Source: Salinarchaeum sp. Harcht-Bsk1 | Lineage (GTDB): Archaea; Halobacteriota; Halobacteria; Halobacteriales; Salinarchaeaceae | Length of the DNA stretch: 64,000 nt | Direction of reading: 5' to 3' | Assembly (NCBI RefSeq): GCF_000403645.1 | Contig: NC_021313.1 | Location: 1,755,014-1,819,013, forward strand | Shown: piece after piece, positions 1-64,000 of the stretch | Numbering within the stretch: the first letter of the stretch is position 1 | Layout of the letters: the number at the start of each line of letters is the position of its first letter | Notes under the pieces: model-generated | The model's input: only the letters and a program-made list of their open reading frames with translations | Told to the model about the DNA's origin: nothing | Database searches by the model: none | Made by a program: the position numbers and the translations under genes

Positions 1-76
1 CGTGCAGTGGCCGACGCGCCCCGCTGCGCCCGCCGCCACCGCCGGTATCATGTGGACGGCCGCCATTATAGCGGGT

Positions 77-1114
77 GTGCACGTCCTCCTCACCGGCGCG
101 ACCGGCTTCGTCGGTCGCCACCTCCTCCCCGAGCTTCGCGACCGCGGCCACCAGGTCACGGCGCTCGTTCGCGACCGATCGGCAGTGACCCTCCCCGACG
201 ACGTCCGGGTCATCGAAGGCGACCTGCAGGAACCAGCGGCCATGACGGTGTTCGAACCCGCCCCCGAAGCGACCGCTGGCGGTGACGACGTCGCTGCCGC
301 CAGCGACGCCGCGGGCGAGCCAGGGGCGACCGAGACCACCTTCGCCGACGCGATCGCCGGCTGCGACGCCGCATACTACCTGATCCACTCCATGCGCGCC
401 GGCGAGGACTTCGAAGCGCTCGATCGCGACCTCGCCCAGGGCTTCGCCGACGCGGCGTCGGCGGCCGGCATCGAGCGGGTGATCTACCTCGGCGGACTCG
501 GAGAGGGAACGGGTAGCGCGTCTGGCGACGGCGACGCGGACGCTCGGGGCCGGACCCTCGAGGACCTCTCGCCACACCTCCGCTCCCGGCGCGAGGTCGA
601 GGCGATCCTGGCGGAGGGCGACTACGAACTGACGACCCTTCGCGCGGCGATCATCATCGGGAAGGGCAGCGCCGGCTTCGAGATCGTCCGCCAGCTCTCG
701 ACGAAGCTCCCGGTGATGGTGACGCCCAGCTGGGTCCGGACGCCCTGTCAGCCGATCGCGATCGCCGACGCCGTCGCGTACCTCGCTGGGGTCCTCGACG
801 CGCCGGAGACCGCCGGCGGAACGTACGGCATCGGAGGTCCGGAGGTGCTCCCCTACGAGGAGATGCTCCGGCGGGTCGGCCGCATTCTCGGCGGCGGACC
901 GATTATCGTTCCTGTGCCGGTGCTCTCCCCGAAGCTGTCCTCCTACTGGGTGGGCCTGGTCACGGACGTCGACGCGTCGATCGCGCGGCCGCTGATCGAA
1001 GGGCTCCGGACGCCGGTCGTCGTCGAGGATCCGGCGATCGACGAGTACGTCGACGTCGAGAAGACGCCCTTCGACGAGGCGGTCCGGCGAGCGCTGGCGG
1101 AGGCTGGGCCGTGA
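77..1114 (+). CDS. Extended SDR / NmrA-like NAD(P)-binding protein
   Basis: The protein is about 345 residues. It begins with a Rossmann nucleotide-binding motif, LLTGATGFVGRHLLPEL, within its first 20 residues, as in extended short-chain dehydrogenases of the NmrA/YbjT type. A later segment has the YYLIHSM and VIYLGGLG pieces typical of this family. An Asp/Ala/Glu-rich insert near residues 65-95 is a haloarchaeal elaboration. The substrate is unknown; relatives are annotated as NAD(P)H-binding or ubiquinone-linked proteins. I chose the GTG at 77 because it starts right at the Rossmann strand; an ATG at 50 is possible. The stop overlaps the GTG of the next gene, so the two are probably co-transcribed. 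Confidence 0.8.
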   Translation: MHVLLTGATGFVGRHLLPELRDRGHQVTALVRDRSAVTLPDDVRVIEGDLQEPAAMTVFEPAPEATAGGDDVAAASDAAGEPGATETTFADAIAGCDAAYYLIHSMRAGEDFEALDRDLAQGFADAASAAGIERVIYLGGLGEGTGSASGDGDADARGRTLEDLSPHLRSRREVEAILAEGDYELTTLRAAIIIGKGSAGFEIVRQLSTKLPVMVTPSWVRTPCQPIAIADAVAYLAGVLDAPETAGGTYGIGGPEVLPYEEMLRRVGRILGGGPIIVPVPVLSPKLSSYWVGLVTDVDASIARPLIEGLRTPVVVEDPAIDEYVDVEKTPFDEAVRRALAEAGP

Positions 1115-1911
1115 GCGGCGATCGGCGGGCGTCCTCGGGACCGGCGACGGAGGACGGCGGCGTGGAGGGCGAGGCCGACTCGTTCGACGGCGATCCGACC
1201 GAGGCCGCCGAGCAGCGGACGGACCTCCCCGCCTACGGCGAGACCTGGACGTACGAGGGCCTGATCGGAGCGATTCCGGGGCTCTCGATCTCGCCCCGGA
1301 TCGCCGTCGCCCTCCAGATCGCCGGGTTCGAGATCGCCGTGCTCGTCATGGCGGCCGTCTACGACTTCTGGGACGCGGCACTCGTGGGAACGCTCGCCGT
1401 GCTCGTCGCCGGCGGTGGCAGTGCGATCACGCTCCGGATGGGCGACAAACTTCGGTCGCTCCCGGTCCCGGCGGCGTACCGCAGGCTCGCCTTCGGCTCG
1501 CGGATCGAGATCGTCCTCTCGGTGCTGGCCTACGTCGCGCTCGTGACGTACCTCTTCGCCGTGGATCCCGTCGGCGCCGAGATGACGCTGTTGACGGACT
1601 CGCTGGGTGAGGACCCGCCGGTGCCGGCGGTGTATCTCGCGCTCCTCCTGGCCTGGGACGTCATCTACCGCATCGGCATCGCCTGGTGGGCCAGCGTCGC
1701 CGCACTCTGGCGCTCCTGGCGCTACGACTTCGACCCGGAGGTCGCGCGTGCCATCGCTCGGGCGGATCTGTGGCCGCTCGCGTTCGCGGTGCTCCAGCTA
1801 GCGCTCGTGCCGATCGTCTGGGACCGACCGCTCTTGCTGTTCGCGCTGATCGGCCACGTGGTCGCCGTAACGACAGTCGTGGCTCTGTCGGTCGTATTGC
1901 TACGGACGTGA
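1111..1911 (+). CDS. Multi-pass membrane protein (possibly DUF7530)
   Basis: This is a 266-residue protein with a hydrophilic, acidic N-terminal tail of about 50 residues followed by about six hydrophobic segments. A cytoplasmic linker with MGDKLRSLPVPAAYRRLAFG lies between the second and third segments. No catalytic motif is visible. It looks like a haloarchaeal membrane family that I tentatively recall as DUF7530. The GTG start overlaps the stop of the SDR gene by four bases, which suggests translational coupling and a shared function. The function is unknown. Confidence 0.7.
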   Translation: MSGDRRASSGPATEDGGVEGEADSFDGDPTEAAEQRTDLPAYGETWTYEGLIGAIPGLSISPRIAVALQIAGFEIAVLVMAAVYDFWDAALVGTLAVLVAGGGSAITLRMGDKLRSLPVPAAYRRLAFGSRIEIVLSVLAYVALVTYLFAVDPVGAEMTLLTDSLGEDPPVPAVYLALLLAWDVIYRIGIAWWASVAALWRSWRYDFDPEVARAIARADLWPLAFAVLQLALVPIVWDRPLLLFALIGHVVAVTTVVALSVVLLRT

Positions 1912-1918
1912 GGAAGCG

Positions 1919-2092
1919 TTACTGCGATTTGATCTCCTCGAACTGGTCGAGGAGGTCCTCCGCGGAGTCCCCGGAGTCGTACTCCATGGATCCCTCGTAC
2001 TCGTGCCGATCGTCGTCGAAAGCGGCGTCCACCGTGTTGGACTTGCGCTCGCGGCGTTCGTGTTCGTCTTCGTCATAGGCACCCATTGACAT
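1919..2092 (-). CDS. Small acidic protein, DUF5786-like
   Basis: This 57-residue, very acidic protein starts MSMGAYDEDEHERRERKS and ends with an amphipathic helix, EDLLDQFEEIKSQ. It matches the short haloarchaeal family DUF5786 as I remember it. The start could be the ATG at 2092 or the one two codons later at 2086. A longer in-frame extension exists upstream, but its composition is unlike a haloarchaeal protein. The gene converges on the membrane protein gene with only seven bases between the stops. The role is unknown; its size and charge would fit a regulator or adaptor. Confidence 0.7.
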   Translation of the reverse strand: MSMGAYDEDEHERRERKSNTVDAAFDDDRHEYEGSMEYDSGDSAEDLLDQFEEIKSQ

Positions 2093-2230
2093 GGTAGTGT
2101 ACCACACTGTTAGATAGTACCAATAATGAATGTAACGGTAGTTCGAATCATTGCATATTGGTTGCCATCTACCTACAGAATCCGGCCTGAACGGCTGTTT
2201 GGGTACCACAACGCCGTCCGCTACCGCCTA

Positions 2231-2868
2231 CGGAAGCCCCATCCCGCTCGACCGTCCGCGCCTCGTTGTGCTCCTCGCTCACTTCGTTCGCTGCGGTGGC
2301 CGGAGGTTCCCTCCGGCACTTGACGAGCTTCGCTCGTCATCGCTTATGCCGTCGGGGACGGATCGAGCGGTCGGCCCCTTCCGAAGCCCCGCCCGTGTGA
2401 TGTCTCACCGATCACGGTACCTCGGTAGTTCTCGTCGGCGCGCGCTGGGGCGGTCGCGAGCCCCGAAGCGGGCGAGCGGCCGTCGCCAGCCAGCGTGCGA
2501 GGGCCGAGCGATGCTGGACCGGAGGTCCAGCAAGTCTGAGGCTTCGCCTCAGGCAACGCAGTGGTGAGCGAAGCGAACCCGAGCAGCGTCCTCGTGAGCG
2601 TAGCGAGCGAGGGCTCGGAAGTCGCAGCCCGCGAGCGAAGCGAGCAGGAATGTCTTCCGGTGCAGAAGGCTGGGGAGGATTGAGGCTGCGTTCGGGTGGG
2701 ACTGGAAGGGGCCGACCGGTCGTTCGATTAGGCGACCTAAGCACCGCAGCGACCAGCGGGAGCGAGGAGCGTCGTTCGAAAGACGCTTCGCGTCTTTCCT
2801 GATCACGAGAGATCTCCGATCTCTCGGACGACAACGAGCGTAATCGAACGAGCGGGAGGGGCTTCCAA
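2231..2868 (+). repeat. Dispersed intergenic element, copy A (full length)
   Basis: This is the longest copy of a repeat family found at seven places in the window. The left end reads GGAAGCCCC and the right end GGGGCTTCCAA, forming outer inverted ends. Inner inverted arms lie at about 2365-2395 and 2693-2722; the right one contains GGGACTGGAAGGGGCC. The core holds perfect hairpins at 2513-2531 (arms GCTGGACC, loop GGA) and 2536-2552 (arms CTGAGGC, loop TTC). The right half adds hairpins at 2779-2797 (arms AAAGACGC) and 2807-2825 (arms GAGAGATC). It fills the divergent gap between the DUF5786-like gene and rfcS, 139 and 102 bases from the two starts. Confidence 0.85.
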
Positions 2869-2937
2869 ACGAGCTCCGTCTGCGGTTGAACTCTCAGGGC
2901 CACCCCAACACCCTCCACAGTTCAGCCGGTCCCGCGC

Positions 2938-2945
2938 GATTTAAG
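2938..2945 (+). promoter_or_regulatory. TATA box of rfcS
   Basis: The sequence GATTTAAG is centred about 29 bases upstream of the rfcS ATG. This is the spacing expected for an archaeal promoter with a leaderless or nearly leaderless transcript. It supports the ATG at 2970 over upstream in-frame codons. Confidence 0.6.
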
Positions 2946-2969
2946 CCCGCCCCGCCGTTCCGGTCGCAC

Positions 2970-3986
2970 ATGAGCGAGGCCGACGCCGACGCAGTGGACG
3001 ACGCGGCCGACGACCAGGTCGCGAGCCGGGACGACGTCTGGGTCGAGAAGTACCGTCCCCAGCGCCTCGAGGACGTCGTCGGCCACGAGACCATCACGGA
3101 ACGCATCCAGCAGTACGTCGCGGGCGACGACCTGCCGAATCTCCTCTTTGCCGGCCCCGCCGGCGTCGGCAAGACGACGACCGCCGTCGCGATCGCCAAG
3201 GAGATCTACGGCGACGACTGGCGCGAGCACTTCCTCGAACTCAACGCCTCCGACCAGCGCGGGATCGACGTCGTCCGGGGCCGGATCAAGGACTTCGCGC
3301 GGACCTCCTTCAGCGGCGACAGCTACGGGTTCCGGATCATCTTCCTCGACGAGGCCGACGCGCTGACGAGCGACGCCCAGTCCGCACTGCGCCGGACGAT
3401 GGAGCAGTTCTCGAACAACACCCGCTTCATCCTCTCGTGCAACTACTCCTCGCGGATCATCGACCCGATCCAGTCCCGGTGTGCCGTCTTCCGTTTCCCG
3501 CCGCTCTCCGACGAGGCGATCCGCGAGCAGATCGAGATCGTCGCGGCGGAGGAGGACATTACGGTCGAGGACAGCGGCTACGACGCGATCGCCTACGCGG
3601 CCGACGGCGACATGCGACGGGCGATCAACGCCCTGCAGGCCGCGGCCGCCACCGGCCAGACCGTCGTCGACGAGGAGGCGGTCTACGAGATCACCTCGAC
3701 CGCGCGGCCCGAGGAGGTTCTCGAGATGGTCGAGCACGCGATCGACGGCGACTTCCTCGCCGCGCGCGCGGACCTCGAGTCGCTCCTGATCGATCGCGGG
3801 ATCGCCGGCGGCGACGTCATCGATCAGCTCCACCGCTCGGTCTGGGACCTCGAACTCGAGGAGCAGGCGACCGTCCGCTTGATGGATCGCATCGGCGAGG
3901 CCGAGTACCGCATCGTCGAGGGCGCCGACGAGCGCATCCAGCTAGAGGCGATGCTCGCGGGGCTGGCGCTGGAAGGCGAGGAGTGA
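2970..3986 (+). CDS. rfcS: Replication factor C small subunit
   Basis: RfcS is the small subunit of the clamp loader that opens and loads the PCNA sliding clamp onto primed DNA with ATP. The 338-residue protein has the RFC box around [15 protein letters not shown] (24-38), Walker A GPAGVGKT at 62-69, Walker B IFLDEAD ending near 130, sensor 1 around LSCNYSS and the SRC arginine-finger motif at 169-171. Length and domain order are normal for archaeal RfcS. The acidic first 20 residues are a haloarchaeal feature. A TATA box about 29 bases upstream supports this start. The gene is alone, and repeat copy A lies upstream of its promoter. Confidence 0.97.
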
Positions 3987-4250
3987 GGGCCGGCAGTGTG
4001 GCTCCGCCGACGTCCCGCACGTTCGACGACGATTGCACTGAAACAGCCAGTCGGTACGCGCTGCAGTCGACTCACGGCGCCGGCCGCCGAATTCGAATCG
4101 CCGTGTTCTACACCGGCTGACGTCCTCCCCTCCGGACTCGTGCCGTCGCTGGCGCCGAGGCGTGGCGATTCGACGCGTCGCGCGCCGGTCAGCGACCGCG
4201 GACGACGGTTCCGTCGTATTTTTACTGGGGCTATTACAACTCCATGCAGC

Positions 4251-4703
4251 ATGGAACGAAGGAAGGTGCTCCGGAGTATCGGATCTGTAGCAGTCCTCGG
4301 GGTTGCTGGCTGCTCGAGTCAGTTTACCTCCCGTCCGAAACTGGATCTGTCCGTCGAGAATTATCGAGACGTAGCGGCCGAACTCTTCATCGAGGTCGTC
4401 GCCCGTGACGCTTCGAACCGGAGTGACGGCGTCATGTATCAGGAGTGGGTCGAAGTCCCAGCGAACTCGGTCGGGGACGACCAGTGGCGCCTGGACGACT
4501 TCGCCACGGCACGACCCTGTCGGATTGAAGTACGCGTCCGCAATCGCGAGCGCGGTGCCAAAACCTACCACTACCATTACGTTCCAGACTGCACGGATGA
4601 CGACGCGCAGTTCGACCCGCGCGTCGACCTCGTCCTCGACCCACATTCCGGTCTCTCGTTCGGTCAAACGACGTGCTCGGGAACAGTGGCCAGTGCCCCG
4701 TAA
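4251..4703 (+). CDS. Predicted Tat lipoprotein, unknown function
   Basis: The 150-residue protein starts MERRKVLRSIGSVAVLGVAGC. It has twin arginines, a short hydrophobic stretch and a lipobox ending at Cys21, so it is predicted to be exported by Tat and anchored by a lipid. The mature part is a small domain of beta-strand character with a pair of cysteines near the C terminus (PDCTDDD and TTCSGT). It recalls small secreted Ig-like haloarchaeal lipoproteins, but I do not recognise the family. A TATA-like TATTTTTA lies about 30 bases upstream. The gene stands alone. Confidence 0.75.
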   Translation: MERRKVLRSIGSVAVLGVAGCSSQFTSRPKLDLSVENYRDVAAELFIEVVARDASNRSDGVMYQEWVEVPANSVGDDQWRLDDFATARPCRIEVRVRNRERGAKTYHYHYVPDCTDDDAQFDPRVDLVLDPHSGLSFGQTTCSGTVASAP

Positions 4704-4959
4704 CGGACGCATCGAACTACCGCTCCGCGCTCGACTATCCCGCGTTCGCCGCTCCTGACACACTTCCGCCGTGATCGCCCGCTGTTGGTGCCCCGCCAGG
4801 CGATCGCCCTCCTCGCGTCGATCGTGGTCTGGTCGGAGCGGGCCCGGATCGGCGATCCGGCTTCCGACGCGTGACCCCACGCCACGATCCCGCAGTATTC
4901 GGGCCCCTCGCGACCGCCGACGGTCAGACTCATTAGTATCTGGGCCCGAGCGACGACCA

Positions 4960-5793
4960 ATGACTCTTCGCTCGCGCCTCGAGGCGTCGACGCCCTCTCT
5001 CGCGTCGATCGCCGTTGCGACCACGGCGCTCACCTTCGTCCTCATGCTGCTGGGGATCTGGACGGCCGTCGGCGGCTACGGCCTGACTTGCAACGGCCGG
5101 TGGCCGATCTGCGACGGCGCCGTCTTCGGTCTCTTCCCCGCGAACTTCGGGAGCTTCGTCGAGTGGTTCCACCGCCTCGTCGCGATGATCACAGGCTTCG
5201 CGATCATGGGCACCGCAATCGCGGCATGGCGCGGCGGCGCCGAGCGCCGCGTTCGCGCCGCTTTCCTGCTCGCACTGGTGATCACGCCGCTCCAGATCGT
5301 CCTGGGCGCCCTCACCGTCACCACCTACGAGCGGCTGATCCTCGCGCTGCACTTCGGCTCCGCGCTGACGATCCTCGCGCTGCTCGTCGCGGGCACTGCC
5401 TGGACGGTCGAGGACATCCCCTCGATCGATCGGCTGGCAGCGATCGCGGCGCTCGCGCTTCCGCCCGCCCTCCTGCTCACGCCCGGCGTCTTCGTCGACT
5501 TCCTCCTCGAACTCCACCTCCTCTACAACGCGCTCGGCCTCGGCGCGTTCGTCGCGCTCTTCCTCGCGAGCCTCGGTGCGCGCACCCACTCCGAACTGCC
5601 GCGGCTCGCTGCGGGCGTCGGGGCCGTCGCCACCGCGCTCGCGCTGATCGTCGGCCGGGTCCGCCTCGACGCCACCGGCCAGGCGACGATCCTGCTCGGC
5701 CTCGGGATCGCACTCGCGATGGCACTCGCGACGATCCTGCTCTCGCGGCGCGCGGCGGGCATCGAGGGGTCGATCGGCTCCACGCACTCCTGA
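4960..5793 (+). CDS. CtaA/Cox15-family heme A synthase-like protein
   Basis: CtaA/Cox15 proteins oxidise the C8 methyl of heme O to make heme A for terminal oxidases. The 277-residue protein has about eight membrane segments. One conserved block is GGYGLTCNGRWPICDG, the family's loop with two cysteines. The histidine motif FVEWFHRLVAMITG is next, and a second histidine, LALHFGSALTI, appears later. The CtaB partner is not in the window. A TATA-like ATTAGTAT about 28 bases upstream supports the ATG at 4960. The family is clear; activity is inferred. Confidence 0.88.
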   Translation: MTLRSRLEASTPSLASIAVATTALTFVLMLLGIWTAVGGYGLTCNGRWPICDGAVFGLFPANFGSFVEWFHRLVAMITGFAIMGTAIAAWRGGAERRVRAAFLLALVITPLQIVLGALTVTTYERLILALHFGSALTILALLVAGTAWTVEDIPSIDRLAAIAALALPPALLLTPGVFVDFLLELHLLYNALGLGAFVALFLASLGARTHSELPRLAAGVGAVATALALIVGRVRLDATGQATILLGLGIALAMALATILLSRRAAGIEGSIGSTHS

Positions 5794-5859
5794 ACGGCCG
5801 AACCCAGGGCGGCCAGGCCGCAACGGCCGCCCGAGTCACCCCCTCCTCGGCGTTCCCGG

Positions 5860-6954
5860 TCACCCGATCCTGGCCGTCCCCGAGCGTTCGATCCGCTCGG
5901 TGATCGAGTCCGCGATCGCGGTGCCGGCGGGCGTCCCCTCCGGCCCGACGACGATCGTCGGGCCCGCCGCCAGCGCTTCGTCGAGGACGCGCCCGGCTGG
6001 AGCGTCGCCTCCGCGATCGACGGTCGGTGCGGTGCAGCGATCCGCGAACTGCGCACTGAGCGGCCCGATCGCGTACACCGTCGGAATCAGCCGGCGTTCG
6101 TGGCAGTCGCTGGCGTAGTCCGCGAGCGTGGCGGCGACGTCGCGCCGTTCGCGATCGGTCACGACGACGAGTTCGATCGGCTCCCGGTCGGGACAGAGCG
6201 CGTACCGGAGCCGCTCGAGCGCGACGGTGTCCGTGACACCGAGGGCGTCGTAACACCGGCCGGCGCGCAGGTCGAGCCACTCCGGGTGGGACGCCGCGGC
6301 GAAGGCCTCCCGCTCCTCGTCGGGCATCGGTGGCTCCTCGAGCGCTGCGAGCGCGCCGTCGATCGCCGACCCCAGCTCCGCGCCGGGCGCGTCGGCGTCG
6401 TGCGCGCCGACGTGCGAAATCGTCGCGCCCCGGCGCTCGACCGCGGTCGCGAGATAGCGCCGGACGGCGGGGGTCCCCTCTGCGTTCACGACGTGGGCAC
6501 CGGCGGGAACAGAGCCGGCGATGGAACGGACGACGTCGCCGCGACCAGGGCCCCTCGCCGCGCGACTGTCTCGGCCGGCTGCTGTCACGACGACCACGTC
6601 CGGCGGCCCGAGCATGTCCTGGGCGCGCCGCACCGCCTCGCTGTCGTCGTGGGCGTTCACGACCAGCGTCTCGACGGCGCCGCGCTCGCCGCGACCGCGG
6701 AGCGCCGGGTCCCCCTCACCGATCGTCACCGCACGGGTCGCGTGCCCGCGCCGATCGAGCACCGCACAGAGCCGATCGGTGACGGCGTCGGTGCCGACGG
6801 TGCCGAGGACGAACACGCGAGCCTCCACGGCGCCGCGGCGTGGGCGGAGGAGTCTCCGGAGCGAGCCTCGCAGTCCACCGCCCGACCCGGCGTCGCCGCG
6901 CTGGGGCTCGCGGGGGCTGTTCCAGTCCGTCACCGACCACGGCGGCTCAAACAC
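5860..6954 (-). CDS. Mur-ligase-like protein, resembles PgsB/CapB
   Basis: The region from about residue 45 has the order of a PgsB/CapB amide ligase: a loop-like GTVGTDAVTD, an RGERGAVETLVVN segment, PDVVVVTAAGRDSRAARGPG where PgsB has its VTN-x-RPDH block, and IAGSVPAGAHVVNAEG before a second half. PgsB uses ATP to polymerise glutamate. Here the P-loop lysine (GTRGKST in PgsB) is missing, so ATP use is doubtful. A start at GTG 6828 (VEARVFVLG) is an alternative. The gene follows a PgsC-like membrane gene by 84 bases, which supports a capsule-like pair. This is a fold-level guess. Confidence 0.5.
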   Translation of the reverse strand: MFEPPWSVTDWNSPREPQRGDAGSGGGLRGSLRRLLRPRRGAVEARVFVLGTVGTDAVTDRLCAVLDRRGHATRAVTIGEGDPALRGRGERGAVETLVVNAHDDSEAVRRAQDMLGPPDVVVVTAAGRDSRAARGPGRGDVVRSIAGSVPAGAHVVNAEGTPAVRRYLATAVERRGATISHVGAHDADAPGAELGSAIDGALAALEEPPMPDEEREAFAAASHPEWLDLRAGRCYDALGVTDTVALERLRYALCPDREPIELVVVTDRERRDVAATLADYASDCHERRLIPTVYAIGPLSAQFADRCTAPTVDRGGDAPAGRVLDEALAAGPTIVVGPEGTPAGTAIADSITERIERSGTARIG

Positions 6955-7038
6955 GACCGGTCACCTCGCGTTCGATCACCGGTGCGGTCGCTTGCAGCGC
7001 CCCCCGACTCGCGGTCCGGCCGGAGTCCAGTGGCCGGG

Positions 7039-8181
7039 TCACGGCACCCACCTCCCTTCGGCGGCCCGGAGTCGCTCCTCGACGGGTCGCTCGCGCTCGC
7101 GGCGGGCGAGCACCGTGCCGATCGTCACGATCGCGAGGACGGCACCGACCCCGCCCAGCACGCCCGGGAGGACCCCTGCCCCGCCGGCCGCCGCGAACAG
7201 CGCGACCACCACGAGGACGTAACCCGCGCCGTCGAGCGCGACGGCGTCGAGCAGATCCGCACCGGCGTGGTGTCTGAGTAGCCGCGCGTCCTCCGCAGCG
7301 AAGGTCCCCGCGAGGATCGCCGGGAGCCCCGGCGCACCGGCGAGCGCGGCGATCACGCCGACGGTCGCGCCCAGGAGCCCGACGGTCGCCGAGAGCTGGC
7401 GGCCGGGCAGACAGAGTCGTGGCTGTACCGCTGCGATCGCGATCGTGCTCGCGAGCGCCGCGAGGAGGTAGGTCACCGGCACCGCGACGCCGTCGATCGA
7501 CCAGACGGCGACCAGCGGGATCGAGATCGGCCCGACCCCGATCGCGTAGCGCCAGCGAAGGAGCGTTGCGGTGACCACGGCGAGCAGGAGGACGCCACCG
7601 AGCACGGCCAGCGAGCCAGCACCCAGCGTGCTCCCCGCGTCGGCGTCGACGATCGAACTGAGTTCTGCACCCGCCAGCGAGCCACGCAGCACGAGACCGG
7701 AGAGCGCGAGCGCGAGCAGGGTCGCGATGCCGCCGATCGCGATCGGCCCGCGACGGTCACGCGGCTGTCGGCGGACGTCGTCGGCCAGCACGCCCGGCAC
7801 GACGGCGCCGACGATCAGCAGTTCCGGGTAGCCGGGCGGCGACCCGAGGGCGGTGTTGGCGGCGAGGGCGCCGAGTGGGACGACGGCGCCCGCGACGGCG
7901 GCGATCGCACGAAGTCGCCGACCGTAGAGCAGCGTCCGGGAAGTCACCACCGCGAGCACGCCGTAGGCGAGCGCTGCGCCGGCGAGGAGCACTGCGGCCG
8001 CCACGGGTACGAGCACAGCGACCGCTGCGACGAGCGGCACCGCGATCGCTGTCTCTGCCCGCCCGTCGCCGGGACGGGCGCTCACCGCGACGATCGCGAG
8101 GCCGAGGAGGGCGATCAGGGCGGCGACGATCATGCCAGTGAGTAACACTCGTAGGGGTTTGAGTCTTGAGGCGTCGGGCAT
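7039..8181 (-). CDS. Multi-pass membrane protein, possible PgsC/CapC relative
   Basis: The 380-residue protein has about ten or more hydrophobic segments with short loops. Two parts recall the duplicated PgsC/CapC membrane protein of poly-gamma-glutamate synthesis: GYPELLIVGAVVPGVLADD, and a second half with GLPAILAGTFAAEDARLLRHH. Each has a Leu/Pro-Gly turn between helices. The resemblance is weak and could be a generic polytopic pattern. It is followed at once by the Mur-ligase-like gene on the same strand; that pairing is the main support. It could instead be an unassigned transporter-like protein. Confidence 0.5.
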   Translation of the reverse strand: MPDASRLKPLRVLLTGMIVAALIALLGLAIVAVSARPGDGRAETAIAVPLVAAVAVLVPVAAAVLLAGAALAYGVLAVVTSRTLLYGRRLRAIAAVAGAVVPLGALAANTALGSPPGYPELLIVGAVVPGVLADDVRRQPRDRRGPIAIGGIATLLALALSGLVLRGSLAGAELSSIVDADAGSTLGAGSLAVLGGVLLLAVVTATLLRWRYAIGVGPISIPLVAVWSIDGVAVPVTYLLAALASTIAIAAVQPRLCLPGRQLSATVGLLGATVGVIAALAGAPGLPAILAGTFAAEDARLLRHHAGADLLDAVALDGAGYVLVVVALFAAAGGAGVLPGVLGGVGAVLAIVTIGTVLARRERERPVEERLRAAEGRWVP

Positions 8182-8358
8182 CCGAGTCGCGACGATTCCT
8201 CCGGATCCGAGTACGTCTCGGCGGTCGGGAGGGCGCTGGCCAGTCCAGTCGCTCTGCGGGTCGTCGCCTCCGAGAAGCGGGTTCGTGATCGGTCGTCGCC
8301 GTCGGTCGCTGTCTGTGGGCGTCGCTCGCTCTCTGTGGCCGTCGTCGTTTGGCGCCGC

Positions 8359-9036
8359 TCAGCCGGTCAGCCCTTCGAGGATCGTCCGACCGTCGGTGCC
8401 GTCGAGTTCCGGCAGCACGGCGCGCTCGGGGTGGGGCATCAGCACCGCGCGGTTCTCGGCCTCGCCAACGACGCCCGCGACGTTGTCCTTCGAGCCGTTC
8501 GGGTTCGCCTCCTCGGTCACGGTGCCCTCTGCGTCGCAGTAGCGGAACAGCACCTTCCCCTCCTCGATCAGGGCGTCGAAGGCGTCGGGCTGGGCCTCGT
8601 AGCGACCCTCGCCGTGGGCGATCGGCAGCCGGATCACGTCGCCTTCCTCGAAGCCGCGGGTGAAGGGCGTATCCGCGTTCTCGACGCGGAGGTGCACCGG
8701 CTCGCACTGGAACCGGGCGCTCTCGTTGACCGTGAACGCGCCGTCGACGAGGCCCTTCTCCGCGCAGATCTGGGCGCCGTTACAGATGCCGAGGACGGGC
8801 GTGCCGTTCGCGGCTGCTTCCCGCACCTCCTCCATGATCGGCGTCCGGGCGGCCATCGCACCCGCCCGGAGGTAGTCGCCGTAGGAGAAGCCGCCGGGCA
8901 GGACGATGCCGGTCGTGTCCTCGGGAAGCCCGTCCTCGTACCAGACGATCTCCGCGTCGGCGCCGAGGTGTTCGAGGGCGCGCAGGGCGTCCCGATCGCA
9001 GTTCGAGCCACCGAAGCGGATGACTGCTACTGTCAT
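8359..9036 (-). CDS. purQ: Phosphoribosylformylglycinamidine synthase subunit I
   Basis: PurQ is the glutaminase subunit that passes ammonia to PurL in the fourth step of purine synthesis. The 225-residue protein has VLPGGFSYGDYLRAG at about 45-59, the nucleophile Cys85 in LGICNGAQ, and the His-Glu pair at 202 and 204 in MPHPERAV. Length is normal for class I amidotransferase PurQ. The ATG overlaps the purS stop by four bases, so the two subunits are made together. PurL is outside the window. Confidence 0.97.
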   Translation of the reverse strand: MTVAVIRFGGSNCDRDALRALEHLGADAEIVWYEDGLPEDTTGIVLPGGFSYGDYLRAGAMAARTPIMEEVREAAANGTPVLGICNGAQICAEKGLVDGAFTVNESARFQCEPVHLRVENADTPFTRGFEEGDVIRLPIAHGEGRYEAQPDAFDALIEEGKVLFRYCDAEGTVTEEANPNGSKDNVAGVVGEAENRAVLMPHPERAVLPELDGTDGRTILEGLTG

Positions 9037-9287
9037 TCCCGTGCTTCGACCTCCACGTCGTAGTCGTGGATCGTCGGGTTCGCGAGCAGTCGTTCAGCCA
9101 TCGACTCCGCCCGCTCGGCGGCGGCGTCGGCGTCGGCGGCGTCGACGTCGATCTCGTAGCGATCCGCGAAGCGGAGGTCGTCGAGTTCGAAGTCCAGACG
9201 CTCGAGCGCGCGCTGGGTCGTCGCTGCCTCCGGGTCCAGAACGCCCGATTTCAGCCGGACGGTAACCGTCGCGGTGAACGCGGCCAT
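9033..9287 (-). CDS. purS: Phosphoribosylformylglycinamidine synthase subunit PurS
   Basis: PurS is the small subunit that bridges PurQ and PurL in the multi-subunit FGAM synthase of archaea and Gram-positive bacteria. At 84 residues it has the family's length and pattern: TATVTVRLKSGVLDPEAATT at the start, and RYEIDVDAADADAAAERA followed by LLANPTIHDYDVEV at the end. It is upstream of purQ and overlaps it by four bases. A T-rich CGTTTTGCGC about 28 bases before the ATG is a likely promoter element. Repeat copy B lies beyond, 134 bases from the start. Confidence 0.95.
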   Translation of the reverse strand: MAAFTATVTVRLKSGVLDPEAATTQRALERLDFELDDLRFADRYEIDVDAADADAAAERAESMAERLLANPTIHDYDVEVEARE

Positions 9288-9420
9288 TACGTCTGGATCC
9301 CAATGCTGCGCGCAAAACGCTTTCGAAGGGACGGTCGAATTCGGGTCGTGGGGATTCGTTTGCTCGCGACCTCATCGCTGCTGTTCTGGCTTCCGCCGGG
9401 GATCACTCGTCGGCAAACCG

Positions 9421-9837
9421 CTTGGAAGCCCCCTCCCGCTCGCGCTCGCTCGGTCGCTGTGCTCCTCGGCTCGCTGCCGCTCGCCTGTGGTGCTTACTTC
9501 CCGAGCGAACGCGACCGGTCGGCCCCTTCCAGTCCCACCCGATGGTATTCCCACCGATCGCGAAACCCCGGTGGACCACCTCGGCGCGCGCTGCCGCTGG
9601 CTGCGAGCCGCTTTCCGGCGAGCAGCCAGTCGCGCGACACCGTGCGAGGGCCGAGCACCGCAGGCCGGAGGCCGAGGAGCGCAGAAGGCTGGGGAGGAAT
9701 GAGGCTGCGGTTGGGTGGGGCATCGAAAGGGGCCGGGCGGTCGGCGGTCCCCGGGCGAAGTAAGGACCGCAGCCGAGCGCAGCGAGGCGAGGACCGCAAC
9801 GAGCCCCGGGATTCCGAGCGCTCGGGGGCTTTCGGAG
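9421..9837 (+). repeat. Dispersed intergenic element, copy B
   Basis: This copy begins CTTGGAAGCCCCCTCCCGCT and ends CTCGGGGGCTTTCGG. The inner left arm GGCCCCTTCCAGTCCC is at about 9511-9540. The right arm near 9713-9744 has drifted (GGCATCGAAAGGGGCCGGG). The core at 9599-9656 is identical over 58 bases to copy F at 48459-48516. The two core hairpins of copies A and D are replaced here by a short imperfect palindrome near 9657-9680. It lies between the purS promoter and the guaAb stop, 40 bases past that stop. Confidence 0.85.
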
Positions 9838-9876
9838 TTCGAAAGAACGACAGCCGTACTAAAAACTCGCAGCCAG

Positions 9877-10794
9877 TTATTCGTACTCGATCGTCGCGGG
9901 CGGCTTGTGGGTCACGTCGTACACCACCCGCGAGACGTTCGCATTCTCCCCCGTAATCCGCGACTGGATCCGCTGGAGGGTGTCCCAGTCGATCTCCTGG
10001 GCGCGCGCGGTCATCCCGTCGCGGCTCTCGACGCTCCGCACGGAGACGACCCACCCGTGGACCCGGTTGTCGCCCTTCACGCCGGTGGCCTTTCCGATGA
10101 CGGCCGCGAGCGCCTGCCAGGGCTCGTACTCCTCGAGTTCCTCCTCGACGACGTGGTTGGCCTCCCGCGCGACCTCGAGTTTCTCCTCGGTGACCGGACC
10201 GATGATTCGGACCGCGAGCCCTGGGCCGGGGAACGGCATCCGCTCCGAGACCACTTCCTCCAGGTCGAGCGCCCGGGCGACTTCGCGGACCTCGTCCTTG
10301 TAGAGGTCGCGCATCGGCTCGACGATGCCCTCGAAGTCGACGACCTCGGGGAGGCCGCCGACGTTGTGGTGGGACTTGATCGTCCCCTCGGACTCGATGC
10401 GGTCGGGGTAGATCGTCCCCTGGACCAGGTAGTCGGCGTCGACGTCCTTCGCGACCGTCTCGAACTCGCGGATGAACTGCTCGCCGATGATGTGGCGCTT
10501 CTCCTCGGGATCGGTGACGCCGGCGAGTTCCTCGAGGAAGCGCTCGCGCGCGTCGACGATCCGGAGGGAGTCCATATACGCGAACGTCTCCCGAATCTGC
10601 TCGGTCTCGCCCTTGCGCATCAGGCCGGTGTCGACGTAGACCGGCGTGAGCTGGTCGCCGACGGCCTCGTAGGCGAGCGCGGCGGCCGTCGAGGAGTCGA
10701 CGCCCCCCGACAGCGCGATGACGGCGTTGGCGTCGCCGATTTCCTCGTCGATCTCTGCGATCTTCTCGTCGATGAATTCGTCTGCGTTGACCAT
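9877..10794 (-). CDS. guaAb: GMP synthase subunit B (ATP pyrophosphatase)
   Basis: This subunit adenylates XMP and accepts ammonia from the separate GuaAa glutaminase to make GMP. The 305-residue protein carries the PP-loop SGGVDS at 29-34, the family block [15 protein letters not shown], and a C-terminal dimerisation domain ending in [16 protein letters not shown]. Archaea split GMP synthase into two genes, and this length fits subunit B only. The ATG shares one base with the pyrG stop (TAATG), so pyrG and guaAb form an operon. Repeat copy B begins 40 bases past the stop. Confidence 0.97.
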
Positions 10795-12449
10795 TATGCT
10801 TCGACCTCCTTCGTCCCGATTTCCTCGTCTGCCTGCTCCACGATCGCCTCGACTAGCCCCACGAACGGCGGGCTCGCACGCCCCGGCCGCGAGCGGAACT
10901 CGGGGTGGAACTGCGTGCCGAGGAAGTAGGGGTGGTCCTCCAGTTCCACGATCTCCATCCGGTTCGCCGAGCGCCCGGAGAATTTCAGCCCGGTCTCCTC
11001 GATCCGGTCGATGTACTCCGGATTCACCTCGTAGCGGTGGCGGTGTCGCTCCGTGCAGGAGGTCGTCCCGTAGATCTGGTGGGCGAGGCTGCCGGGCTCG
11101 ATGTCGGTGTCGTGGGCGCCCAGGCGCATCGTGCCGCCCATGTCCTCGACCTCGTACTGCTCGGGGAGGATGTCGATGACGGGGTGGTCCGTGTTCTCGT
11201 CGATCTCGGTGCTGTGGGCGCCCTTCAGCCCAGCGAGATTCCGCGCGGCCTCGATGACCGCCATCTGGAAGCCGAGACAGAGACCGAGGTACGGCACGTC
11301 GTTCTCGCGGGCGTACCGGACGGCGTTGATCTTGCCCTGCGTGCCCCGGGAGCCGAAGCCGCCGGGGACGATGATGCCGTCGACGTCGTCGAGCTCGTCG
11401 GTGACGCCGTCGGCCAGGCTCTCGCTGTGGATCCACGTCCGATTCACCTCCACGCCGGCCTCCATGCCGGCGTGCTTGAGCGCCTCGTGGATGGAGATGT
11501 AGGCGTCCTCGAGGCCGTACTTCCCGACGAGCGCGACCTCGATCTCGCCCGATTTCTCGCGAGTCACGAGGTTGCGCCACTCGTTCTCGCGCTGCCCTGG
11601 CGGGAGCGCGGCCTCGGCGAGGCCGAGTCGTTCCATCACGTACTCGTCGAGGCCCTCTTCCTCGACCATCAGCGGGACCTCGTAGATGTCCTCGACGTCG
11701 GGGTTCGAGAACACGGCGTCGGTCGGCACGTCACAGAACAGGGCGATCTTCTCGCGGGTCTCCTCCTCGAGGCGATCCTCGCACCTGCCGACGAGGACGT
11801 CGGGCTGGAGACCGATCGAGCGGAGTTCCTTGACGGAGTGCTGGGTCGGCTTGGTCTTCTGCTCGCCGTTCTTCGAGTAGGGGACGAGCGTGACGTGCGT
11901 GAAGAGAATGTCCTCCTCGTCTTCCTCGTGGGCGAACTGGCGCAGGGCCTCGAGGTACTGCATCCCCTCGATGTCCCCCACGGTCCCGCCGACCTCGACG
12001 ATGCAGACGTCGGTGCCCTCCGCCGCCTCCCGGATCCGGCGCTTGATGTCGTCGGTGACGTGTGGGATGATCTGGACGGTCTTCCCGAGGTAGTCCCCCG
12101 CCCGCTCGGCCTCGACGACGTGCTGGTAGACTTTCCCCGTCGTGACGTTGTGGTCGGAGGTCATCTCCTCGTCGAGGAACCGCTCGTAGTTCCCCAGGTC
12201 GAGGTCGACCTCGCCGCCGTCCGAGAGGACGTACACCTCGCCGTGCTCGAAGGGATTCATCGTCCCCGCGTCGACGTTGAGATAGGGGTCGACCTTCACC
12301 GCGGTGACGTCGAACCCGGCGTTCTTGAGGAGCCGGCCGGTGCTCGCGGCCGTGATCCCCTTGCCGAGTCCCGACATGACGCCGCCGGTGACGAAGATGA
12401 ACTTGTTCCCCAGTGAGGGGTCGTAATCAGTCGTGGACTCCGTCGGCAT
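10794..12449 (-). CDS. pyrG: CTP synthase
   Basis: PyrG aminates UTP to CTP using glutamine and ATP. The 551-residue protein has the synthetase domain with [20 protein letters not shown] (17-36), and a class I glutaminase domain with the nucleophile cysteine in [11 protein letters not shown] and the catalytic FHPEF motif. Length is standard. A T-rich GGTTTTTGCGG about 27 bases upstream supports the ATG at 12449. A 24-bp tandem repeat lies further upstream and happens to stay open in the pyrG frame. Co-transcription with guaAb links pyrimidine and purine nucleotide synthesis. Confidence 0.97.
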
Positions 12450-12534
12450 ACTCAGGGTGGGTCGGGGGCCGCAAAAACCGTTTCGGAGCGGGTGGGTCGC
12501 TGGTCGTCCGCGCACGTTTGCCACGCCGGCCGTC

Positions 12535-12654
12535 TCGCCAATCACCACGCTAGCTGCTTCGCCAATCGGCACGCCAGCCATCTCGCCAATCACCACGCTA
12601 GCTGCTTCGCCAATCGGCACGCCAGCCATCTCGCCAATCTGCACCCACTGGCTG
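12535..12654 (+). repeat. Five tandem 24-bp units upstream of pyrG
   Basis: Units of 24 bases start at 12535, 12559, 12583, 12607 and 12631. Each opens TCGCCAATC. Two unit types alternate: one continues ACCACGCTAGCTGCT, the other GGCACGCCAGCCATC. Units 1-2 are repeated exactly as units 3-4, a 48-bp higher-order repeat, and unit 5 is degenerate. The array lies about 85 bases before the pyrG start, outside the core promoter, and about 110 bases before the divergent membrane gene. Confidence 0.85.
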
Positions 12655-12791
12655 CGCCAGCGACGCCCCGCGATTCGCTCCAGTGCCCGAACTACCGATG
12701 TGGGCGTCTTCGCCGGCCGTCCCTGTGGGAACGGGGTTGATATCTCGGCGCTACCAAAGAAAATATGCTGCTCGGTAGAAATCGCCATTCC

Positions 12792-13325
12792 ATGGAACTA
12801 CTTCCAGTGCTCGGAGCCGTCCTGGGCGACGCGAGCGTGCTCGCGTCGGGCGATCTACTGCTCCAGAACACCGGCGGCTTCGAGCAGGAACAGTACACCA
12901 ACCGGGCGACGCCTGGCAGCTCCTTCGTCGCGACGCTTGTGGTCGGTGCGCTCTTGATCGGGCTTGCCAACGACTACGTCACCGAGATCGCCGAGTACAT
13001 CGAGAACAAGCCGGTCGCGAGCTTCGCGTGGGGGGTCGGCGCGATGATCGGATTCGTCGTCGTGTTCGTGCTCCTCGCGATCACTGTCGTCGGACTGATC
13101 GTCGCGATCCCGCTCGCCTTCGTGTTCGTCTTCGTCGCGATCGCCGGCAACGTCCTCGCGTTCATCGCCGTCACCGAGCAGTTCGTCGACGAGCGGTGGG
13201 TTGCGCTGCTGGTCGCCGCGGTCGTCACTGCAGTGCTGAACGCCATCCCCGGCGTCGGCAGCCTCGTGAGCTTCGTCATCGGCAGCATCGGCCTCGGCGC
13301 CGTCGTCCGCCACTGGTACACCTGA
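12792..13325 (+). CDS. Small membrane protein, unknown function
   Basis: The 177-residue protein has one hydrophobic segment near residues 45-60, a charged stretch ([14 protein letters not shown]), then two long hydrophobic segments and a shorter C-terminal pair with [20 protein letters not shown]. This is like the membrane tail found in bactofilin-related archaeal proteins, but no bactofilin domain is present. An A/T-rich element (AAAGAAAATAT) lies 27-30 bases before the ATG at 12792, so I prefer it to the in-frame ATG at 12765. The gene is divergent from pyrG. The function is unknown. Confidence 0.65.
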
Positions 13326-13394
13326 GTCGCGAGCGGCCGCTGTCTGCCATTCGCCGGCCCACACGACTTTTGGTACTCGCTTCGTAGTTCATCT

Positions 13395-14480
13395 ATGGAT
13401 ATCGCCGACCTCGCCGACGACTTCACCGCGCGCGACTGGCAGCGCACCGAACCGGATCCCGACGACCCCCTGCGCTTCGCCATGATCGGCCTCGGCTGGT
13501 GGACCGTCGAAGAGATGCTCCCGGCCGTCGCCGCCGAACCGGGCATCGAGACCACCGTCCTGGTCTCCTCGACCGCCGAGAAGGCCGAGCGCGTCGCGAG
13601 CGAGACGCACACCGACGCCGTCGGCATCGACTACGACGCCTTCCACGACGGCGCGGCCGCCGAGGAGTACGACGCCGCCTACGTTTGCACGCCGAACGCG
13701 CTCCACCTGCCCTACGTCGAGACGGCTTCGGAGCTGGACAAGGCCGTGCTCTGTGAGAAGCCCCTCGAGTCGACCGCCGAGCGCGCGGAGCGGCTGGTCG
13801 CGGCCGCCGAGGGCATCCCGATCATGACCGCCTACCGGATGCACACCGATCCCGCCATCCGGGTCGCCAAGCGCCTCTACGAGGAGGGCGCCATCGGCGA
13901 CCCCGTCGCCGTCCAGGGCCACATGACCCAGGACGTGCTCTACATCGCCGGCGCGGATAGCTGGCGGTTGAACCCCGACCTCGCCGGCCCGGGCGCCTCC
14001 GTCACCGACCTCGGTATCTACCCGATCAACACCGCCAGGTTCGTGCTCGACCGTGAGCCCGTCGCCGCCCAGGCCACGATGACCTCCTCCCACGAGGCCT
14101 TCGAGGACGTCCCCGACGAGGTCGCGAACTTCCTGATCGAGTACGAGGGGGACGTGACGGGCTCCTACACCGCCTCCCAGCACGCACAGCTCTCGGGCTC
14201 GCTACGCATCATCGGCACCGAGGGCGAACTCCGACTCGAACCCGCCTTCTTCAACGACGATCGCGCCCGGCTCCACTACCGGACCGGCGAGGCAGGCATC
14301 TCCGAACAGACGATCACCTTCCCCACCGTCGACCAGATGCAGGTCGAGGCCGCGTACTTCGCGGACTGTCTGCGCGACGGCCGCGAAATCGAGGCCGACG
14401 CCGCCCACGGACTGGTGGACATGCGAGCGATCGAGGCGGTGTACGAGGCGGCCGAGCGCGGGGAGCGGGTGGCGGTCTGA
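13395..14480 (+). CDS. gfo6: Gfo/Idh/MocA oxidoreductase, likely D-xylose 1-dehydrogenase
   Basis: The 361-residue protein has the NAD(P) motif FAMIGLGWWTVEEMLPAV (29-46), the EKP signature at 121-123, and a C-terminal beta-sheet domain with SGSLRIIGTEGELRLEP. The opening, with DxxxRDWQ and then IGLGWWT, resembles haloarchaeal NADP-dependent D-xylose 1-dehydrogenase (Gfo6/XacA), which feeds the oxidative pentose pathway. No other pathway gene is nearby, so glucose-fructose or other sugar substrates remain possible. The gene is monocistronic. The A/T-rich ACTTTTGG about 30 bases before the ATG is a possible TATA element. Confidence 0.78.
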   Translation: MDIADLADDFTARDWQRTEPDPDDPLRFAMIGLGWWTVEEMLPAVAAEPGIETTVLVSSTAEKAERVASETHTDAVGIDYDAFHDGAAAEEYDAAYVCTPNALHLPYVETASELDKAVLCEKPLESTAERAERLVAAAEGIPIMTAYRMHTDPAIRVAKRLYEEGAIGDPVAVQGHMTQDVLYIAGADSWRLNPDLAGPGASVTDLGIYPINTARFVLDREPVAAQATMTSSHEAFEDVPDEVANFLIEYEGDVTGSYTASQHAQLSGSLRIIGTEGELRLEPAFFNDDRARLHYRTGEAGISEQTITFPTVDQMQVEAAYFADCLRDGREIEADAAHGLVDMRAIEAVYEAAERGERVAV

Positions 14481-14812
14481 AGCGCCCCGGGTTGACTCGA
14501 CTGGCGCTGTATCGACCGGACCGACTCGACGGGCTCTCATCCGATCCGACTTCGAGTAGCAACGAGCGCCATCCGGGCCGCGGCGACGACCTGGTGATCG
14601 GCCACGATCCGCCAGTGCTAGCGACGGTCGGCCCAGCAACGAGCCACGAATTGCACGCGTATCATCGACGCACCTGCAAATGGGTGCGTGCGGCGATCCC
14701 AGGGCGATCGCCGGACCCGATCGGTTTCCGTCCGCCTGAACGACAGGTAATCGCAAGCAGACGTTCGTAAACCGGCCATAACAAAGGGTGGTTCCTGCTT
14801 GGCTCGGTGTAC
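14481..14812 (+). other. Intergenic gap, no gene seen
   Basis: No plausible coding frame, tRNA or member of the repeat family is visible in this 332-base gap. There is a small hairpin at 14668-14689 (arms ACGCACC and GGTGCGT, loop TGCAAATG). A TATA-like CCATAACAAAG near 14776 probably drives the phosphatase-superfamily gene. Confidence 0.5.
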
Positions 14813-16609
14813 ATGTCGGACGGAACTTGCGATGGACTACGGACGCTCCTGATCGGCATCGACGGGGCGTCCCACGAGGTGCTCGCCGAGCGTGGCGAGT
14901 CGGTGGTGCCGAATCTCACCGCGTTGCTCGACCGGGGGTCTTCGGGGGCACTCGAGTCCCAGATTCCGCCGTGGACGCCGAGCGCGTGGCCCTCGCTGTA
15001 CACCGGCGTCAATCCCGGCAAACACGGTGTCTACGGCTTTTTGGCCTTCGAGGGGTACGACTGGGACGTCGTCGACTACGCCGACGTCAAGGCCCACGCG
15101 CTCTGGGAGTTGCTTTCCGAACGCGGCTTCACGAGCGTCGTCGTCAACGTCCCCGTCACGCACCCGCCGACGGCGTTCGACGGTGCGCTCGTTCCGGGCT
15201 ATACCTCGCCGGAGTCGCCGACCTGTCACCCGTCTGGACTGCTCGCAGATCTCGAGGCCGAACTCGGCGACTACCGCGTCTACGACGACTCGACGGATCC
15301 GAGCGACGATCGCGCGGAGCGGATCGAGAGCTACGAACGCCTGCTCGCCTCGCGGGGGGAAGCGTTCCGCTATCTCGCGGACAGATTCGACCCCGACTTC
15401 GGCTTTCTCCAGTTCCAGCAGACCGACACCGTCTTTCACGAATCCCCGGAGGACGATCGGGTCGTCGACGCCGTCTACGCGGCTGCCGACCGCGAAATCG
15501 GCGCGACGATCGAGGCCTGCGACCCCGACGTCGTGCTCGTCGCCAGCGACCACGGGATCGGCCCCTACGACGGCCACGAGTTCCGCGCGAACAGCTTCCT
15601 CCGCGACCGCGGCGACGTGGCGACCACCGTCGGCGAGGGCGGGATGCCCAGCTGGACCTCGATCGCCCGGAACCGGCTCCAGGGAGACCCTGCCGGTGGT
15701 GCTGGGGATGCCGACGGCAGCGCGGACGCCAGCGGCAATTCAGCCGCAAACGGCACCGCTGGCGCGACCGCACTCGAACGCTCCCTCGCCGTTGCGGCTC
15801 GCGTCGGTGTGACCAGCCAGCGCATCGAGCGGGTCGTCAAGCGACTCGGGATCGAGGACCTCGTGTTGCGGATTGCGCCGGCAGACGCGGTTCGCGCGGC
15901 CGCCGAGCAGGTCGACTTCCCCGCCTCTCGGGCCTACGTCCGCGACCGCATCGAACTCGGCGTCCGGATCAACCTCGAGGGCCGCGAGCCCGAGGGCGTC
16001 GTCCCGCCCGCCGAGTACGACGCCGTCCGATCCGAACTGGTCGACGCCCTGTCCGCGGTCGAGACGCCCGACGGCGAGCCCGTCTTCGAGGCCGTTCGAC
16101 CGCGCGAGGCGGTGTTCGACGGCCCGTACCTGGAGGACGCTCCTGACGTGGTCGTCGTTCCGAACGAGTTCGACCAGTTCCTCTCGGCGTCGCTCCACGA
16201 CGAGCAGTTCGGGCCACCGAGCGAGCCGTGGAACCACAAGCTCGACGGGCTGATCGCGGTCGCTGGCGACGTCGATACGTCGGTCTCGCTCGCCGACAGG
16301 TTCCGTGCCACCGCCGACGGGTCTCGGACCGCCGCCGATTCGCCCGCGGCAGGTGACGGTTCTCCCACCGGCGATACCCATCGCGAAGCCGCCCACCTCT
16401 TCGACGTGGCACCGACGGTGCTCGCGACGTTCGGTCTTCCCGCTGCCGAACGCATGGACGGCGACGTGCTCCCCGTCGTCGAACCGGCGGGCGTCGAACG
16501 GTATCCGGACTACGATCCTGCTGCAGACGGGCCCGCTGGGGCGCCGGCCGCGACCGAGGAATCGGCCGTCGAGGACCGACTTGCCGACCTGGGGTATCTC
16601 GAACGATGA
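14813..16609 (+). CDS. Alkaline-phosphatase-superfamily phosphodiesterase-like protein
   Basis: The 598-residue protein starts with the metal-binding core LLIGIDGAS (Asp18) and the nucleophile region WTPSAWPSLYTGVNPGKHG at about 54-72, as in type I phosphodiesterase/nucleotide pyrophosphatases. A second metal block reads LVASDHGIGPYDGHEFR. No signal peptide is visible, so it is probably cytoplasmic. Two Ala/Gly/Asp-rich inserts interrupt the fold, near residues 285-310 and 500-530. Relatives often sit in surface-polysaccharide loci. The stop overlaps the ATG of the acyltransferase-like gene by four bases. GTG 14807 is an alternative start. The substrate is unknown. Confidence 0.8.
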   Translation: MSDGTCDGLRTLLIGIDGASHEVLAERGESVVPNLTALLDRGSSGALESQIPPWTPSAWPSLYTGVNPGKHGVYGFLAFEGYDWDVVDYADVKAHALWELLSERGFTSVVVNVPVTHPPTAFDGALVPGYTSPESPTCHPSGLLADLEAELGDYRVYDDSTDPSDDRAERIESYERLLASRGEAFRYLADRFDPDFGFLQFQQTDTVFHESPEDDRVVDAVYAAADREIGATIEACDPDVVLVASDHGIGPYDGHEFRANSFLRDRGDVATTVGEGGMPSWTSIARNRLQGDPAGGAGDADGSADASGNSAANGTAGATALERSLAVAARVGVTSQRIERVVKRLGIEDLVLRIAPADAVRAAAEQVDFPASRAYVRDRIELGVRINLEGREPEGVVPPAEYDAVRSELVDALSAVETPDGEPVFEAVRPREAVFDGPYLEDAPDVVVVPNEFDQFLSASLHDEQFGPPSEPWNHKLDGLIAVAGDVDTSVSLADRFRATADGSRTAADSPAAGDGSPTGDTHREAAHLFDVAPTVLATFGLPAAERMDGDVLPVVEPAGVERYPDYDPAADGPAGAPAATEESAVEDRLADLGYLER

Positions 16610-17604
16610 GCGTCGAGTCGACACTCCTGCGTGATCCCGCCGAGTGGAACGCGCTGGTCGATCGATCGGAGGAGACGACGCCGTTCCACCGCTACGAGGC
16701 CCTGGAGGTGATCGCCGACCACTCCGGGACGACACTGTACCCCTACGCCGCCTACAAGGGGCAGGAGCCGGTCGGGCTGTTCCCCGTCTTCGCGCTCCGA
16801 AGGGGCCCGCTGCGGACCGTCTTCTCGCCGCCGCCCGACCTGGAGATCAGCTACCTCGGCCCCGCTCGGCTCGACGGCCACGGCGCCAAGCAGCGCAAGG
16901 CCGAGAAGCGGCACCGCCGCTTCGTGGAGTCGGTCGTCGACGAGATCGAGACCGAGATCGGTCCGCACTACGCCCACGTCCGCGCCGGCACCGACTACGA
17001 CGATCCGCGGCCGCTCATCTGGAACGACTTCGAGCCGACGCCTCGCTACACCTACCACGTCGACCTCACGCCGGACGTCGACGACCTGTTCATGTCCTTC
17101 AGCAGCGACGTCCGGCGGAACGTCCGCAATGCCGAGGAATTCGACTACGAAATCGCCGAGGGTGGACCGGCTGCCGTCGAGCGAATCGTCCGGAGCGTCC
17201 AGAAGCGTCACGCCGAGCAGGGCGTCTCCTACAACGTCACGCCCGCGTTCGCGAGGGATCTCCAGCGAATCATGCCCGAGGGCGTCGTCAGAGCCTACAC
17301 CTGCGAACTCCGCGGCGAGTTCGTCGGCGGCAAACTGACGCTCGAGGACGACGAGACCTGTTACGGCTGGCAGACGGCGTCCGACCTCGACGTCGACCTT
17401 CCCGTCTCGGACCTCCTCGACTGGACGGTCATGCAGCGTGCCAGAGAGCGCGGGCTGACCAGAATGGACCTGATCGGGGCGAACAAGCAGCGGCTCTGTG
17501 GCTACAAGGCGAAGTTCAACCCGGCTGTGCAGACCCACTACAGTCTCGAAGTGAGTTCGCCGGCCACGGACGCGATCAAGGCAGTGTACAAGCGGCTCCG
17601 GTGA
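16606..17604 (+). CDS. FemAB/BioF2-like GNAT acyltransferase
   Basis: The 332-residue protein has the double-GNAT pattern of FemAB/BioF2-type acyltransferases: an N-terminal half with YAAYKGQEPVGLFPVFALRRG, and a C-terminal half with SFSSDVRRNVRNAEEF and later GKLTLEDDETCYGWQTASD and MDLIGANKQRLCGYKAKFNP. Such enzymes move an amino-acyl or acyl group onto a sugar or peptide. Archaea lack peptidoglycan, so the acceptor is probably a cell-surface glycan or lipid; that is inference. It overlaps the phosphatase-superfamily gene by four bases, so the two form one operon and perhaps one pathway. Confidence 0.78.
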   Translation: MSVESTLLRDPAEWNALVDRSEETTPFHRYEALEVIADHSGTTLYPYAAYKGQEPVGLFPVFALRRGPLRTVFSPPPDLEISYLGPARLDGHGAKQRKAEKRHRRFVESVVDEIETEIGPHYAHVRAGTDYDDPRPLIWNDFEPTPRYTYHVDLTPDVDDLFMSFSSDVRRNVRNAEEFDYEIAEGGPAAVERIVRSVQKRHAEQGVSYNVTPAFARDLQRIMPEGVVRAYTCELRGEFVGGKLTLEDDETCYGWQTASDLDVDLPVSDLLDWTVMQRARERGLTRMDLIGANKQRLCGYKAKFNPAVQTHYSLEVSSPATDAIKAVYKRLR

Positions 17605-17937
17605 GGCCGTTCGGTCGGTAGGATCCTTCTAAACCGATATATTGCCGCCGAGGATCTGTGAGGATACGATCGGTACCCACATCGAGGTGACCGATCACGA
17701 ACGCTCGCTCGTCGAATCCTCACAGGGTCCATTCCAGTCACCTCCCGGATTGCGCCGACTCCCGCAGTGCATGTTTGCTGTACTATAACAAAGTCGCTCT
17801 CACGGCGTGCACGGAGTACCCGCAGTCGCTCCCCGGAAGCGAGTGATTGCCGCTCCATCCATGTGTCCCCTCACCGGTTTCCCCGACCGTACCGACGCCG
17901 AAAACAGAATATACCCCGATCGCAGGCGGTGTGGACC
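17605..17937 (+). other. Intergenic gap with a 10-bp inverted repeat
   Basis: No gene was found. CTGTGAGGAT at 17656-17665 and its complement ATCCTCACAG at 17716-17725 form a perfect 10-bp inverted repeat with a 50-base spacer, possibly a regulator site or a terminator stem. An element TACTATAACAAAG near 17778 and the TATA-like GAATATAC near 17905-17912 may be promoters; the second is about 30 bases before the PKD gene start. Confidence 0.5.
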
Positions 17938-20900
17938 ATGACGAGCGACCTGCGCCGCCCTGGGAGCGACGGATCCGAGGGCCGTCGCAGCCGGCGGGAT
18001 CGGAATCTAGCGTCGACGATCGGCGCGCTGGTAGCGATCTCGGTCGTCGCACTCTGTCTGGCCGCGGTCCCGGTCGCGGTGACCGCCGACTCGCACGCGA
18101 ACGGCTCGGACCCCTACGTGATCGAGCAGGGTGACCAGTGCGTCGACGTCGACCCGATCACCAACACGAGCCAGACCGTCGTCGACTTCTACGACTACCG
18201 GTCCCCCGACACGACGCCGAACGCCACGACCTACAGCTCCTACGGCACCACGGCGTACCAGGCCGACAACACCAGCGTCCTCATGCTCTATCGCGGCTCG
18301 GAGGGCACCAGTCTCGTGATCGTCCACGAGAAGCTCCACGAGCCCGACACCGAGGGAACGAACGGCAGCTCGGCGACGTTCAACGTCACCGGAATCTCGA
18401 ACGATGGTGACGGTTGGGCCGTCGAGGACGATAACTACGACGCACAGGACGACCAGTTCGACCACTACCCCACCTACAGCGAGATCGACTGGGTCTGGAG
18501 CCGGGGCCGGACCGACGGTGGCGCCTATCGCGGCCTCGACGGTGACGTCGAGATCGGCATCGACCCCGCCTTCAACGAGTCCGCCGACCTCCGCTACGAC
18601 GACGAGTACGCCGGCTACGTCCACGACTGGCAGGTGATCACAGCGACCGAAGACGGATTCGAGCGCGTCTCCCTCGACAGCCTCACCCAGGAGGTCACGG
18701 TCCAGGACGGCTACTGCGCCCCGCCGCCGAACGCCAGCCTCGCGGTGAGCAACGCCACGCCAGAGGCCGGCCTGACGAGCGTGCCCCTCGACGCGAGCGA
18801 CTCGAATTCCTCGACGGGTATCACCGAATACCGCTGGGACCTCACCGGCAACGGGAGCGCCGACGAGGTGACCAGCGACGCCACGCTCGAGCACACCTTC
18901 GCGTCGGCCGGCGAGCGCGACGTCGCGGTCACCGTCGTCGCCGGCGACGGCCAGACCGACACCGCCGCGGTCGCCGTCAACGTCACCGACAGCACCGCGC
19001 CGACCGCCGAGATCGACGCGCCTCTCGCGGCGGTCGTCGACGAGCAACTCGCCATCTCCGGCAACGACAGCAGCGACAACGACCGGATCGCCAGCTACGC
19101 CTGGACGTTCGGCGACGGGACGAGCGCCACCGGCGCGACCGTCGAGCACAGCTACGCCAGCACGGGCGTCTACAACCTCACGCTGACGGTCACCGACCCG
19201 TCGGACCACGAAGCGACCGCGAACCAGACGGTGACCGTGAGCCAGGCGCCGCCCAACGCCTCCCTGTCGGCGCCCGGACAGGCGACCCTCAACGAGACAG
19301 TGCTGCTGGACGCCAGCGGCACCGACGCCGGCCCGAACGCGACCTACGAGTGGGTGATCGACGGCACGACCGCGAACGTCACCAACGCCTCGACCTACGA
19401 AACCGCATTCGCGGCGCGCGGCACACACGACGTGAGCGTGGCCGTGACCGACGACGGCGGCTTCGACAGCGCGAGCGCCACGATCGACGTCTACCGACCG
19501 CTGAACGCGAGCCTCGACGCCACGCCGCTGAACGTCACGGCTGGCGAACCGGTGGCCTTCGACGCGAACGCCTCGACGGGCAACGTCACCCGCTACGAGT
19601 GGGCGTTCGGCGACGGCGCCACGATCGCAGACGGGAACGCCACCGTCGAGCACGAGTACGCCGCGGCCGGCGAGTACACCGCCGAGGTCACCGCCGTCGG
19701 TGCGACCGGCGCGACCGATTCCACCACCGTCACCGTCGACGTGACCCCCGCGCCGGGTCCGACTGCCCAACTGTCGGCGCCCGGCGAAGTCGCCGTCAAC
19801 GAGACGGCGACGCTCGACGCCAGCGGCTCCGAGGCCGGCCCGAACGCGACCTACGAGTGGTCCGTCGACGGCGAGGTCCTGCATACCACCAGCGAGCCGA
19901 CCTACCAGACGAGCTTCACGACCGCCGGCGACCACGAGGTCGTCGTGACCGTCACCGACGCCGGGAGCACCGACGACGCGAACGCGACCGTCAGCGTGGT
20001 GAACGAGTCCGACGGTGGCGACGATTCCTCCGGCGGAGGCGGCGACGACTCGGACGACGGTGGCGGCGGGGGCGGTGGCGGGTACGGGCCCCCACCCGTG
20101 GACCCGCCGGAACCGGAGGAGCCACTCGAGACCTCGGTCGCGGTCGAGAACGGGACGATCGTCGTCATCGCCGAGCACGTCGACGCCGGCGAGGCCTTCG
20201 TCGTCGACGTTCCGACGAACCTGACGACCGGGACGAACGCGACGGGTGGCGCCACCGGCAGTCCGAACGCGACCGGAGGCGCCAACGACAGTTCGGACGC
20301 CGCGGGTGGCGTCAACGGCAGCAGCCCGAACGCGAGCGCGACTGCCGGTGACCTCGACGCAGTCACGCTACGATCGGTCGAGATCACGCCCACCTCGGAC
20401 GCGGAGACGCTCAGGGTCTCGTTCACCCGGGCTGATCGTGCCGTCCCCGGCCGGTTCGTCCGCACGCCGGCGTTCCTCTCGAACGCCTCGGTGTCCCTCG
20501 CGTCGATCCGCTACGAGGTCGGGGTCGACCGCACGACGATGTCGGCGGCAGGCGTCTCTGCCGACGACCTGACCGTCTACGCCGACGACGATGGCTGGAC
20601 GTCGGTCGAGACGAACACGTCCGTCGCCGGGCCGGACATCGTCGTCTCGACCACCGTCGACGGGACGACGCCACTCGGCGTCGGCGCAGTCGGGCCGGTG
20701 CTCTACGTCAGCGACGTCCGGACGGCCGGCGTCGTCGCGGACGGGTCGTTCCCCATCGCGACGACGGTCAGGAACACCGGCAGCGACCGCGGCGACGTGT
20801 CGTTGCCGATCCTCGTGAACGGCGAGCCACTCGCGACGGTCACGGTTACGCTCACGCCAGGCGAACAGACCGTCGTCGAGTCCAGGGTACCGATCGACGG

Positions 20901-21345
20901 CACGCGGAACGTCACCGTGGGTGCCGTCGGGCTCCGACGAACCCTCCCGGTCGTCACGATCACCGACTTCTCGGCCCGACCCGCCGAGCCAGGCCTGAAC
21001 GAGACGGTCACCGTCGAGGCGACGCTGGTCAACCGCGGGAGCGGAGCGGGCGCGTTCGAGGCCGTGCTCCGCCGCGACGGCGTGGTCGCGGCGACCCAGA
21101 CCGTCTCCCTCGCCCCCGGGCAGCGGACGACCGTGACCTTCCGGCAAATGACCTCGACGGCCGGAACCTACCGGTTCACCCTCGGGAACGTCACCGAGAC
21201 GGTGAACGCCTCGAGGCGGTCCCGCTTCACCGGCGGCGGGAACGGCGAGACGCAGAGTGCGGTGCCCGGCTTCGGCGCGCTGACGGCGATGACGGCGCTG
21301 GCGGCGCTGTTGCTCGTCGGGATCCTTCGGCGTCGACGGGCGTAA
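17938..21345 (+). CDS. Large surface protein with PKD domains and a PGF-CTERM anchor
   Basis: The 1135-residue protein has an N-terminal hydrophobic export segment at about 26-49. A roughly 200-residue N-terminal domain follows, then four PKD-like repeats (each with a YEW or YAW-x-FGDG core and HxYxxxGxY-type end). Next comes a Gly/Asp linker, a PGF-pre-PGF-like domain (VGVDRTTMSAAGVSADDLTV), two CARDB-like domains and a C-terminal PGF-CTERM signal. That signal is VPGFGALTAMTALAALLLVG plus basic residues, which archaeosortase A replaces with a lipid anchor in relatives. Many Asn-x-Thr/Ser sites suggest N-glycosylation. A TATA box about 30 bases upstream supports the start. It is probably an adhesin or S-layer-associated protein; the ligand is unknown. 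Confidence 0.88.
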   Translation: MTSDLRRPGSDGSEGRRSRRDRNLASTIGALVAISVVALCLAAVPVAVTADSHANGSDPYVIEQGDQCVDVDPITNTSQTVVDFYDYRSPDTTPNATTYSSYGTTAYQADNTSVLMLYRGSEGTSLVIVHEKLHEPDTEGTNGSSATFNVTGISNDGDGWAVEDDNYDAQDDQFDHYPTYSEIDWVWSRGRTDGGAYRGLDGDVEIGIDPAFNESADLRYDDEYAGYVHDWQVITATEDGFERVSLDSLTQEVTVQDGYCAPPPNASLAVSNATPEAGLTSVPLDASDSNSSTGITEYRWDLTGNGSADEVTSDATLEHTFASAGERDVAVTVVAGDGQTDTAAVAVNVTDSTAPTAEIDAPLAAVVDEQLAISGNDSSDNDRIASYAWTFGDGTSATGATVEHSYASTGVYNLTLTVTDPSDHEATANQTVTVSQAPPNASLSAPGQATLNETVLLDASGTDAGPNATYEWVIDGTTANVTNASTYETAFAARGTHDVSVAVTDDGGFDSASATIDVYRPLNASLDATPLNVTAGEPVAFDANASTGNVTRYEWAFGDGATIADGNATVEHEYAAAGEYTAEVTAVGATGATDSTTVTVDVTPAPGPTAQLSAPGEVAVNETATLDASGSEAGPNATYEWSVDGEVLHTTSEPTYQTSFTTAGDHEVVVTVTDAGSTDDANATVSVVNESDGGDDSSGGGGDDSDDGGGGGGGGYGPPPVDPPEPEEPLETSVAVENGTIVVIAEHVDAGEAFVVDVPTNLTTGTNATGGATGSPNATGGANDSSDAAGGVNGSSPNASATAGDLDAVTLRSVEITPTSDAETLRVSFTRADRAVPGRFVRTPAFLSNASVSLASIRYEVGVDRTTMSAAGVSADDLTVYADDDGWTSVETNTSVAGPDIVVSTTVDGTTPLGVGAVGPVLYVSDVRTAGVVADGSFPIATTVRNTGSDRGDVSLPILVNGEPLATVTVTLTPGEQTVVESRVPIDGTRNVTVGAVGLRRTLPVVTITDFSARPAEPGLNETVTVEATLVNRGSGAGAFEAVLRRDGVVAATQTVSLAPGQRTTVTFRQMTSTAGTYRFTLGNVTETVNASRRSRFTGGGNGETQSAVPGFGALTAMTALAALLLVGILRRRRA

Positions 21346-21500
21346 CGACGCTACCGACCGCCGTCGTCGGACCGCTGGCGATCCCGGTTAGCAGTGTACT
21401 GCCACCGGCGGCCGCTCCATCTGGTCGGCACCGGCATTTTTCCACGTCGGCGTGGAAGCTACGGTAGCACCCGTCGGTCCCTCCGCTCTCCCCTCCACAC

Positions 21501-22646
21501 ATGTCCACCGACGACTCCATGCGCTCGCGCGTGCCTGGGAGCCGCTGGAAACTCTGGCTCCTGCTCGACGCGAACCGGTGGGCCGTCGCGGGTCTCCTCC
21601 TGGGTGCGATCTTCGCCGCCCTCGCCCTGTTCGTCGCGCTCGACCCGGCGTCGCTGGGGTCGGCGATCGCGAGCTCCGATCCCGTCGAGACGCTGTTCCA
21701 GGGACTGTTGACGGCGATCGTCACCGGCGTGACGCTCGTCGTGACGATCAACCAGCTCGTGCTCTCCCAGGAACTCGGCGCCGTCGGCGATCAGCGCGAC
21801 CGGATGCAGGGGTCCCTCGAGTTCCGCGACGACGTGGCCGTCCAGCTCGAGGAGCCGGTCAGCCCGCCAGAACCCTCCGCGTTCCTCCGGTCGCTCCTCG
21901 AAGCGACCGCGGACCGCGCCCGCGAACTCCGCGCCGCCGTCGCCGACTGTCCCGATCCCGAGGCCCGGGACGAAATCGCGCACTACGCCGACGAACTGAT
22001 CGAGAACGCAGCCACCGTCGGCGACGACCTCGAGGGCTCGCAGTTCGGCACCTACGATGTCGTCCAGGCAGCCCTGGGGTTCAACTACTCGCTCAAGATC
22101 TTCGAGGGCAAGCGCCTCCGGGCGCTCTATGGTGGCGGCGCCGACGACGAGCCGATGCCTGACGACGAGCAACTGCCCGAAGAGGACGCGCAGAGCCCCG
22201 AAGAGGATGCGCAGAGCCCCGACGACGCGCAGGTATCCGGCGACGCTGCCCAGGCGGTGCTCGACGAGCGGGCACGGGCGGCACTCGACGACGTGGTCAC
22301 GCTGCTCGAGCAGTACGGGCCCGCTCGCGAGCACGTCAAGACGCTGTACTTCCAGTGGGCGCTCGTCGACCTCTCCCGGGCGATGCTCTACTCGGCCGTC
22401 CCCGCGCTCGTCGTCACGATCGCGAGCATCCTGACGCTCGACAACGCCGGCTCCGTCGGCGGCTCCCTGTTCGGCGTCGCGAACCAGTCCTGGGTCGTGT
22501 TGCTGGCGGTCACCGTCTCGTTGGCTCCCTTCGCGCTCCTCCTCTCGTACGTCCTCAGGATCGCGACCGTCGCGAAGCGGACCCTCTCGATCGGGCCGTT
22601 CGTGCTCCGGGACAGGGACGGGACCGGGGACGTCGAACAGTCCTGA
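21501..22646 (+). CDS. Membrane protein with four predicted helices, unknown function
   Basis: The 381-residue protein has two hydrophobic segments at about 25-50 and 60-90 and two more near 295-320 and 330-355. The central domain of about 200 residues is acidic, probably cytoplasmic and partly coiled (LLEATADRARELRAAV). It includes a small in-frame direct repeat, EEDAQSPEEDAQSPDDAQ, encoded by near-identical DNA around 22183-22230. No known domain is recognised. A stretch ATTTTTCC about 65 bases upstream and a short CCACG hairpin precede the start. The gene stands between the surface protein and the dehydrogenase and probably has its own promoter. Confidence 0.65.
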   Translation: MSTDDSMRSRVPGSRWKLWLLLDANRWAVAGLLLGAIFAALALFVALDPASLGSAIASSDPVETLFQGLLTAIVTGVTLVVTINQLVLSQELGAVGDQRDRMQGSLEFRDDVAVQLEEPVSPPEPSAFLRSLLEATADRARELRAAVADCPDPEARDEIAHYADELIENAATVGDDLEGSQFGTYDVVQAALGFNYSLKIFEGKRLRALYGGGADDEPMPDDEQLPEEDAQSPEEDAQSPDDAQVSGDAAQAVLDERARAALDDVVTLLEQYGPAREHVKTLYFQWALVDLSRAMLYSAVPALVVTIASILTLDNAGSVGGSLFGVANQSWVVLLAVTVSLAPFALLLSYVLRIATVAKRTLSIGPFVLRDRDGTGDVEQS

Positions 22647-22834
22647 GCAGTCGGTCGGCGACGGCGATCGCTGGGGCCGGCGGCCGCTGCAGGCGGCTGC
22701 CGGGTTCCCGCATCGGCGCCAGCTTTGAGACCGTCCGGTCCGTCGTTCGAGCCAGTGATCCCCTGCGAGTCGCGCCGACGATCGATCGACGACGCCGGAC
22801 GACCACCGACGCGACCGGGAGGTGCCGCGTAGCC

Positions 22835-23860
22835 GTGCGCGCGGCGACGCTCACGGACGTCGGCGACATCGCGGTCGAGGAGCGCGACCGACCGGTCCCG
22901 GGCCCCGAGGAGGTCCTGGTCGAGGTCGGCGCCTGCGGCGTCTGCATGACCGACTTCCACATGTACCACGGGACGTTCGCCGCCGATCTGCCGGTCGTCC
23001 CCGGCCACGAGGCCGCCGGCGAGGTCGTCGCGGTCGGCGACGACGTCCGGGCCACCGCGGTCGGCGAGCGGGTCGCGGTCAACCCGACGGTGGCCTGCAA
23101 CGCCTGCTCGGCGTGCAAGCGCGGCGACACCCACCTCTGTGCGAACAACACGTCGATCGGGGGCGCCGCCGACCGCGTGATCGACGGCGCCTTCGCCGAG
23201 TTCGTCCGGGTGCCGGCGAGCAACGTCGAGCCGATCGGTGACCTGCCGGCGGCTGCGGCGGCGCTCGCGGAGCCCCTGGCCTGTTGCGTCCACGGCGCGG
23301 ATCGCACCGGGCTCCAGCAGGGCGATAGCGCGGCGCTGATCGGCGCCGGGCCGATCGGCCTCTTGCTCGTCCAGACGCTCCGCAATCGCGGCGTTTCGCC
23401 GATCGCGGTTTCCGAGCCAGACGACGAGCGACGCGCGCTCGCCGCCGAGTTCGGCGCCGACCTGGTCGTCGATCCGACCGAGACCGACCCCGTCGAGACG
23501 ATCGCGACCGAGGTCGGCCGGGTCGACGCCGCGATCGAGGCCGTCGGCCGCGTCGCGACGCTCGAACAGGCCCACGACCTGACCGGGCCCGGTGGTGCCA
23601 CGCTCGTCTTCGGCGTCCCGCCGGAGGACGCGAAATTGGAGGTCAGGCCGTTCGAGGTGTTCTTCGAGGAGGTCGACCTGCGGGGCAGCTACTCGCTGAC
23701 GCAGGCGTCCTTCGAGCGCGCCGTGGAGCTCATCCGGCGCGCCCGGATCGACACTGCGTCCCTCGTTACCGACGAGATCGGTCTCGGGGAGCTCCCGGCG
23801 GCGTTCGAGCGGATGGAGCGCGGAGAAGGGTTGCGCCACGTCGTGCGGCCAGGCAGGTGA
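22835..23860 (+). CDS. Zinc-dependent alcohol dehydrogenase (MDR family)
   Basis: The 341-residue medium-chain dehydrogenase has the catalytic zinc site CGVCMTDFHMY at about 32-42 and GHEAAGEVVAVG near 58-69. The structural zinc motif has four cysteines (CNACSACKRGDTHLC). The NAD(P)-binding loop is ALIGAGPIGLLLVQTL. These show an active zinc enzyme of the polyol or alcohol dehydrogenase group; the substrate is not evident. I chose the GTG at 22835 because the family begins at this strand; upstream in-frame sequence is not family-like. No clear operon partner lies next to it. Confidence 0.85.
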   Translation: MRAATLTDVGDIAVEERDRPVPGPEEVLVEVGACGVCMTDFHMYHGTFAADLPVVPGHEAAGEVVAVGDDVRATAVGERVAVNPTVACNACSACKRGDTHLCANNTSIGGAADRVIDGAFAEFVRVPASNVEPIGDLPAAAAALAEPLACCVHGADRTGLQQGDSAALIGAGPIGLLLVQTLRNRGVSPIAVSEPDDERRALAAEFGADLVVDPTETDPVETIATEVGRVDAAIEAVGRVATLEQAHDLTGPGGATLVFGVPPEDAKLEVRPFEVFFEEVDLRGSYSLTQASFERAVELIRRARIDTASLVTDEIGLGELPAAFERMERGEGLRHVVRPGR

Positions 23861-23884
23861 CCCGCTCCGCCATCGGTTCGCACG

Positions 23885-24295
23885 TCAGACGGCCTCCCGG
23901 AACGCCGGGCGCTGGACGACCAGCGGCACCACGAGGAACGCGAGGACGACGGCGATCACGTAGTTCACGATCCCGCCCAGGACGAAGTAGCACGCGAACG
24001 CCGCGAGGCCGAGCCAGTAGCTCCTCGGGCGCACGTCGAACAGCCCGGCCGCGGCGACCAGCCCGAGTGCCCCCGCTCCGACGGAGAGCGCGGCCATCGC
24101 GACGGGCGCGAGTTCGAACACGACCACGCCGCCACCGGTCGCGACCTGGAGTACGGCGTTGAGCACCGCCAGGCTGCCGAAGCTCCCCAGGACGACCGCC
24201 GCGAAATTGATCGCACCGGAGGCCTTGCCCCGGTGAATCCAGCTTCCGTCGTTGTGCGTGACCAGGTCGGCCGGTCCGTCGGTATCGCTCGCCAT
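23885..24295 (-). CDS. Small four-helix membrane protein
   Basis: This 136-residue protein has a soluble N-terminal 25 residues (DGPADLVTHNDGSWIHRG) followed by four tightly packed hydrophobic segments. A single RPRSYW loop sits between the second and third. It ends shortly after VVQRPAFREAV. No domain is recognised. It converges on the dehydrogenase gene with 24 bases between stops. The in-frame extension upstream of 24295 is Ser-rich and not membrane-like, so the ATG at 24295 is preferred. The function is unknown. Confidence 0.65.
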   Translation of the reverse strand: MASDTDGPADLVTHNDGSWIHRGKASGAINFAAVVLGSFGSLAVLNAVLQVATGGGVVVFELAPVAMAALSVGAGALGLVAAAGLFDVRPRSYWLGLAAFACYFVLGGIVNYVIAVVLAFLVVPLVVQRPAFREAV

Positions 24296-24479
24296 TCTAT
24301 CCTGTACGTCGGGACCTGTGAAAGAAATAGGTTCGCCCGCCGACGGCGCGTGCCTAGGACGACCACCGCGCCACCGCCGCTCCACCGACCTGCTGCCCGA
24401 ATAGCGGTCGAGCCGTGCGATTCTACCGGTCCCGGAACGAGCAACGGGCTTTTCCTCGCTCGTCACCGATCGGTGTCCA

Positions 24480-25418
24480 ATGACCACGGCCGCAGAGAAG
24501 GCAGCCGCTGCGCGCGAGTCCATCGCCGAGCGCGACGGGGGCGTCCTGATCGCGTTCTCCGGCGGCGTCGACTCCGCCGTCGTCGCCGCGCTGGCCCACG
24601 ACGCGCTCGGCGACGACGCCGTCGCCTGTACCGCCAAGAGCGAGACGCTCCCCGCGGCGGAGCTCGACGACGCCCGCGAGGTCGCCGACGCGATCGGCAT
24701 CCGCCACGACGTCGTCGAGTTCTCCGAACTCGACTCGCCGGACTTCGTCGCCAACGACGAGGACCGCTGTTACCACTGCCGGACCATGCGCCTGGGCCGG
24801 ATGTACGAGCACGCGAAGGAACTCGGGATCGAGACGGTCTGTGACGGCACCAACGCCTCCGATCCCGGCGAGGGGCACCGCCCCGGCCTCGAGGCCGTCG
24901 CGGAACTCGACGCCACCTCGCCGCTCCTCGACCACGACATCTCGAAGGAGGAGGTCCGCGAGATCGCTGCACAGTACGACCTGCCCGTCGCCGACAAGCC
25001 CTCGATGGCGTGTCTCTCCTCGCGGATCCCGACCGGCCTCGAGGTCACCGAGGAGCGCCTGACGCGGATCGAGAAGGCCGAGCGCCTCCTCCGGACCTGG
25101 GGGTTCGACCAGTTCCGCGTCCGGGACCACGACGGCCTCGCGCGGATCGAGGTCGGGGAAGACGAACTCGAGATCGCACTCGATACCGGGTTCGCACAGG
25201 CCGCCCGCGAGCACATGCTCGACCTGGGCTTCGATCACGTCACGCTCGACCTCCAGGGCTACGAGACGGGGAGCGTCAGTCCGGGCGACGACGCCGCGGA
25301 GGCCGGCCCCACCGGCGAAGCGTCGGCCGGTGCGGAGGACGACGCGGCAACGGCCGCCGGCGACGACGAACCGCTCGTCGAGGACGTCTTCGACGTCGAC
25401 TACCCGACCTCGGACTGA
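24480..25418 (+). CDS. larE: ATP-dependent sacrificial sulfur transferase LarE
   Basis: LarE-type enzymes adenylate a substrate with the PP-loop and give up a cysteine sulfur to build the nickel-pincer cofactor of lactate racemase-like enzymes. The 312-residue protein has SGGVDS at 27-32, DRCYHCRTMR with Cys97 and Cys100, and KPSMACLSSRIPTG with Cys178, equivalent to the sacrificial cysteine of LarE. The last 45 residues form an Ala/Glu/Asp-rich tail not needed by the family. No larA, larB or larC is in the window, so the partner is unknown. The gene is monocistronic. Confidence 0.87.
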   Translation: MTTAAEKAAAARESIAERDGGVLIAFSGGVDSAVVAALAHDALGDDAVACTAKSETLPAAELDDAREVADAIGIRHDVVEFSELDSPDFVANDEDRCYHCRTMRLGRMYEHAKELGIETVCDGTNASDPGEGHRPGLEAVAELDATSPLLDHDISKEEVREIAAQYDLPVADKPSMACLSSRIPTGLEVTEERLTRIEKAERLLRTWGFDQFRVRDHDGLARIEVGEDELEIALDTGFAQAAREHMLDLGFDHVTLDLQGYETGSVSPGDDAAEAGPTGEASAGAEDDAATAAGDDEPLVEDVFDVDYPTSD

Positions 25419-25453
25419 TCCCGCTGCTGGCGGTGGCCCGCGGCGTCGACTCC

Positions 25454-25606
25454 TCAGGTCGCGGCGCCCTCGTCCGCGCGCTCGACGTCGTAGTTCTCGC
25501 CGATCTCGTTGGTGTTCTCCTCGTCGGCGAGTCGCTGGGCCTCCGAGCGACTCTCGAAGGGACCGGCGATCCGATCGCCGAAACACGTCACGTAGTAGAC
25601 GGGCAT
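25454..25606 (-). CDS. Small conserved protein of 50 residues
   Basis: The 50-residue protein starts MPVYYVTCFGDRIAGPFESR, followed by a helix (SEAQRLADEENTNEIGENYD) and an acidic end. The pattern of a short beta hairpin and a helix recalls small haloarchaeal proteins with an SPOR-like or DUF-type half domain. A TATA-like CGTTATTTCG lies about 27 bases before the ATG at 25606, which argues that this short frame is a real leaderless gene and excludes a longer in-frame start. It converges on larE. The function is unknown. Confidence 0.6.
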   Translation of the reverse strand: MPVYYVTCFGDRIAGPFESRSEAQRLADEENTNEIGENYDVERADEGAAT

Positions 25607-25936
25607 GGTTCCCTCAGCGTGCCCGCTCGAAATAACGGTTGCGGGCATCGAGGGCTCCTTTGCAGGCAGCGAGGGCCACTTTGGGGCAGTGGGTGCCGCT
25701 TAGCGGGTAGCGGAGGGCCGCTGCAGCCGGATGCCGCCCCGAGGGTAGCTCTCCGTGCCTGGCGGGCACGACGTACCTAGGGTCCGGTTACTTGCCGATC
25801 GAGGGCCGGGTATCGTCAATGACAGCGCGACGCCCGTCCCGGCGGCCCCGGGCGACCGACGCCGAAGGCGCCAGTCGACTGGATCGAGTAGCTGATGCCC
25901 GCCGCCGATCCCCGGCGGTGGCAGGAGGTGGCGTCG
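25607..25936 (+). other. Divergent intergenic gap, no extra gene seen
   Basis: The 330-base gap holds the leaderless promoter of the 50-residue gene (near 25630, minus strand) and the upstream region of the beta-helix lipoprotein. A ribosome binding site GGAGGTG at 25924-25930 precedes the lipoprotein ATG by six bases. Two imperfect copies of a GCGAGGGC-type 20-mer occur at about 25643-25690. No other structure was seen. Confidence 0.5.
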
Positions 25937-27826
25937 ATGCCCAGTAGTCCGCGACGACGCGCGCTCCTGAAGGGAATCGGCTCGGCAGGCGCGGCCGGCC
26001 TCCTCGCCGGCTGTTCGGGCGTCCTCTCCGGCGGCGGAGGGGGCGATGGCAGCCCCAACAACAGTAGTAGCGGCTCCGGGAGCGGCACCGGTGGCCAGGG
26101 CGGGAGCGGTGGGACGGCACACACCGCCGACGTACAGGTGCCGACCTGTACCGATCCGGAGACATTGACCCGGGACGACCTCAACGGCGGCGCGACGATC
26201 TCGGCGGGCTGCTACCGGGTGGACTCGAACCACGAGATCGACAGCGGGCAGCTCACCCTCGAGTCCGGCGTCGTCATCGAGTTCGCGGCCGACGCCGGCC
26301 TGAAGTTCACCGGCGGCACGCTCCTGACGACCGGGACGCCAGCCGACCCCGTGTTCCTGGTCGGGGAAACCGCCCAGCGTGGCTTCTGGCAGGGGCTGCG
26401 CTTCGAGGGGAGCACGGCGGACACGAACCTGCTGGAGAGCGCCGTGATCGCCCACGCTGGCAGCGAACTGTGGCACGGCGGCGATATCTCGCGAGCGGGG
26501 CTGTTCGTCCGCGACTCGATCATCGAGCTAAACAATTCGACGATCCGGAATCACCGCCGCTCCGGGCTCACGGTCCCCGACGGTGCCGTCGACCTTTCGG
26601 TCTCGAACACCGTCTTCGAGGCCAACGAGCGACCGGCACGCCTCCACCCCGATCTGGTCGGCGACTTCGAACCTTCCAACGTCGTCCGGGACAACGACGA
26701 CGATCGGGTGAAGGCGGCTGGCACCGGCTCGGGCGATACGATCACGACCGACCAGATCTGGCAGTCCCCGGGCGTCCCCTTCTACGTCACGAAGAATCTG
26801 ACGACGGAAGCGTACCTGACGGTCGACCCTGGTACGACGATCGAGTTCAAGGCGGGCAAAGGGCTCGACGTCAACGGCGGCACGCTCAGGGCTCCGGGCA
26901 CCGCCGAGGACCCGATCACTGTCCGGGGCGAGGAGAGCGGCCGCGGGACCTGGCAGGGGCTCCGGTTCGTCAACACGGTCTCCGCGGACAACCTCCTGGA
27001 GCACGTCGTCGTCGACGGCGCCGGTGACTCGCTGTGGCACGGCGCCGACCGCTCGAAGGCCGGCGTCTACGCCCAGAACGCCGACGTCCAGGTCACGATC
27101 CGCAACTGCACGTTCGAACGCAACGCCGTCACGGCGCTGACCGCCGACGGCGGTGGCGAGGACGGCGCCGACCTCACGGTCGAGGGCTGCTCGTTCCGGG
27201 ACAACGCCGTCCCGATGCGGCTGAGTGCGGACCTCGTCGACGGCGTGGCAGCGAGCCAGTCCTTCGAGGGCAACGACGGGAGCTACGTGCTCGTCGGCGC
27301 GACGGGGTCCTCGACGCGAGTCACCGCGGACGCGACCTGGGCGGCCCTCGACGTGCCCTACCGACTGACGCGGCACTGCCGGTGCCACGCTGGCCTGACG
27401 ATCGAGCCGGGCACCACGGTCGAGGCCGCGGCAAAGAAGGGGATCTACGTGCCGGAGGGATACCTGACGGCGGACGCCAGCGGTGCCGACCCAATCACCT
27501 TCACCGACGCCGCCGACGCCGAGGAGAACTGGCGGGGGATCAGCGTCAACACCGCCGCCTCCGAGAACCGCCTCGACGACGTGGTCGTCGAGAACGCCGG
27601 CAACGGCCTCTGGACCGGGAACTGGGACTCCCACGCGTCCATCTTCGTCTACGGCGGCGAGGACAACGGAGAACTCCGGATCCGAAACTCGACGATCCGC
27701 AACAGCGCCGGCCACGGCATCGCGAAGGCCGACAGCGGCGTCCTCTCGTGTGGCAATTTACAGTTCGAGAACGTCGCCGACAGCGACGTGTACGAGATGT
27801 ACACCGGAGCGATCAATCCCTGCTGA
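25937..27826 (+). CDS. Tat lipoprotein with three right-handed beta-helix blocks
   Basis: The 629-residue protein starts MPSSPRRRALLKGIGSAG and has a lipobox ending in GLLAGC, then a Gly/Ser linker, so it is predicted to be exported by Tat and lipid-anchored. The rest is three related blocks of about 185 residues. Each has a GTxxxFxAxxGL or GTTV/I-E strand pair, an ADPI/V-TF or V segment, a W(Q/R)G(L/I) turn and a NxLxxxVVxxAG(x)xLW motif, consistent with a parallel beta-helix. Such proteins bind or cleave polysaccharides, but no catalytic residues stand out. A GGAGGTG site six bases upstream supports the ATG at 25937. Confidence 0.82.
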   Translation: MPSSPRRRALLKGIGSAGAAGLLAGCSGVLSGGGGGDGSPNNSSSGSGSGTGGQGGSGGTAHTADVQVPTCTDPETLTRDDLNGGATISAGCYRVDSNHEIDSGQLTLESGVVIEFAADAGLKFTGGTLLTTGTPADPVFLVGETAQRGFWQGLRFEGSTADTNLLESAVIAHAGSELWHGGDISRAGLFVRDSIIELNNSTIRNHRRSGLTVPDGAVDLSVSNTVFEANERPARLHPDLVGDFEPSNVVRDNDDDRVKAAGTGSGDTITTDQIWQSPGVPFYVTKNLTTEAYLTVDPGTTIEFKAGKGLDVNGGTLRAPGTAEDPITVRGEESGRGTWQGLRFVNTVSADNLLEHVVVDGAGDSLWHGADRSKAGVYAQNADVQVTIRNCTFERNAVTALTADGGGEDGADLTVEGCSFRDNAVPMRLSADLVDGVAASQSFEGNDGSYVLVGATGSSTRVTADATWAALDVPYRLTRHCRCHAGLTIEPGTTVEAAAKKGIYVPEGYLTADASGADPITFTDAADAEENWRGISVNTAASENRLDDVVVENAGNGLWTGNWDSHASIFVYGGEDNGELRIRNSTIRNSAGHGIAKADSGVLSCGNLQFENVADSDVYEMYTGAINPC

Positions 27827-27892
27827 GTCACGCAGCGGGCGGCTGTCTATCCTTGCCCGCCGAGACGGTCTCGGTCGCCGGCCGATGCAGCG

Positions 27893-28210
27893 CTAGTCGA
27901 CGGTTTTCTGCTCGTTCTCGATGCTCTGTTTGACGTCGCGGGCGGCCTCGGCGATCAGATCGAGCTGGTCGGCCGCCTCGCCGTCGAGTTCCTCGCCGTA
28001 CTGGCCGTGGAAGGTGAGGAGGAGTCCGGTCAGCGCCTCCAGCGACTCGTTCTTCCGGTCGATGAGGCGCTGCTGGGCGCTGAGCATCGACTCGACGCTC
28101 TCGAGGAGGTCGGCGTGCTGGCGATATCGGTCCGCGACCTGCTCGTCCTCCGCCTCGGCGGCGCGGCGCTTTGCCTCCTCGATCTGCACCCGGAACTGCT
28201 CGATACCCAT
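27893..28210 (-). CDS. Small coiled-coil protein, unknown function
   Basis: The 105-residue protein is nearly all helical and highly charged: MGIEQFRVQIEEAKRRAAEA, a heptad-like middle (YRQHADLLESVESMLSAQQR), and an acidic C terminus with a second helix. It has no cysteines and no export signal. The size and profile resemble prefoldin-like or small haloarchaeal helical-hairpin proteins, but I do not recognise the family. The DUF5807-like gene lies upstream on the same strand with 68 bases between; they could share a transcript. Confidence 0.6.
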   Translation of the reverse strand: MGIEQFRVQIEEAKRRAAEAEDEQVADRYRQHADLLESVESMLSAQQRLIDRKNESLEALTGLLLTFHGQYGEELDGEAADQLDLIAEAARDVKQSIENEQKTVD

Positions 28211-28278
28211 ACTCGGTGGGCGGCGCGCGCCGGGGTTAGGTCTTTCTCCGGGGGTCCGCCCCGATCGATCGCCCGGGA

Positions 28279-28734
28279 TCAGGTCTCCCCGCGCTCGCCG
28301 GCGACCCAGTTCTGGGAGAAGGCGGCGCCACAACTGCAGTGGGCGTAGGCGTGAATGACGTCGCCCTCGGCGTACCGCCCGCCGACCTCGGGGTTCTCCT
28401 CCTCGGCGAAGGCGAACACGAATCGCGGCTGGTGCTCCTCGGGGTCGGGCGTCTCCTCGTCGTCGGCCTTCGGGCAGGTCGCGTCGGTCAGGTCCCGCGC
28501 AATCTCGCCCTCGGTCTTCATCGCCTTGCCGGCGAAGCCCATCGCGTCCATCTCCGTCGCGGACTGGAAGACGCTCCGGCCGGTCTCGCCGTCCATCACG
28601 AGCAGGACGCCGCCCGGCACTTCCTCGCCGTACTCCAGCAGCGGAGCCGGGTCGTCGAGCACCCGTTCGCTCAGAAACAGGGCGACGTCGTCGGGCCGCT
28701 CGCCCGCCAGAAACTCCGCACGTGCGTCGGTCAT
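28279..28734 (-). CDS. Haloarchaeal protein, DUF5807-like
   Basis: The 151-residue acidic protein starts MTDARAEFLAGERPDDVALF. It contains a small alpha/beta region (GGVLLVMDGETGRSVFQSAT), a central Asp/Glu/Pro-rich loop with one cysteine, and a C-terminal HAYAHCSCGAAFSQNW segment that looks like a partial metal-binding knuckle. It fits a haloarchaeal family I recall as DUF5807, with moderate certainty. The in-frame residues before the ATG at 28734 are not acidic and are left out. Repeat copy C begins 113 bases upstream of this start. Confidence 0.65.
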   Translation of the reverse strand: MTDARAEFLAGERPDDVALFLSERVLDDPAPLLEYGEEVPGGVLLVMDGETGRSVFQSATEMDAMGFAGKAMKTEGEIARDLTDATCPKADDEETPDPEEHQPRFVFAFAEEENPEVGGRYAEGDVIHAYAHCSCGAAFSQNWVAGERGET

Positions 28735-28846
28735 GGCCGCATTCGGGCCGATGGCCGCAAAAGGTCGGCGGTTCGTGGGCACGCCTCCGACTCCTACGCG
28801 ATCGATTCGGCGTTCCAGCGGGCTTCGCGAGCCTCCGCACTCTTAT

Positions 28847-29087
28847 CGGGCGGGACTGGAAGGGGCCGACCGGTCGCGTTCGCTCACGAAGGTGAGCCGA
28901 GCGGAGCGAGGCGAACGTCGAAAGACGAGCGAAGCGAAGTCTTTCGGAATAAGCACCGCAGGTGAAGGAGCGGAGTCCTGTCGAGCGAAGTGAGACAGGG
29001 CTCGGGAGAGGAGCGGAGCGAGTCTCCCGGCGCGACCGAGCCGAGGAGCGCAGCGAGTGAGCGAGCGAGAGCGGGAGGGGCTTCCAG
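28847..29087 (+). repeat. Dispersed intergenic element, copy C (right half only)
   Basis: This copy starts at the inner right arm, with GGGACTGGAAGGGGCCGACC, and runs to the outer right end GCGGGAGGGGCTTCCAG. The left arm and core are absent. The middle has an eight-base stem, CGAAAGAC with GTCTTTCG, around 28918-28945, and many GAGCGAAGCGAG-type blocks. It sits in the divergent gap between the DUF5807-like gene and the dehydrogenase, 113 and 105 bases from their starts. Confidence 0.8.
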
Positions 29088-29191
29088 GCTGTTCGCACTC
29101 GCTGCGAATCGCGCGCCAGCGGCTCGAACCGCTCGTTTCCCTGGCCGGTACCCACAGTCTCAGGACCCCAGGGTCCAACTCCCAGGCAAGA

Positions 29192-30160
29192 ATGCCCACC
29201 GTCGTCCACAGCGACACGGAGATCATCGACGCGGAACTGCTCGAACGGGAGCTCGGCGATCGCGCAGCGATCGAAGCCCGACACACCAGGACGGAGGCCG
29301 CCGTCGCGGACGCGCTCGCCGACGCCGCCGTCCTCGTGCTCGACGACAAGTCGCCGGTCACGGCCGACGTGCTCGCCGACGCTGAGGACGTCGCGCTGAT
29401 CGCGAGAGCGGGCACCGGCGTCGACACGGTCGACCTCGAGGCGGCCGCCGAGCACGGGATTCCGGTCACGAACGTCCCGGCCTACGGCACCGAAGCGGTC
29501 GCGACGCACGCCATCGGCCTGCTCACGAGCGTCTGGCAGGCGATCCCTCGGCGCGACCGCGCCATCCGGGACGGTGACTGGGACTGGGAGGTCGGGCGTC
29601 CCGTCCCGCGGCTTCCGGAGGCCACGCTCGGCATCGTCGGCTTCGGCCGGATCGGCCGTCGGACCGCCGCGTACGCCAGCGGCCTCGACCTCGACGTGCT
29701 CGCCTACGATCCGTACGTCGACGCCGACGAGATCGAATCCCACGGCGGCGAGAAGGTCGACGACCTCCACCACCTTGCCGCCGACGCCGACGTCCTCTCG
29801 CTGCACGCCCCGCTCACCGCGGAGACCGAGGGGATGATCGACGCGGACGTCTTCGCTACGCTCCCGGAGCACGCCGTCCTGGTCAACACCGCCCGCGGGG
29901 ACATCGTCGATCAGGACGCCCTGCGCGAGGCCCTGGATGCTGGCGAGTTGCGGGCCGCCGCGCTCGACGTCCTCGAGGAAGAACCACCGGGTGAGGAGCC
30001 GCTGCTCGATCGCGACGACGTCGTCACGACCGCGCACGCAGCCTGGTACTCCGAGGCGTCCCGGCGCGATCTCAACGAGACCGTCGCACGGCAGGTGCTG
30101 GCGGCACTCGACGGCGAGGACCCCGAGCACCTCGTGGATCCCGACGCGGCCTGGCTGTAG
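29192..30160 (+). CDS. D-isomer-specific 2-hydroxyacid dehydrogenase (CtBP-like)
   Basis: The 322-residue protein has the NAD-binding loop GIVGFGRIGRRTAAYA near 149-164. The catalytic Arg (VLVNTARGDIVDQDAL), Glu and His follow the family order, with AHAAWYSEAS near the end in place of the usual GHxA. The C-terminal half resembles the CtBP branch, which often acts on bulky or unknown 2-hydroxy acids, rather than SerA, because no ACT domain is present. The ATG at 29192 begins the first beta strand. The gene is monocistronic, downstream of repeat copy C. Confidence 0.85.
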   Translation: MPTVVHSDTEIIDAELLERELGDRAAIEARHTRTEAAVADALADAAVLVLDDKSPVTADVLADAEDVALIARAGTGVDTVDLEAAAEHGIPVTNVPAYGTEAVATHAIGLLTSVWQAIPRRDRAIRDGDWDWEVGRPVPRLPEATLGIVGFGRIGRRTAAYASGLDLDVLAYDPYVDADEIESHGGEKVDDLHHLAADADVLSLHAPLTAETEGMIDADVFATLPEHAVLVNTARGDIVDQDALREALDAGELRAAALDVLEEEPPGEEPLLDRDDVVTTAHAAWYSEASRRDLNETVARQVLAALDGEDPEHLVDPDAAWL

Positions 30161-30220
30161 CTCGGGAGCAGTCGGTCTCGTTCCGCGTGTCGCCTGATCT
30201 CGGCCCGCGTGACCCGACGA

Positions 30221-30808
30221 TCAGGCCCGCCGCTCGATGACGCGCTTCGCGGCGGTCGCCTTCTCCTTCCAGCCGTAGCCCTGCTCGTACACGTGGCGCT
30301 TGTCCTCGACGAGCGTGGCGGGGGAGTCCTCTTCGAAGCCACCGCGGGCCCAGGCGCCGCTCTCCTCGAGCCACTCGACGACGCGCTCTTTCGTCTCGTC
30401 CCAGGAGAGCCCGACCATCTCGTAGTACGCGATCATCGCGAAGACGGCGTTGTCGTGACAGCCCGGCACCGAGCCCTGCTCGTAGACCGTCCGCAGCGGC
30501 TCGTGGGTCGGGGTCGAGATGGCCTCCGTGCGCTCCTCGGGCGTCAGCAGCTCCAGGGCGTCCCCGTCCTCGCGCACCCGGTGCTCGCGGCGTAGCCGGT
30601 CGAGCGCGCCGTCGTGCAGCGGCGTCCACTCGCCCGGGGCCGATCGCCGGAGCTCCGTGGCGGGCCGCGGCCCCGTCGAGAGCACGGCCAGCACGTCGGC
30701 GTAGGCGCGCTCGATCTCCGAGCGCGAGCGGCCGCCGAAGGAGCAGTCCGGATCGTGCAGGTCCGTATTGGACCGGCAGTCCGGACACGGGTACGCGAAG
30801 TGCGACAC
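30221..30808 (-). CDS. Haloarchaeal protein with an N-terminal zinc-knuckle-like motif
   Basis: The 195-residue protein begins VSHFAYPCPDCRSNTDLHDPDC, which looks like a small zinc-binding knuckle (CxxC then a third cysteine). A winged-helix-like region (ADVLAVLSTGPRPATELRRS) and a helical domain with PGCHDNAVFAMIAYYEM follow. The second half resembles haloarchaeal proteins of unknown function. A TATA-like CTAAGCGA about 28 bases before the GTG at 30808 supports this leaderless start. The gene is divergent from the next. The winged-helix reading is tentative; it could be a DNA-binding protein. Confidence 0.6.
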   Translation of the reverse strand: MSHFAYPCPDCRSNTDLHDPDCSFGGRSRSEIERAYADVLAVLSTGPRPATELRRSAPGEWTPLHDGALDRLRREHRVREDGDALELLTPEERTEAISTPTHEPLRTVYEQGSVPGCHDNAVFAMIAYYEMVGLSWDETKERVVEWLEESGAWARGGFEEDSPATLVEDKRHVYEQGYGWKEKATAAKRVIERRA

Positions 30809-30925
30809 TGGCAGCCCTTTCGGCTCCGATCGCTTAGCGGTGACGGTCGGATCGATGCTGTCGCCGACGATCTCTCCGCATCCCGCTTCGCCACCGTTTT
30901 GCGCGCTGCGTGCCCACCGCCGTCC

Positions 30926-31372
30926 ATGGACCGCGTTCGTTCCGAGACTCTCCAGACGATCGACGCCAGCCTCGTCGGCCACGGCGCGATCGACCGCCCG
31001 GCGATCGAACTTCCGGACGACGTGGACACCGGCACGGACGGCGACGTGCCCGCCGGCGAGGTCGTCCGACTCGTCCTCGACGGCGACACCCGGCACTGCC
31101 GGTTCGAAGCCTACGGCGGCGGCACCCGCGCGACCGGCGTCTTCGACACGCCAGACCTCGTCCGCTCGCCCGGCGACGGCGAGAACCGACTCCGCGAGTG
31201 GATCGACGAGCACGGGCTCTCCGTCGGTCGGACCGTCCACCTCGACGTGATCGAGGCTGGCTTTTCCTACGGGCTCCGGGCGCCGGGTGACTCGGCAGTG
31301 TACGACGCGCCCGCCTCCTCGCCCGACGACTCGCTGGCGTCGATCGCCGAGCAACTGGACGGCGGCGAGTAG
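30926..31372 (+). CDS. Conserved haloarchaeal protein, unknown function
   Basis: The 148-residue protein is soluble and acidic, with a beta-rich centre (VVRLVLDGDTRHCRFEAYGG) followed by a helix and a second beta segment (VGRTVHLDVIEAGFSYGLRA). It ends in an Asp/Ser-rich tail. No motif points to a reaction. The ATG at 30926 is chosen because the translation upstream is not acidic. The gene is divergent from the zinc-knuckle gene and has no evident operon partner. The family is not recognised. Confidence 0.65.
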   Translation: MDRVRSETLQTIDASLVGHGAIDRPAIELPDDVDTGTDGDVPAGEVVRLVLDGDTRHCRFEAYGGGTRATGVFDTPDLVRSPGDGENRLREWIDEHGLSVGRTVHLDVIEAGFSYGLRAPGDSAVYDAPASSPDDSLASIAEQLDGGE

Positions 31373-31392
31373 TTCGCGCGGTTCGGTCAGCG

Positions 31393-31611
31393 CTACTCGG
31401 CGGTCGCGACGTGCTGCGCGACGACGCGCTCGTAGCCCAGCAGGTAGACGCCGGCGTAGAGGAGCAACATGCCGAGCACCGCGAACCAGGTGCCGGTGCT
31501 CATCTCGCCTCCGGCGAAGCTGAGGACGCTCTGGAGTTCGACGAACAGTCCCGCGAGGGTGAACGCGACGGCCGCGAGCAGCGAGCCGGCGAGTTCGACG
31601 ACGGAGTGCAT
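31393..31611 (-). CDS. Two-helix membrane protein of 72 residues
   Basis: This short protein has one hydrophobic segment right at the N terminus (VELAGSLLAAVAFTLAGLFV) and a second near 43-60 (WFAVLGMLLLYAGVYLLGYE), with a short outer loop. It ends in a polar tail. A TATA-like GTGATACTG about 28 bases before the ATG at 31611 supports expression as a leaderless gene. It converges on the preceding gene with 20 bases between stops. The function is unknown. Confidence 0.6.
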   Translation of the reverse strand: MHSVVELAGSLLAAVAFTLAGLFVELQSVLSFAGGEMSTGTWFAVLGMLLLYAGVYLLGYERVVAQHVATAE

Positions 31612-31703
31612 TACCCGTTACAGGGGTCCATCCAGTATCACCGTTTCGGACGCGCCGCGGCGCTCCCTGCGACCGCGGCGTGGTATCTGGCCGCCGGCCC
31701 CGC

Positions 31704-31856
31704 TCAGGCGAGATGGTCGGCCACGTCCTCGATCGACCCGCGACAGTAGGGGCATCGATAGCTCGTCGAGAAGCCCCCGGACTCCGTTACCGTGTTCGCT
31801 TCGAGTTCGTGCATCGCGATCTGGCGATCGCACTCCGGACACGCAACTTTCGGCAC
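31704..31856 (-). CDS. Small zinc-ribbon protein, 50 residues
   Basis: Reading the minus strand from the GTG at 31856 gives VPKVACPECDRQIAMHELEA, then a loop and YRCPYCRGSIEDVADHLA. The two CPxC knuckles make a compact zinc ribbon, typical of small haloarchaeal proteins. A CTTTTTAG element at about 31879-31887 lies 25-28 bases before the GTG, the right spacing for a leaderless promoter. This short gene is easy to miss. It may bind nucleic acid or a protein partner; no function is known. Confidence 0.65.
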   Translation of the reverse strand: MPKVACPECDRQIAMHELEANTVTESGGFSTSYRCPYCRGSIEDVADHLA

Positions 31857-31878
31857 GTATCTGTCTACTCGACAACAG

Positions 31879-31887
31879 CTAAAAAGC
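31879..31887 (-). promoter_or_regulatory. TATA box of the small zinc-ribbon gene
   Basis: On the minus strand the sequence reads GCTTTTTAG. It lies about 26 bases before the GTG at 31856, so the transcript would start at or next to the start codon. This supports the short gene. Confidence 0.5.
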
Positions 31888-31973
31888 CCCCGATCCGTGT
31901 GGTATGTTGTCGGTAAACAAGCGTATGCAGTCCGTCGGTTCGAAGCTGGTAGGCTGTCCTCGCGTCGGGCGCC

Positions 31974-33104
31974 TTAGCGTTCGAGCCGGTCGAGCACGGC
32001 GTCGGCGTCGTAGGCCAGCGTGAGCTCGCGGGAGCGTCCCCGGCCCTCGAGATCGGCGTACTCTGCCTCGACGATGCCCAGCTCGTCGAGCTTGTTGACG
32101 ATCTCGGAGTAACGGGTGTAGCCCAGGTCGGTGGCGTCGTGGAACGCCTCGTAGACGGCGCCGGCCTGCTCGCCGTCGTGCTCGGCGAGCACCTCGACGA
32201 GTTCGGCCTCCGAGTCCGAGAGCGTCCGGAGGCTGTGGGTGAGGTGGACGTACTTCGCGGCCTCGAAGGCCTCCTGCACGTCCTCGAGGATCACCTCGCG
32301 GCTGCCCCGCATCTCGGCGTTGAGGCCGGCACGGCGCAGGAGGTCCAGGCCGACCCGGACGTCGCCGCTCTGGGCGGTCAGGTCCGCGACGCGGTCGAGC
32401 ACGTCCGGCCCGACGACGCCCTCGTTGAAGCCTCGCTCGACGCGCTCGCCCAATATGTCGACGAGCTCTGCCTGACCGTAGGTCGGGAAGTAGACCTTCT
32501 CGGGCCGGAACACGCTCTGGACGCGGCCGTCCAGCTCGTCGATCACGTCGAGGTCCGGATCCGAGGAGACGACGAACACGCCGATCTTCGCGCCGCCCTG
32601 CTCCTCGTGGGCCCGGAGCATCGAGTACAGCGTGTCCGAGGCCTCGTTCTCGTAGAACAGGTAGTTCACGTCGTCGAGCGCCACGACGAGGATCTCCTCG
32701 TTCTCGACGAGCCGTTCGGTGATCTGGCGAAACAGCTTCTTGAAGGAGACGCCCGAGGCCGGCGGTTCGTAGTCGAAGACGTGCTCGAAGAGTCGGGAGA
32801 AGACGGCGTAGCGGGTGTCGTTGACCTGGCAGTTCACCCGCACCGTCGAGACGTCCGCGGCGGCGCCCAGCTCGCCGAAGAGCTTGTGGATCGCCGTGGT
32901 CTTCCCGGTCCCTGGCGGGCCACGCACCAGCGCGTTCAGCGGCCGCGCGCCCCGCACCGCCGGGCGGAGCGCGTACTTCAGATTCTCGAGTTCGGACTCG
33001 CGGTGCGCGAACGTCTCTGGCACGTAGTCGATCTCGAAGACGCGCTCGTCACGGAACACCGTCTCGTCCCACGCGAGCATCCCCTCCTCGGGGTCCCCAT
33101 CCAT
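31974..33104 (-). CDS. ORC1-type DNA replication protein (Orc1/Cdc6)
   Basis: Orc1/Cdc6 proteins bind replication origins and load MCM, switching with ATP. The 376-residue protein has Walker A GPPGTGKT at 62-69, Walker B VALDDV at about 141-146, sensor and lid regions, and a C-terminal winged helix. That helix is the AEHDGEQAGAVYEAFHDATD region followed by a wing with LEGRGRSREL. A TATA-like TTAAGC at 33131-33136 lies about 28 bases before the ATG at 33104 but only 5-10 bases before the ATG at 33125, so the later start is preferred. No ORB-like origin repeats were found in the 200 bases upstream. Confidence 0.9.
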   Translation of the reverse strand: MDGDPEEGMLAWDETVFRDERVFEIDYVPETFAHRESELENLKYALRPAVRGARPLNALVRGPPGTGKTTAIHKLFGELGAAADVSTVRVNCQVNDTRYAVFSRLFEHVFDYEPPASGVSFKKLFRQITERLVENEEILVVALDDVNYLFYENEASDTLYSMLRAHEEQGGAKIGVFVVSSDPDLDVIDELDGRVQSVFRPEKVYFPTYGQAELVDILGERVERGFNEGVVGPDVLDRVADLTAQSGDVRVGLDLLRRAGLNAEMRGSREVILEDVQEAFEAAKYVHLTHSLRTLSDSEAELVEVLAEHDGEQAGAVYEAFHDATDLGYTRYSEIVNKLDELGIVEAEYADLEGRGRSRELTLAYDADAVLDRLER

Positions 33105-33129
33105 CACTTTCACCACGCTGCCCATCCGC

Positions 33130-33137
33130 CTTAAGCT
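33130..33137 (-). promoter_or_regulatory. TATA box that places the orc1/cdc6 start at 33104
   Basis: The minus-strand sequence GCTTAAGG is centred about 28 bases before the ATG at 33104. An upstream in-frame ATG at 33125 would be almost inside the expected transcription start region, so the TATA box favours the shorter protein. Confidence 0.5.
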
Positions 33138-33214
33138 TTCGGCGTCGCTGCCGGCGTCACCGCTCCCTCCCGCGATCTAGAAGGCACGAGAAACGCGGGG
33201 TTGTGGAGCGGAGC

Positions 33215-33307
33215 GCTCTATCGGACGCGGACGCTCTTTCGGACGACGACGTCCAGCCACCGAGGAACGGTCGGCCACCGAAGCACGCTCGGCCGCCGAG
33301 GAAGACT
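33215..33307 (+). repeat. Short 18-bp repeats beside orc1/cdc6
   Basis: Two 18-base units at 33215-33232 and 33233-33250 share GCTCT-TCGGACG-GGAC or close variants. A short spacer is followed by three 18-base units at 33254-33271, 33272-33289 and 33290-33307 of the form C(A/G)GCC(A/G)CCGA(G/A)(G/C)A. All are multiples of six codons. They lie between the orc1/cdc6 promoter and the 3' end of the next gene. They do not match the origin recognition boxes known from haloarchaea. Confidence 0.5.
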
Positions 33308-34512
33308 CAGTCGTCGAGGACCTGCCGCCGTCGTCGCGCCGCGACGAACGCGCCGCCGATCGTCGGCACCGTCGCCGCGCCGAGCAGCCAGCCGTACTCG
33401 CTACCGTACCGCCGCATCGAGGTCGTCGCCGAGTCCTCGACCCGGAGCGTTCCGGCTTCGGTCCCGCCGATCACGATTTCGTAGCCCCCGCGACGATCGA
33501 ACGTCCGTTCGAATGACACCTGCACGGTCTCGCCGGGCCCGATTCGCACGGGCCGTTGCTCGACGACGACGCCGCCGACGGACAGCTCCGCCCGGAAGAA
33601 CGCGGCCGCGCCGTCGTGGTTCGTGACGTTCGCGGTGATCGTCGTCGCGTCACCGGGCTGGATCACGCTCGGTGAGAGCGAGGCGTTCGCGACGCTGAAG
33701 CCACTCGCCTCGGCGCCGGCCGAGACCGTCACCGTGCCGGCATCCAGCCCGTCGACTGCAACCGCGAACTCGCCGGTCTGCTGGAACGTGCGATCGAAGC
33801 TGACGGTCTCGCTGCCGTCACCCGCCACAGTCACCGTCTGCTGGTCGACGACGGTCCCGTCGATCACGAGTTCGACCGTCCCGCTGGCCGTCGAATCGCC
33901 GCCGTTGACGACCGTCGCCGTCGCCGTCGCAGATTCGCCAACCGCGATCTCGGGGGGCGAGACGTCGGCGTCGACGACGGTCAGGTCGCCGTCGTCCTCC
34001 GGTGGCACGTAGAAGCCGCCACCGCCGCCGCCGGTCTGGCTCGGCTCCTCGGCGACGACTGTGAAGTTCCCGTCGTCGATCGCGCCGACGCTGTCGGCTC
34101 GAACGCCCACGGCGACGGATTGGCCGGGCTGGACGGTCCGGGATTCGTTCGCGTTTGCGGCAGGATCTCCGGCCCAGTAGAAGCCGACCCCCGGCGCGTC
34201 GTCCTCGATCCGGAGCGCCACCGGCGACGCTGCCGTGACGTTGATCACGAAGACGCTATCGGCGGTCGTGGTCGCGTTCCGATTCAGGTCGCCGAACGCC
34301 AGCTCGAGTTCGTCGTCGCCGTTCACGCTGGCGTACTGGCCGTTCGGACCAGTCGCCGGCGAGAGAGAAATGATCGAGCCGTTGGGCGTGTCGACCGTCG
34401 CCGCTGCGGTTCCGGGCCCGCCGTCAGCGCTGCCTGCCCCGCCGGCCAGCACGATCGCGGGCACCGCTACGAGCGCGAGTGCGCACGCGACCAGTGCGAG
34501 CCGGGAGTACAT
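33307..34512 (-). CDS. Secreted DUF1102/CARDB-type surface protein
   Basis: The 401-residue protein has an N-terminal hydrophobic export segment (LVACALALVAVPAIVLAGG) followed by a DUF1102-like domain (NGQYASVNGDDELELAFGDL). Two CARDB-like Ig domains follow, with DADVSPPEIAVGESATATAT and NASLSPSVIQPGDATTITAN. Near the end there is a hydrophobic stretch, YGWLLGAATVPTIGGAFVAA, with four arginines, so it may be C-terminally anchored. It heads the cluster of four DUF1102-like secreted proteins; its gene follows the DUF1102 gene on the same strand with 76 bases between. It is probably a surface or filament-associated component. Confidence 0.75.
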   Translation of the reverse strand: MYSRLALVACALALVAVPAIVLAGGAGSADGGPGTAAATVDTPNGSIISLSPATGPNGQYASVNGDDELELAFGDLNRNATTTADSVFVINVTAASPVALRIEDDAPGVGFYWAGDPAANANESRTVQPGQSVAVGVRADSVGAIDDGNFTVVAEEPSQTGGGGGGFYVPPEDDGDLTVVDADVSPPEIAVGESATATATVVNGGDSTASGTVELVIDGTVVDQQTVTVAGDGSETVSFDRTFQQTGEFAVAVDGLDAGTVTVSAGAEASGFSVANASLSPSVIQPGDATTITANVTNHDGAAAFFRAELSVGGVVVEQRPVRIGPGETVQVSFERTFDRRGGYEIVIGGTEAGTLRVEDSATTSMRRYGSEYGWLLGAATVPTIGGAFVAARRRRQVLDD

Positions 34513-34588
34513 CTATCTGGAGTCGGTCTGCGTCGGTTTGCTGCCGGTACGTCGCCCAGGAAACGGGGAGCTACCCGCGGATCGCCGA

Positions 34589-35068
34589 TTAGTTCTGCGC
34601 GACGATCGTGATCTCGTTGGGCGCCTCGGAGATGTCGCCGTTCGTGGTGTCGAAGACGACGTCGTAGGTGATCGAGCCGCCACCCGAGTTCAGGGGCGTG
34701 CTGCCGGTGGTTTCGAAGTACATCACACGCGACGTGTTACCGACCAACGAGTTTCCACTACCGTCCTCGATGGTGAGCGAATTGATCGTGGTCGACGCGT
34801 CGTTGTTCGTCACGACGAACGACGCGTCGTACCGCGTCGTCGCGTTCTGGTTCAGGTCCTGCTCGTTGAACTCGATCGTCTGGCCACCACCGGCGAGGCT
34901 GTCGTCCGTGATGTTGAGACCGAGCTGGGCGCTCGCGTCGCCCTGCGTGCTCACGTCGACGCTACGCTGTGCTTCCACTTGCGTAAATGCGCCAGTACCG
35001 AACAGTGCGCCGCCCGCGATCGTCAGTACGCCCAGGATAACCAGGACGTTTCGTCGAGTTGCTTGCAT
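34589..35068 (-). CDS. DUF1102 secreted protein, TasA-like pilin candidate
   Basis: The 159-residue protein has an export signal, NVLVILGVLTIAGGALFGTG, followed by AFTQVEAQRSVDVSTQGDAS. This is the mature N-terminal motif AF-x-x-V-x-A-x-R shared by DUF1102, camelysin/TasA and archaeal bundling-pilin-like proteins. The rest is a small beta-sandwich with many Asn, Ser and Thr residues and no C-terminal anchor. It is the smallest of four related proteins here, as expected for a polymerising subunit. It is divergent from the DUF7344 regulator gene, separated by 236 bases. That it forms filaments is inference from the family. Confidence 0.75.
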   Translation of the reverse strand: MQATRRNVLVILGVLTIAGGALFGTGAFTQVEAQRSVDVSTQGDASAQLGLNITDDSLAGGGQTIEFNEQDLNQNATTRYDASFVVTNNDASTTINSLTIEDGSGNSLVGNTSRVMYFETTGSTPLNSGGGSITYDVVFDTTNGDISEAPNEITIVAQN

Positions 35069-35304
35069 GGTTGGATCGTATTTGGGTTGTCACACGCGGT
35101 CCGTGGTCGCTCCCCCGGTCCACGCAGTGTAGCCTGACCATACTACCCCTCCCCCTTCGTATTGAGCCGCTTGAACGGCTACAAGGTGGGCTTGATACCG
35201 CCGCATTGCAGCCAAAATCGTGGAAAGCACTGCTTGAATCCCGCCGCCCTCTCCGGATCGGGCCGGAACTACTTTGTGTCGGGCAAGCTTCCCCTGAAAC
35301 CACA

Positions 35305-35847
35305 GTGGCCACGAGCGAGGCCGGCGCGAACGGCCCGGATCGGGACGAGGTGTTCGACCTGCTCTCGAACCACCGACGGCGCTACACGCTGCACTACTGC
35401 AAGCAGGCAGAGGAGCCAGTGACGACGTCGGACCTCGCCGAGACGGTCGCGGCCTGGGAACTCGACAAGGAGGTGAACGAACTCTCCTCCGACGAGCGCA
35501 AGCGCGTCTACACCTCCCTCCAGCAAACGCACCTGCCGACGCTCGCCGACGCGGGGATGATCACCTACGAGGACCACGAGGTCGAACTCACCGACGACGC
35601 CCGGAAGCTCGAGGTCTACATGGACATCGTTCCCGAGGGCGAGATTCCCTGGGGGATCTACTATCTCGGCCTGTCGGCGGTCGGCTTCGCGGTGCTCGGC
35701 GGCGTCTGGGCCGATATTCTGCCCAGCGATGGGGTTTCTGCGATCGGCTGGGCAGGCATCGTCGTCGGCCTCTTTGCGGTGTCGGCGGCGGCACACACCT
35801 ACACGAGTCGGCGGCATCGACTCGGCGACCGCGAGCGGCCACCCTGA
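35305..35847 (+). CDS. Membrane-anchored winged-helix regulator (DUF7344-like)
   Basis: The 180-residue protein starts VATSEAGANG and has a winged-helix domain with VFDLLSNHRRRYTLHYCKQA and ELSSDERKRVYTSLQQTHLP. It ends in two hydrophobic segments (GIYYLGLSAVGFAVLGGVWA and IGWAGIVVGLFAVSAAAH) and a basic tail. Haloarchaeal DUF7344 regulators have this plan and often neighbour surface-protein genes. It lies between DUF1102-type genes, so it may regulate them from the membrane; this is inferred from position. A TATA-like CTACTTTGTG about 30 bases before the GTG at 35305 supports the start. Confidence 0.72.
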   Translation: MATSEAGANGPDRDEVFDLLSNHRRRYTLHYCKQAEEPVTTSDLAETVAAWELDKEVNELSSDERKRVYTSLQQTHLPTLADAGMITYEDHEVELTDDARKLEVYMDIVPEGEIPWGIYYLGLSAVGFAVLGGVWADILPSDGVSAIGWAGIVVGLFAVSAAAHTYTSRRHRLGDRERPP

Positions 35848-35944
35848 GAGGTTCTCGACGGTTCCGTCGCTTCACGGGTCCGCACGACGAGGGGCAGGAA
35901 CACGTAAGCGTCTGGGTATCACATGGATAGCTGGTGGGAGTGCT

Positions 35945-36961
35945 GTGCGGATACGCCGGTTGCGAAGCCTCGGGCTCGCCCTGATCGTGCTCGGAGCCGC
36001 GGTGCTCGTCGCGCCGACGCTCGGGTTCGACTCGATCGACGCCGAGCGGCGCGTCTCCGCGGACGCTGCAGCGAATCCGAACGCCCAGCTCGGGCTCCAG
36101 CAGGCGTACGACGGCACCCAGATCCAGTACGTCGACGGCATTTTCGGCGACACGGTCGTCAACGCGACCGTCGCAAACGTCACGAACCGCGTGGGGAATC
36201 CGCTGACCGTCGACGCGCGAGTGGCGTCGATCGACTGGAGCGGCGGGAGCGACGCCGTCCTCGAGGTCAGCAACGACGGCGACTTCTCGGGACAGCTCGC
36301 CACGAACGGCACCGTCCCGATTCGGCTCGGCTGTAGCCAGCAGGTATCGGGAACGGCTACGGACGCGACCGTCGGGATCACGGTCGACGGAAGCGGTGAT
36401 CCAGTATCGGTTCAGGGAGCCACCATCGCCGTCCAGAACGTCGCGTTCAACTGCGACGGCGCGGGGGCCGGCGACGGCGATCCGCCTGACGACCCGATCC
36501 CGATTACGGATCCCCGAATCGATCTGCAGGTGGTCGGCCAACCGGCCGCGACTCAGGGATTCTTCGGTGCAAACAGCGTCGTTACGTATGACCTCGAGAA
36601 CACGGGCGACGACCCTGTCGCCGTGACCGGCATACACATCGCCGATGCTTCTGCCGGAAGTCGGGTCAGGCGCGGCGGCGACGAACTCACGATCCCAGCA
36701 AGCTCTACCGGGAATCTCGACCAAACTGACGGCCTCAGCATCGGTGCTAACGCTCCACAGTACGACCTCGACCAGAACGCGACGATCGCGGGCGGGCAGA
36801 CCGCAGGCGTCGAACTCGGGCAGTTCCGCGCGGGGAGTTACTTTTGGCAGCAGGTCGATATGCGCGGCGAGTCGGTCACGGTCGTGCTCATGGTCGAGGG
36901 ACTGAACGTCTCGGGCCGCGAGGATCCCGTGCCGGTGGAGATGACGCTCTCGGTGCAGTGA
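35945..36961 (+). CDS. Secreted DUF1102-like protein
   Basis: The 338-residue protein begins VRIRRLRSLGLALIVLGAAV with an export segment. It then has the motif GFDSIDAERRVSADAAANPN, matching the DUF1102-like mature N terminus of its neighbours (F-x-x-I-x-A-x-R). Two beta-rich domains follow. A short Asp/Pro linker lies near residue 180, around DGDPPDDPIPITDPRIDL. No C-terminal hydrophobic anchor is seen. A GGTATCAC element about 28 bases before the GTG at 35945 is a possible promoter. It follows the regulator gene on the same strand with 97 bases between. Confidence 0.7.
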   Translation: MRIRRLRSLGLALIVLGAAVLVAPTLGFDSIDAERRVSADAAANPNAQLGLQQAYDGTQIQYVDGIFGDTVVNATVANVTNRVGNPLTVDARVASIDWSGGSDAVLEVSNDGDFSGQLATNGTVPIRLGCSQQVSGTATDATVGITVDGSGDPVSVQGATIAVQNVAFNCDGAGAGDGDPPDDPIPITDPRIDLQVVGQPAATQGFFGANSVVTYDLENTGDDPVAVTGIHIADASAGSRVRRGGDELTIPASSTGNLDQTDGLSIGANAPQYDLDQNATIAGGQTAGVELGQFRAGSYFWQQVDMRGESVTVVLMVEGLNVSGREDPVPVEMTLSVQ

Positions 36962-36997
36962 TCTGAAGTCCGACCGGGCTGGCGAGGGCAGAACCGC

Positions 36998-38107
36998 TCA
37001 GGGCCAGCTAGCGGAACTGGAACTCCCCGAGACGTGGGTGATCGAGCCCGAATCGACGGTGATGCCGCTGTCGTTGACCACGGCGACGGTGATCTCGTAG
37101 GTATCGCCCTGCGTCCCGCCGGCGGAGTAGGAGACGCTGCCCGTCGGCGCGCTGGTGTCCGTCTTCGTGTCGGTCGCCCAGCTGTTGTCCCGGTTCTCGA
37201 ACGTGACCCTGACCTCCTGGAAGTTCGTGAGGTTGGACACCTCGTAGTCGAGGTCGAAGTCGGTCGAGTTCCGCCTGGTCGTATCCTGGAGGCTGAACGA
37301 ATCGAGCTCAGGGCTGTTCGGGCCACCGAGGTCGTCGTTCCCGCTCGGATTCGAGCCGTCGGCGACGTCGGTAACCGTCTCGGAGAGGACGATCGAGCCC
37401 GAGGTGTCGTAGACGTCGATGGTGATGTCGTAGGTGTCGCCCATCGCACCGCCTTCGGAGTACGAGACCGATCCCTCGGGCGTCGTCGCGGTGCTCGACC
37501 CCGACGCCCAGTTGTTGTCTCTGCTCACGAACGACACCTCGACGCGATCGAAGTCCGAGACGCCGTTCACGTCGAACTGGACCGTGTACTGGGCCGTGTT
37601 GTTCCGGGACTGGTCGGCGACGTGCCGGAGGAGCTGTGGCCCGGCCTCGACGTCCACCGTGCGGGTCAGCGAGACGGAGAAGTCGCCGCCGTCGGTGGCG
37701 CTTACGGTGAACGGGAGCGCGTCGGTGCCAGTGGGGCTGTCAGCGGCGACGTCGACGGTGATCGTCGTCGACGCGCCGCTCGCGATCGTGGCCGTGCTCG
37801 GCGAGACGCTCCCCTGGCTGGGATCGTCGAGCGAGATCGTCACGTCGAGGACGGCGTCGATGTTGTTCGTCAGCGTGACGAGGTCCTGCCCATCGGTGCC
37901 CGTCTGCACGGACGCGACTGGATCGACGCCGAGGAGCGCGTTCCGGTCGCCCGCAGTCTGCACGGCGGTGCCCCTCGTGGCGTCGGTCTGTGAGAAGGCC
38001 TGCGTGCCACCGAGGACCGACACGCCCCCGAGGCTCAGCAGTCCTCCCACCAGGAACCGACGCCGCGAGACTCCGCCCCGCGATCGACTCGGTCGTCGCC
38101 GTCCCAT
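36998..38107 (-). CDS. Tat-exported DUF1102-like protein with duplicated Ig domains
   Basis: The 369-residue protein has a Tat signal, GGVSRRRFLVGGLLSLGGVS, and continues GGTQAFSQTDATRGTAVQTA, the same mature N-terminal pattern as its neighbours. A short beta domain follows. The C-terminal half contains two near-duplicate blocks: NWASGSSTATTPEGSVSYSE-GGAMGDTYDI and NSWATDTKTDTSAPTGSVSY-SAGGTQGDTYEI, each in a strand-loop-strand context. Arginine in the signal suggests folding before export. It converges on the 338-residue gene. It may be a surface or pilus-associated component; evidence for that is positional. Confidence 0.72.
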   Translation of the reverse strand: MGRRRPSRSRGGVSRRRFLVGGLLSLGGVSVLGGTQAFSQTDATRGTAVQTAGDRNALLGVDPVASVQTGTDGQDLVTLTNNIDAVLDVTISLDDPSQGSVSPSTATIASGASTTITVDVAADSPTGTDALPFTVSATDGGDFSVSLTRTVDVEAGPQLLRHVADQSRNNTAQYTVQFDVNGVSDFDRVEVSFVSRDNNWASGSSTATTPEGSVSYSEGGAMGDTYDITIDVYDTSGSIVLSETVTDVADGSNPSGNDDLGGPNSPELDSFSLQDTTRRNSTDFDLDYEVSNLTNFQEVRVTFENRDNSWATDTKTDTSAPTGSVSYSAGGTQGDTYEITVAVVNDSGITVDSGSITHVSGSSSSASWP

Positions 38108-38225
38108 GCGTTGCTATCCGTTCGGTAACAGAGACTAGCTGCAGGTAAGTAAATGACGGCCGACAGGTCAGCACCGGTAGGCGGTCGCCGTCCGAGAGGA
38201 TCGTCCACCGTTCGATGGGCACCGA

Positions 38226-39311
38226 TCACTCCGAACCCACTGGCCGACCGTCCTCCGTTCGCGGCGCGACGTGATCGACGTAGGCCTCGACGCTGGGCTC
38301 GTCCACGCGGACGCGGACGTGCAGCTCGCCCACCTCGTCGGGCTGGCCGACGGCGAAGTTCACCAGCCCCTCGAAGGCGGCCTGCTTCTTGAGGTCGAAA
38401 CTGACCGTGTCGCCGCGACGGTTCGCAAAGAACTGATCGCGAGCGGTGTCGAGGATCTCCCGCTCGTGGAGCAGTTCGGAGAAGCGCTCCATCGAGTGGG
38501 CGGTGCCGGCGAGTTCACCCTCGCGATGCTCGATTTCGGCCTCGGGGAAGAGGTTGTGGATGGCGTCGGCGACCCGGTCGGTCACCTCCGTCGGGTACAC
38601 CGGCGCGGTGACCTCGACGTCGACCTTGTAGACGGCGCCGTCGGTCGGGGACGTTCCGTCGTCGGTGGGTGACCTCCCGCCGTCAGTCGTGGCGTCGTCG
38701 TCGGTCTCGGTGCCCCCTTCGTCAATCACGGTGGTGCCGTCCCCCGATCCGGCGGCAGCCCCCAGATCGCCGTCGATCTCGGTCTCGATCACGTCGCGGA
38801 TCCGCTCCTGGAACGCCTCGAGGCTCTCGGTGTTCTCGATGCGGACGTCGGCGCGTTCCATCGCCTCGCCCATCCCGAATCCGAGTTCGCGTTCGTCGCG
38901 GTCCTCGAGGGATTCACCGTCGAGGTTGTCTCGGCCGCGCTCGGTGAGTCGATCCTTCCGAACTTCGAATGGCGCCTCGATCGAGACGAGCACGAAGTCC
39001 TCGCCGAAGGCCTCCTCGAACTGGTCGACCTCGACGCCGCTGCGCACGCCGTCGACGAGGACCACGTCCTCGTCCTGCAGGTGCGCCTCGATCTGCGGGA
39101 GTGACGCCTCCGCGATCGCGCCTGGGCCGTTCTCCTCTCGGAGCGCCTGTGCGACCGCCCCGTGGTGCTCTGCGGGGTCGAGCCCCCGGTCGCGACACGC
39201 CTGCCGGATCACGTCGCCCATCGTGACGACCGGGATGCCGAGGTCCTCGGCCTGGGTGGCCGCCTCCCCTTTGCCGCTGCCCGGGAGGCCGACCGTCGCG
39301 ATAACCGTCAT
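38226..39311 (-). CDS. UPF0200-UPF0201 fusion: NMP kinase-like plus RNA-binding-like domain
   Basis: The N-terminal half of this 361-residue protein is a P-loop kinase of the UPF0200 (AAA/dephospho-CoA kinase-like) type, with GLPGSGKGEAATQA at about 8-21 and DGVRSGVEVDQFEEAF. An acidic linker of about 50 residues (GGTETDDDATTDGGRSPT in part) leads to the UPF0201 domain, with VEVTAPVYPTEVTDRVADAI and QFFANRRGDTVSFDLKKQAA, which other archaea encode as a separate protein. Haloarchaea often fuse the two. The joint presence suggests a nucleotide and RNA connection, but the substrate is not known. It lies between the cluster and leuS on the same strand as leuS. Confidence 0.88.
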   Translation of the reverse strand: MTVIATVGLPGSGKGEAATQAEDLGIPVVTMGDVIRQACRDRGLDPAEHHGAVAQALREENGPGAIAEASLPQIEAHLQDEDVVLVDGVRSGVEVDQFEEAFGEDFVLVSIEAPFEVRKDRLTERGRDNLDGESLEDRDERELGFGMGEAMERADVRIENTESLEAFQERIRDVIETEIDGDLGAAAGSGDGTTVIDEGGTETDDDATTDGGRSPTDDGTSPTDGAVYKVDVEVTAPVYPTEVTDRVADAIHNLFPEAEIEHREGELAGTAHSMERFSELLHEREILDTARDQFFANRRGDTVSFDLKKQAAFEGLVNFAVGQPDEVGELHVRVRVDEPSVEAYVDHVAPRTEDGRPVGSE

Positions 39312-39420
39312 TACTCCGCCCGTAGCGCGCTGGCGTTCTTACGGCTTGTTATCTGGCGAGGCGATCGGGGCTTTCGGAGGGAGCGTCCCTCACGACGACT
39401 CCAACGACACCGTTCGACCG

Positions 39421-42159
39421 CTACTCCTCGATGTGGATCGCGGGCCGACCGGGTTCGGCCTTCGACGCGAGGTCGTCGTCGGCGTCCGCCGCCGACAGGA
39501 TCTCCACGTCGGCACCGAACTCGTCGCGCAGCAGCCACGCGGCCCGCTCCAGCGCGGCCAGTTCGCCCTCGGGCGAGAGCTGTTCGTCGATGGCCTCGGC
39601 GTTGCCGGCGAGGTCCTTCGCGAAGTCGGCGGCCTCGTTGCCGTGGCGCTGGAGGTCCTCGTCGCTCATCACGGCGCCGACGACGTCGCCGTCTGCGTTC
39701 GTGGCGATCTCGATGGCGTCGTGCTTCCACTGGGGCGCGACGGCCACCTCGATCCGCTGGGGATCCTCGATGTCGGCGACGTCGACGATGTCCCGGACGT
39801 CCTCGCGGGTGTTCTCGACGAGTCGAGCCTCGATCTCGTAGTCCGCCGGGGGCTCGGCGTCCGGCCAGGAAGCCTCGGCGAGCAGGCCGTCCCGATCGAG
39901 CAGCGACCAGATCTCCTCGGTGACGTGGGGCGCGACGGGGCCGAGGATGCGCGCGACCGTGTCGATCCCGCGCTCGATCGGCTCCTGGGTGGCGTCGTCG
40001 CGGTCGGCGTACCGGCGCAGCAGGGAGACGAGTTCCCGCGTCGACTGCAGGGCGTGGTTGAATCGGAACGCCTCGTACTCCTCGGTGGCGGTGGCGACGG
40101 TCGCGTCGGTCTCTCGCTCGACGTACGCAGCGACGCCCTCGCCATCGCCGTCGGCGCTATCCTCGAAGGCGCCCTCCTCGACGCGGGTCGCCAGGTCGTA
40201 GACGCCCTGAAGGTACTGGTGGGCGGACTCGACGCCCTCGGGGCTCCAGGCGAACTCCTTCTGGGGCTGGGCGGCCTCCATCGTGAACAGCCGGGCGGTG
40301 TCGGCGCCGTACTCGTCGATCATCCGCTGGGGCGAGACGCCGTTCCCACGGCTCTTGGACATCTTGTTGCCGTCCTCGCCGAGCACCATTCCCTGGTTCG
40401 TCAGGTTGGTGAAGGGCTCGCGCGTGCCCGACAGCAGGTCCATATCGTCGAGCATCTTCGTGAAGAAGCGGGCGTACAGCAGGTGCATGACGGCGTGCTC
40501 GATGCCGCCGACGTACTGGTCGACGGGCATCCAGTCGCTGGCCCGGTCGTGGTCGAAGGGCGCGTCGTCGAGGTCCGGCGAGCAGTAGCGCAGGAAGTAC
40601 CACGAGGAGTCGACGAACGTGTCCATCGTGTCCGTCTCGCGGACGGCGTCGCCGCCACACTCCGGACAGTCGACGTGCTTCCAGTCCTCCGCGGCGTCCA
40701 GCGGATTGCCGGTGGTGTGGACGAACTCCGGCAGCTCGACGGGCAGGTCGTCTTCGGGGACCGGAACGTACCCGCAGTCCTCGCAGTCGATCATCGGGAT
40801 CGGCGTGCCCCAGTAGCGCTGCCGGGAGATCAGCCAGTCGCGCAGGCGGAACTCGACCCGGTGCTCGCCGTCGAACACGTCGACGAACTCCTCGCGAGCC
40901 GCCGCGCTCTCCAGGCCGTCGTACTCGCCGGAGTTGATCAGGATTCCATCCGGCGTGTAGGCCGCTTCCTGCACGTCGATGGATTCCGGATCCGCATCGG
41001 CGTCCGCCGCGGGCTCCACGACCTGCTGGATCGGAATCTCGTGTTCCTCCGCGAACGCGTGGTCGCGGTCGTCGTGGGCCGGGACCGCGTAGAGCGCGCC
41101 GGTGCCGACGTCCTCGAGGACGTAGTCCGCGACGTAGACCGGGATCTCCTCGCCCGTCGCGGGGTTCGTCGCGAACTCACCGGTGAAGGCGCCGGAGGTC
41201 TCCGGCAGCTCCTCGTCGTCGCCCAGCGCCTCGGCGCGTTCGACGTACTCGGCGACCTCCGGGTACTCCTCGGGGTTCTCTGCCATCCGCTGGGCGACCT
41301 CGTGGCCGGGGCTCATCGCGAAGAAGGTCGCGCCGTGGATCGTGTCCAGCCGGGTGGTGAAGATCTCGACCGAATCGCCGGTCGTCAGCTCGAACTCGAC
41401 CGAGTCGCCCTCCTGGCGCCCGATCCAGTTGCGCTGCATCTCGCGGACGTTGTTCGGCCAGCCGTCGAGGTCGTCCAGCGCTTCGAGCAGCTCGTCGGCG
41501 TAGTCCGTGATCGTAAACACCCACTGGTCCAGTTCGCGGGTCTCGACGACGGAGTCACAGCGCCAGCAGATCCCCTCGCCGGTGACGCCGCCCTCGCCGC
41601 TGCCGGCGTCGCCGTCGGGCGTCTCGACCTGCTCGTCGGCGAGCACGGTTTCACAGGAGGGACACCAGTTGATCTCCTCGGCGCGGCGGTCGACCAGCCC
41701 CTCCTCGCGGAAGCGCTGGAAGAACCACTGGTTCCAGCGGTAGTAGTCCGGGTCGCAGGTCGTGACTTCCCGCTCCCAGTCGTACCCGAAGCCCATCCGG
41801 TTCAACTGCTCCTTCATCGAGTCGATGCAGGACAGCGTCCAGTCCCGCGGGTTCGTGTCCCGCTCCTCCGCGGCGTTCTCCGCGGGCAGGCCGAAGGAGT
41901 CCCAGCCCATCGGGTGGAGGACCGACTCGCCGCGCATCCGCTCGAAGCGGGCGTAGGCGTCCGTGATCGTGTAGTTCCGCACGTGGCCCATGTGCAGGTT
42001 CCCCGACGTGTAGGGGAACATCGCCAGCACGTACTCGGGGTCCGTCTCGTCGTCCTCGATGCGGAACACGTCGGCGTCGTCCCAGGCCGCCTGCCACGCA
42101 GGTTCGATCTCGCGATGGTCGAACCGGCGCTCCTGTGGCTCCGGCTCTCCGGTGGTCAT
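39421..42159 (-). CDS. leuS: Leucyl-tRNA synthetase, bacterial type
   Basis: LeuS charges leucine onto tRNA-Leu. The 912-residue protein has the HIGH-type motif HMGH at 56-59 in SGNLHMGHVRNYTITDAYAR, a CPSC zinc knuckle followed by CWRC, an editing domain with TTRLDTIHGATFFAMSPGHE, and KMSKSRGNGVSP. The HMGHVRNY block and domain order are those of bacterial LeuRS, as known for haloarchaea, rather than archaeal/eukaryal LeuRS. The ATG at 42159 is chosen because the family pattern begins there; the region upstream has an A/T-rich AAAAGCTATA about 35 bases away. Repeat copy D starts 92 bases beyond. Confidence 0.96.
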   Translation of the reverse strand: MTTGEPEPQERRFDHREIEPAWQAAWDDADVFRIEDDETDPEYVLAMFPYTSGNLHMGHVRNYTITDAYARFERMRGESVLHPMGWDSFGLPAENAAEERDTNPRDWTLSCIDSMKEQLNRMGFGYDWEREVTTCDPDYYRWNQWFFQRFREEGLVDRRAEEINWCPSCETVLADEQVETPDGDAGSGEGGVTGEGICWRCDSVVETRELDQWVFTITDYADELLEALDDLDGWPNNVREMQRNWIGRQEGDSVEFELTTGDSVEIFTTRLDTIHGATFFAMSPGHEVAQRMAENPEEYPEVAEYVERAEALGDDEELPETSGAFTGEFATNPATGEEIPVYVADYVLEDVGTGALYAVPAHDDRDHAFAEEHEIPIQQVVEPAADADADPESIDVQEAAYTPDGILINSGEYDGLESAAAREEFVDVFDGEHRVEFRLRDWLISRQRYWGTPIPMIDCEDCGYVPVPEDDLPVELPEFVHTTGNPLDAAEDWKHVDCPECGGDAVRETDTMDTFVDSSWYFLRYCSPDLDDAPFDHDRASDWMPVDQYVGGIEHAVMHLLYARFFTKMLDDMDLLSGTREPFTNLTNQGMVLGEDGNKMSKSRGNGVSPQRMIDEYGADTARLFTMEAAQPQKEFAWSPEGVESAHQYLQGVYDLATRVEEGAFEDSADGDGEGVAAYVERETDATVATATEEYEAFRFNHALQSTRELVSLLRRYADRDDATQEPIERGIDTVARILGPVAPHVTEEIWSLLDRDGLLAEASWPDAEPPADYEIEARLVENTREDVRDIVDVADIEDPQRIEVAVAPQWKHDAIEIATNADGDVVGAVMSDEDLQRHGNEAADFAKDLAGNAEAIDEQLSPEGELAALERAAWLLRDEFGADVEILSAADADDDLASKAEPGRPAIHIEE

Positions 42160-42250
42160 GGCCCAGTCTCGGGGTTGGGCGGTGCTATAGCTTTTCATTC
42201 TGTGGCTAGGGATGGCAGGGAGGGATCGTGGAGGGGTAACTGAATATTCC

Positions 42251-42772
42251 GCCTACGGATTCCGGGAGATCTCCGATCTCCCGACGTCGCGGCTTGCGCC
42301 GCGACAGCCCCCTCCCGCTCGCGCCCGCTGACTCGCTGTGGTCCTCGGCTCGCTGACGCTCGCCTGCGGTCCTTGCGTCGTCAGCGAACGCGACCGGTCG
42401 GCCCCTTCCGGAGCCCCGCCCATTGTGTTTGGGTAGTATCGCGAATCTCCGGTGGACCCCCTCGGCGCGCGCTGAGCGATGGCCGCGAGCCCCCCGCGGG
42501 CGAGCGGCCAATCGCCGACACCGTGCGAGGGCCGAGCGATGCTGGACCGGAGGTCCAGCAAGTCTGAGGCTTCGCCTCAGGCAACGCAGCGAGCGTCAGC
42601 GACGCGAGTAGCGCAGAAGGCTGGGGAGGAATGAGGGTGCAGTCGGGTGGGACTGGAAGGGGCCGACCGGTCGATCCGCCCCCGGCGAAGTAAGCACTGG
42701 AGCGAAGGAGCGTAGCGACTGAGGGAAGCGCGCAGCGAGCCGCGGCTGGTCGAGCGGGCGGGGGCTTCCAAG
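42251..42772 (+). repeat. Dispersed intergenic element, copy D (outer end interrupted by hairpins)
   Basis: The left boundary CCGCCTACGGA is shared with copy A. But between GGA and AGCCCCCTCCCGCTCG, where copy A is continuous, copy D carries 46 extra bases (42260-42305) that fold into two perfect hairpins: arms CGGGAGATC around TCC, and arms GTCGCGGC. The rest has inner arms at about 42391-42420 and 42643-42673. The same two core hairpins as copy A are at 42541-42559 and 42564-42580. The right end is CGGGGGCTTCCAAG. It separates leuS from the ocd-like gene, 47 bases from the ocd-like stop. Confidence 0.85.
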
Positions 42773-42818
42773 GAATCAGTCACTCGAAAGTCGGCCCCGC
42801 AAAACCCAGAACCCACAT

Positions 42819-43826
42819 TCAGTCCAGCCCGAGCAGGTCGAACGGCGTCCCCTCGCCATCGGCCGTCGCCCGCTCGTAGACGACGTGCGCCGCAGCCACG
42901 TCCTGAATCGCCAGCCCAGTAGAATCGAACAGCGTGATCCCATCGTCCGCCGTTCGTCCCTCGACGTGCCCGGTGACGATCGCCCCCAGCTCGCCGTAGA
43001 GATCGTCCTCGCCGAACTCGCCGCTGGCCCAGGGTACGTTGATCTCGCCGGAGTGGGTGCACTGCTCGTAGTCGTCGATCACGACCTTGGCGTCGAGCAG
43101 CGTCTGCGCTTCGTGCTCTTGCTTGCCCGCCGCGTCCGCGCCGATCGCATTGACGTGGGTGTGCTCGCCGAGCGCCTCGCGGGGGACGATCGGCTCGCGC
43201 ACCGGCGTCACCGTCGAGAGCACGTCGCAGCTGGCGGCCTCCTCGATCGAGCCGCCGCGGACGTCGAACTGGTCGCCGAAGGCCTCCACGAACGCCGCCA
43301 CCCGTGCGTCGTCGACGTCCGAGACGACGACCGTCTCGATCGGCCGAATCTCGGCGATCGCCTCGAGTTGCGAGTAGGACTGCACGCCGGCGCCGACGAT
43401 CCCAAGCGAGGTCGCGCCCTCGATCGCGAGGTGGTCGGTCGCCACCGCCGCAGCCGCGCCCGTCCGCTGGAGGGTCAGCTCCGTCCCGTCCATGATCGCC
43501 AGCGGGTACGCGGTCTCGGGATCGGAGTAGATCAGCGTCCCCATCACAGTGGGAAGATCGTGGTCCGATGGGTTGTCCGGGTGGACGTTGACCCACTTGA
43601 CCGCCGCGGCGTCCCACTCTTCGGCCGTCGCCGAGCCCGTGACGTCGAGGTAGGCCGGCATCGAGCGGAAGTCGCCGTTGTACTGCTCGAGTTCGATGTA
43701 GGACTTCGCGGGCATCTGCACGTCGCCGCGATCGTCCGCGGCGAACGCCTCCTCCACCGCCGGGATCACGTCCGGCATCTGCGCGTTTGCCGCGACCGCG
43801 TCGCTGTCCAGTAGGAGCGTCTGCAT
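42819..43826 (-). CDS. Ornithine cyclodeaminase/alanine dehydrogenase family (Mu-crystallin)
   Basis: The 335-residue protein has an N-terminal lobe with YNGDFRSMPAYL, the conserved VKWVNVHPDNPSDHDLPTV near 80-98, and a Rossmann loop, LGIVGAGVQSYSQLEAI. The family converts ornithine to proline or acts as an alanine or ketimine reductase; substrate residues alone do not decide which. A CTATACG element about 25 bases before the ATG at 43826 supports a leaderless start. The gene is bracketed by repeat copies D and E. Confidence 0.88.
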   Translation of the reverse strand: MQTLLLDSDAVAANAQMPDVIPAVEEAFAADDRGDVQMPAKSYIELEQYNGDFRSMPAYLDVTGSATAEEWDAAAVKWVNVHPDNPSDHDLPTVMGTLIYSDPETAYPLAIMDGTELTLQRTGAAAAVATDHLAIEGATSLGIVGAGVQSYSQLEAIAEIRPIETVVVSDVDDARVAAFVEAFGDQFDVRGGSIEEAASCDVLSTVTPVREPIVPREALGEHTHVNAIGADAAGKQEHEAQTLLDAKVVIDDYEQCTHSGEINVPWASGEFGEDDLYGELGAIVTGHVEGRTADDGITLFDSTGLAIQDVAAAHVVYERATADGEGTPFDLLGLD

Positions 43827-43937
43827 GATTTGGGGTGAGCAGGCGAGTCGTATAGTGGTTCGCCCGCCAGGTGTTCGTGATCGTGCCATTGGAGACGCAA
43901 TGGTGAAACATTCTGGCGAGGAATGCAGGGAAACCGC

Positions 43938-44050
43938 CTTGGAAGCCCCCTCCCGGTCGTCCCCTTCCAGTCCCGCCCAATGGTGGCTCGTCGAATCGAG
44001 CGGAGCTGCGGTGGATGATCGAGTCGTGCGAAACCCTTGGACGGTCGAAC
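43938..44050 (+). repeat. Dispersed intergenic element, copy E (deleted remnant)
   Basis: The outer left end CTTGGAAGCCCCCTCCCG is followed directly by TCGTCCCCTTCCAGTCCC, which is the inner left arm. About 100 bases that normally separate them in copies A and B are missing. Downstream, GTGCGAAACCCTTGGACGG at about 44027-44046 recalls the GCGAAACCCCGGTGGACC block of copies B and F. The core and right half are gone. The remnant is 112 bases from the ocd-like gene start and lies before the surface-protein gene on the other side. Confidence 0.7.
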
Positions 44051-44170
44051 CGCACGCACCCGGCGGACGGCCGAGCAGCAGACATTCGCGCCCGGACGGC
44101 CGCCAATTTCCCGTCCAGACCCCGGATTCGGCCCGCATGGCTTTGCCCCTCCGGCTATAACTCCGCCATC

Positions 44171-45820
44171 GTGCGCAGTGGCGATACGATCGTGGAACCG
44201 GGAGCGGACCGACGGGCAGCGCCCCGTCCCGTTCCGGGATCGTCGCCAACGTCGGAGCCAGCGGGCGGTGGTCTGCTCGGCCCAGTCCGTGCCGGCCCGG
44301 GCTACTCGCCGTGGAAGGACCCGACCGTCCTGCTCCTCCTGGTGATCTCGCTCGTCGCAGCAGCGCTGTTCGTCGGCGGCGCGACGTTCGGTCCCGCGCT
44401 CTCCGGCGGCGGTGGGGGTGGCGTCTTCCCCGTCATCGACATTTTGACGGGCGACGACGGCGGGGATGGGACCTCCCTCTCGCTGGAGGCGAACCGGTCG
44501 GAGCTACAGATCGGCGAACCCGTCGCGTTCACCGTCACCGACGGGAACGACACGCCCGCACGGAACGCGAGCGTCTCGATCGGCGGCGCGACCTACGCCG
44601 CCGACGAGTCGGGGCGGGTCGTCGTCCTGATCGACCGCGCCGGACAGCTGTCGGCGACGGCGACCGCACCGGGTGCCAACGACTCGACGCGCGAGAGCAA
44701 CGAGGTCGCAATCTCGGTCGCACCGCGACCCGTCCAACTCGCCGTGCGAGCCAATCGCTCGGTGGCGACCGCCGGCGAGCCGATCGCACTGACGCTCGTC
44801 CGGGACGACATCGGGACTGCGGTGCGCGGGTCGATCGCGACCAGATTCGTCGCGGAGGGCGACCACCTCCCCGCCGGTGGGATCCAGCGTCACAACGGTT
44901 CGCAGTCCGTCGTCGTCCCCGATCGCGCGGGCCGACTCATCGTCGTCGGCACGCGGGAGGACAGCGGCGGCGAGACCTACCATGCCCACGTGGGAACCGT
45001 CGCGGTCGAACGCCGAACCGTCGGGCTCGACGTGTCGGTCGCTCCGAGCGAGATCGTCGCCGGCGAGTCCGTCACCGCGACCGTCCGGCGGGCCGACACG
45101 GACCAGCCCGTCGCTGCGACGCTGACCGTCGGCAGCCGGACGATCGAGACCGGCGTGGACGGGCGCGCCGCGGTGCCGTTCGACGCGGCCGACACGGCGA
45201 CGATCCGGGCGACCGCGGCGCAGACGCCTGCCGTCTCCTTCGCACCCGGTGAGGCGCGGGTCACGGTCGAGCGACGGGAGGTCCCGCTCGCGCTGTCCGT
45301 CGCACCGGCGGCGATCACGGACGGTGGCAGGGTCACCGCCACGGTCACGCGGACGGACACCGGCGAGCCGATCGAGGGGACGGTGACGGTCGCGGGCCAG
45401 TCCGTCCAGACCGGATCTAACGGCACGGCGACCGTCGAGGTCGCGTCTCCGGGGCAGGTCGAGATCGTCGCCAGCGCTCCGGACACGCCCACGGAGACGT
45501 TCACGTCCGCCGCCGAGACGATCACGGTGCCGAACGCGACGATCGACCTCGACCTCCTCGACGCGCCGGCGTCCGTCGCCCCGGGCGAGTCGTTCTCGAT
45601 CGAGGTCCGCGCGACGAACCGCGGGCCCGAGGCGGGGACCGACACCCTCCGCTTCCAGGCCGGTGCCGAGACCGTCGCCGACCGAACCGTTTCGCTCGCT
45701 CCGGGGAACCGGACTGTGCTCTCCTTCGAGACGACGGCGCCGGACGCGCCCGACGAACTGGTCGTCGGGGTCCGGGGCAGCGACGGGTCGATCGAGGCGA
45801 CGATCGACGTCGAGGAGTGA
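44171..45820 (+). CDS. Membrane-anchored surface protein with Ig-like repeats
   Basis: The 549-residue protein has a cytoplasmic N terminus of about 50 residues and one hydrophobic helix (TVLLLLVISLVAAALFVGGA). The rest, about 470 residues, is outside. It consists of five beta-rich blocks of 80-90 residues. Three end in a RATxxxxP-type strand, and their openings are alike (LSVAPAAITDGGRVTATV, LDVSVAPSEIVAGESVTATV). A CARDB-like last domain follows. There is no PGF-CTERM, so the N-terminal helix is the anchor. A TATA-like GCTATAACT at 44153-44161 lies too close to the GTG at 44171, so the GTG at 44192 may be the true start. Function unknown, likely adhesive or structural. Confidence 0.75.
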   Translation: MRSGDTIVEPGADRRAAPRPVPGSSPTSEPAGGGLLGPVRAGPGYSPWKDPTVLLLLVISLVAAALFVGGATFGPALSGGGGGGVFPVIDILTGDDGGDGTSLSLEANRSELQIGEPVAFTVTDGNDTPARNASVSIGGATYAADESGRVVVLIDRAGQLSATATAPGANDSTRESNEVAISVAPRPVQLAVRANRSVATAGEPIALTLVRDDIGTAVRGSIATRFVAEGDHLPAGGIQRHNGSQSVVVPDRAGRLIVVGTREDSGGETYHAHVGTVAVERRTVGLDVSVAPSEIVAGESVTATVRRADTDQPVAATLTVGSRTIETGVDGRAAVPFDAADTATIRATAAQTPAVSFAPGEARVTVERREVPLALSVAPAAITDGGRVTATVTRTDTGEPIEGTVTVAGQSVQTGSNGTATVEVASPGQVEIVASAPDTPTETFTSAAETITVPNATIDLDLLDAPASVAPGESFSIEVRATNRGPEAGTDTLRFQAGAETVADRTVSLAPGNRTVLSFETTAPDAPDELVVGVRGSDGSIEATIDVEE

Positions 45821-45951
45821 CCCGCCCCGTCGCCGATCGCGCGCTCGACCGGCGTCGACAGCCTGGAACGCGAGTCTCGACGGGATCGTCGCGCAGACCG
45901 ACGCCAGTGAACGTTCGTGCAGTTCCGGATTCGTGCCGTTAGCTTGCTCGA

Positions 45952-46030
45952 TAAAACGTTTCCACGCCGCTGTGGCTCTCGTAAAACGTCGGTATACGCG
46001 GATTGACTCGCGTAAAACGACTCGAAAACG
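45952..46030 (+). promoter_or_regulatory. Three TAAAACG sites at 30-bp spacing, candidate operator
   Basis: TAAAACG occurs at 45952-45958, 45982-45988 and 46013-46019, so spacing is 30 and 31 bases, close to three turns of the helix. Flanks are alike: CTCGATAAAACGT, CTCTCGTAAAACGT and CTCGCGTAAAACGA. A fourth related AAAACG follows at 46025-46030. All lie before a TATA-like TTATATG near 46048. This looks like a set of binding sites for one regulator of the 92-residue membrane gene. Confidence 0.5.
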
Positions 46031-46094
46031 ACCCAACGCTCGGCCCGTTATATGATGGTCGCCGTTCTGGTCGTGAATAGGCGAGGTGCCCACG

Positions 46095-46373
46095 ATGTCG
46101 AGTCCCCCATCCCACCTTGAACTTCCCTCCGACGGTGCAGACGCATCGTTCGACGAGCGCGCCCGATCCGTGCTCCAGACCGCGCGACGCCACGTGTTCA
46201 CCCCCGTGCGCGCCGCGGGGTTCTGGAGTGCGATCGCCCTCCCGTTCCTCTACGTGCCGCTCGTCGCCACCGGCCTCGAGACCGAGGCCGAACTCTCCGT
46301 GTTCCTCGCGCTACTGGCGGCCAACGTGGTCGCCATCGCGCTGGGACACTCTCACTCTCCCGGACGAAACTGA
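46095..46373 (+). CDS. Two-helix membrane protein of 92 residues
   Basis: The protein has a polar N-terminal half with a helix (DERARSVLQTARRHVFTPVR) and two hydrophobic segments (GFWSAIALPFLYVPLVATGL and ELSVFLALLAANVVAIALGH). A GAGGTG site at 46083-46088 lies seven bases before the ATG at 46095, one of the few clear Shine-Dalgarno sites here. The upstream region carries the TAAAACG array and a TTATATG box, suggesting a leader of about 20 bases and tight control. No family is recognised. It converges on the DMT transporter gene. Confidence 0.65.
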   Translation: MSSPPSHLELPSDGADASFDERARSVLQTARRHVFTPVRAAGFWSAIALPFLYVPLVATGLETEAELSVFLALLAANVVAIALGHSHSPGRN

Positions 46374-46606
46374 CCCCTCCCTCCGAGGGACGCACAGCTT
46401 CACGACTGCTCCCGAACCCCAACGCATCCACCCTGGGACGCGGGACCAACGCCGGGTGGCCCCACGCGGGCTCGCGGTTCGAGTTCGCTCGGCCGACCCC
46501 TGCCAGGAGGCGCCGACGCGCCACCCAGCGCTGGGGCCCTCGCCATCTTCTGCGGCTCCGTTCCTTCGACTCACGAGCACCGCCACTCGCTGGTCCTCCC
46601 GACGTC

Positions 46607-47548
46607 TCAGGACTTCTCCCGCTTCTCGCCCCGCAGTAACGACCGGAGTGCCACGACCTCTTCGGCCAGCGCACGTCGCTTGACCAGCGCGAACCCGGCG
46701 GCGATCGTACAGAAGCCGGCGACCGTCACCGCGTCGACGGTCTCGCCGAGGAGCAGCCACCCTACCACTGCGGCGACGATGGGCGCAACGTAGGAGACGA
46801 GGTTCACCTCGATCGGACCGAGCCGATCGAGCAGGGCGAAGTACAGCAAGAATCCGGCGGCGCTCGCGACGACGGAGAGGTAGCCGATGGCGAGCAGCGC
46901 CTCCGCGGTGAGCGTCACGCCGGCCAGGGACTCCCCGGGCATCGCGAGGCTCACGGCGTGCATGAGGAGCGCGCCACCGAGCATCGCCCAGGCCTCCATC
47001 GTGATCGTCGGCAGTTCGGTGTCGGCTCGCTGGGTGAGGACGCTCCCGAGCGCGAACGCCGCGGCGGCGCCCGCGATCAACGGCACCCCCACCGCGTCGG
47101 GTGCGAGGAGGTTGTCGGGATCCGGGCGCGCGATGAGCCCCACGCCGACCAGGCCGAGGCCGAGCCCGAACAGGCCGACCACCGTGAGCCGTTCCTGTGG
47201 AAGCGCGATCCGTGCGAATCCCGTCGTGAGCACCGGCGAGAGGCTGACGACGATCGCCGCCGTCGCACTCGTGGTGTGTTGCTGCCCGACGAACAGCAGC
47301 GCGTGGTAGGCGGCGATCAGGAGCGCCGCCCCGACCGCGACGACTGCCCACTGGTCGCGGCCACGGGGAAGCGGCTGGTCGGTCGTTGCGTACGCGTACG
47401 CGAGCATGATGATGCCGGCGACGTCGTACCGCAGCGCGGCGAACAGCACCGGCGGGAAGTACTCCAGCCCGGCGGTGATCGCGACGAACGCCGATCCCCA
47501 GACGGCAGCCAGTGCGAGAAACAGGAGCGCGTTCCGTCGTGCGGACAC
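46607..47548 (-). CDS. DMT-superfamily transporter (EamA family)
   Basis: The 313-residue protein has ten predicted helices in two halves of five, the EamA duplication. The first half begins FLALAAVWGSAFVAITAGLE and contains QQHTTSATAAIVVSLSPVLT. The second has GYLSVVASAAGFLLYFALLD and VNLVSYVAPIVAAVVGWLLL. The family exports metabolites, amino acids or drugs; the substrate cannot be told. A GTTTGAAC element about 28 bases before the GTG at 47548 supports this start. The C terminus is basic. Confidence 0.88.
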   Translation of the reverse strand: MSARRNALLFLALAAVWGSAFVAITAGLEYFPPVLFAALRYDVAGIIMLAYAYATTDQPLPRGRDQWAVVAVGAALLIAAYHALLFVGQQHTTSATAAIVVSLSPVLTTGFARIALPQERLTVVGLFGLGLGLVGVGLIARPDPDNLLAPDAVGVPLIAGAAAAFALGSVLTQRADTELPTITMEAWAMLGGALLMHAVSLAMPGESLAGVTLTAEALLAIGYLSVVASAAGFLLYFALLDRLGPIEVNLVSYVAPIVAAVVGWLLLGETVDAVTVAGFCTIAAGFALVKRRALAEEVVALRSLLRGEKREKS

Positions 47549-47702
47549 GCTCGAAGGTCCGAGCGGGGGTGTTCAAACCGTTTCGGTCCGAAACGCGTCG
47601 GCCGTCGATCGGGGCGTCGCCACGAGAATGCTGGCCGCATCGGCCGACAGCGACGGCCCGATCCACCCAAGCATTCATGTTCGAACCGCTACAAACGGAG
47701 GC

Positions 47703-48329
47703 ATGGCCGCTCACGGCCGGCCGGCGTTGCGCGAGTTGTTCGACGACTCACCCACCCCGCACATTGCTCATCCGCCGCGAACACACCACCGTGACTACTA
47801 CCTCGCGACCGACGGGTCCTTTCGCGAGATGGGCGGTGGGCTGGGCGTCGTCGCAGAAACCCGCACTGGCGATCGGGTGCTCCGACTCTCCCTCCCCGAC
47901 GCCGCTCCCGACAACAACGTCGCGGAGTATCGGGCCCTCCACCTCGGGCTCGACGTGCTGGCGGCGCGAGTGCCGCGGGGTTCCAGCGTGGGCGTCCTGA
48001 TCGACCACGACGACCTCGCCGCCAACGTCAACGCCACCGTGCTCGCCGACGGCTCGCGCACCCGGGATCCGTTCCCCGACGTGACGCTCCCGCCAGCGAC
48101 CGCCCACCACTGGCGAGGCATTCGCGCCCGGATCGCCGGCTTCGGCGGCTTTCGGGCCGCCCGAATCGACAGCGACGTCAATCCGGCCCATCCGCTCGCG
48201 AACGATCCCGACAGCTACGCCCACGTCAACGAGGAGTCCGATCGCTCCGTTCGTTCGGGGCCGGATCCCCTCGCCGACGGCGAGCAGATCCCGCCGCCGT
48301 CGAGGGCGGATCGACACGCAGGGAACTGA
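47703..48329 (+). CDS. rnhA: Ribonuclease HI-like protein
   Basis: RNase HI cuts RNA in RNA-DNA hybrids using two metal ions. The 208-residue protein has the first catalytic Asp37 in YYLATDGSFRE, the second acid Glu75 in DNNVAEYRALHLGLD and a third Asp101 in VLIDHDDLAANVN. An N-terminal extension of about 30 residues and a Pro/His-rich C terminus are haloarchaeal. A GGAGG stretch ends right before the ATG at 47703. The gene is next to repeat copy F, which begins 51 bases past the stop. The fourth catalytic residue is not obvious. Confidence 0.85.
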   Translation: MAAHGRPALRELFDDSPTPHIAHPPRTHHRDYYLATDGSFREMGGGLGVVAETRTGDRVLRLSLPDAAPDNNVAEYRALHLGLDVLAARVPRGSSVGVLIDHDDLAANVNATVLADGSRTRDPFPDVTLPPATAHHWRGIRARIAGFGGFRAARIDSDVNPAHPLANDPDSYAHVNEESDRSVRSGPDPLADGEQIPPPSRADRHAGN

Positions 48330-48379
48330 GGACGAGTTGCTTTCGGATCGAATTTGTCCATTACCGCGATAGCGAAAAG

Positions 48380-48790
48380 CTTGGAAGCCCCTGACCGCAC
48401 GCGGTGAATGGTCCACGCTGCGCGAAACCCCGGTGCCCCACGTCGGCGCGCTGCCGCCGGCTGCGAGCCGCTTTCCGGCGAGCAGCCAGTCGCGCGACAC
48501 CGTGCGAGGGCCGAGCGATGCTGGATCGAAGATCCGGCAAGTCAGTGGCTTCGCCTCAGGCACCGCAGCGAGTGCAGCGAAGCGAGCGAGGGCTCGGAAG
48601 TCGCAGCCCGCGAGCGGAGCGAGCCGGACCGTCTTCCGGTGCAGAAGGTTGGAGAGGATCGAGGCGCGGTGGGCGGGACATCGAAAGGGGCCGACCGCTC
48701 CGGGAAGCACGGCGAAGGAAGTACTGGAGCGACCAGAGGGAGCGAAGCGCACAGCGAGCCGCGCGACCGGAGCAGTCGGGGCTTTCGAAG
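48380..48790 (+). repeat. Dispersed intergenic element, copy F
   Basis: The outer ends are CTTGGAAGCCCC at 48380-48391 and CGGGGCTTTCGAAG at about 48777-48790. The inner left arm is missing. The core at 48459-48516 is identical over 58 bases to copy B, 39 kb away. The core hairpins of A and D are present but imperfect (GCTGGATC with GATCCGGC at 48520-48538). The inner right arm reads GGACATCGAAAGGGGCCGAC. It lies between the stops of rnhA and the aminopeptidase, at 51 and 47 bases. Confidence 0.85.
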
Positions 48791-48836
48791 AAAACTGAAA
48801 CCAAACGCGGCTCCTCAGAAACGAAAAGGACGCAGT

Positions 48837-49922
48837 TCAGCCCTCGAAGCCGTCCTCGAAGACGAAGGTCCCGTTCTGCTGCACCACTTCCCCGTCGAGT
48901 TCGATCCGGGAGTCCTCGCTCATGTCGACGATCATGTCGACGTGCACGGCGGACTTGTTCTGCTCGTTGCCCTCGGCGACGGTGTCGCCGTAGGCCCGCC
49001 CCACCGCCATGTGGACGGTGTCGCCCATCTTCTCGTCGAAGAGCATGTTGTAGGTGAAACGGTCGATGTCGCGGTTCATCCCGATGCCGAGTTCGCCGAG
49101 GCGGCGCGCGCCGTCGTCGGTCTCGAGGACTTCGGTGAGAACCTCCTCGTTCTTGGCCGCGGAGTGCTCGACCACCTCGCCGCCCTCGAACTTCAGATAG
49201 GCGTCCTCGACCTCGCGGCCCTGGTGGTACAGCGGCAGGTCGAAGAGGACCTCGCCCTCGACGGAGTCGGGGATCGGCGCCGTGAAGACCTCGCCGCCCG
49301 GGAGGTTGTGCTCGGCGTCGTCGTTGATCGTCGGGTTGTCGCCGAGTTTCATCGTCACGTCGGTGGTGTCGCCGGAGACGATCCGGACCTCGTCGGCGTC
49401 GTCCATCCGGTCGACCATCTGCTGCTGGTGGGCGGCCTGGGCCTCCCAGTCCTTCGTGATCGCGTCCCAGACGAAGTTCTCGTACGCCTCGGTGCTCATC
49501 TCCGCGAGCTGGGCGTTCGCGGGCGCCGGGAACTGCGTGAGGTTCCACTGCTTGGAGAGACGCTCCTCGCGCACGGGCATCATCGCCTGGGTGTGCGCGG
49601 AGTTGGTCTCGGGGTCGACGTCGCTCGTCTCGGTGACGTTCTCGTTGGCCCGCACCGAGATGTGGACGTCGCTCTCCTCGACCATCGCGAGGGTGTGCTC
49701 GGGCGTCTCGAACTCCTCGGCGGATTTGAGGTACGCCCGGCCGACCCTGTCGCTCCCCAGGAGCGTCAGGGGCTTCCCGCCGCGGTCACCGACGACCTCG
49801 ACGAGCGCGACCACGAGGTCCTCAGCGACCGGCGGCGCGCTGATGACGACGTTGTCTCCCTCCTCCAGTCCGACCGAGTGATCGATCAGGATCTCGGCGT
49901 GCTCCCGAATGCGCGGGTCCAT
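48837..49922 (-). CDS. M29 family aminopeptidase
   Basis: M29 (thermophilic metalloprotease) aminopeptidases remove N-terminal residues with two cobalt or zinc ions. The 361-residue protein has the family blocks VVISAPPVAEDLVVALVEVV near the start, HNLPGGEVFTAPIPDSVEG in the middle, and the C-terminal metal region RFTYNMLFDEKMGDTVHMAVGRAYG and HVDMIVDM with His and Asp ligands. Length is right for the family. The start is the ATG at 49922. The 3' end is 47 bases from repeat copy F. It is cytoplasmic. An aaRS-like gene lies upstream on the same strand, 59 bases away. Confidence 0.92.
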   Translation of the reverse strand: MDPRIREHAEILIDHSVGLEEGDNVVISAPPVAEDLVVALVEVVGDRGGKPLTLLGSDRVGRAYLKSAEEFETPEHTLAMVEESDVHISVRANENVTETSDVDPETNSAHTQAMMPVREERLSKQWNLTQFPAPANAQLAEMSTEAYENFVWDAITKDWEAQAAHQQQMVDRMDDADEVRIVSGDTTDVTMKLGDNPTINDDAEHNLPGGEVFTAPIPDSVEGEVLFDLPLYHQGREVEDAYLKFEGGEVVEHSAAKNEEVLTEVLETDDGARRLGELGIGMNRDIDRFTYNMLFDEKMGDTVHMAVGRAYGDTVAEGNEQNKSAVHVDMIVDMSEDSRIELDGEVVQQNGTFVFEDGFEG

Positions 49923-49981
49923 GGAGGATCGTGATGTTTCGGTGGTGAAACCCGTTCCGATTGCGCGCCGATACGATCGCT

Positions 49982-51016
49982 TCACGTGGCAGTCGCGTGC
50001 CACCGCTCGGCCAGCCCGGCCACGTACTCGGCGTACTCGCGTCGCGCGGCTTCCCACGCCTCGCCGCCCGCCTCGTACCGTTCCGCCAGCGCGTCGAGAC
50101 GCTCCGCGTCGTACCGCGAGGCGAGGCACATCGACTGAAAGACTGTCGAGTCGGTTGGGTCCGCCGAATCCCGTACCGCGGCGATCCGCTCGTGAATCGC
50201 CGCGGGCGCCTCGGCGAGCGACACCCCGGCGTCGGTGGACTTCGACTGCTTCGGCACGCCCTCGAACCCGGGCACCATCCGGGTGAACAGACCCCCGATG
50301 CGCCCCGAGATGCCGGCGTCGTCCCGGAACGAACGCGCCCAGGGGAGCAGATCCGACTCGTCGGCCCCGAACACGAGCAGGAGCTGCTCGTAGTTCCCCT
50401 CCACGAGCGGGTGGAGGAAGTCCGCGCCGTGGAGCACGCTGCTGTGGGCGTCTGCGGCAGCGGAGGTCGGTGCCGGAGCGTCGTCTCCGGGTGCCGCTTC
50501 GTACGCTGCATCGACCGCACGTTCCCAGTCCGTCCTCGGTCGGTCCGCTCCGGCGTCTCCCTGCTCCGTCGGGTAGTACCGGGCGATTCGGTGTCCGGTC
50601 GCCATCGCGTTCGTCGCCTCCGACTGCGTCCGCAGGGTACCCCGCTCCGGGTCGAAGCCGAGGTCGAGTGCGAACGCGCGGTAGCGCTCCGCGAGCCGAC
50701 CGATTCGTTCGATGTCTCCGCCGCCGTGGTACGGCTCCAGATCCGCGAGCACGAACTGCACGTCCAGGCCGGCCTCCTGCAGTTCGATCGCAGTCAGGAG
50801 CTGGCCGACTGTGCCGAGGTGCGGCGGGCCGGTCATCCCGACGCCCATCGTCGCGAGCGTCGGCCGATCGAGTGCGGACTCGAGGACGCTCGCCCCGTCC
50901 GCGGCCACGAATCGGCGTCGGAGCGGACCGAGCCAGTGTGGTGCCGAGTCGCGATCGATCCGGCCGTTTCCGAATCGCTCCCGGAGCGCCTCGTAGTGCG
51001 TCGCGAGTCGCGACAT
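49982..51016 (-). CDS. Class I aminoacyl-tRNA synthetase-like protein (Trp/Tyr group paralogue)
   Basis: The 344-residue protein has a HIGH-type motif, HLGT at 66-69 in GMTGPPHLGTVGQLL, a class Ic-like middle (VQFVLADLEPYHGGGDIERI) and a KMSKS-type KQSKS at 255-259 in GVPKQSKSTD. These are characteristic of the TrpRS/TyrRS group. An Ala/Pro/Asp insert lies near 175-192, and the usual C-terminal anticodon domain is short. It is either a second tryptophanyl-tRNA synthetase or a paralogue with a different job. Only synthetase activity with a tRNA would settle it. It is divergent from the threonine aldolase. Confidence 0.75.
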   Translation of the reverse strand: MSRLATHYEALRERFGNGRIDRDSAPHWLGPLRRRFVAADGASVLESALDRPTLATMGVGMTGPPHLGTVGQLLTAIELQEAGLDVQFVLADLEPYHGGGDIERIGRLAERYRAFALDLGFDPERGTLRTQSEATNAMATGHRIARYYPTEQGDAGADRPRTDWERAVDAAYEAAPGDDAPAPTSAAADAHSSVLHGADFLHPLVEGNYEQLLLVFGADESDLLPWARSFRDDAGISGRIGGLFTRMVPGFEGVPKQSKSTDAGVSLAEAPAAIHERIAAVRDSADPTDSTVFQSMCLASRYDAERLDALAERYEAGGEAWEAARREYAEYVAGLAERWHATAT

Positions 51017-51113
51017 GCTCGAACCGACGAACTCCAGCCTGAAGTGCTAAATTGTGACGAGGTACCGTGTATCGTGGTCCTGGCGGGCCGCCGGATGCCG
51101 GCAAGCAGGCCAG

Positions 51114-51120
51114 CTATATC
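51114..51120 (+). promoter_or_regulatory. TATA box of the threonine aldolase gene
   Basis: The sequence CTATATC is centred about 28 bases before the ATG at 51145, as expected for a leaderless haloarchaeal promoter. It excludes the in-frame upstream region as coding. Confidence 0.6.
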
Positions 51121-51144
51121 AGGCCCCGTTGCCAACGCTCTGGC

Positions 51145-52185
<1,041 letters not shown>

Positions 52186-52212
52186 GTTCGAGCCGCTTCG
52201 AAGCGACCGCAG

Positions 52213-52359
52213 TCAGCGGTTCGCGTCGTCCATCCCTTCTTTGAAGCCCATCACGGTCCGCCGGAAGAGGAGGAACCCGAAGAAGATCAAGCCGAGGAGG
52301 ACCGCTGCCAGGATCCAGAACAGCGGATCGAAGCCGAGCAGCGCGGGGGTCGATTGCAT
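52213..52359 (-). CDS. Single-helix membrane protein of 48 residues
   Basis: The minus strand from the ATG at 52359 reads MQSTPALLGFDPLFWILAAV, then LLGLIFFGFLLFRRTVMGFK and a short acidic end. It has one membrane helix of about 25 residues and a basic-then-acidic tail, a pattern seen in small haloarchaeal membrane proteins. An element GCATTTGCGG about 28 bases upstream fits a leaderless promoter. The gene is easy to miss because of its size. It converges on the threonine aldolase gene. No function is known. Confidence 0.65.
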   Translation of the reverse strand: MQSTPALLGFDPLFWILAAVLLGLIFFGFLLFRRTVMGFKEGMDDANR

Positions 52360-52554
52360 AGGCGCTGCTACCGCGGGGGACCGCAAATGCGTTTCGACGA
52401 GAGGCGCGCACGCGCGGCCTGAGTGGCGGTACAGGTGAGGCGGGAACGGAATCTCTGGCTAGCGCCTGATTCGGTTGCTGCAAGAAACCCCGGGAATGGG
52501 CCGAGTCGAACAGTTTTAAATAGTGATGAGGGAGTTAATCTTCTACACGATAAG

Positions 52555-53961
52555 ATGAAAGGAAAAACGGACGTTCTTTCGTTCAGTCTGGTGCTTCTCC
52601 TCGTCGCTGGGGCGGTGGTAGCGCCCGTGAGCGCTGCAATTGCTCCGGCCGACGCCACAGCAGGCGAGCCCCCGCGTGCGGAGGCTGGACTGGACCAGGA
52701 GGTCCAGCGGAACGCGTCGGTGCTGCTCGACGGCTCGCAGTCGTTCGCTCCCGACGGCGAGATCGTCGAGTACGTCTGGTACGTGACGACGCCCGATGGC
52801 GGGACGATCACGCCGGACTGTGATTCTGCGGACTGCAGCCTCGCGAGCTTTCAGGCGCCGGAACTCGGCGAGTACGAGGTGCTGCTCGCCGTCGAGGACG
52901 ACGACGGTCGTCGGCAGACCGACACGATGTACGTGACGACGGTGCCCCGCGGTGGGTTCGGCGTGGAACTGACGGGGCCGAATGCGACTGCGGCGGAAGG
53001 CAATCTCACCGCGACCGTCGCGCCCGGCGACGCCGACGTGGAGAATATCACCTGGTACCAGGGCGATCGGGAACTGAGCAACCGGACGCTGCCTGAGAAC
53101 GGTGGGATCTTCAACCGCTCGACGTACGTCGTGCCCGGGACGACGTATCGTGCAGTCGTGACGAACTCGTGGAATCAGACGGTGAGCGATTCCTGGACCG
53201 CGCCGGGCGGTGGTGGCACCTGGACGCCCTCGGGGCCGTCGGGCGACTACCCCCGGATCGAAGGGCCGGCGCTGGTGACAGGGGCGCCGGATTCGACTGA
53301 CGGCGGCTGGCGCTACTCGAGCACGCCGTACGTGGTCCGGACGAACGACCGCGGTTCCGTGACCGAGAGCACGTGGACGGTCAACGGTGAGAGCGCACCC
53401 GGCGGGTACTTCGATTCGGACACGCGCTTGCGGCCGCCGCTCTCGCCGGGGCCGAACATCGTGTCGGCGAATCTCGAAGTGACGTTTTCGGAGACGGTGG
53501 CGAACGCGGATCACGACGCGAGCAACGTGAGCTCGCAGGACTACGTGCAGAACGTGAGTGAGGCGTCCGTGTTGCAGCGGCGGGTGCTCGTGGATCCGGC
53601 GCCAAATCTCAATGCTTCCGTCCTATCGCAGGGCGAGGAGGAAATCGCAATCAGGTACGATGTCGAAGATCGATACAATCCTGTCGAGTCGCTAGAGGTA
53701 TCGATCTCTGGAGCACAGGCTGGTGGTACCGGCCCTCTCGATAAAGATGCAGAGGGGATTCTGACTGTTCCGGTCCCAGACGGATCATATGGGTCGGAGT
53801 CTGTCACTGTGAGCGTCGTGGATGGACGGGGTCAACGAAGCAGGGTGTCGATATCTGCCGAATTTCCGGAGATGACTATCGGCGACGTACCCGAGCATAT
53901 TGGCGATATGCCCTCGGATGAGTCCGCACATTTCGGGAACTCCCCGGTATTCGCTTACTGA
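52555..53961 (+). CDS. Secreted protein with an N-terminal PKD domain
   Basis: The 468-residue protein has a signal peptide (LSFSLVLLLVAGAVVAPVSA) and a PKD-like domain at about 40-140 (QRNASVLLDGSQSFAPDGEI, then YVWYVTTPDG). Two or three further beta-rich blocks follow, with several Asn-x-Ser/Thr sites. No membrane anchor is seen. From about base 53600 the DNA becomes visibly less G+C-rich and the residues shift (more Ile, Lys, Asn), so the 3' quarter may be transferred. A TTTTAAATAG box about 40 bases upstream and a short leader precede the ATG. Function unknown. Confidence 0.75.
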   Translation: MKGKTDVLSFSLVLLLVAGAVVAPVSAAIAPADATAGEPPRAEAGLDQEVQRNASVLLDGSQSFAPDGEIVEYVWYVTTPDGGTITPDCDSADCSLASFQAPELGEYEVLLAVEDDDGRRQTDTMYVTTVPRGGFGVELTGPNATAAEGNLTATVAPGDADVENITWYQGDRELSNRTLPENGGIFNRSTYVVPGTTYRAVVTNSWNQTVSDSWTAPGGGGTWTPSGPSGDYPRIEGPALVTGAPDSTDGGWRYSSTPYVVRTNDRGSVTESTWTVNGESAPGGYFDSDTRLRPPLSPGPNIVSANLEVTFSETVANADHDASNVSSQDYVQNVSEASVLQRRVLVDPAPNLNASVLSQGEEEIAIRYDVEDRYNPVESLEVSISGAQAGGTGPLDKDAEGILTVPVPDGSYGSESVTVSVVDGRGQRSRVSISAEFPEMTIGDVPEHIGDMPSDESAHFGNSPVFAY

Positions 53962-53979
53962 CCGAGTGGACGCCCGACG

Positions 53980-55305
53980 CTACTGTATCTGCAATGCGAC
54001 GATGAATCCTTTTGAGCCAGCCGCGTAGAGGCGTTGCCTGGCTACTGCCCATTGATGGTATTCAGATATTTCATCCAAGGTCTTCGACCACGCGCTCTCT
54101 CCATTTGCTATCTCGACGGCTTTCAACGTGCTATCGATTTCTGGCCCATAGTGGCCCCAGAGAACGCAATCTCCACTGATGACCGGTCCTGTGTTGACCG
54201 AGTTGTTTGTCTCGACGGACCACTGTTGGTGCCCAAGCGATGGGTCGAGAGCGTACAGTGTCCCAGAATTTTGATTGGTTGACATCGCGAGAACGGTTCC
54301 ATCCGAAATAGCGAGACCTGACTCGATCGGTCGATCTGTGGGAAAGACACCCACCTCTGTACCGCTCGAATCGAAGGAATGAACCCCATCGTTTGCGCCA
54401 ACGAACACTCGGTCGTTGGAGACGGAAACGCCAGTTTGGAAGTCGTAATCTGTCGTCCGTACGAGGGGCCGTCTGTGACCCGTCTCGATATCGATTGCAG
54501 AGAGTTCGTGTGAGTCGTTTTCGGCACCCTGCGATCGAGGAATGATGACTTCTCCGGCAAGCACCGCGGGAGGTTCAGAATACGAACTGCCGTACACACC
54601 GCTTGGCATCGTCCATTCCCCTTCGCCACTTTTCGCATCTACTGCCTGCACCCGGGAAGTCGTGTCTCCAAAGATCACCAAATCATCAGCCACGGTCAAT
54701 TCCCCAACGCCATACTCGGAGGGATACTGCCACTGCTCGGTGCCATCGAATCGGTCGTATGCTTGGAGATGGGTCTGGAACGGGACGATCAGAAGATCGT
54801 CGTATATTGCTGGGGTGGAGTCAATTTTATCGCCTGAAACTGATTCCTTCCAGTGGGTTTGACTGTCTTCCCCGACGGCATAGACGGTCCCATCTTTGTC
54901 ACCGACGTAGACGATGCCGTCGGCGACGACCGGGCTGGACCGAATTCCGCTGTCCGTTTCGAATTGCCAATCCAACTCGGCACCCGCGGGCGATGGAGCG
55001 GGAACGGCGGCCGTATTCTGCGCGTCGTACTGCTGCATCGGCCAGCTGGTCACCGGATCGGGATCGGGTTCCGGCGGATCATCGTCACCTGGATCGCTCG
55101 AATTACCGTCGGTCCCGTTTCCGTCGGTGCCGTTCGGAACGGGATCGGTCCCGTTCGGCGGTTCCGAGGTGTCGTCGGCTTCACCGTCTGCATAGCTTCC
55201 ATCGTCACCGCTGTCACCGACGATATCGAGACAGCCAGCGAGACCAAACGAACAGCAGGCGAGCCCGGCGCGGAGAACACTGCGCCGGTCGCGTCGGTCG
55301 GACAT
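53980..55305 (-). CDS. PQQ-type beta-propeller Tat lipoprotein
   Basis: The 441-residue protein starts MSDRRDRRSVLRAGLACCSF and has a lipobox, GLAGC, then an acidic Asn/Gly/Thr linker of about 60 residues. It then has at least five PQQ-like repeats of the form SSPVVADGIVYVGDKDGTVYA and related ones, as in BamB-like propellers, which often bind quinone cofactors or act as scaffolds. A TATTTAG element about 29 bases before the ATG at 55305 supports that start over the ATGs at 55317 and 55338. The 3' two-thirds of the gene is less G+C-rich than its surroundings. It converges on the PKD gene. Confidence 0.82.
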   Translation of the reverse strand: MSDRRDRRSVLRAGLACCSFGLAGCLDIVGDSGDDGSYADGEADDTSEPPNGTDPVPNGTDGNGTDGNSSDPGDDDPPEPDPDPVTSWPMQQYDAQNTAAVPAPSPAGAELDWQFETDSGIRSSPVVADGIVYVGDKDGTVYAVGEDSQTHWKESVSGDKIDSTPAIYDDLLIVPFQTHLQAYDRFDGTEQWQYPSEYGVGELTVADDLVIFGDTTSRVQAVDAKSGEGEWTMPSGVYGSSYSEPPAVLAGEVIIPRSQGAENDSHELSAIDIETGHRRPLVRTTDYDFQTGVSVSNDRVFVGANDGVHSFDSSGTEVGVFPTDRPIESGLAISDGTVLAMSTNQNSGTLYALDPSLGHQQWSVETNNSVNTGPVISGDCVLWGHYGPEIDSTLKAVEIANGESAWSKTLDEISEYHQWAVARQRLYAAGSKGFIVALQIQ

Positions 55306-55492
55306 GCTCTGTTGCATGGGTAACTGCCCTAAATACATTCTGTTATGGGACGGATTCAGTGAACTGGTCGGATGCTGCTCTCGCTAGTGAAACCGCTGGA
55401 ATGCAGCATCCGCCCAGACGGGAAGTCTTTTGCGCGCCGACCTGCCACGGAACGAGTATGCAGCCGACAGTCCCGACGCGGAGGTGGCAGCG

Positions 55493-56467
55493 ATGACGAG
55501 CGAGTTCACCGAGATCACGGTGATCGGAGACGACGACACGGGACTGATCGCGCGGACGACGACGCTCCTCTTCGAGCACGGCATCAACATCGAGGACCTC
55601 GATCAGGCGGTCCGGGAGGGCCTCTTCCGGATGTCGATGACCGTCGACACCTCGGAGATGGAGTGCACGAAGGACGAACTGCGTGCGGACCTCGCGGAGC
55701 TGGGCGACGACCTCGGCGTCGAGGTGCAGGTTCGCTTTCCCTCCGAGCGGGCGACGCGACGGATCGCCGTCCTCGTGACCCAGGAGTCACACTGCCTCGA
55801 AGCGCTCCTCGACGCGTGGGCGAACGACGAACTCGGCGCGGAGGTCTCCGTCGTCATCGGGAACCACGACGACCTCGAACCGCTCGCGGCGAGCCACGGC
55901 GTCCCCTTCCACGACGTCGGCGGCGAGAGCGGCCAGCCCGACGAGGACGAACTGCTCGACCTACTCGCGGAGTACGACGTGGACCTGATCGTCCTGGCCC
56001 GGTACATGCGGATCCTCTCCCCGAAGGTCGTGTTCCGCTACGAGGATCGGATTATCAACATCCACCCGAGTCTGCTACCGGCGTTCCCCGGAGCGAGAGC
56101 CTACGAGCAGGCCCGCCAGGAGGGCGTCCGCGTCGGTGGCGTGACGGCCCACTACGTGACGACGGACCTCGACCAGGGCCCGATCATCACCCAGCGGGTG
56201 TTCGACGTGCCCGACGGTGCGAGCACCGACGAACTCGAACGCCGCGGGCAGCCCCTCGAGGCCGAGGCGCTGCTCGAGGCCGTCCGGCTCCACCTCGAAG
56301 GCGAGGTGCACGTCCACCGCGGCCGGACGCACCTCCGCGACGAGGCCGATCCCGAGGGGTACCAGCTCGGGCTGTCGCCGGAGGCCCGTCGCGCGAACCC
56401 CGACCGCCCGCTGGACGGACTCGGCGACGCCGTACGGAGCGAGGAAGCCGAGGGCTCGTCGGATTGA
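55493..56467 (+). CDS. purU: Formyltetrahydrofolate deformylase
   Basis: PurU releases formate from 10-formyltetrahydrofolate, balancing one-carbon pools and supplying formate to PurT. The 324-residue protein has an N-terminal ACT domain (TEITVIGDDDTGLIARTTTL) and a formyl-transferase domain. Its catalytic Asn-x-His is in INIHPSLLPAFPGARAYEQA and its Asp in HYVTTDLDQGPIITQRVF. An extra C-terminal stretch of about 60 residues is polar and acidic. GGAGGTGG ends eight bases before the ATG at 55493, a clear ribosome site, so this start is favoured. Confidence 0.9.
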   Translation: MTSEFTEITVIGDDDTGLIARTTTLLFEHGINIEDLDQAVREGLFRMSMTVDTSEMECTKDELRADLAELGDDLGVEVQVRFPSERATRRIAVLVTQESHCLEALLDAWANDELGAEVSVVIGNHDDLEPLAASHGVPFHDVGGESGQPDEDELLDLLAEYDVDLIVLARYMRILSPKVVFRYEDRIINIHPSLLPAFPGARAYEQARQEGVRVGGVTAHYVTTDLDQGPIITQRVFDVPDGASTDELERRGQPLEAEALLEAVRLHLEGEVHVHRGRTHLRDEADPEGYQLGLSPEARRANPDRPLDGLGDAVRSEEAEGSSD

Positions 56468-56523
56468 GCACCTGTTCTACAGATTGATTCCCCCGAGCGG
56501 TTCGGCCCGCTTCCAGTCCGCCG

Positions 56524-56700
56524 TTACGCGGCGTCCCGACAGTCCTGGCTGCAGAAGTGTCGCGATTGCACGGTCCCGTCCTCGACCCACGTCTCGACGA
56601 CGTGCTCGGGGTCTTGCAGGATTGAATCGCCACAGGTCTCGCAGGTCGGCGCGTCCTCGGGATCGACGTCCTCCCCGAGGTCCGAGGTCGGATCTACCAT
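56524..56700 (-). CDS. Small zinc-finger protein, DUF7576-like
   Basis: The 58-residue acidic protein starts MVDPTSDLGEDVDPEDAP. It has CETCGDSILQDPEHVVETWV followed by SRHFCSQDCRDAA, giving two cysteine pairs of the form CxxC and CxxxC that would bind one zinc. The size, opening and ligand spacing match a haloarchaeal family I recall as DUF7576. The start is the ATG at 56700; the in-frame residues before it are not acidic. It converges on purU. The function is unknown, possibly protein or RNA binding. Confidence 0.7.
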   Translation of the reverse strand: MVDPTSDLGEDVDPEDAPTCETCGDSILQDPEHVVETWVEDGTVQSRHFCSQDCRDAA

Positions 56701-57089
56701 TTGGCGTCGGTGCGGGATGGAGGGAGAAAAACGTGCCGTCACGGATCGGCTGGCGGAGCGTGGTGGGCGCCAGCCCATCGGAAACTCGACAGGTCCAATC
56801 GGCCGAAATCGGACGCTAGCGGGTCTCCAACCTCACAACAGGCATAAACGTGCTCGTCACCAAATCCGGATGGACGCACGCCCACTGTCACACGCTCCAT
56901 GGGATTCCGTGCGTCCGCTCCTTGTCGAACCGGGAGCGGTCGCACTGCATGCCCCCGTATCCTGGGGGTCGGCCCGCTTGCCGGGACACGTCCGGGACGG
57001 CGCCGCCACAACCAGCGGCCCAGGAACCAGCCGATCCCGGGGCCGGAACGGAACTTTCAAGGGTGCAACTCGGGGAGATACGAGCAGGA
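56701..57089 (+). other. Intergenic gap, no convincing gene
   Basis: The 389-base gap holds the promoter region of the zinc-finger gene (minus strand) and of the small membrane gene at 57090. A TTTCAAGG near 57052 is a weak TATA candidate for the latter. One open frame on the minus strand (about 90 codons from 57011) has no family features. No repeat copy or RNA gene was seen. Confidence 0.4.
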
Positions 57090-57347
57090 ATGACGCCGGT
57101 ACCGCTCCAGTGGATGAACGACTTCCTGCTGGCCTACAACATTGGCCACGCAATTCTGGTCGGGTTCGTCCTCTCCGTCCTCGCCATCCTGCCGCTGCAG
57201 TCTCGGAAGGTATTCGCACTCAACGCCGGCCTCTTCGGCACGCTCTTCGTCATCACGCCGATCAGCGCGTCTGCGTACCAGTGGCGGCTGTTCGGGTTCG
57301 TGTTGCTCGTACTGGCGCCGCTGCTCTATCTGACGTCCGACGAGTAA
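57090..57347 (+). CDS. Small membrane protein of 85 residues
   Basis: The protein is 85 residues with two or three hydrophobic segments: NIGHAILVGFVLSVLAILPL, VFALNAGLFGTLFVITPISA and LFGFVLLVLAPLLYLTSDE. It has short polar turns between them and almost no soluble part. The start is the ATG at 57090; in-frame upstream translation is not membrane-like. It converges on the AhbA-AhbB gene. It resembles small haloarchaeal polytopic proteins of unknown function. No partner gene stands out. Confidence 0.65.
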   Translation: MTPVPLQWMNDFLLAYNIGHAILVGFVLSVLAILPLQSRKVFALNAGLFGTLFVITPISASAYQWRLFGFVLLVLAPLLYLTSDE

Positions 57348-57435
57348 CGGCAGCGCTCGCGATCAGTGTCTGATTGGTGCTGGAACCGTTCGACTCCGAC
57401 AGCGACGCTGACGGACGGAAACGCCTCGCACCGCG

Positions 57436-58566
57436 CTACTCCAGCAACGCCTCGTATCGCGCGCCAGTCTGTTTCAGCGTCTCCGTCGAGAAGAGGCGCT
57501 CGTGCTCGACGGGAAGGTACTCCTCGGCGAGTTCGTCGACCTTCCTGTCGACCGCGTCGGCGTCCCGGCCGTGGATCATCGTGAAGAGGTTGTAGGGCCA
57601 GTCGCGCTCGGGCCGTCGCGGCCGGTGGTAACACAGCGTGACGTATGGGAGCCCCCCGACGGCGCTGCCTCGATCGTCGAGTTCGTCGTCGGGGACGTCC
57701 CAGACGACCATGCAGTTGCTGTCGAACCCGGTGGCGACGTGGTTGACGATGCAACCGATCCGCTTGACGCAGCCGGCGTCGCTGAGCCGTTCGATCCCCG
57801 CGAGCACGTCGGCGACTGTCGCGTCGTGCTCGGCCGGGAGCGATGCGGCGACGTCGCGATAGGGCGTCGTCGAGACGGGGAACCCCTCCTGGATCGCGAG
57901 GAGGAGGTCGGCGTCGAACGCCGAGAGGTCGCCCCGGGCGGACTCGGCGATCCGGGTGGCCTCGACGCCCTCCGCGGCGGCGCTCTCCCGGGCGAAGCGG
58001 TCGTCGTTGACCACCGGGAACTCGAGGTCGATGTAGTAATCCGTGAGCATCGGGAGCACAAGCGGTTCGAGTCCGGTTTCCTCGGCGATTTCCGCGAGGA
58101 TCTCGTCGCGACGATCGAGCGACCCCGCAGTCACGACGAACCACATGTTCCACTCGTGGTCGCGGCGGTAGTTGTGGTTGACCTGCTCGTGGCCGTTGAC
58201 GACCTCGGCGACGGCGGCGAAGCGGTCCTCGGCGGTCCCGTTGCCGTCCGCCGTTCGGTCGCCGTCACCTGTGGTTCGCTCCCCGTCAACTGCCGTGCGC
58301 TCGCCGTCCCCCTCGGGCACCTTGAGCGCCGCGAGCGTCGACGCGCCGATCACAGGCGGGTTCAGGACGGGGCCGAACCGTCGGAGGAGCCCGCGATCGA
58401 GCAGCGCCTCGACCCGGTCCCGGGCGTCCTGTTCGTCGGTGCCAACGGCCTCCGCGACGACACGGAAGGGCCGCTCTTCGATCGGGAACCCGCTCTGGAA
58501 GCCGTCGAGGATGCGCGCGTCGACGTCGTCGATCGACGCCCGCCAGTCCCCGGTCGCCTCACTCAT
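57436..58566 (-). CDS. AhbA-AhbB fused siroheme decarboxylase
   Basis: Siroheme decarboxylase (AhbA and AhbB, an NirDLHG-type heterodimer in the alternative heme pathway) is often made of two Lrp/AsnC-like halves. The 376-residue protein contains both. The first half has FQSGFPIEERPFRVVAEAVG and a ligand-binding end with NHNYRRDHEWNMWFVV. The second has IQEGFPVSTTPYRDVAASLP and LCYHRPRRPERDWPYNLFTM. A repetitive Glu/Asp/Gly/Thr insert (near residues 87-112, with GERT, GDRT and DGNG blocks) separates parts of the first half. A CGATACA element about 28 bases before the ATG at 58566 supports the start. The expected partner AhbC/D genes are not in the window. Confidence 0.88.
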   Translation of the reverse strand: MSEATGDWRASIDDVDARILDGFQSGFPIEERPFRVVAEAVGTDEQDARDRVEALLDRGLLRRFGPVLNPPVIGASTLAALKVPEGDGERTAVDGERTTGDGDRTADGNGTAEDRFAAVAEVVNGHEQVNHNYRRDHEWNMWFVVTAGSLDRRDEILAEIAEETGLEPLVLPMLTDYYIDLEFPVVNDDRFARESAAAEGVEATRIAESARGDLSAFDADLLLAIQEGFPVSTTPYRDVAASLPAEHDATVADVLAGIERLSDAGCVKRIGCIVNHVATGFDSNCMVVWDVPDDELDDRGSAVGGLPYVTLCYHRPRRPERDWPYNLFTMIHGRDADAVDRKVDELAEEYLPVEHERLFSTETLKQTGARYEALLE

Positions 58567-58721
58567 TGGCCAGCCTAAGTGAGTGGGGTGTGTATCGCTT
58601 TCGGGACCGGAATCGCGTCGCTGTCGCCCCCGTCACCGCCCGTCCTACGATATCGGGGCAGCCGGGTCGATCCCGCATTCAACGACTGACTCCGTCGCCG
58701 CCTGCCCAAGCGACTTAGCCG

Positions 58722-59687
58722 ATGACGGTGCAACCGACGGTCGTGTCATCCACGAGCACCACCGACCTCGACGACCGGACCGTCGTGCTCACCGGCGGAA
58801 CGAGCGGCATCGGGCGCCGGGCGGCGCTCGATCTCGCCGATCGCGGCGCTATGGTCGCCGCCGTCGGCCGGGACGAGGAGCGGGGCCGCGAGGTCGAGAC
58901 TGCCGCGGCGGACGCGGCAGGGGATGTCGCGTTCCACCGCGCGGACCTCGCCGAGCAGGCAGCCGTCCGCGAACTGGCCGAGGAACTGTTCGCGAGCTAC
59001 GAGGAGATCCACGCCCTCGCGAACAACGCCGGCCTCGCCCGGGGCGACCGCATCGAGAGCCCGGACGGCGTCGAACTGACGTTCGCGGTCAACCACCTCG
59101 CACCATACCTGCTGACCCACGAACTGCTCCCCCGGCTCCGGGAGAGCGCGCAGTCGATCGACGGCCCAGCCCGCGTCGTCACGACGAGTTCGGGCCTCCA
59201 GTACCGCGGCGAACTGGACTTCGACGACCTCCAGTTCGAGTCGGGCTACGACGGACTCGACGCGTACTCGCGATCGAAACTCGCCAACGCCGTCTTCACC
59301 GTCGAACTCGCAGAGCGCCTCGACGCCGCTGGGATGGGTCCCGACGACGGTGGAGCGGGATCCGCGGCCGACGGTGTCGTCGCGAACTGTTTTAGTCCCG
59401 GCTTCATCCGCGGCACCCGCATCTGGCTCGGCAGCGCCTGGCGCTCGCGCCTGCTGACGTGGCTCGTGGCGTGGGTCCCCGGCGTCGGCACGGACCTCCA
59501 GACCGGCGCCGACCGGATGGTCGACCTCCTCGCGGCACCGGAGTACGGCGAGCGAAACGGGGTGTACGTCGATCAGGGCGAGGAGCAGTCGCCGGACTAC
59601 GACGCGCAGGATCCCGCGGTCCGGGAGCAGTTGTGGGACGTGAGCGCGGACCTGGTCGGCGTCGATCCCGACTGGCCGTCGGCGTGA
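58722..59687 (+). CDS. Short-chain dehydrogenase/reductase
   Basis: The 321-residue protein has the cofactor motif VLTGGTSGIGRRAALDLADR near 22-41, NNAGLARGDRIESPDG, the catalytic Ser in VVTTSSGLQYRG and the Tyr-x-x-x-Lys in DAYSRSKLANAVFTVELAER. This is the classical SDR pattern with retinol-dehydrogenase-like length. The C-terminal part (CFSPGFIRGTRIWLGSAWRS) is longer than the minimal enzyme. The substrate is unknown. The ATG at 58722 is used, but a TATA-like CTTAG near 58711-58717 would better fit the GTG at 58743 as a leaderless start. It is divergent from the AhbA-AhbB gene. Confidence 0.85.
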   Translation: MTVQPTVVSSTSTTDLDDRTVVLTGGTSGIGRRAALDLADRGAMVAAVGRDEERGREVETAAADAAGDVAFHRADLAEQAAVRELAEELFASYEEIHALANNAGLARGDRIESPDGVELTFAVNHLAPYLLTHELLPRLRESAQSIDGPARVVTTSSGLQYRGELDFDDLQFESGYDGLDAYSRSKLANAVFTVELAERLDAAGMGPDDGGAGSAADGVVANCFSPGFIRGTRIWLGSAWRSRLLTWLVAWVPGVGTDLQTGADRMVDLLAAPEYGERNGVYVDQGEEQSPDYDAQDPAVREQLWDVSADLVGVDPDWPSA

Positions 59688-59698
59688 ACGTCTGGGCT

Positions 59699-59790
59699 GA
59701 AAGCTCGCACGCTAGCTGGCGACGGCCGCTCGCCGGCGAGCGGTTCTCGACCGATCGCCGTCGGTGCAAGCTCCGACGTGGTTCGCCTCG
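59699..59790 (-). repeat. Fragment G of the dispersed element, inverted orientation
   Basis: The complement of 59704-59733 matches copy A at 2472-2501 in 29 of 30 bases. The following minus-strand bases, ACCGCTCGCCGGCGAGCGG, resemble the GAGCCGCTTTCCGGCGAGC core module of copies B and F. Neither outer end nor inner arm is visible. It is the only piece seen in the opposite orientation, between the SDR and the TrpD2-like gene. Confidence 0.65.
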
Positions 59791-59958
59791 CTACCGCTCG
59801 GCTCACCGCCAGCGCGCGCAGACGCGGAAATTCGAGCGTGGCGATTCTTGGAAGACTCCCCCAGTACCACCCGCAACGCGCCCGGCGTTCGAACACGTTC
59901 GTCCAGCGATTCACGCGGGAACGACGGGCCTTTGCCGACGAACCACGAACGCGCGGGC

Positions 59959-61026
59959 ATGGCAGAAGCGACCCAGGAGTTCGGCGAGTGGCCCCTGAAG
60001 CGACTGATGACCGCAGTGGTCGGCTCGGGGCCGAAGTCCGCCGACGACATGGACCGGGCCCAGGCGCGGGAGGCGTTCCAGCGAATCCTCGCTGGCGAAC
60101 CCGACGACACGACGCTCGGCGCGTTCTGGCTCGCGAACCGCTGGAAGCGCAACACGCCGGAGGAACTCGGCGCCTACGTCGACGTCATGCACGAGGAGTG
60201 CGTCGACACCGTCGCGCCGGAGTGCGATCCCGTCGACTGCGGGGCGAACTACGACGGCAAGGGTCGCTCCGCGATCCTCGGCGTCGCCGCGGGGATCGTC
60301 GCCGCCGGCGCGGGCACGCCCGTCGTCGCCCACAGCGGCGACCGGGTCCCGACCCAGAAGCAGGACGCCTACAAGCACGTCCTGGACGAACTCGGCGTCC
60401 GCACCGAACTCGAGCCCCAGGAAAGCGCCGACATGGTCGACGAGACCGGCTTCGGCTTCTACTACCAGCCGGCGTTCAACCCCGGCATCGACGCCCTGGA
60501 GGACCGCCGCGACCAGATGGGCGTCCGCAGCTTCGTCAACACGATCGAGACGCTCGCGAACCCCGCGGACGCCTCGGTCCACCTCGGGAGCTTCTACCAC
60601 CTCGCGTTCGCGAAGAAGATCGTCGAGACCGCCCAGGAGAGCCAGGAGTGGACGCCCGACCGCGTCGTGATGTTCCAGGGGATGGAGGGCTACGACGACA
60701 TCCGCCCCGGCTACACGAAGGTCGCGGACTGGCAGGAAGGCGCCGACCTCGACGACTACGAGATCGAGACTGCCGAGTACGGCATGGACTTCGAAGAAGC
60801 CGACCTCGAGGTCGACGACGTCGCCGAGGACTCCGCGGCGATCACGGAGGCCGTCGTCACTGGCGAGCGCGAGGACCACTTCGCCGACGCAGTGGCGCTG
60901 AACGCGGCGTTCAGGATCTTCGCCGGCGGCGACGTCGACTCGCTGGAGGACGGCCTCGACGCGGCGCGCGACGCGATCGCCGACGGCTCGGCGGAAGCGG
61001 TGCTCGAGGACCTCCGCGCGTACTGA
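59959..61026 (+). CDS. TrpD2/YbiB-like phosphoribosyltransferase-family protein
   Basis: The 355-residue protein has the glycosyltransferase-3 fold of anthranilate phosphoribosyltransferase: an N-terminal helical domain with KRLMTAVVGSGPKSADDMDR, and an alpha/beta domain with GVAAGIVAAGAGTPVVAHSG and YYQPAFNPGIDALEDRRDQM. But the GTGGD diphosphate loop of TrpD is replaced by CGANYDGKGRSA, as in the TrpD2/YbiB group, which lacks anthranilate activity and binds nucleic acid in bacteria. So this is probably not the tryptophan enzyme. The ATG at 59959 is the first codon of the conserved part. No trp gene is nearby. Confidence 0.82.
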   Translation: MAEATQEFGEWPLKRLMTAVVGSGPKSADDMDRAQAREAFQRILAGEPDDTTLGAFWLANRWKRNTPEELGAYVDVMHEECVDTVAPECDPVDCGANYDGKGRSAILGVAAGIVAAGAGTPVVAHSGDRVPTQKQDAYKHVLDELGVRTELEPQESADMVDETGFGFYYQPAFNPGIDALEDRRDQMGVRSFVNTIETLANPADASVHLGSFYHLAFAKKIVETAQESQEWTPDRVVMFQGMEGYDDIRPGYTKVADWQEGADLDDYEIETAEYGMDFEEADLEVDDVAEDSAAITEAVVTGEREDHFADAVALNAAFRIFAGGDVDSLEDGLDAARDAIADGSAEAVLEDLRAY

Positions 61027-61081
61027 TCCCCTGCGAGCAGCCCGATCTTTTCGACGCGACCCCTCGCTCGGTGTCGAATCG

Positions 61082-61116
61082 GTGACGCAGGCCTTCAGCA
61101 GGAATCTACTAGTAGA
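61082..61116 (+). repeat. 35-bp direct repeat, left copy (att-like)
   Basis: The sequence opens GTGACGCAGG and contains CTTCAGCAGGAATCTACTAG. It matches 62758-62792 in 34 of 35 bases, in the same orientation. It ends in the palindrome CTACTAGTAG. It begins 55 bases past the TrpD2-like stop, at the point where the local DNA becomes less G+C-rich. Confidence 0.75.
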
Positions 61117-61170
61117 TAGTCACGAAACAGTCGATTCCGGTAGTCGAAGAAACAGGAAACCCTCTTCGGA

Positions 61171-61287
61171 ATGATGGCTTCGAACAACGACAAAACCCTG
61201 TACCAAGGGGAGGTCGAGAAGGAAGCCTCGCAAGTGGTTGATCAACTTCGTCTCGGAGGAATCAACATCTCCATCACTGGATTCTGA
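61171..61287 (+). CDS. Short open frame of 38 residues, doubtful
   Basis: From the ATG at 61171 the frame reads MMASNNDKTLYQGEVEKEAS, then QVVDQLRLGGINISITGF and a stop. The composition is protein-like (mixed charge, a helix then a strand) and lies inside the 35-bp repeat pair. The length is very short and there is no clear TATA box. It may be the start of a gene truncated by rearrangement. I do not recognise the family. Confidence 0.3.
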   Translation: MMASNNDKTLYQGEVEKEASQVVDQLRLGGINISITGF

Positions 61288-61433
61288 GAGTGGATCGTGG
61301 CTCCCACCAACTCACGATGACAACCGTCGGTCTTGTTCCCCCGGCCCCCTCCCTCGCTTCACGTGATTTGCCACCACGGCTGCATGGTGTGTAATACCGT
61401 TATGTTATCTGTATGAGGGTACTGCCATAGAGG

Positions 61434-61718
61434 TTGGCCCCTATTCCGTTGATTGACGACGGGACCTCCGGCCTTCAAGTGACATACTCTCTCGGCAGTG
61501 ATGAGGAAATGGCCGAGGCAGTAATCAATGCCTTCCACGCTGCCAATATCGATGTCTTCGACAAACCGACAGAGCTCGATGATTGGGTCAGTACTGACAT
61601 CTTCGAAACCCTCCACTGGACTGATCGCCCGGTCTTCCTGAGCACACGCATTTGGGACCAACGGGTCGTACTGTGCGCCGAGGAGGTACGAATCTATACC
61701 ACCGGCGACCTCGAATGA
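61434..61718 (+). CDS. HalOD1-domain protein
   Basis: The 94-residue protein has the haloarchaeal output domain HalOD1, found in signal-transduction proteins: GLQVTYSLGSDEEMAEAVIN, a helix, then PTELDDWVSTDIFETLHWTD, and a beta hairpin RPVFLSTRIWDQRVVLCAEE with RIYTTGDLE. Length is that of a stand-alone HalOD1 protein. An in-frame TAG at 61428 forces a start at the TTG at 61434; no ATG or GTG precedes the domain, so a better start may have been lost. The neighbouring zinc ribbon is on the opposite strand. Confidence 0.7.
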   Translation: MAPIPLIDDGTSGLQVTYSLGSDEEMAEAVINAFHAANIDVFDKPTELDDWVSTDIFETLHWTDRPVFLSTRIWDQRVVLCAEEVRIYTTGDLE

Positions 61719-62005
61719 GTCTGCCTCTGACCGGAGAGCAGCGATCGGAGTCCTTTTTCTCCGGGGCGAAGCGACCGCTTTAGTCCGGCGAGCACTCCCC
61801 GAAAGACGTTGCAAGAGATGTGCCTTCCAACTGGTACGGCACGAACTGTTATATCCGAACGTCAGGTGTGGAGGTGACGATCCAAAATATTGGCTCGGCA
61901 GTCGGGTACGAATCTGGGCGCGAAGCCACTCACAACCTTCTGTGTAGTAATCCCGCCTGCTGGCAACCGAACTGGCAATCGATGGATCCGAACTGAGTCG
62001 CTCCC
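61719..62005 (+). other. Intergenic stretch of the right-end island
   Basis: No convincing gene lies in these 287 bases. A TTTTTCTCCGGGG element near 61757-61770, just past the HalOD1 stop, could be a terminator. A TTATATC element near 61852 and a TATTGG element near 61890 are possible promoters with no clear gene after them. The DNA is less G+C-rich than the chromosome to the left. Confidence 0.35.
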
Positions 62006-62212
62006 TTATGCGGGTGTGATCACATTCTGTTTGCTCGACCGAGACTGGATTTCGTGCCCACACTCGGGACACTCGTAGTCGAGATGGGTGGCGTGGACGT
62101 GGATGATCCAGTCTCCGTTGATGCGACTTTCGTGTGAACAGTTCGGACAATAGAGCGTTGCCTTGTGAGGCAGCTGACGCTCGGCGTGGTTGTTGGAGGG
62201 AACCATTTCCAC
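62006..62212 (-). CDS. Small zinc-ribbon protein, DUF8106-like
   Basis: The 68-residue protein contains TLYCPNCSHESRINGDWIIH and DYECPECGHEIQSR, two CPxC knuckles about 28 residues apart, a zinc ribbon. The order of a short leader, first knuckle, GDWI, second knuckle and a basic end fits a haloarchaeal family I recall as DUF8106. The start is the ATG at 62212 or the one at 62206. CCGTTATCC at about 62230-62238 is at the right distance for a TATA box. It lies between the 35-bp direct repeats. The function is unknown. Confidence 0.7.
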   Translation of the reverse strand: MEMVPSNNHAERQLPHKATLYCPNCSHESRINGDWIIHVHATHLDYECPECGHEIQSRSSKQNVITPA

Positions 62213-62861
62213 TTCTATGGCTCGTACCCGGATAACGGTGCCGTTGTCCGTTCGGTACTCTATTGAGAGTAATACTCTGGATGCGAATGCTATGAGGATG
62301 CGGTCCTCTTCGAAGCGTCAGCGGCGGCTCAACCACTGATGGGTCTCGAACATCGGGTGCACTCACTTGAGAAAGGAATCGGGCGGGTGGAGGACAATTC
62401 TGACTGCCACCAGCAGTTGGTTTGTCCGTTACGAGACCACGAGCGGCGGTATAACGACCGAGATGAATCACTCAGTCTCTCCGACGAGTGGCTCCAGAGA
62501 AGCAAACTCGCTCGGGTCGTTCGGCGGCGTAGCTGATGCGTAGGTACTAGTATTCAGAGAACTCTGCAGCGTCGAACTCACCAGCCAGCTACTGCTCTCT
62601 CCGGGGGAATTTCGCAGTCAAAATTGATTCGGCAGTCGCCTCGCGCGCGGAAAATCACGCGAATTGCTCGATCGAGGGAGATGACGACGCGGAATCCGCG
62701 GGTGAGGGCTGGAGCCTCGGGCTGCGTGGCGGGATAGAATCTACTGCTAGCTTTCTCGTGACGCAGACCTTCAGCAGGAATCTACTAGTAGAACCGGACT
62801 CGAAGCGGTATTCTTCTGCCTATATTGTTCCACGCCTCGGCAAGTCACTGGCCCGCGGTCG
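62213..62861 (+). other. Gene-poor stretch of the right-end island
   Basis: No gene with recognisable features lies here. A 65-codon frame at 62339-62536 has no clear promoter or family pattern. It contains GAATCTACTGCTAG near 62737-62750, a partial copy of the 35-bp repeat end, shortly before the full right copy at 62758. The composition is mixed, which fits decayed or rearranged DNA. Confidence 0.4.
62758..62792 (+). repeat. 35-bp direct repeat, right copy (att-like)
   Basis: This copy reads GTGACGCAGACCTTCAGCAG then GAATCTACTAGTAGA, identical to 61082-61116 except at one base. The two copies bracket 1,641 bases with the HalOD1 and zinc-ribbon genes. Direct repeats of this size at the edges of foreign-looking DNA are typical of integration sites, but no integrase gene lies inside or next to them in the window. 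Confidence 0.75.
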
Positions 62862-63668
62862 CTACCCCGTAGTTTCGGAAATATACGATTCGACAGCTTC
62901 CGCATCAACGTTTGAGCCAGGAGTCATGCCCATGTCGTAGAGTTCTTGATCTCCGACAGCCAGACGGTAGTGTTCGAGGCTTTCGCCATAGGCTTGAATG
63001 TGTTTCCCGGTTTCCAGTTGAACGTCTGCAGCCTTCTCTATGAGGTCCAGTATCGGACCGATCGAACCTGCTGACGGGATGTGGTCGTTAAATATCTCTT
63101 CGAGAAGATTGTTGCTGATGCCAAGTTTTCTCCGCTGAAGGTTATCCAGGTCATCGGCATCTTGGTCAATAAAACCCTGCAGAGATCCGATAGCTGATTT
63201 TTTCTCTCGTTCATAACCGAGGCCGGTCTGATCTTCCGGCTGATAGCCATCGACAAATGGGTTGAATACTCCGCCGGTGTTGATATCTTCTGTTACAGGA
63301 GCAATTGTGCCTGAGGTTGTGTCTACGAATTGCCATGGGTGTTCCCCGTCTATGTCTGTATTTTCTAGATCTGTGTAGACAATCGCTGTGCCGTGCTGAC
63401 TTTCATTAACATATATTGCCCGGAATGCTTTTCCGTTGTTTTGTTCCTGGTATTGGTTTAGTTCTTGGTTGAATGTGTTGGCTATTTCTTGGATTGTTGC
63501 TGCGAATCTGTGATTCCAGGCCGAGAATGCTGTTGGGTGTACGTGTCTTTGGTGTGTCCTGACTGCGTTTTGTGCGTCGCCGATAATGTGTTCCAGTTGT
63601 GTGAGTTCTGAGTACCATTCTTTGTCCCAGTGGCCGTACCCTTCTGTTGAATTATGGTTGGAGAACAA
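62862..63668 (-). CDS. Unrecognised protein, probable downstream part of a split gene
   Basis: The 268-residue frame has low G+C content and is Asn/Gln/Asp-rich, unlike most genes here. It has a helical first part (SELTQLEHIIGDAQNAVRTH and FAATIQEIANTFNQELNQYQ), a beta region near 85-130 and a helical end. The only available start is a TTG at 63668. Reading upstream in the same frame passes a single TGA at 63684-63686 into the next open frame with no shift, so this may be the C-terminal part of one longer protein cut by a nonsense change. No domain is recognised. Confidence 0.6.
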   Translation of the reverse strand: MFSNHNSTEGYGHWDKEWYSELTQLEHIIGDAQNAVRTHQRHVHPTAFSAWNHRFAATIQEIANTFNQELNQYQEQNNGKAFRAIYVNESQHGTAIVYTDLENTDIDGEHPWQFVDTTSGTIAPVTEDINTGGVFNPFVDGYQPEDQTGLGYEREKKSAIGSLQGFIDQDADDLDNLQRRKLGISNNLLEEIFNDHIPSAGSIGPILDLIEKAADVQLETGKHIQAYGESLEHYRLAVGDQELYDMGMTPGSNVDAEAVESYISETTG

Positions 63669-63683
63669 AAGTCCTTGATTATT

Positions 63684-64000
63684 TCAGTTGTATTTTTCTT
63701 GGTTGTTATTCTCCAGCTCCTGAATCACCTGATCGTAGACAGCGGCCTGGTGCCACTCCGAGACGCAGTTCTCGTAGAGGGCTGCCCTGTCGAAGCGGTG
63801 ATCGTCCCACGTCTGCTCCGTATTTCGCGTCCCAATGTTCTGCCCGGACGCGTCTTTCAGATCCACGATATACGCCGCAGGCGGCTCTTCCGACGGGCCC
63901 TCTCCGTCGCCGTCGGAGTCCGTTCCGCCATCGGCATTCGACGTTTCAGCTCCTCCCGATGCGACAGTGTCGTCCGCGGAGCTATCGTCGTCGGAACCGC
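63684..64000 (-). CDS. Unrecognised protein, N-terminal part outside the window
   Basis: The frame is open to the window's right edge. The first visible residues are acidic and Ser/Asp/Gly-rich (GSDDDSSADDTVASGGAE in part), like a linker after a membrane or surface domain. YIVDLKDASGQNIGTRNTEQ and a helical end, AAVYDQVIQELENNNQEKYN, follow. It ends at a TGA after which the same frame stays open for another 273 codons. The body is less G+C-rich than the linker. The family is not recognised; the true start is beyond the window. Confidence 0.55.
   Translation of the reverse strand, partial: GSDDDSSADDTVASGGAETSNADGGTDSDGDGEGPSEEPPAAYIVDLKDASGQNIGTRNTEQTWDDHRFDRAALYENCVSEWHQAAVYDQVIQELENNNQEKYN

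What the first reader, a model, noticed from the sequence alone, without database searches (positions are those of the whole stretch)
9599..9656. 58-bp core segment identical in copies 39 kb apart
Bases 9599-9656 (copy B) and 48459-48516 (copy F) are identical over 58 bases although the flanking parts of the two copies have diverged. Exact identity in non-coding DNA suggests recent copying, gene conversion or strong selection on the core. The segment runs from GGCTGCGAGCCGC through TTTCCGGCGAGC to GTGCGAGGGCCGAGC.
Basis: seen in the sequence. Interest (0 to 1): 0.75.

Follow-up and report, generated by a model that had tools for sequence, protein, structure and literature searches.

The report
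Structured repeat family shared by haloarchaea
The identical 58 bases are one recently copied patch between two of about 34 scattered, non-coding repeats in a salt-loving archaeon, and those repeats belong to a family, found in more than half of the haloarchaeal genomes checked, whose core keeps an RNA-like folded shape and is absent from the RNA family database.

Summary
The 58-bp identity (9599-9656 = 48459-48516) is exact and far beyond chance, whose longest run is 18 bp. It is not special to the core. Among 34 copies in this genome (Salinarchaeum, 3,255,260 bp) it is the 7th longest shared run of 561 pairs; others reach 124 bp and lie in arms or inserted hairpins. Copies are mosaics: flanks match the syntenic site in S. 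laminariae while the element matches other sites. The 58 bp is best read as an ectopic gene-conversion tract. The carrier is the better find: a 400-635-bp intergenic element with inverted arms around a ~120-nt core whose helices show strong compensatory change, also in held-out sequences, with more G-U than A-C on one strand. The core occurs in 157 of 293 genomes of the order, up to at least 142 copies per genome, not seen outside the order in 295 phylum genomes, without an Rfam match. No transposase, reverse transcriptase or target duplication explains its spread. Function is inferred, not shown.

The parts
9424..9833 (+). Copy B, whole element (410 bp), between purS/purQ and guaA; ends GGAAGCCCCC...GGGGGCTTTC
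9424..9530 (-). Left arm: inverted copy of the right-arm module
   Evidence: sequence
9583..9704 (+). Structured core matched by covariance model R1 (100.5 bits)
9585..9590 (+). Helix P1, 5' strand (CGCGCG)
9641..9646 (+). Helix P1, 3' strand (CGTGCG); its G-U pair is kept in many copies
9599..9627 (+). Hairpin P2: GGCTGC-GA-GCCG-CTTTC-CGGC-GA-GCAGCC with a symmetric GA/GA internal loop
9599..9656 (+). The 58-bp segment: P2 hairpin, P1 3' strand and the first part of P3; not a structural unit
9650..9684 (+). Helix P3: repeats GAG-XAY-C ... GAG-XAY-C pair with each other (X1:Y2 and Y1:X2 covary), capped by a variable hairpin
9687..9697 (+). Near-invariant unpaired motif GGYTGGGGAGG
9725..9833 (+). 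Right-arm module GAAAGGGGC...GTAAG...GGGGGCTTTC
48398..48786 (+). Copy F; P3 is split by an inserted hairpin module after 48516
48459..48516 (+). Partner of the 58-bp identity
2232..2866 (+). Further copy (shares 68 bp exactly with the 42303 copy)
28766..29085 (.). Further element-like stretch, no core match by R1
42303..42769 (+). Further copy
59704..59819 (.). Partial element-like stretch

Best explanation
The 58 bp is a tract copied, directly or through a third copy, between two members of a dispersed, non-coding, multicopy element by ectopic gene conversion or another form of short homologous recombination. The element is old and stays at the same places in the genus, but its copies keep exchanging short pieces and so evolve in concert. 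Its core belongs to a haloarchaea-wide family of structured sequences that are selected as single strands, most likely as RNA read from the + strand (helices P1, P2 and P3, then GGYTGGGGAGG). Shown: identity, mosaic copies, equal core and arm divergence, compensatory changes, wide distribution. Inferred: that conversion rather than repeated reinsertion moves the pieces; that the folded form is RNA; that it works as a protein-bound element in transcripts that read through the spacer. My rough confidence is 0.75 for the conversion reading and 0.6 for the RNA reading; the figure given is for the combined statement.
For: Runs of 30-124 identical bases in 93 of 561 copy pairs, scattered over all parts of the element. 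Copy F best matches copy B in the core, then L019/L021, L032/L018, L030 and L020 further on; S. laminariae copy L158 matches its syntenic partner in the flanks but mostly other sites inside. True ortholog ranks 21, 11, 12 and 1 of 33 for four syntenic cores. Core pairing: 96.7% of cells, 66 double changes against 24 shuffled, covariation 0.371 against 0.165; in 58 sequences not used in that alignment, 112 against 37 and 0.550 against 0.167, at most 0.11 with slid partners. G-U over A-C in the core: 36 against 3; P2 wobbles inside helices 21 against 7. Arms: 119 against 132, no excess. 31, 23, 142, 89, 64 and 31 copies in six genomes. Efficient gene conversion is documented in polyploid Haloferax volcanii (PMC8223754, PMC11276520; abstracts read only), though between genome copies, not between dispersed repeats.
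Against: No transcript data were available, and no promoter analysis was done. Orientation to neighbouring genes is mixed, so many copies may not be transcribed from a gene on their own strand. ssDNA hairpins could also produce compensatory change, and the many C(GNA)G triloops are typical of very stable DNA hairpins (the DNA stability is from my own knowledge). Reinsertion at the same spot could imitate conversion. Donor and direction between B and F are not determined; a third copy could be the source. The G-U counts are cells, not independent events.
Confidence: 0.6

Rival explanations
1. A mobile non-autonomous transposable element (a small mobile repeat or MITE); B and F are recent products of one transposition.
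For: Inverted terminal arms, no recognisable gene of its own, dozens of intergenic copies, clear ends GGAAGCCCCC...GGGGGCTTTC.
Against: B and F match closely only in the core and not in the arms: F's right arm is closer to L030 (0.92) than to B (0.84). No consistent target duplication. Of eight sites with both flanks together in S. laminariae, seven are occupied there and the eighth holds unrelated sequence rather than a clean empty site. Average copy divergence is high.
Confidence: 0.15
2. A single-stranded DNA element mobilised through its hairpins by a Y1 (HUH) transposase, like PATEs or REP elements.
For: Strand-biased hairpins, GNA triloops, no target duplication, intergenic location; PATEs are known in Haloquadratum (PMC3119063).
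Against: No Y1 transposase (PF01797) in four genomes with 23-142 copies, while the control search finds it in Haloferax volcanii. No TnpB in the host genome, and 16 of 17 tnpB loci from related genomes lack the core; the one hit lies at the locus edge.
Confidence: 0.08
3. Strong purifying selection on the core sequence keeps the 58 bp identical.
For: Part of the 58 bp, such as CGTGCGAGGG, is nearly invariant across genera.
Against: The P2 hairpin, about half of the segment, varies among copies with compensation; core divergence equals arm divergence.
Confidence: 0.05
4. A structured DNA site (cruciform or recombination hotspot) rather than RNA; its role is in chromosome dynamics.
For: At 11 of 19 element junctions with both flanks mapped the flanks are separated in S. 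laminariae, against 0 of 7 control junctions, Fisher p = 0.010; arms are inverted repeats.
Against: The core's G-U excess is strand-specific, which a double-stranded site does not predict. Many separated flanks in S. laminariae carry no element now. Controls come from one 64-kb stretch.
Confidence: 0.12

Closest known systems
Small mobile repeats (SMR) of Haloquadratum walsbyi (PMC3119063)
   Same: Short, non-coding, terminal inverted repeats, no target duplication, many copies in a haloarchaeon
   Different: Here a ~120-nt core with covarying helices spans many genera; new insertion between strains not shown
PATEs, palindrome-associated transposable elements, heterogeneous type (PMC3119063)
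   Same: Divergent copies, palindromes, no target duplication, carry further inserted repeats, too short for a transposase
   Different: Here the terminal arms are inverted copies of one another, and no likeness to IS605-type (tnpB) loci was found
REP/BIME elements and other bacterial intergenic palindromes
   Same: Many intergenic hairpin copies with strand-biased structure
   Different: Much longer, three-helix core with long-range pairing; no RAYT/Y1 transposase in four genomes that carry it
IS200/IS605 omega RNAs (PMC12558985)
   Same: Structured haloarchaeal RNA tied to repeated DNA
   Different: Not associated with tnpB here, and the host genome has no TnpB match
Candidate structured RNAs found by comparative genomics (e.g. 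PMC2864571)
   Same: Defined by covariation, function unknown
   Different: No Rfam 15 family matches; copy number per genome is unusually high

Membership tests
Known Rfam family | Score above the family's gathering threshold | tested here: not met
   (nothing at E <= 0.1 in ten loci of several genera)
Structured RNA family | Compensatory changes beyond shuffled and slid controls | tested here: met
   (second set held out)
Structured RNA family | Transcribed from the predicted strand | not testable with these tools
   no RNA-seq data
MITE | Terminal inverted repeats like those of a known transposon, usually with target duplication | tested here: inconclusive
   arms are inverted repeats, no target duplication; ISfinder not available
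SMR (Haloquadratum) | Terminal inverted repeats unrelated to transposons, no target duplication, too short for a transposase | tested here: inconclusive
   no target duplication, 400-635 bp; relation of the ends to transposons in general not tested
PATE / IS605-type | Near-terminal palindromes like those of IS605-type transposons | tested here: not met
   against 17 tnpB loci of G001, G057 and G279
PATE / IS605-type | No terminal inverted repeats | tested here: not met
   the arms are inverted copies of each other
IS200/IS605 omega RNA | Located at the 3' end of tnpB | tested here: not met
REP with RAYT | Genome encodes a Y1 transposase | tested here: not met
   absent in G000, G001, G057, G040
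Retroelement or group II intron | Reverse transcriptase in the genome | tested here: not met
   none in six genomes
Gene-conversion tract | Short shared tract inside copies whose flanks and arms have other closest relatives | tested here: met

The most novel reading that the evidence does not exclude
Haloarchaea carry a previously undescribed family of multicopy structured RNAs, ~100-130 nt core plus a 3' hairpin module, kept in up to at least 142 intergenic copies per genome by selection on the fold, spread and homogenised by recombination rather than by a transposase, and bound in trans by a host protein through the GGYTGGGGAGG motif and the P3 helix.
Probability: 0.35. Interest if true: 0.78.

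Novelty: new variant of a known kind. Interest (0 to 1): 0.6.

Why it matters
If the fold is used as RNA, more than half of the haloarchaeal genomes sampled hold one to over a hundred copies of a structured RNA that current annotation misses: the stretch is unannotated in the two plasmid records examined. The copies also give a natural assay of ectopic gene conversion in presumably polyploid archaea, because compensatory pairs mark which tracts moved, and they may be frequent rearrangement points.

Tried and rejected
Rfam gave only chance-level matches. The arms as an RNA rod: complementarity within a copy is no better than between copies and G-U equals A-C, so arm-to-arm pairing is not under RNA-type selection. 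A 3'-UTR rule was suggested by some loci, but over 60 copies the orientation is mixed: upstream gene on the same strand in 5 of 20 Salinarchaeum, 9 of 20 G057 and 14 of 20 in the third set. A first gene-calling heuristic misread some genes and was replaced. Omega RNA, Y1 and reverse-transcriptase routes were tested and not supported. Viral and phage collections had no match at the sensitivity used. Empty-site search gave no clean empty site. My P3 wobble count was spoiled by conserved mismatches and is not used. Literature searches found no description of this family, but the library lacks most subscription journals.

Full report
OBSERVATION. Bases 9599-9656 and 48459-48516 are identical and the match stops on both sides. 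Chance gives at most 18 bp in a sequence of this make-up. The window matches a single 3,255,260-bp chromosome, the length reported for Salinarchaeum sp. HArcht-Bsk1 (PMC3715672); the nearest purQ relative is Salinarchaeum laminariae.

WHAT CARRIES IT. The 58 bp lie inside a dispersed element. Copy B spans 9424-9833 between purS/purQ and guaA. In the host genome 34 loci carry the core; those with both ends found measure 399-635 bp, from GGAAGCCCCC to GGGGGCTTTC. Left and right arms are imperfect inverted copies of one another. A core of about 185 bp lies between them. Some copies carry further inserted hairpin modules; copy F has one directly after the 58-bp segment.

IS THE CORE SPECIAL? No. 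Pairwise identity is the same for left arm, both halves of the core and right arm (0.87-0.88; permissive gap costs, so the comparison matters more than the level). The 58-bp run is seventh among 561 copy pairs; the longest is 124 bp, in an arm. In the window itself two other copies share 68 bp.

HOW THE IDENTITY AROSE. Scanning in 70-bp windows, copy F is closest to copy B in the core and to other copies elsewhere. A copy in S. laminariae is closest to its syntenic partner mainly in the flanks; inside, the best match changes from copy to copy. For four syntenic sites the true ortholog ranks 21st, 11th, 12th and 1st of 33 in core similarity. Short pieces therefore move between fixed places. Ectopic gene conversion is the simplest mechanism; efficient conversion between genome copies is reported for Haloferax volcanii (PMC8223754, PMC11276520).

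STRUCTURE. The core keeps three helices. In 36 sequences from several genera, 96.7% of cells pair, with 66 double-sided changes against 24 in shuffles. In 58 further sequences the P3 pairs give 112 against 37, and sliding the partner destroys the signal. In P3, two repeats GAG-XAY-C pair with each other: X1:Y2 is CG 27, GC 10, TA 9, AT 8, and Y1:X2 is TA 23, CG 14, GC 14, AT 2. The P3 helix had been recognised by eye, and A6 was chosen by conserved flanking motifs, so A6 is held out for sequences but not for the idea. G-U pairs outnumber A-C pairs in the core (36 to 3 in A3, of which 25 are one conserved P1 pair; 21 to 7 inside P2 helices) but not in the arms (119 to 132). This points to single-strand function of the + strand core, most simply RNA. 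Single-stranded DNA is not excluded.

DISTRIBUTION. A covariance model matches 157 of 293 genomes of the order and 47 of 87 genera. In 295 genomes drawn from the phylum every genome with a match belongs to the same order. Copy numbers in six genomes are 31, 23, 142, 89, 64 and 31 (at most 150 candidates were scored per genome, so 142 is a lower bound). Four plasmid records, of Halobaculum and Halorussus, carry it. Viral and phage collections gave no match. In genome G057, 14 of 20 sampled loci hold two copies facing each other. Almost all of 60 sampled copies lie between genes.

MOBILITY. No consistent target duplication. No Y1 transposase in four of six genomes, including two with 142 and 89 copies; no reverse transcriptase in any of six; no TnpB match in the host. 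Of eight element sites whose flanks are still adjacent in S. laminariae, seven hold an element there. Flanks are separated at 11 of 19 element sites against 0 of 7 control junctions. This suggests that copies act as rearrangement points, but controls are few, come from one region, and many separated ends carry no element now.

VERDICT. The 58-bp identity is ordinary once the family is seen. The family, an Rfam-absent structured core in many copies across haloarchaea, is the part worth pursuing. Its role is unknown; a protein-bound RNA in read-through transcripts is my best guess, not a result.

Noticed in passing
window 12533-12639: 59-bp exact tandem overlap (period 48) in the N-terminal part of the ORF that holds pyrG; the translation shows repeated [16 protein letters not shown], possibly upstream of the real start.
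   Followed up: no
L245, L247, L248, L250, L251, L253-L257, L260, L261, L263, L264 (genome G057): Core copies come as convergent pairs a few hundred bp apart at most; in loci read by eye a palindromic spacer (GCAGTAGCTAGC...GCTAGCTACTGC) lies between them.
   Followed up: partly
L077 3493-3620 with L009/L017; L170 with L020/L028: In S. laminariae the left arm of copy B sits next to the gene that neighbours another copy in the host genome, and a second junction joins neighbours of two other copies: rearrangement through the elements.
   Followed up: partly
L019, L021, L027, L032, L012: A nearly identical inserted double hairpin (GATGCTGGACCGGAGGTCCAGCAAGTCTGAGGCTTCGCCTCAGGC) splits P3 in several copies, like a small repeat that targets a larger one.
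   Followed up: partly
P2 apical loops outside Salinarchaeum (e.g. L183, L252, L279): The apical loop is often a five-base YTYRT (CTCGT, TTCAT, TTTAT, CTTGT), which may be a binding signature.
   Followed up: partly
L265 about 2300-2600: Tandem array of a short unit containing GAGCGGGTCGAGGGCTTTCATCGCC downstream of a core in genome G279.
   Followed up: no

Follow-up and report, generated by a model that had tools for sequence, protein, structure and literature searches.

A double-hairpin cassette in the end unit of a composite repeat upstream of leuS in Salinarchaeum sp. HArcht-Bsk1

The 46 bases that interrupt one end of a composite repeat upstream of leuS in Salinarchaeum sp. HArcht-Bsk1 form a double-hairpin cassette, here called T1, that is optional and has been acquired repeatedly. 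This cassette is likely to be a complete miniature element inserted in one end of a short mobile repeat, and one of several families of that kind. We read T1 as an inserted element since it is optional at orthologous sites and recurs in unrelated repeat copies, and insertion of a miniature element is the best-supported mechanism. The window analysed is a stretch of 64,000 nucleotides (C1:1755014-1819013) of the HArcht-Bsk1 genome (G000), which is a single contig of 3,255,260 bp (PMC3715672), and the sister species S. laminariae (G001) was used for comparison.

The T1 cassette in copy D

Copy D of the composite repeat (42257..42769, no strand assigned) consists of a centre with an end unit on one side and an inverted end unit on the other, and has relatives in both Salinarchaeum genomes, with more than 50 loci in HArcht-Bsk1 and about 60 in S. 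laminariae. Further whole or partial composite repeats in the window are copies B, C and E (9427-9835, 28816-29085 and 48384-48790). Copy D is intergenic, with the next gene on one side and on the other the minus-strand leuS gene, which starts at 42198 and has the repeat some 60 bp upstream of it. The end unit measures about 110 bp (GGAAGCCCCCTCCCGCTCG...CGGTCGGCCCCTTCC), and its outer end, GGAAGCCCC, is unbroken in 78 other ends. The original prediction placed 46 extra bases between GGA and AGCCCC in copy D, at a site that is continuous in copy A, and this was confirmed: copy A reads CCGCCTACGGAAGCCCC without interruption (2224-2240), whereas copy D has CCGCCTACGGA (42249-42259, of which 42257..42259 on the + strand is the GGA of the repeat end), then T1 (42260..42305, +), and then the remainder of the left end unit or X unit, AGCCCC...GGCCCCTTCC (42306..42409, +). 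The flank CCGCCTACGGA is common to copies A and D, and is found in exact form only at those two places.

The arms of the two perfect hairpins are likewise as predicted. T1 in copy D reads TTC CGGGAGATC-tcc-GATCTCCCG AC GTCGCGGC-ttgc-GCCGCGAC, with 9-bp arms in hairpin 1 (42263..42283, +) and 8-bp arms in hairpin 2 (42286..42305, +). The two hairpins differ from each other, there is no terminal inverted repeat, and no direct repeat is present at the junction. A search for adjacent hairpins (arms of at least 7, loop of 3-7 and spacer of at most 12) gave six pairs in the 64-kb window, five of them in copies A and D, compared with 0-2 (mean 0.4) in ten Markov-1 controls, and the paired hairpins of the window are therefore more than chance. 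As single-stranded DNA the T1 stretch has a predicted folding energy of -20.5 kcal/mol, with a z of about -5 relative to shuffled sequences for either strand.

Two stem positions of T1 vary on both arms, one from ATC/GAT to ACC/GGT and the other from GGC/GCC to GGG/CCC, and these hairpin variants were seen in all four combinations. Such covariation, together with the position about 60 bp from leuS, is what one would expect if the hairpins were retained for an RNA or regulatory function, for instance by acting as a terminator or by giving leuS a structured 5' leader. We nevertheless regard this as very improbable, and the terminator or leader reading was rejected: both strands fold equally well, the loops occur in either orientation, no T run follows T1, an Rfam search of the window gave no match, copies are found at unrelated genes, and the sister species lacks T1 upstream of leuS even though the sequence beside the leuS start is conserved. 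The loops themselves are 3 nt long in 97/114 paired hairpins, and 84 of these 97 are pure purine or pure pyrimidine in near-equal numbers; loops are also flipped on identical stems, as with CGAGAGATC, which carries TTC at locus L104 and GAA at L076. Fold-back copying between arms (quasipalindrome correction) would yield both loop inversion and perfect stems, and may be what maintains them here. Perfect stems with inverted loops are not in themselves proof that an RNA is under selection, and stem covariation in such repeats need not signal an RNA gene.

Recurrence in repeat ends and turnover at orthologous sites

T1 is present in 13 repeat ends, three in HArcht-Bsk1 and ten in S. laminariae (three of the 13 are decayed or have a mismatch, the decayed copies including L077 and L232), while 78 ends are empty. 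The insertion point is GGA^AGCCCC in all 13 ends, and the two hairpins always form the same ordered pair. The proposal that short hairpins are movable units thus stands insofar as the 46 bases are optional, being absent from the orthologue and from 78 ends and present in 12 ends besides that of copy D; it does not hold for the single hairpin as the unit, as T1 always comes as its ordered pair and the hairpin of copy A belongs to another cassette, T2 (described below), with a partner, ends and insertion sites of its own. A scan of 84,980 genomes, which may leave out the HArcht-Bsk1 genome itself, for the exact T1 pattern with free stem tops gave nine matches in S. laminariae and one in a bacterial metagenome-assembled genome, the latter a chance match with no second hairpin. 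The exact pattern gave no match in viral contigs, and looser patterns (4 errors) gave spurious matches that were left out of the counts. In the repeat loci of eight other genomes double hairpins are almost absent, with one in G004, so that T1 is no general feature of these repeats. The G004 case (locus L254, about 955-1020, from another haloarchaeal family) combines CGGGAGA..TCTCCCG with GTCGGGCGC-gaa-GCGCCCGAC. It lies close to a repeat end, with what may be a CGAG direct repeat on its flanks.

In a tree of 89 end units, of which eight were labelled as carrying T1, seven changes were needed against a mean of 7.75 for random labels, and a single T1 clade was rejected (AU p 0.005), although the alignment has few columns and the tree weak support. 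The T1 bearers are scattered as if at random, which argues that T1 was not inherited as one repeat subfamily. The main rival for T1 is that it is itself immobile, having arisen once in a repeat end and then spread to other repeats through gene conversion or recombination. As T1 always breaks GGA^AGCCCC at the homologous position of the repeat, exchange between repeats could spread it too; the repeat family is large, there is homology on one side of T1, and such exchange is plausible in polyploid haloarchaea. We still consider this unlikely, as the outer side of T1 consists of unique flanks with almost no homology, the bearers are spread over the tree without order, and the analogous T2 occupies non-homologous sites, among them other families of repeat and the interior of another cassette, for which copying between repeats offers no explanation.

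The S. laminariae copy upstream of leuS has the same orientation as copy D and is 84% alike over 234 bases, and it reads CACACGGAAGCCCCC, with a clean GGA|AGCCCC junction and without the 46 bases; the sequence beside the leuS start is conserved between the two species, whereas the approximately 50 bp between this region and the repeat cannot be aligned. Ancestral presence of the 46 bases in all orthologous copies, the outcome named beforehand as speaking against movable hairpins, was therefore not found. The leuS element was found in no outgroup, and gain versus loss of T1 at copy D is thus not polarised. The converse case is a decayed T1 at L232 in S. laminariae, with none at the HArcht-Bsk1 orthologue L061. 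At L072, another T1-bearing copy of HArcht-Bsk1, the flanks are 311 bp apart in HArcht-Bsk1 and 133 bp apart in S. laminariae, which probably lacks the entire repeat at this site, with a junction alignment that is not clean at base level.

This pattern extends to the other cassette families: among the 13-14 cassettes compared at orthologous repeats, each is present in one species only and none is shared, and the cassettes therefore turn over faster than the repeats in which they lie. Confined to HArcht-Bsk1 are T1 and T8 of copy D and the T2 cassettes of L076 and L105, whereas those confined to S. laminariae are T1, T3 and a nested T2 at L232, T3 and T2 at L194, T3 at L228, T3 and T7 at L221, T2 at L225 and T3 at L202 (the last matched on one flank only). 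These comparisons also bear on the reverse explanation, in which the repeat end originally contained the 46 bases and most copies have lost them by deletion. Perfect hairpins are known to be prone to deletion during replication, and decayed T1 copies do exist (L077 and L232), but this explanation appears improbable to us given the 78 empty versus 13 filled ends, the absence of a direct repeat at the junction that could guide a precise deletion restoring GGAAGCCCC, and the lack of any shared cassette at orthologous sites.

T2 and the other cassette families

A survey of the stretches around repeats identified 66 double hairpins at the repeat loci of both Salinarchaeum species, and the composite repeats contain the families T1, T2, T3, T5 and T7/T8, each with characteristic sites. 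T3 is found at GGGACT^GGAAGGGG, and some of its copies have short direct repeats. T7 and T8 have an AGT spacer and the target AGC^ACCGCAG in common and wholly different stems. Copy A contains both a T7 (2299..2339, +; GCCGGAGG-ttc-CCTCCGGC act TGACGAGC-ttc-GCTCGTCA) and a T8 (2512..2552, +), and the T8 of copy D (42540..42580, +; TGCTGGACC-gga-GGTCCAGCA agt CTGAGGC-ttc-GCCTCAG) is missing from the orthologous S. laminariae copy. A decayed T8 (GCTGGATCGAAGATCCGGC) was also noted in copy E. Separately, an insert GGTGAGCCGAGCGnAGCGAGGCGAACGTCGAAAGAC..GTCTTTCGGAA was seen at GAAG^TAAGCAC at L087, at L095 and at 28885-28950 of the window, and hairpins containing tandem G-A mismatches could arise from its GAGCGNAGCGAG motifs.

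The similar hairpin that the original prediction reported in the right half of copy A is indeed present (CGAGAGATC-tcc-GATCTCTCG, 2806-2826), as the second half of a different cassette, T2 (2771..2832, +), which reads GTCGTTC GAAAG..CTTTC ..TGATCA CGAGAG..CTCTCG GACGAC and follows the general plan GTCGTTCG..TGATCA..GACGAC. T2 occupies at least four unrelated contexts in Salinarchaeum, namely the end unit, two points of another, AT-tract repeat and the inside of a T7 hairpin, and several T2 copies are themselves interrupted by a further hairpin pair. With these contexts, and with T2 in many other genera, the suggestion that the hairpins move within the element proved too narrow. Among individual loci, the TGATCA spacer of T2 is split by a nested pair CTGAGCGGGATC...GACGAGAGC... 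at L194, L208, L224 and L232, and at L181 (about 1380-1450) and L226 T2 lies in the loop-proximal part of the T7 hairpin (TGACGAGCGAAG^CTCGTCA). In S. laminariae, T2-like cassettes occupy two sites of a second intergenic repeat, which has A/T tracts (GGCCTTTTTTGG..GATTTTTT; L102, L224, L225 and L227); the filler in HArcht-Bsk1 is a different one.

The 18-bp core of T2 (at most one mismatch) was found in 134/293 Halobacteriales genomes and in 52 of the 87 genera sampled, with 0 matches to the reversed core pattern in the genomes listed, and the double hairpin was detected at 27/31 inspected places, the surroundings being unrelated. A single core match in viral contigs lacks a double hairpin and was set aside, and a literature search on the core sequence gave no paper. 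The halves of T2 are inverted copies, GTCGTTCGAAAG..CTTTCGTGA and its inverted counterpart. In 34 parsed copies, which are not phylogenetically independent, base 3 of the left end pairs with spacer base 2 (C-G 27, G-C 6, T-G 1; Fisher 9e-7) and spacer base 5 pairs with the right end (C-G 22, G-C 12; Fisher 2e-9). Counting the one T-G as paired, 0/34 cases are unpaired on either side, and the ends lay outside the search pattern. Each half is thus built as a hairpin in a short clamp of covarying bases, GT(C/G)G-TT-hairpin-T-(G/C)A; T1 has no covarying ends of this type. In this many haloarchaeal genera, then, a double hairpin of 60 bp carries a tag that covaries, and lineage-specific cassettes such as T1 differ between two species at orthologous loci. 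The natural covariation of the tag with the dinucleotide past the hairpin offers a ready-made test of guide-type recognition of single-stranded DNA.

The cassettes probably move as folded single-stranded DNA, in which case a protein acting in trans might recognise the two hairpins, a mechanism that has been suggested for the REPINs of bacteria. An effect on the host would not be required for this, even for the T1 of copy D upstream of the conserved leuS start region. With regard to the enzyme, Y1 transposases (Y1_Tnp, PF01797) were not detected in HArcht-Bsk1 or S. laminariae, and a Y1 enzyme as the mobiliser in these two genomes was rejected on that ground. Across the 293 genomes there is a weak association between T2 and Y1 (99/35/87/72, p 0.001, odds ratio 2.3, uncorrected for kinship or genome size), and 35 T2-bearing genomes are without Y1. 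The presence of many cassettes and no Y1 genes in two hosts makes the mobilising enzyme a directly testable question. A wider view, which we put forward tentatively and consider somewhat doubtful as a whole, is that T2 and relatives such as T1 are REPIN-like double-hairpin elements of the entire haloarchaeal order, recognised as folded single-stranded DNA in the guide-type manner indicated by the tag and dinucleotide covariation, and, in some hosts, multiplied by a non-Y1 enzyme.

Comparison with known double-hairpin and short mobile elements

The mitochondria of fungi and sponges contain double-hairpin and repetitive hairpin elements (PMC2800124) that are similar in architecture only, consisting of tiny paired hairpins with conserved stems and variable loops, without clear target duplication and with insertion differences between close relatives. 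They reside in organelle DNA, whereas the cassettes described here are archaeal, with T2 order-wide and possessing the covarying pair of end and spacer. The SMR-A elements of Haloquadratum walsbyi are 80-110 bp long with prominent terminal inverted repeats, and are inserted in near-terminal palindromes of IS605-type elements (PMC3119063). Like T1 and T2 they are haloarchaeal, lack a transposase of their own as well as a target duplication, and prefer insertion in other mobile repeats, but T1 and T2 are each made up of two separate hairpins and are about 46-62 bp long, and T1, with its 46 bp, has no terminal inverted repeat; the enclosing end unit of about 110 bp resembles SMR-A in size and inverted termini only.

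REPIN-like elements are, to our knowledge, known mainly from bacteria, and a search of the literature on REP elements and haloarchaea gave nothing relevant. A REPIN consists of two inverted REP palindromes, in which bases of a tetranucleotide tag select the cleavage dinucleotide (PMC3116915, PMC8266576), and the REP of S. maltophilia is a perfect 8-bp palindrome with a 3-nt loop (PMC3116915, PMC3733652, PMC8266576). The cassettes share with REPINs and tagged REP dimers the two close, inverted short palindromes, the compensatory stem changes, the perfect stems of 8-10 bp and the 3-nt loops. In T2 the tetranucleotide GTCG or GTGG, set against GTAG in REPINs, precedes the hairpin by two bases and covaries with a dinucleotide on the far side of the hairpin, as expected for pairing between guide and cleavage site. 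With two inverted copies of one palindrome T2 has the REPIN arrangement, while T1, with its unlike hairpins, does not. Further differences are the archaeal hosts, the tag GTSG instead of GTAG in T2, the nesting of the cassettes in larger repeats, and the two Salinarchaeum genomes, in which no gene for a Y1 HUH transposase (RAYT) was found. Because of this absence of Y1, the weak association between T2 and Y1 and the lack of a tag in T1, we do not claim membership of the REPINs; T1 and T2 are best read as mobile elements of miniature size that resemble REPINs and lie nested in short mobile repeats.
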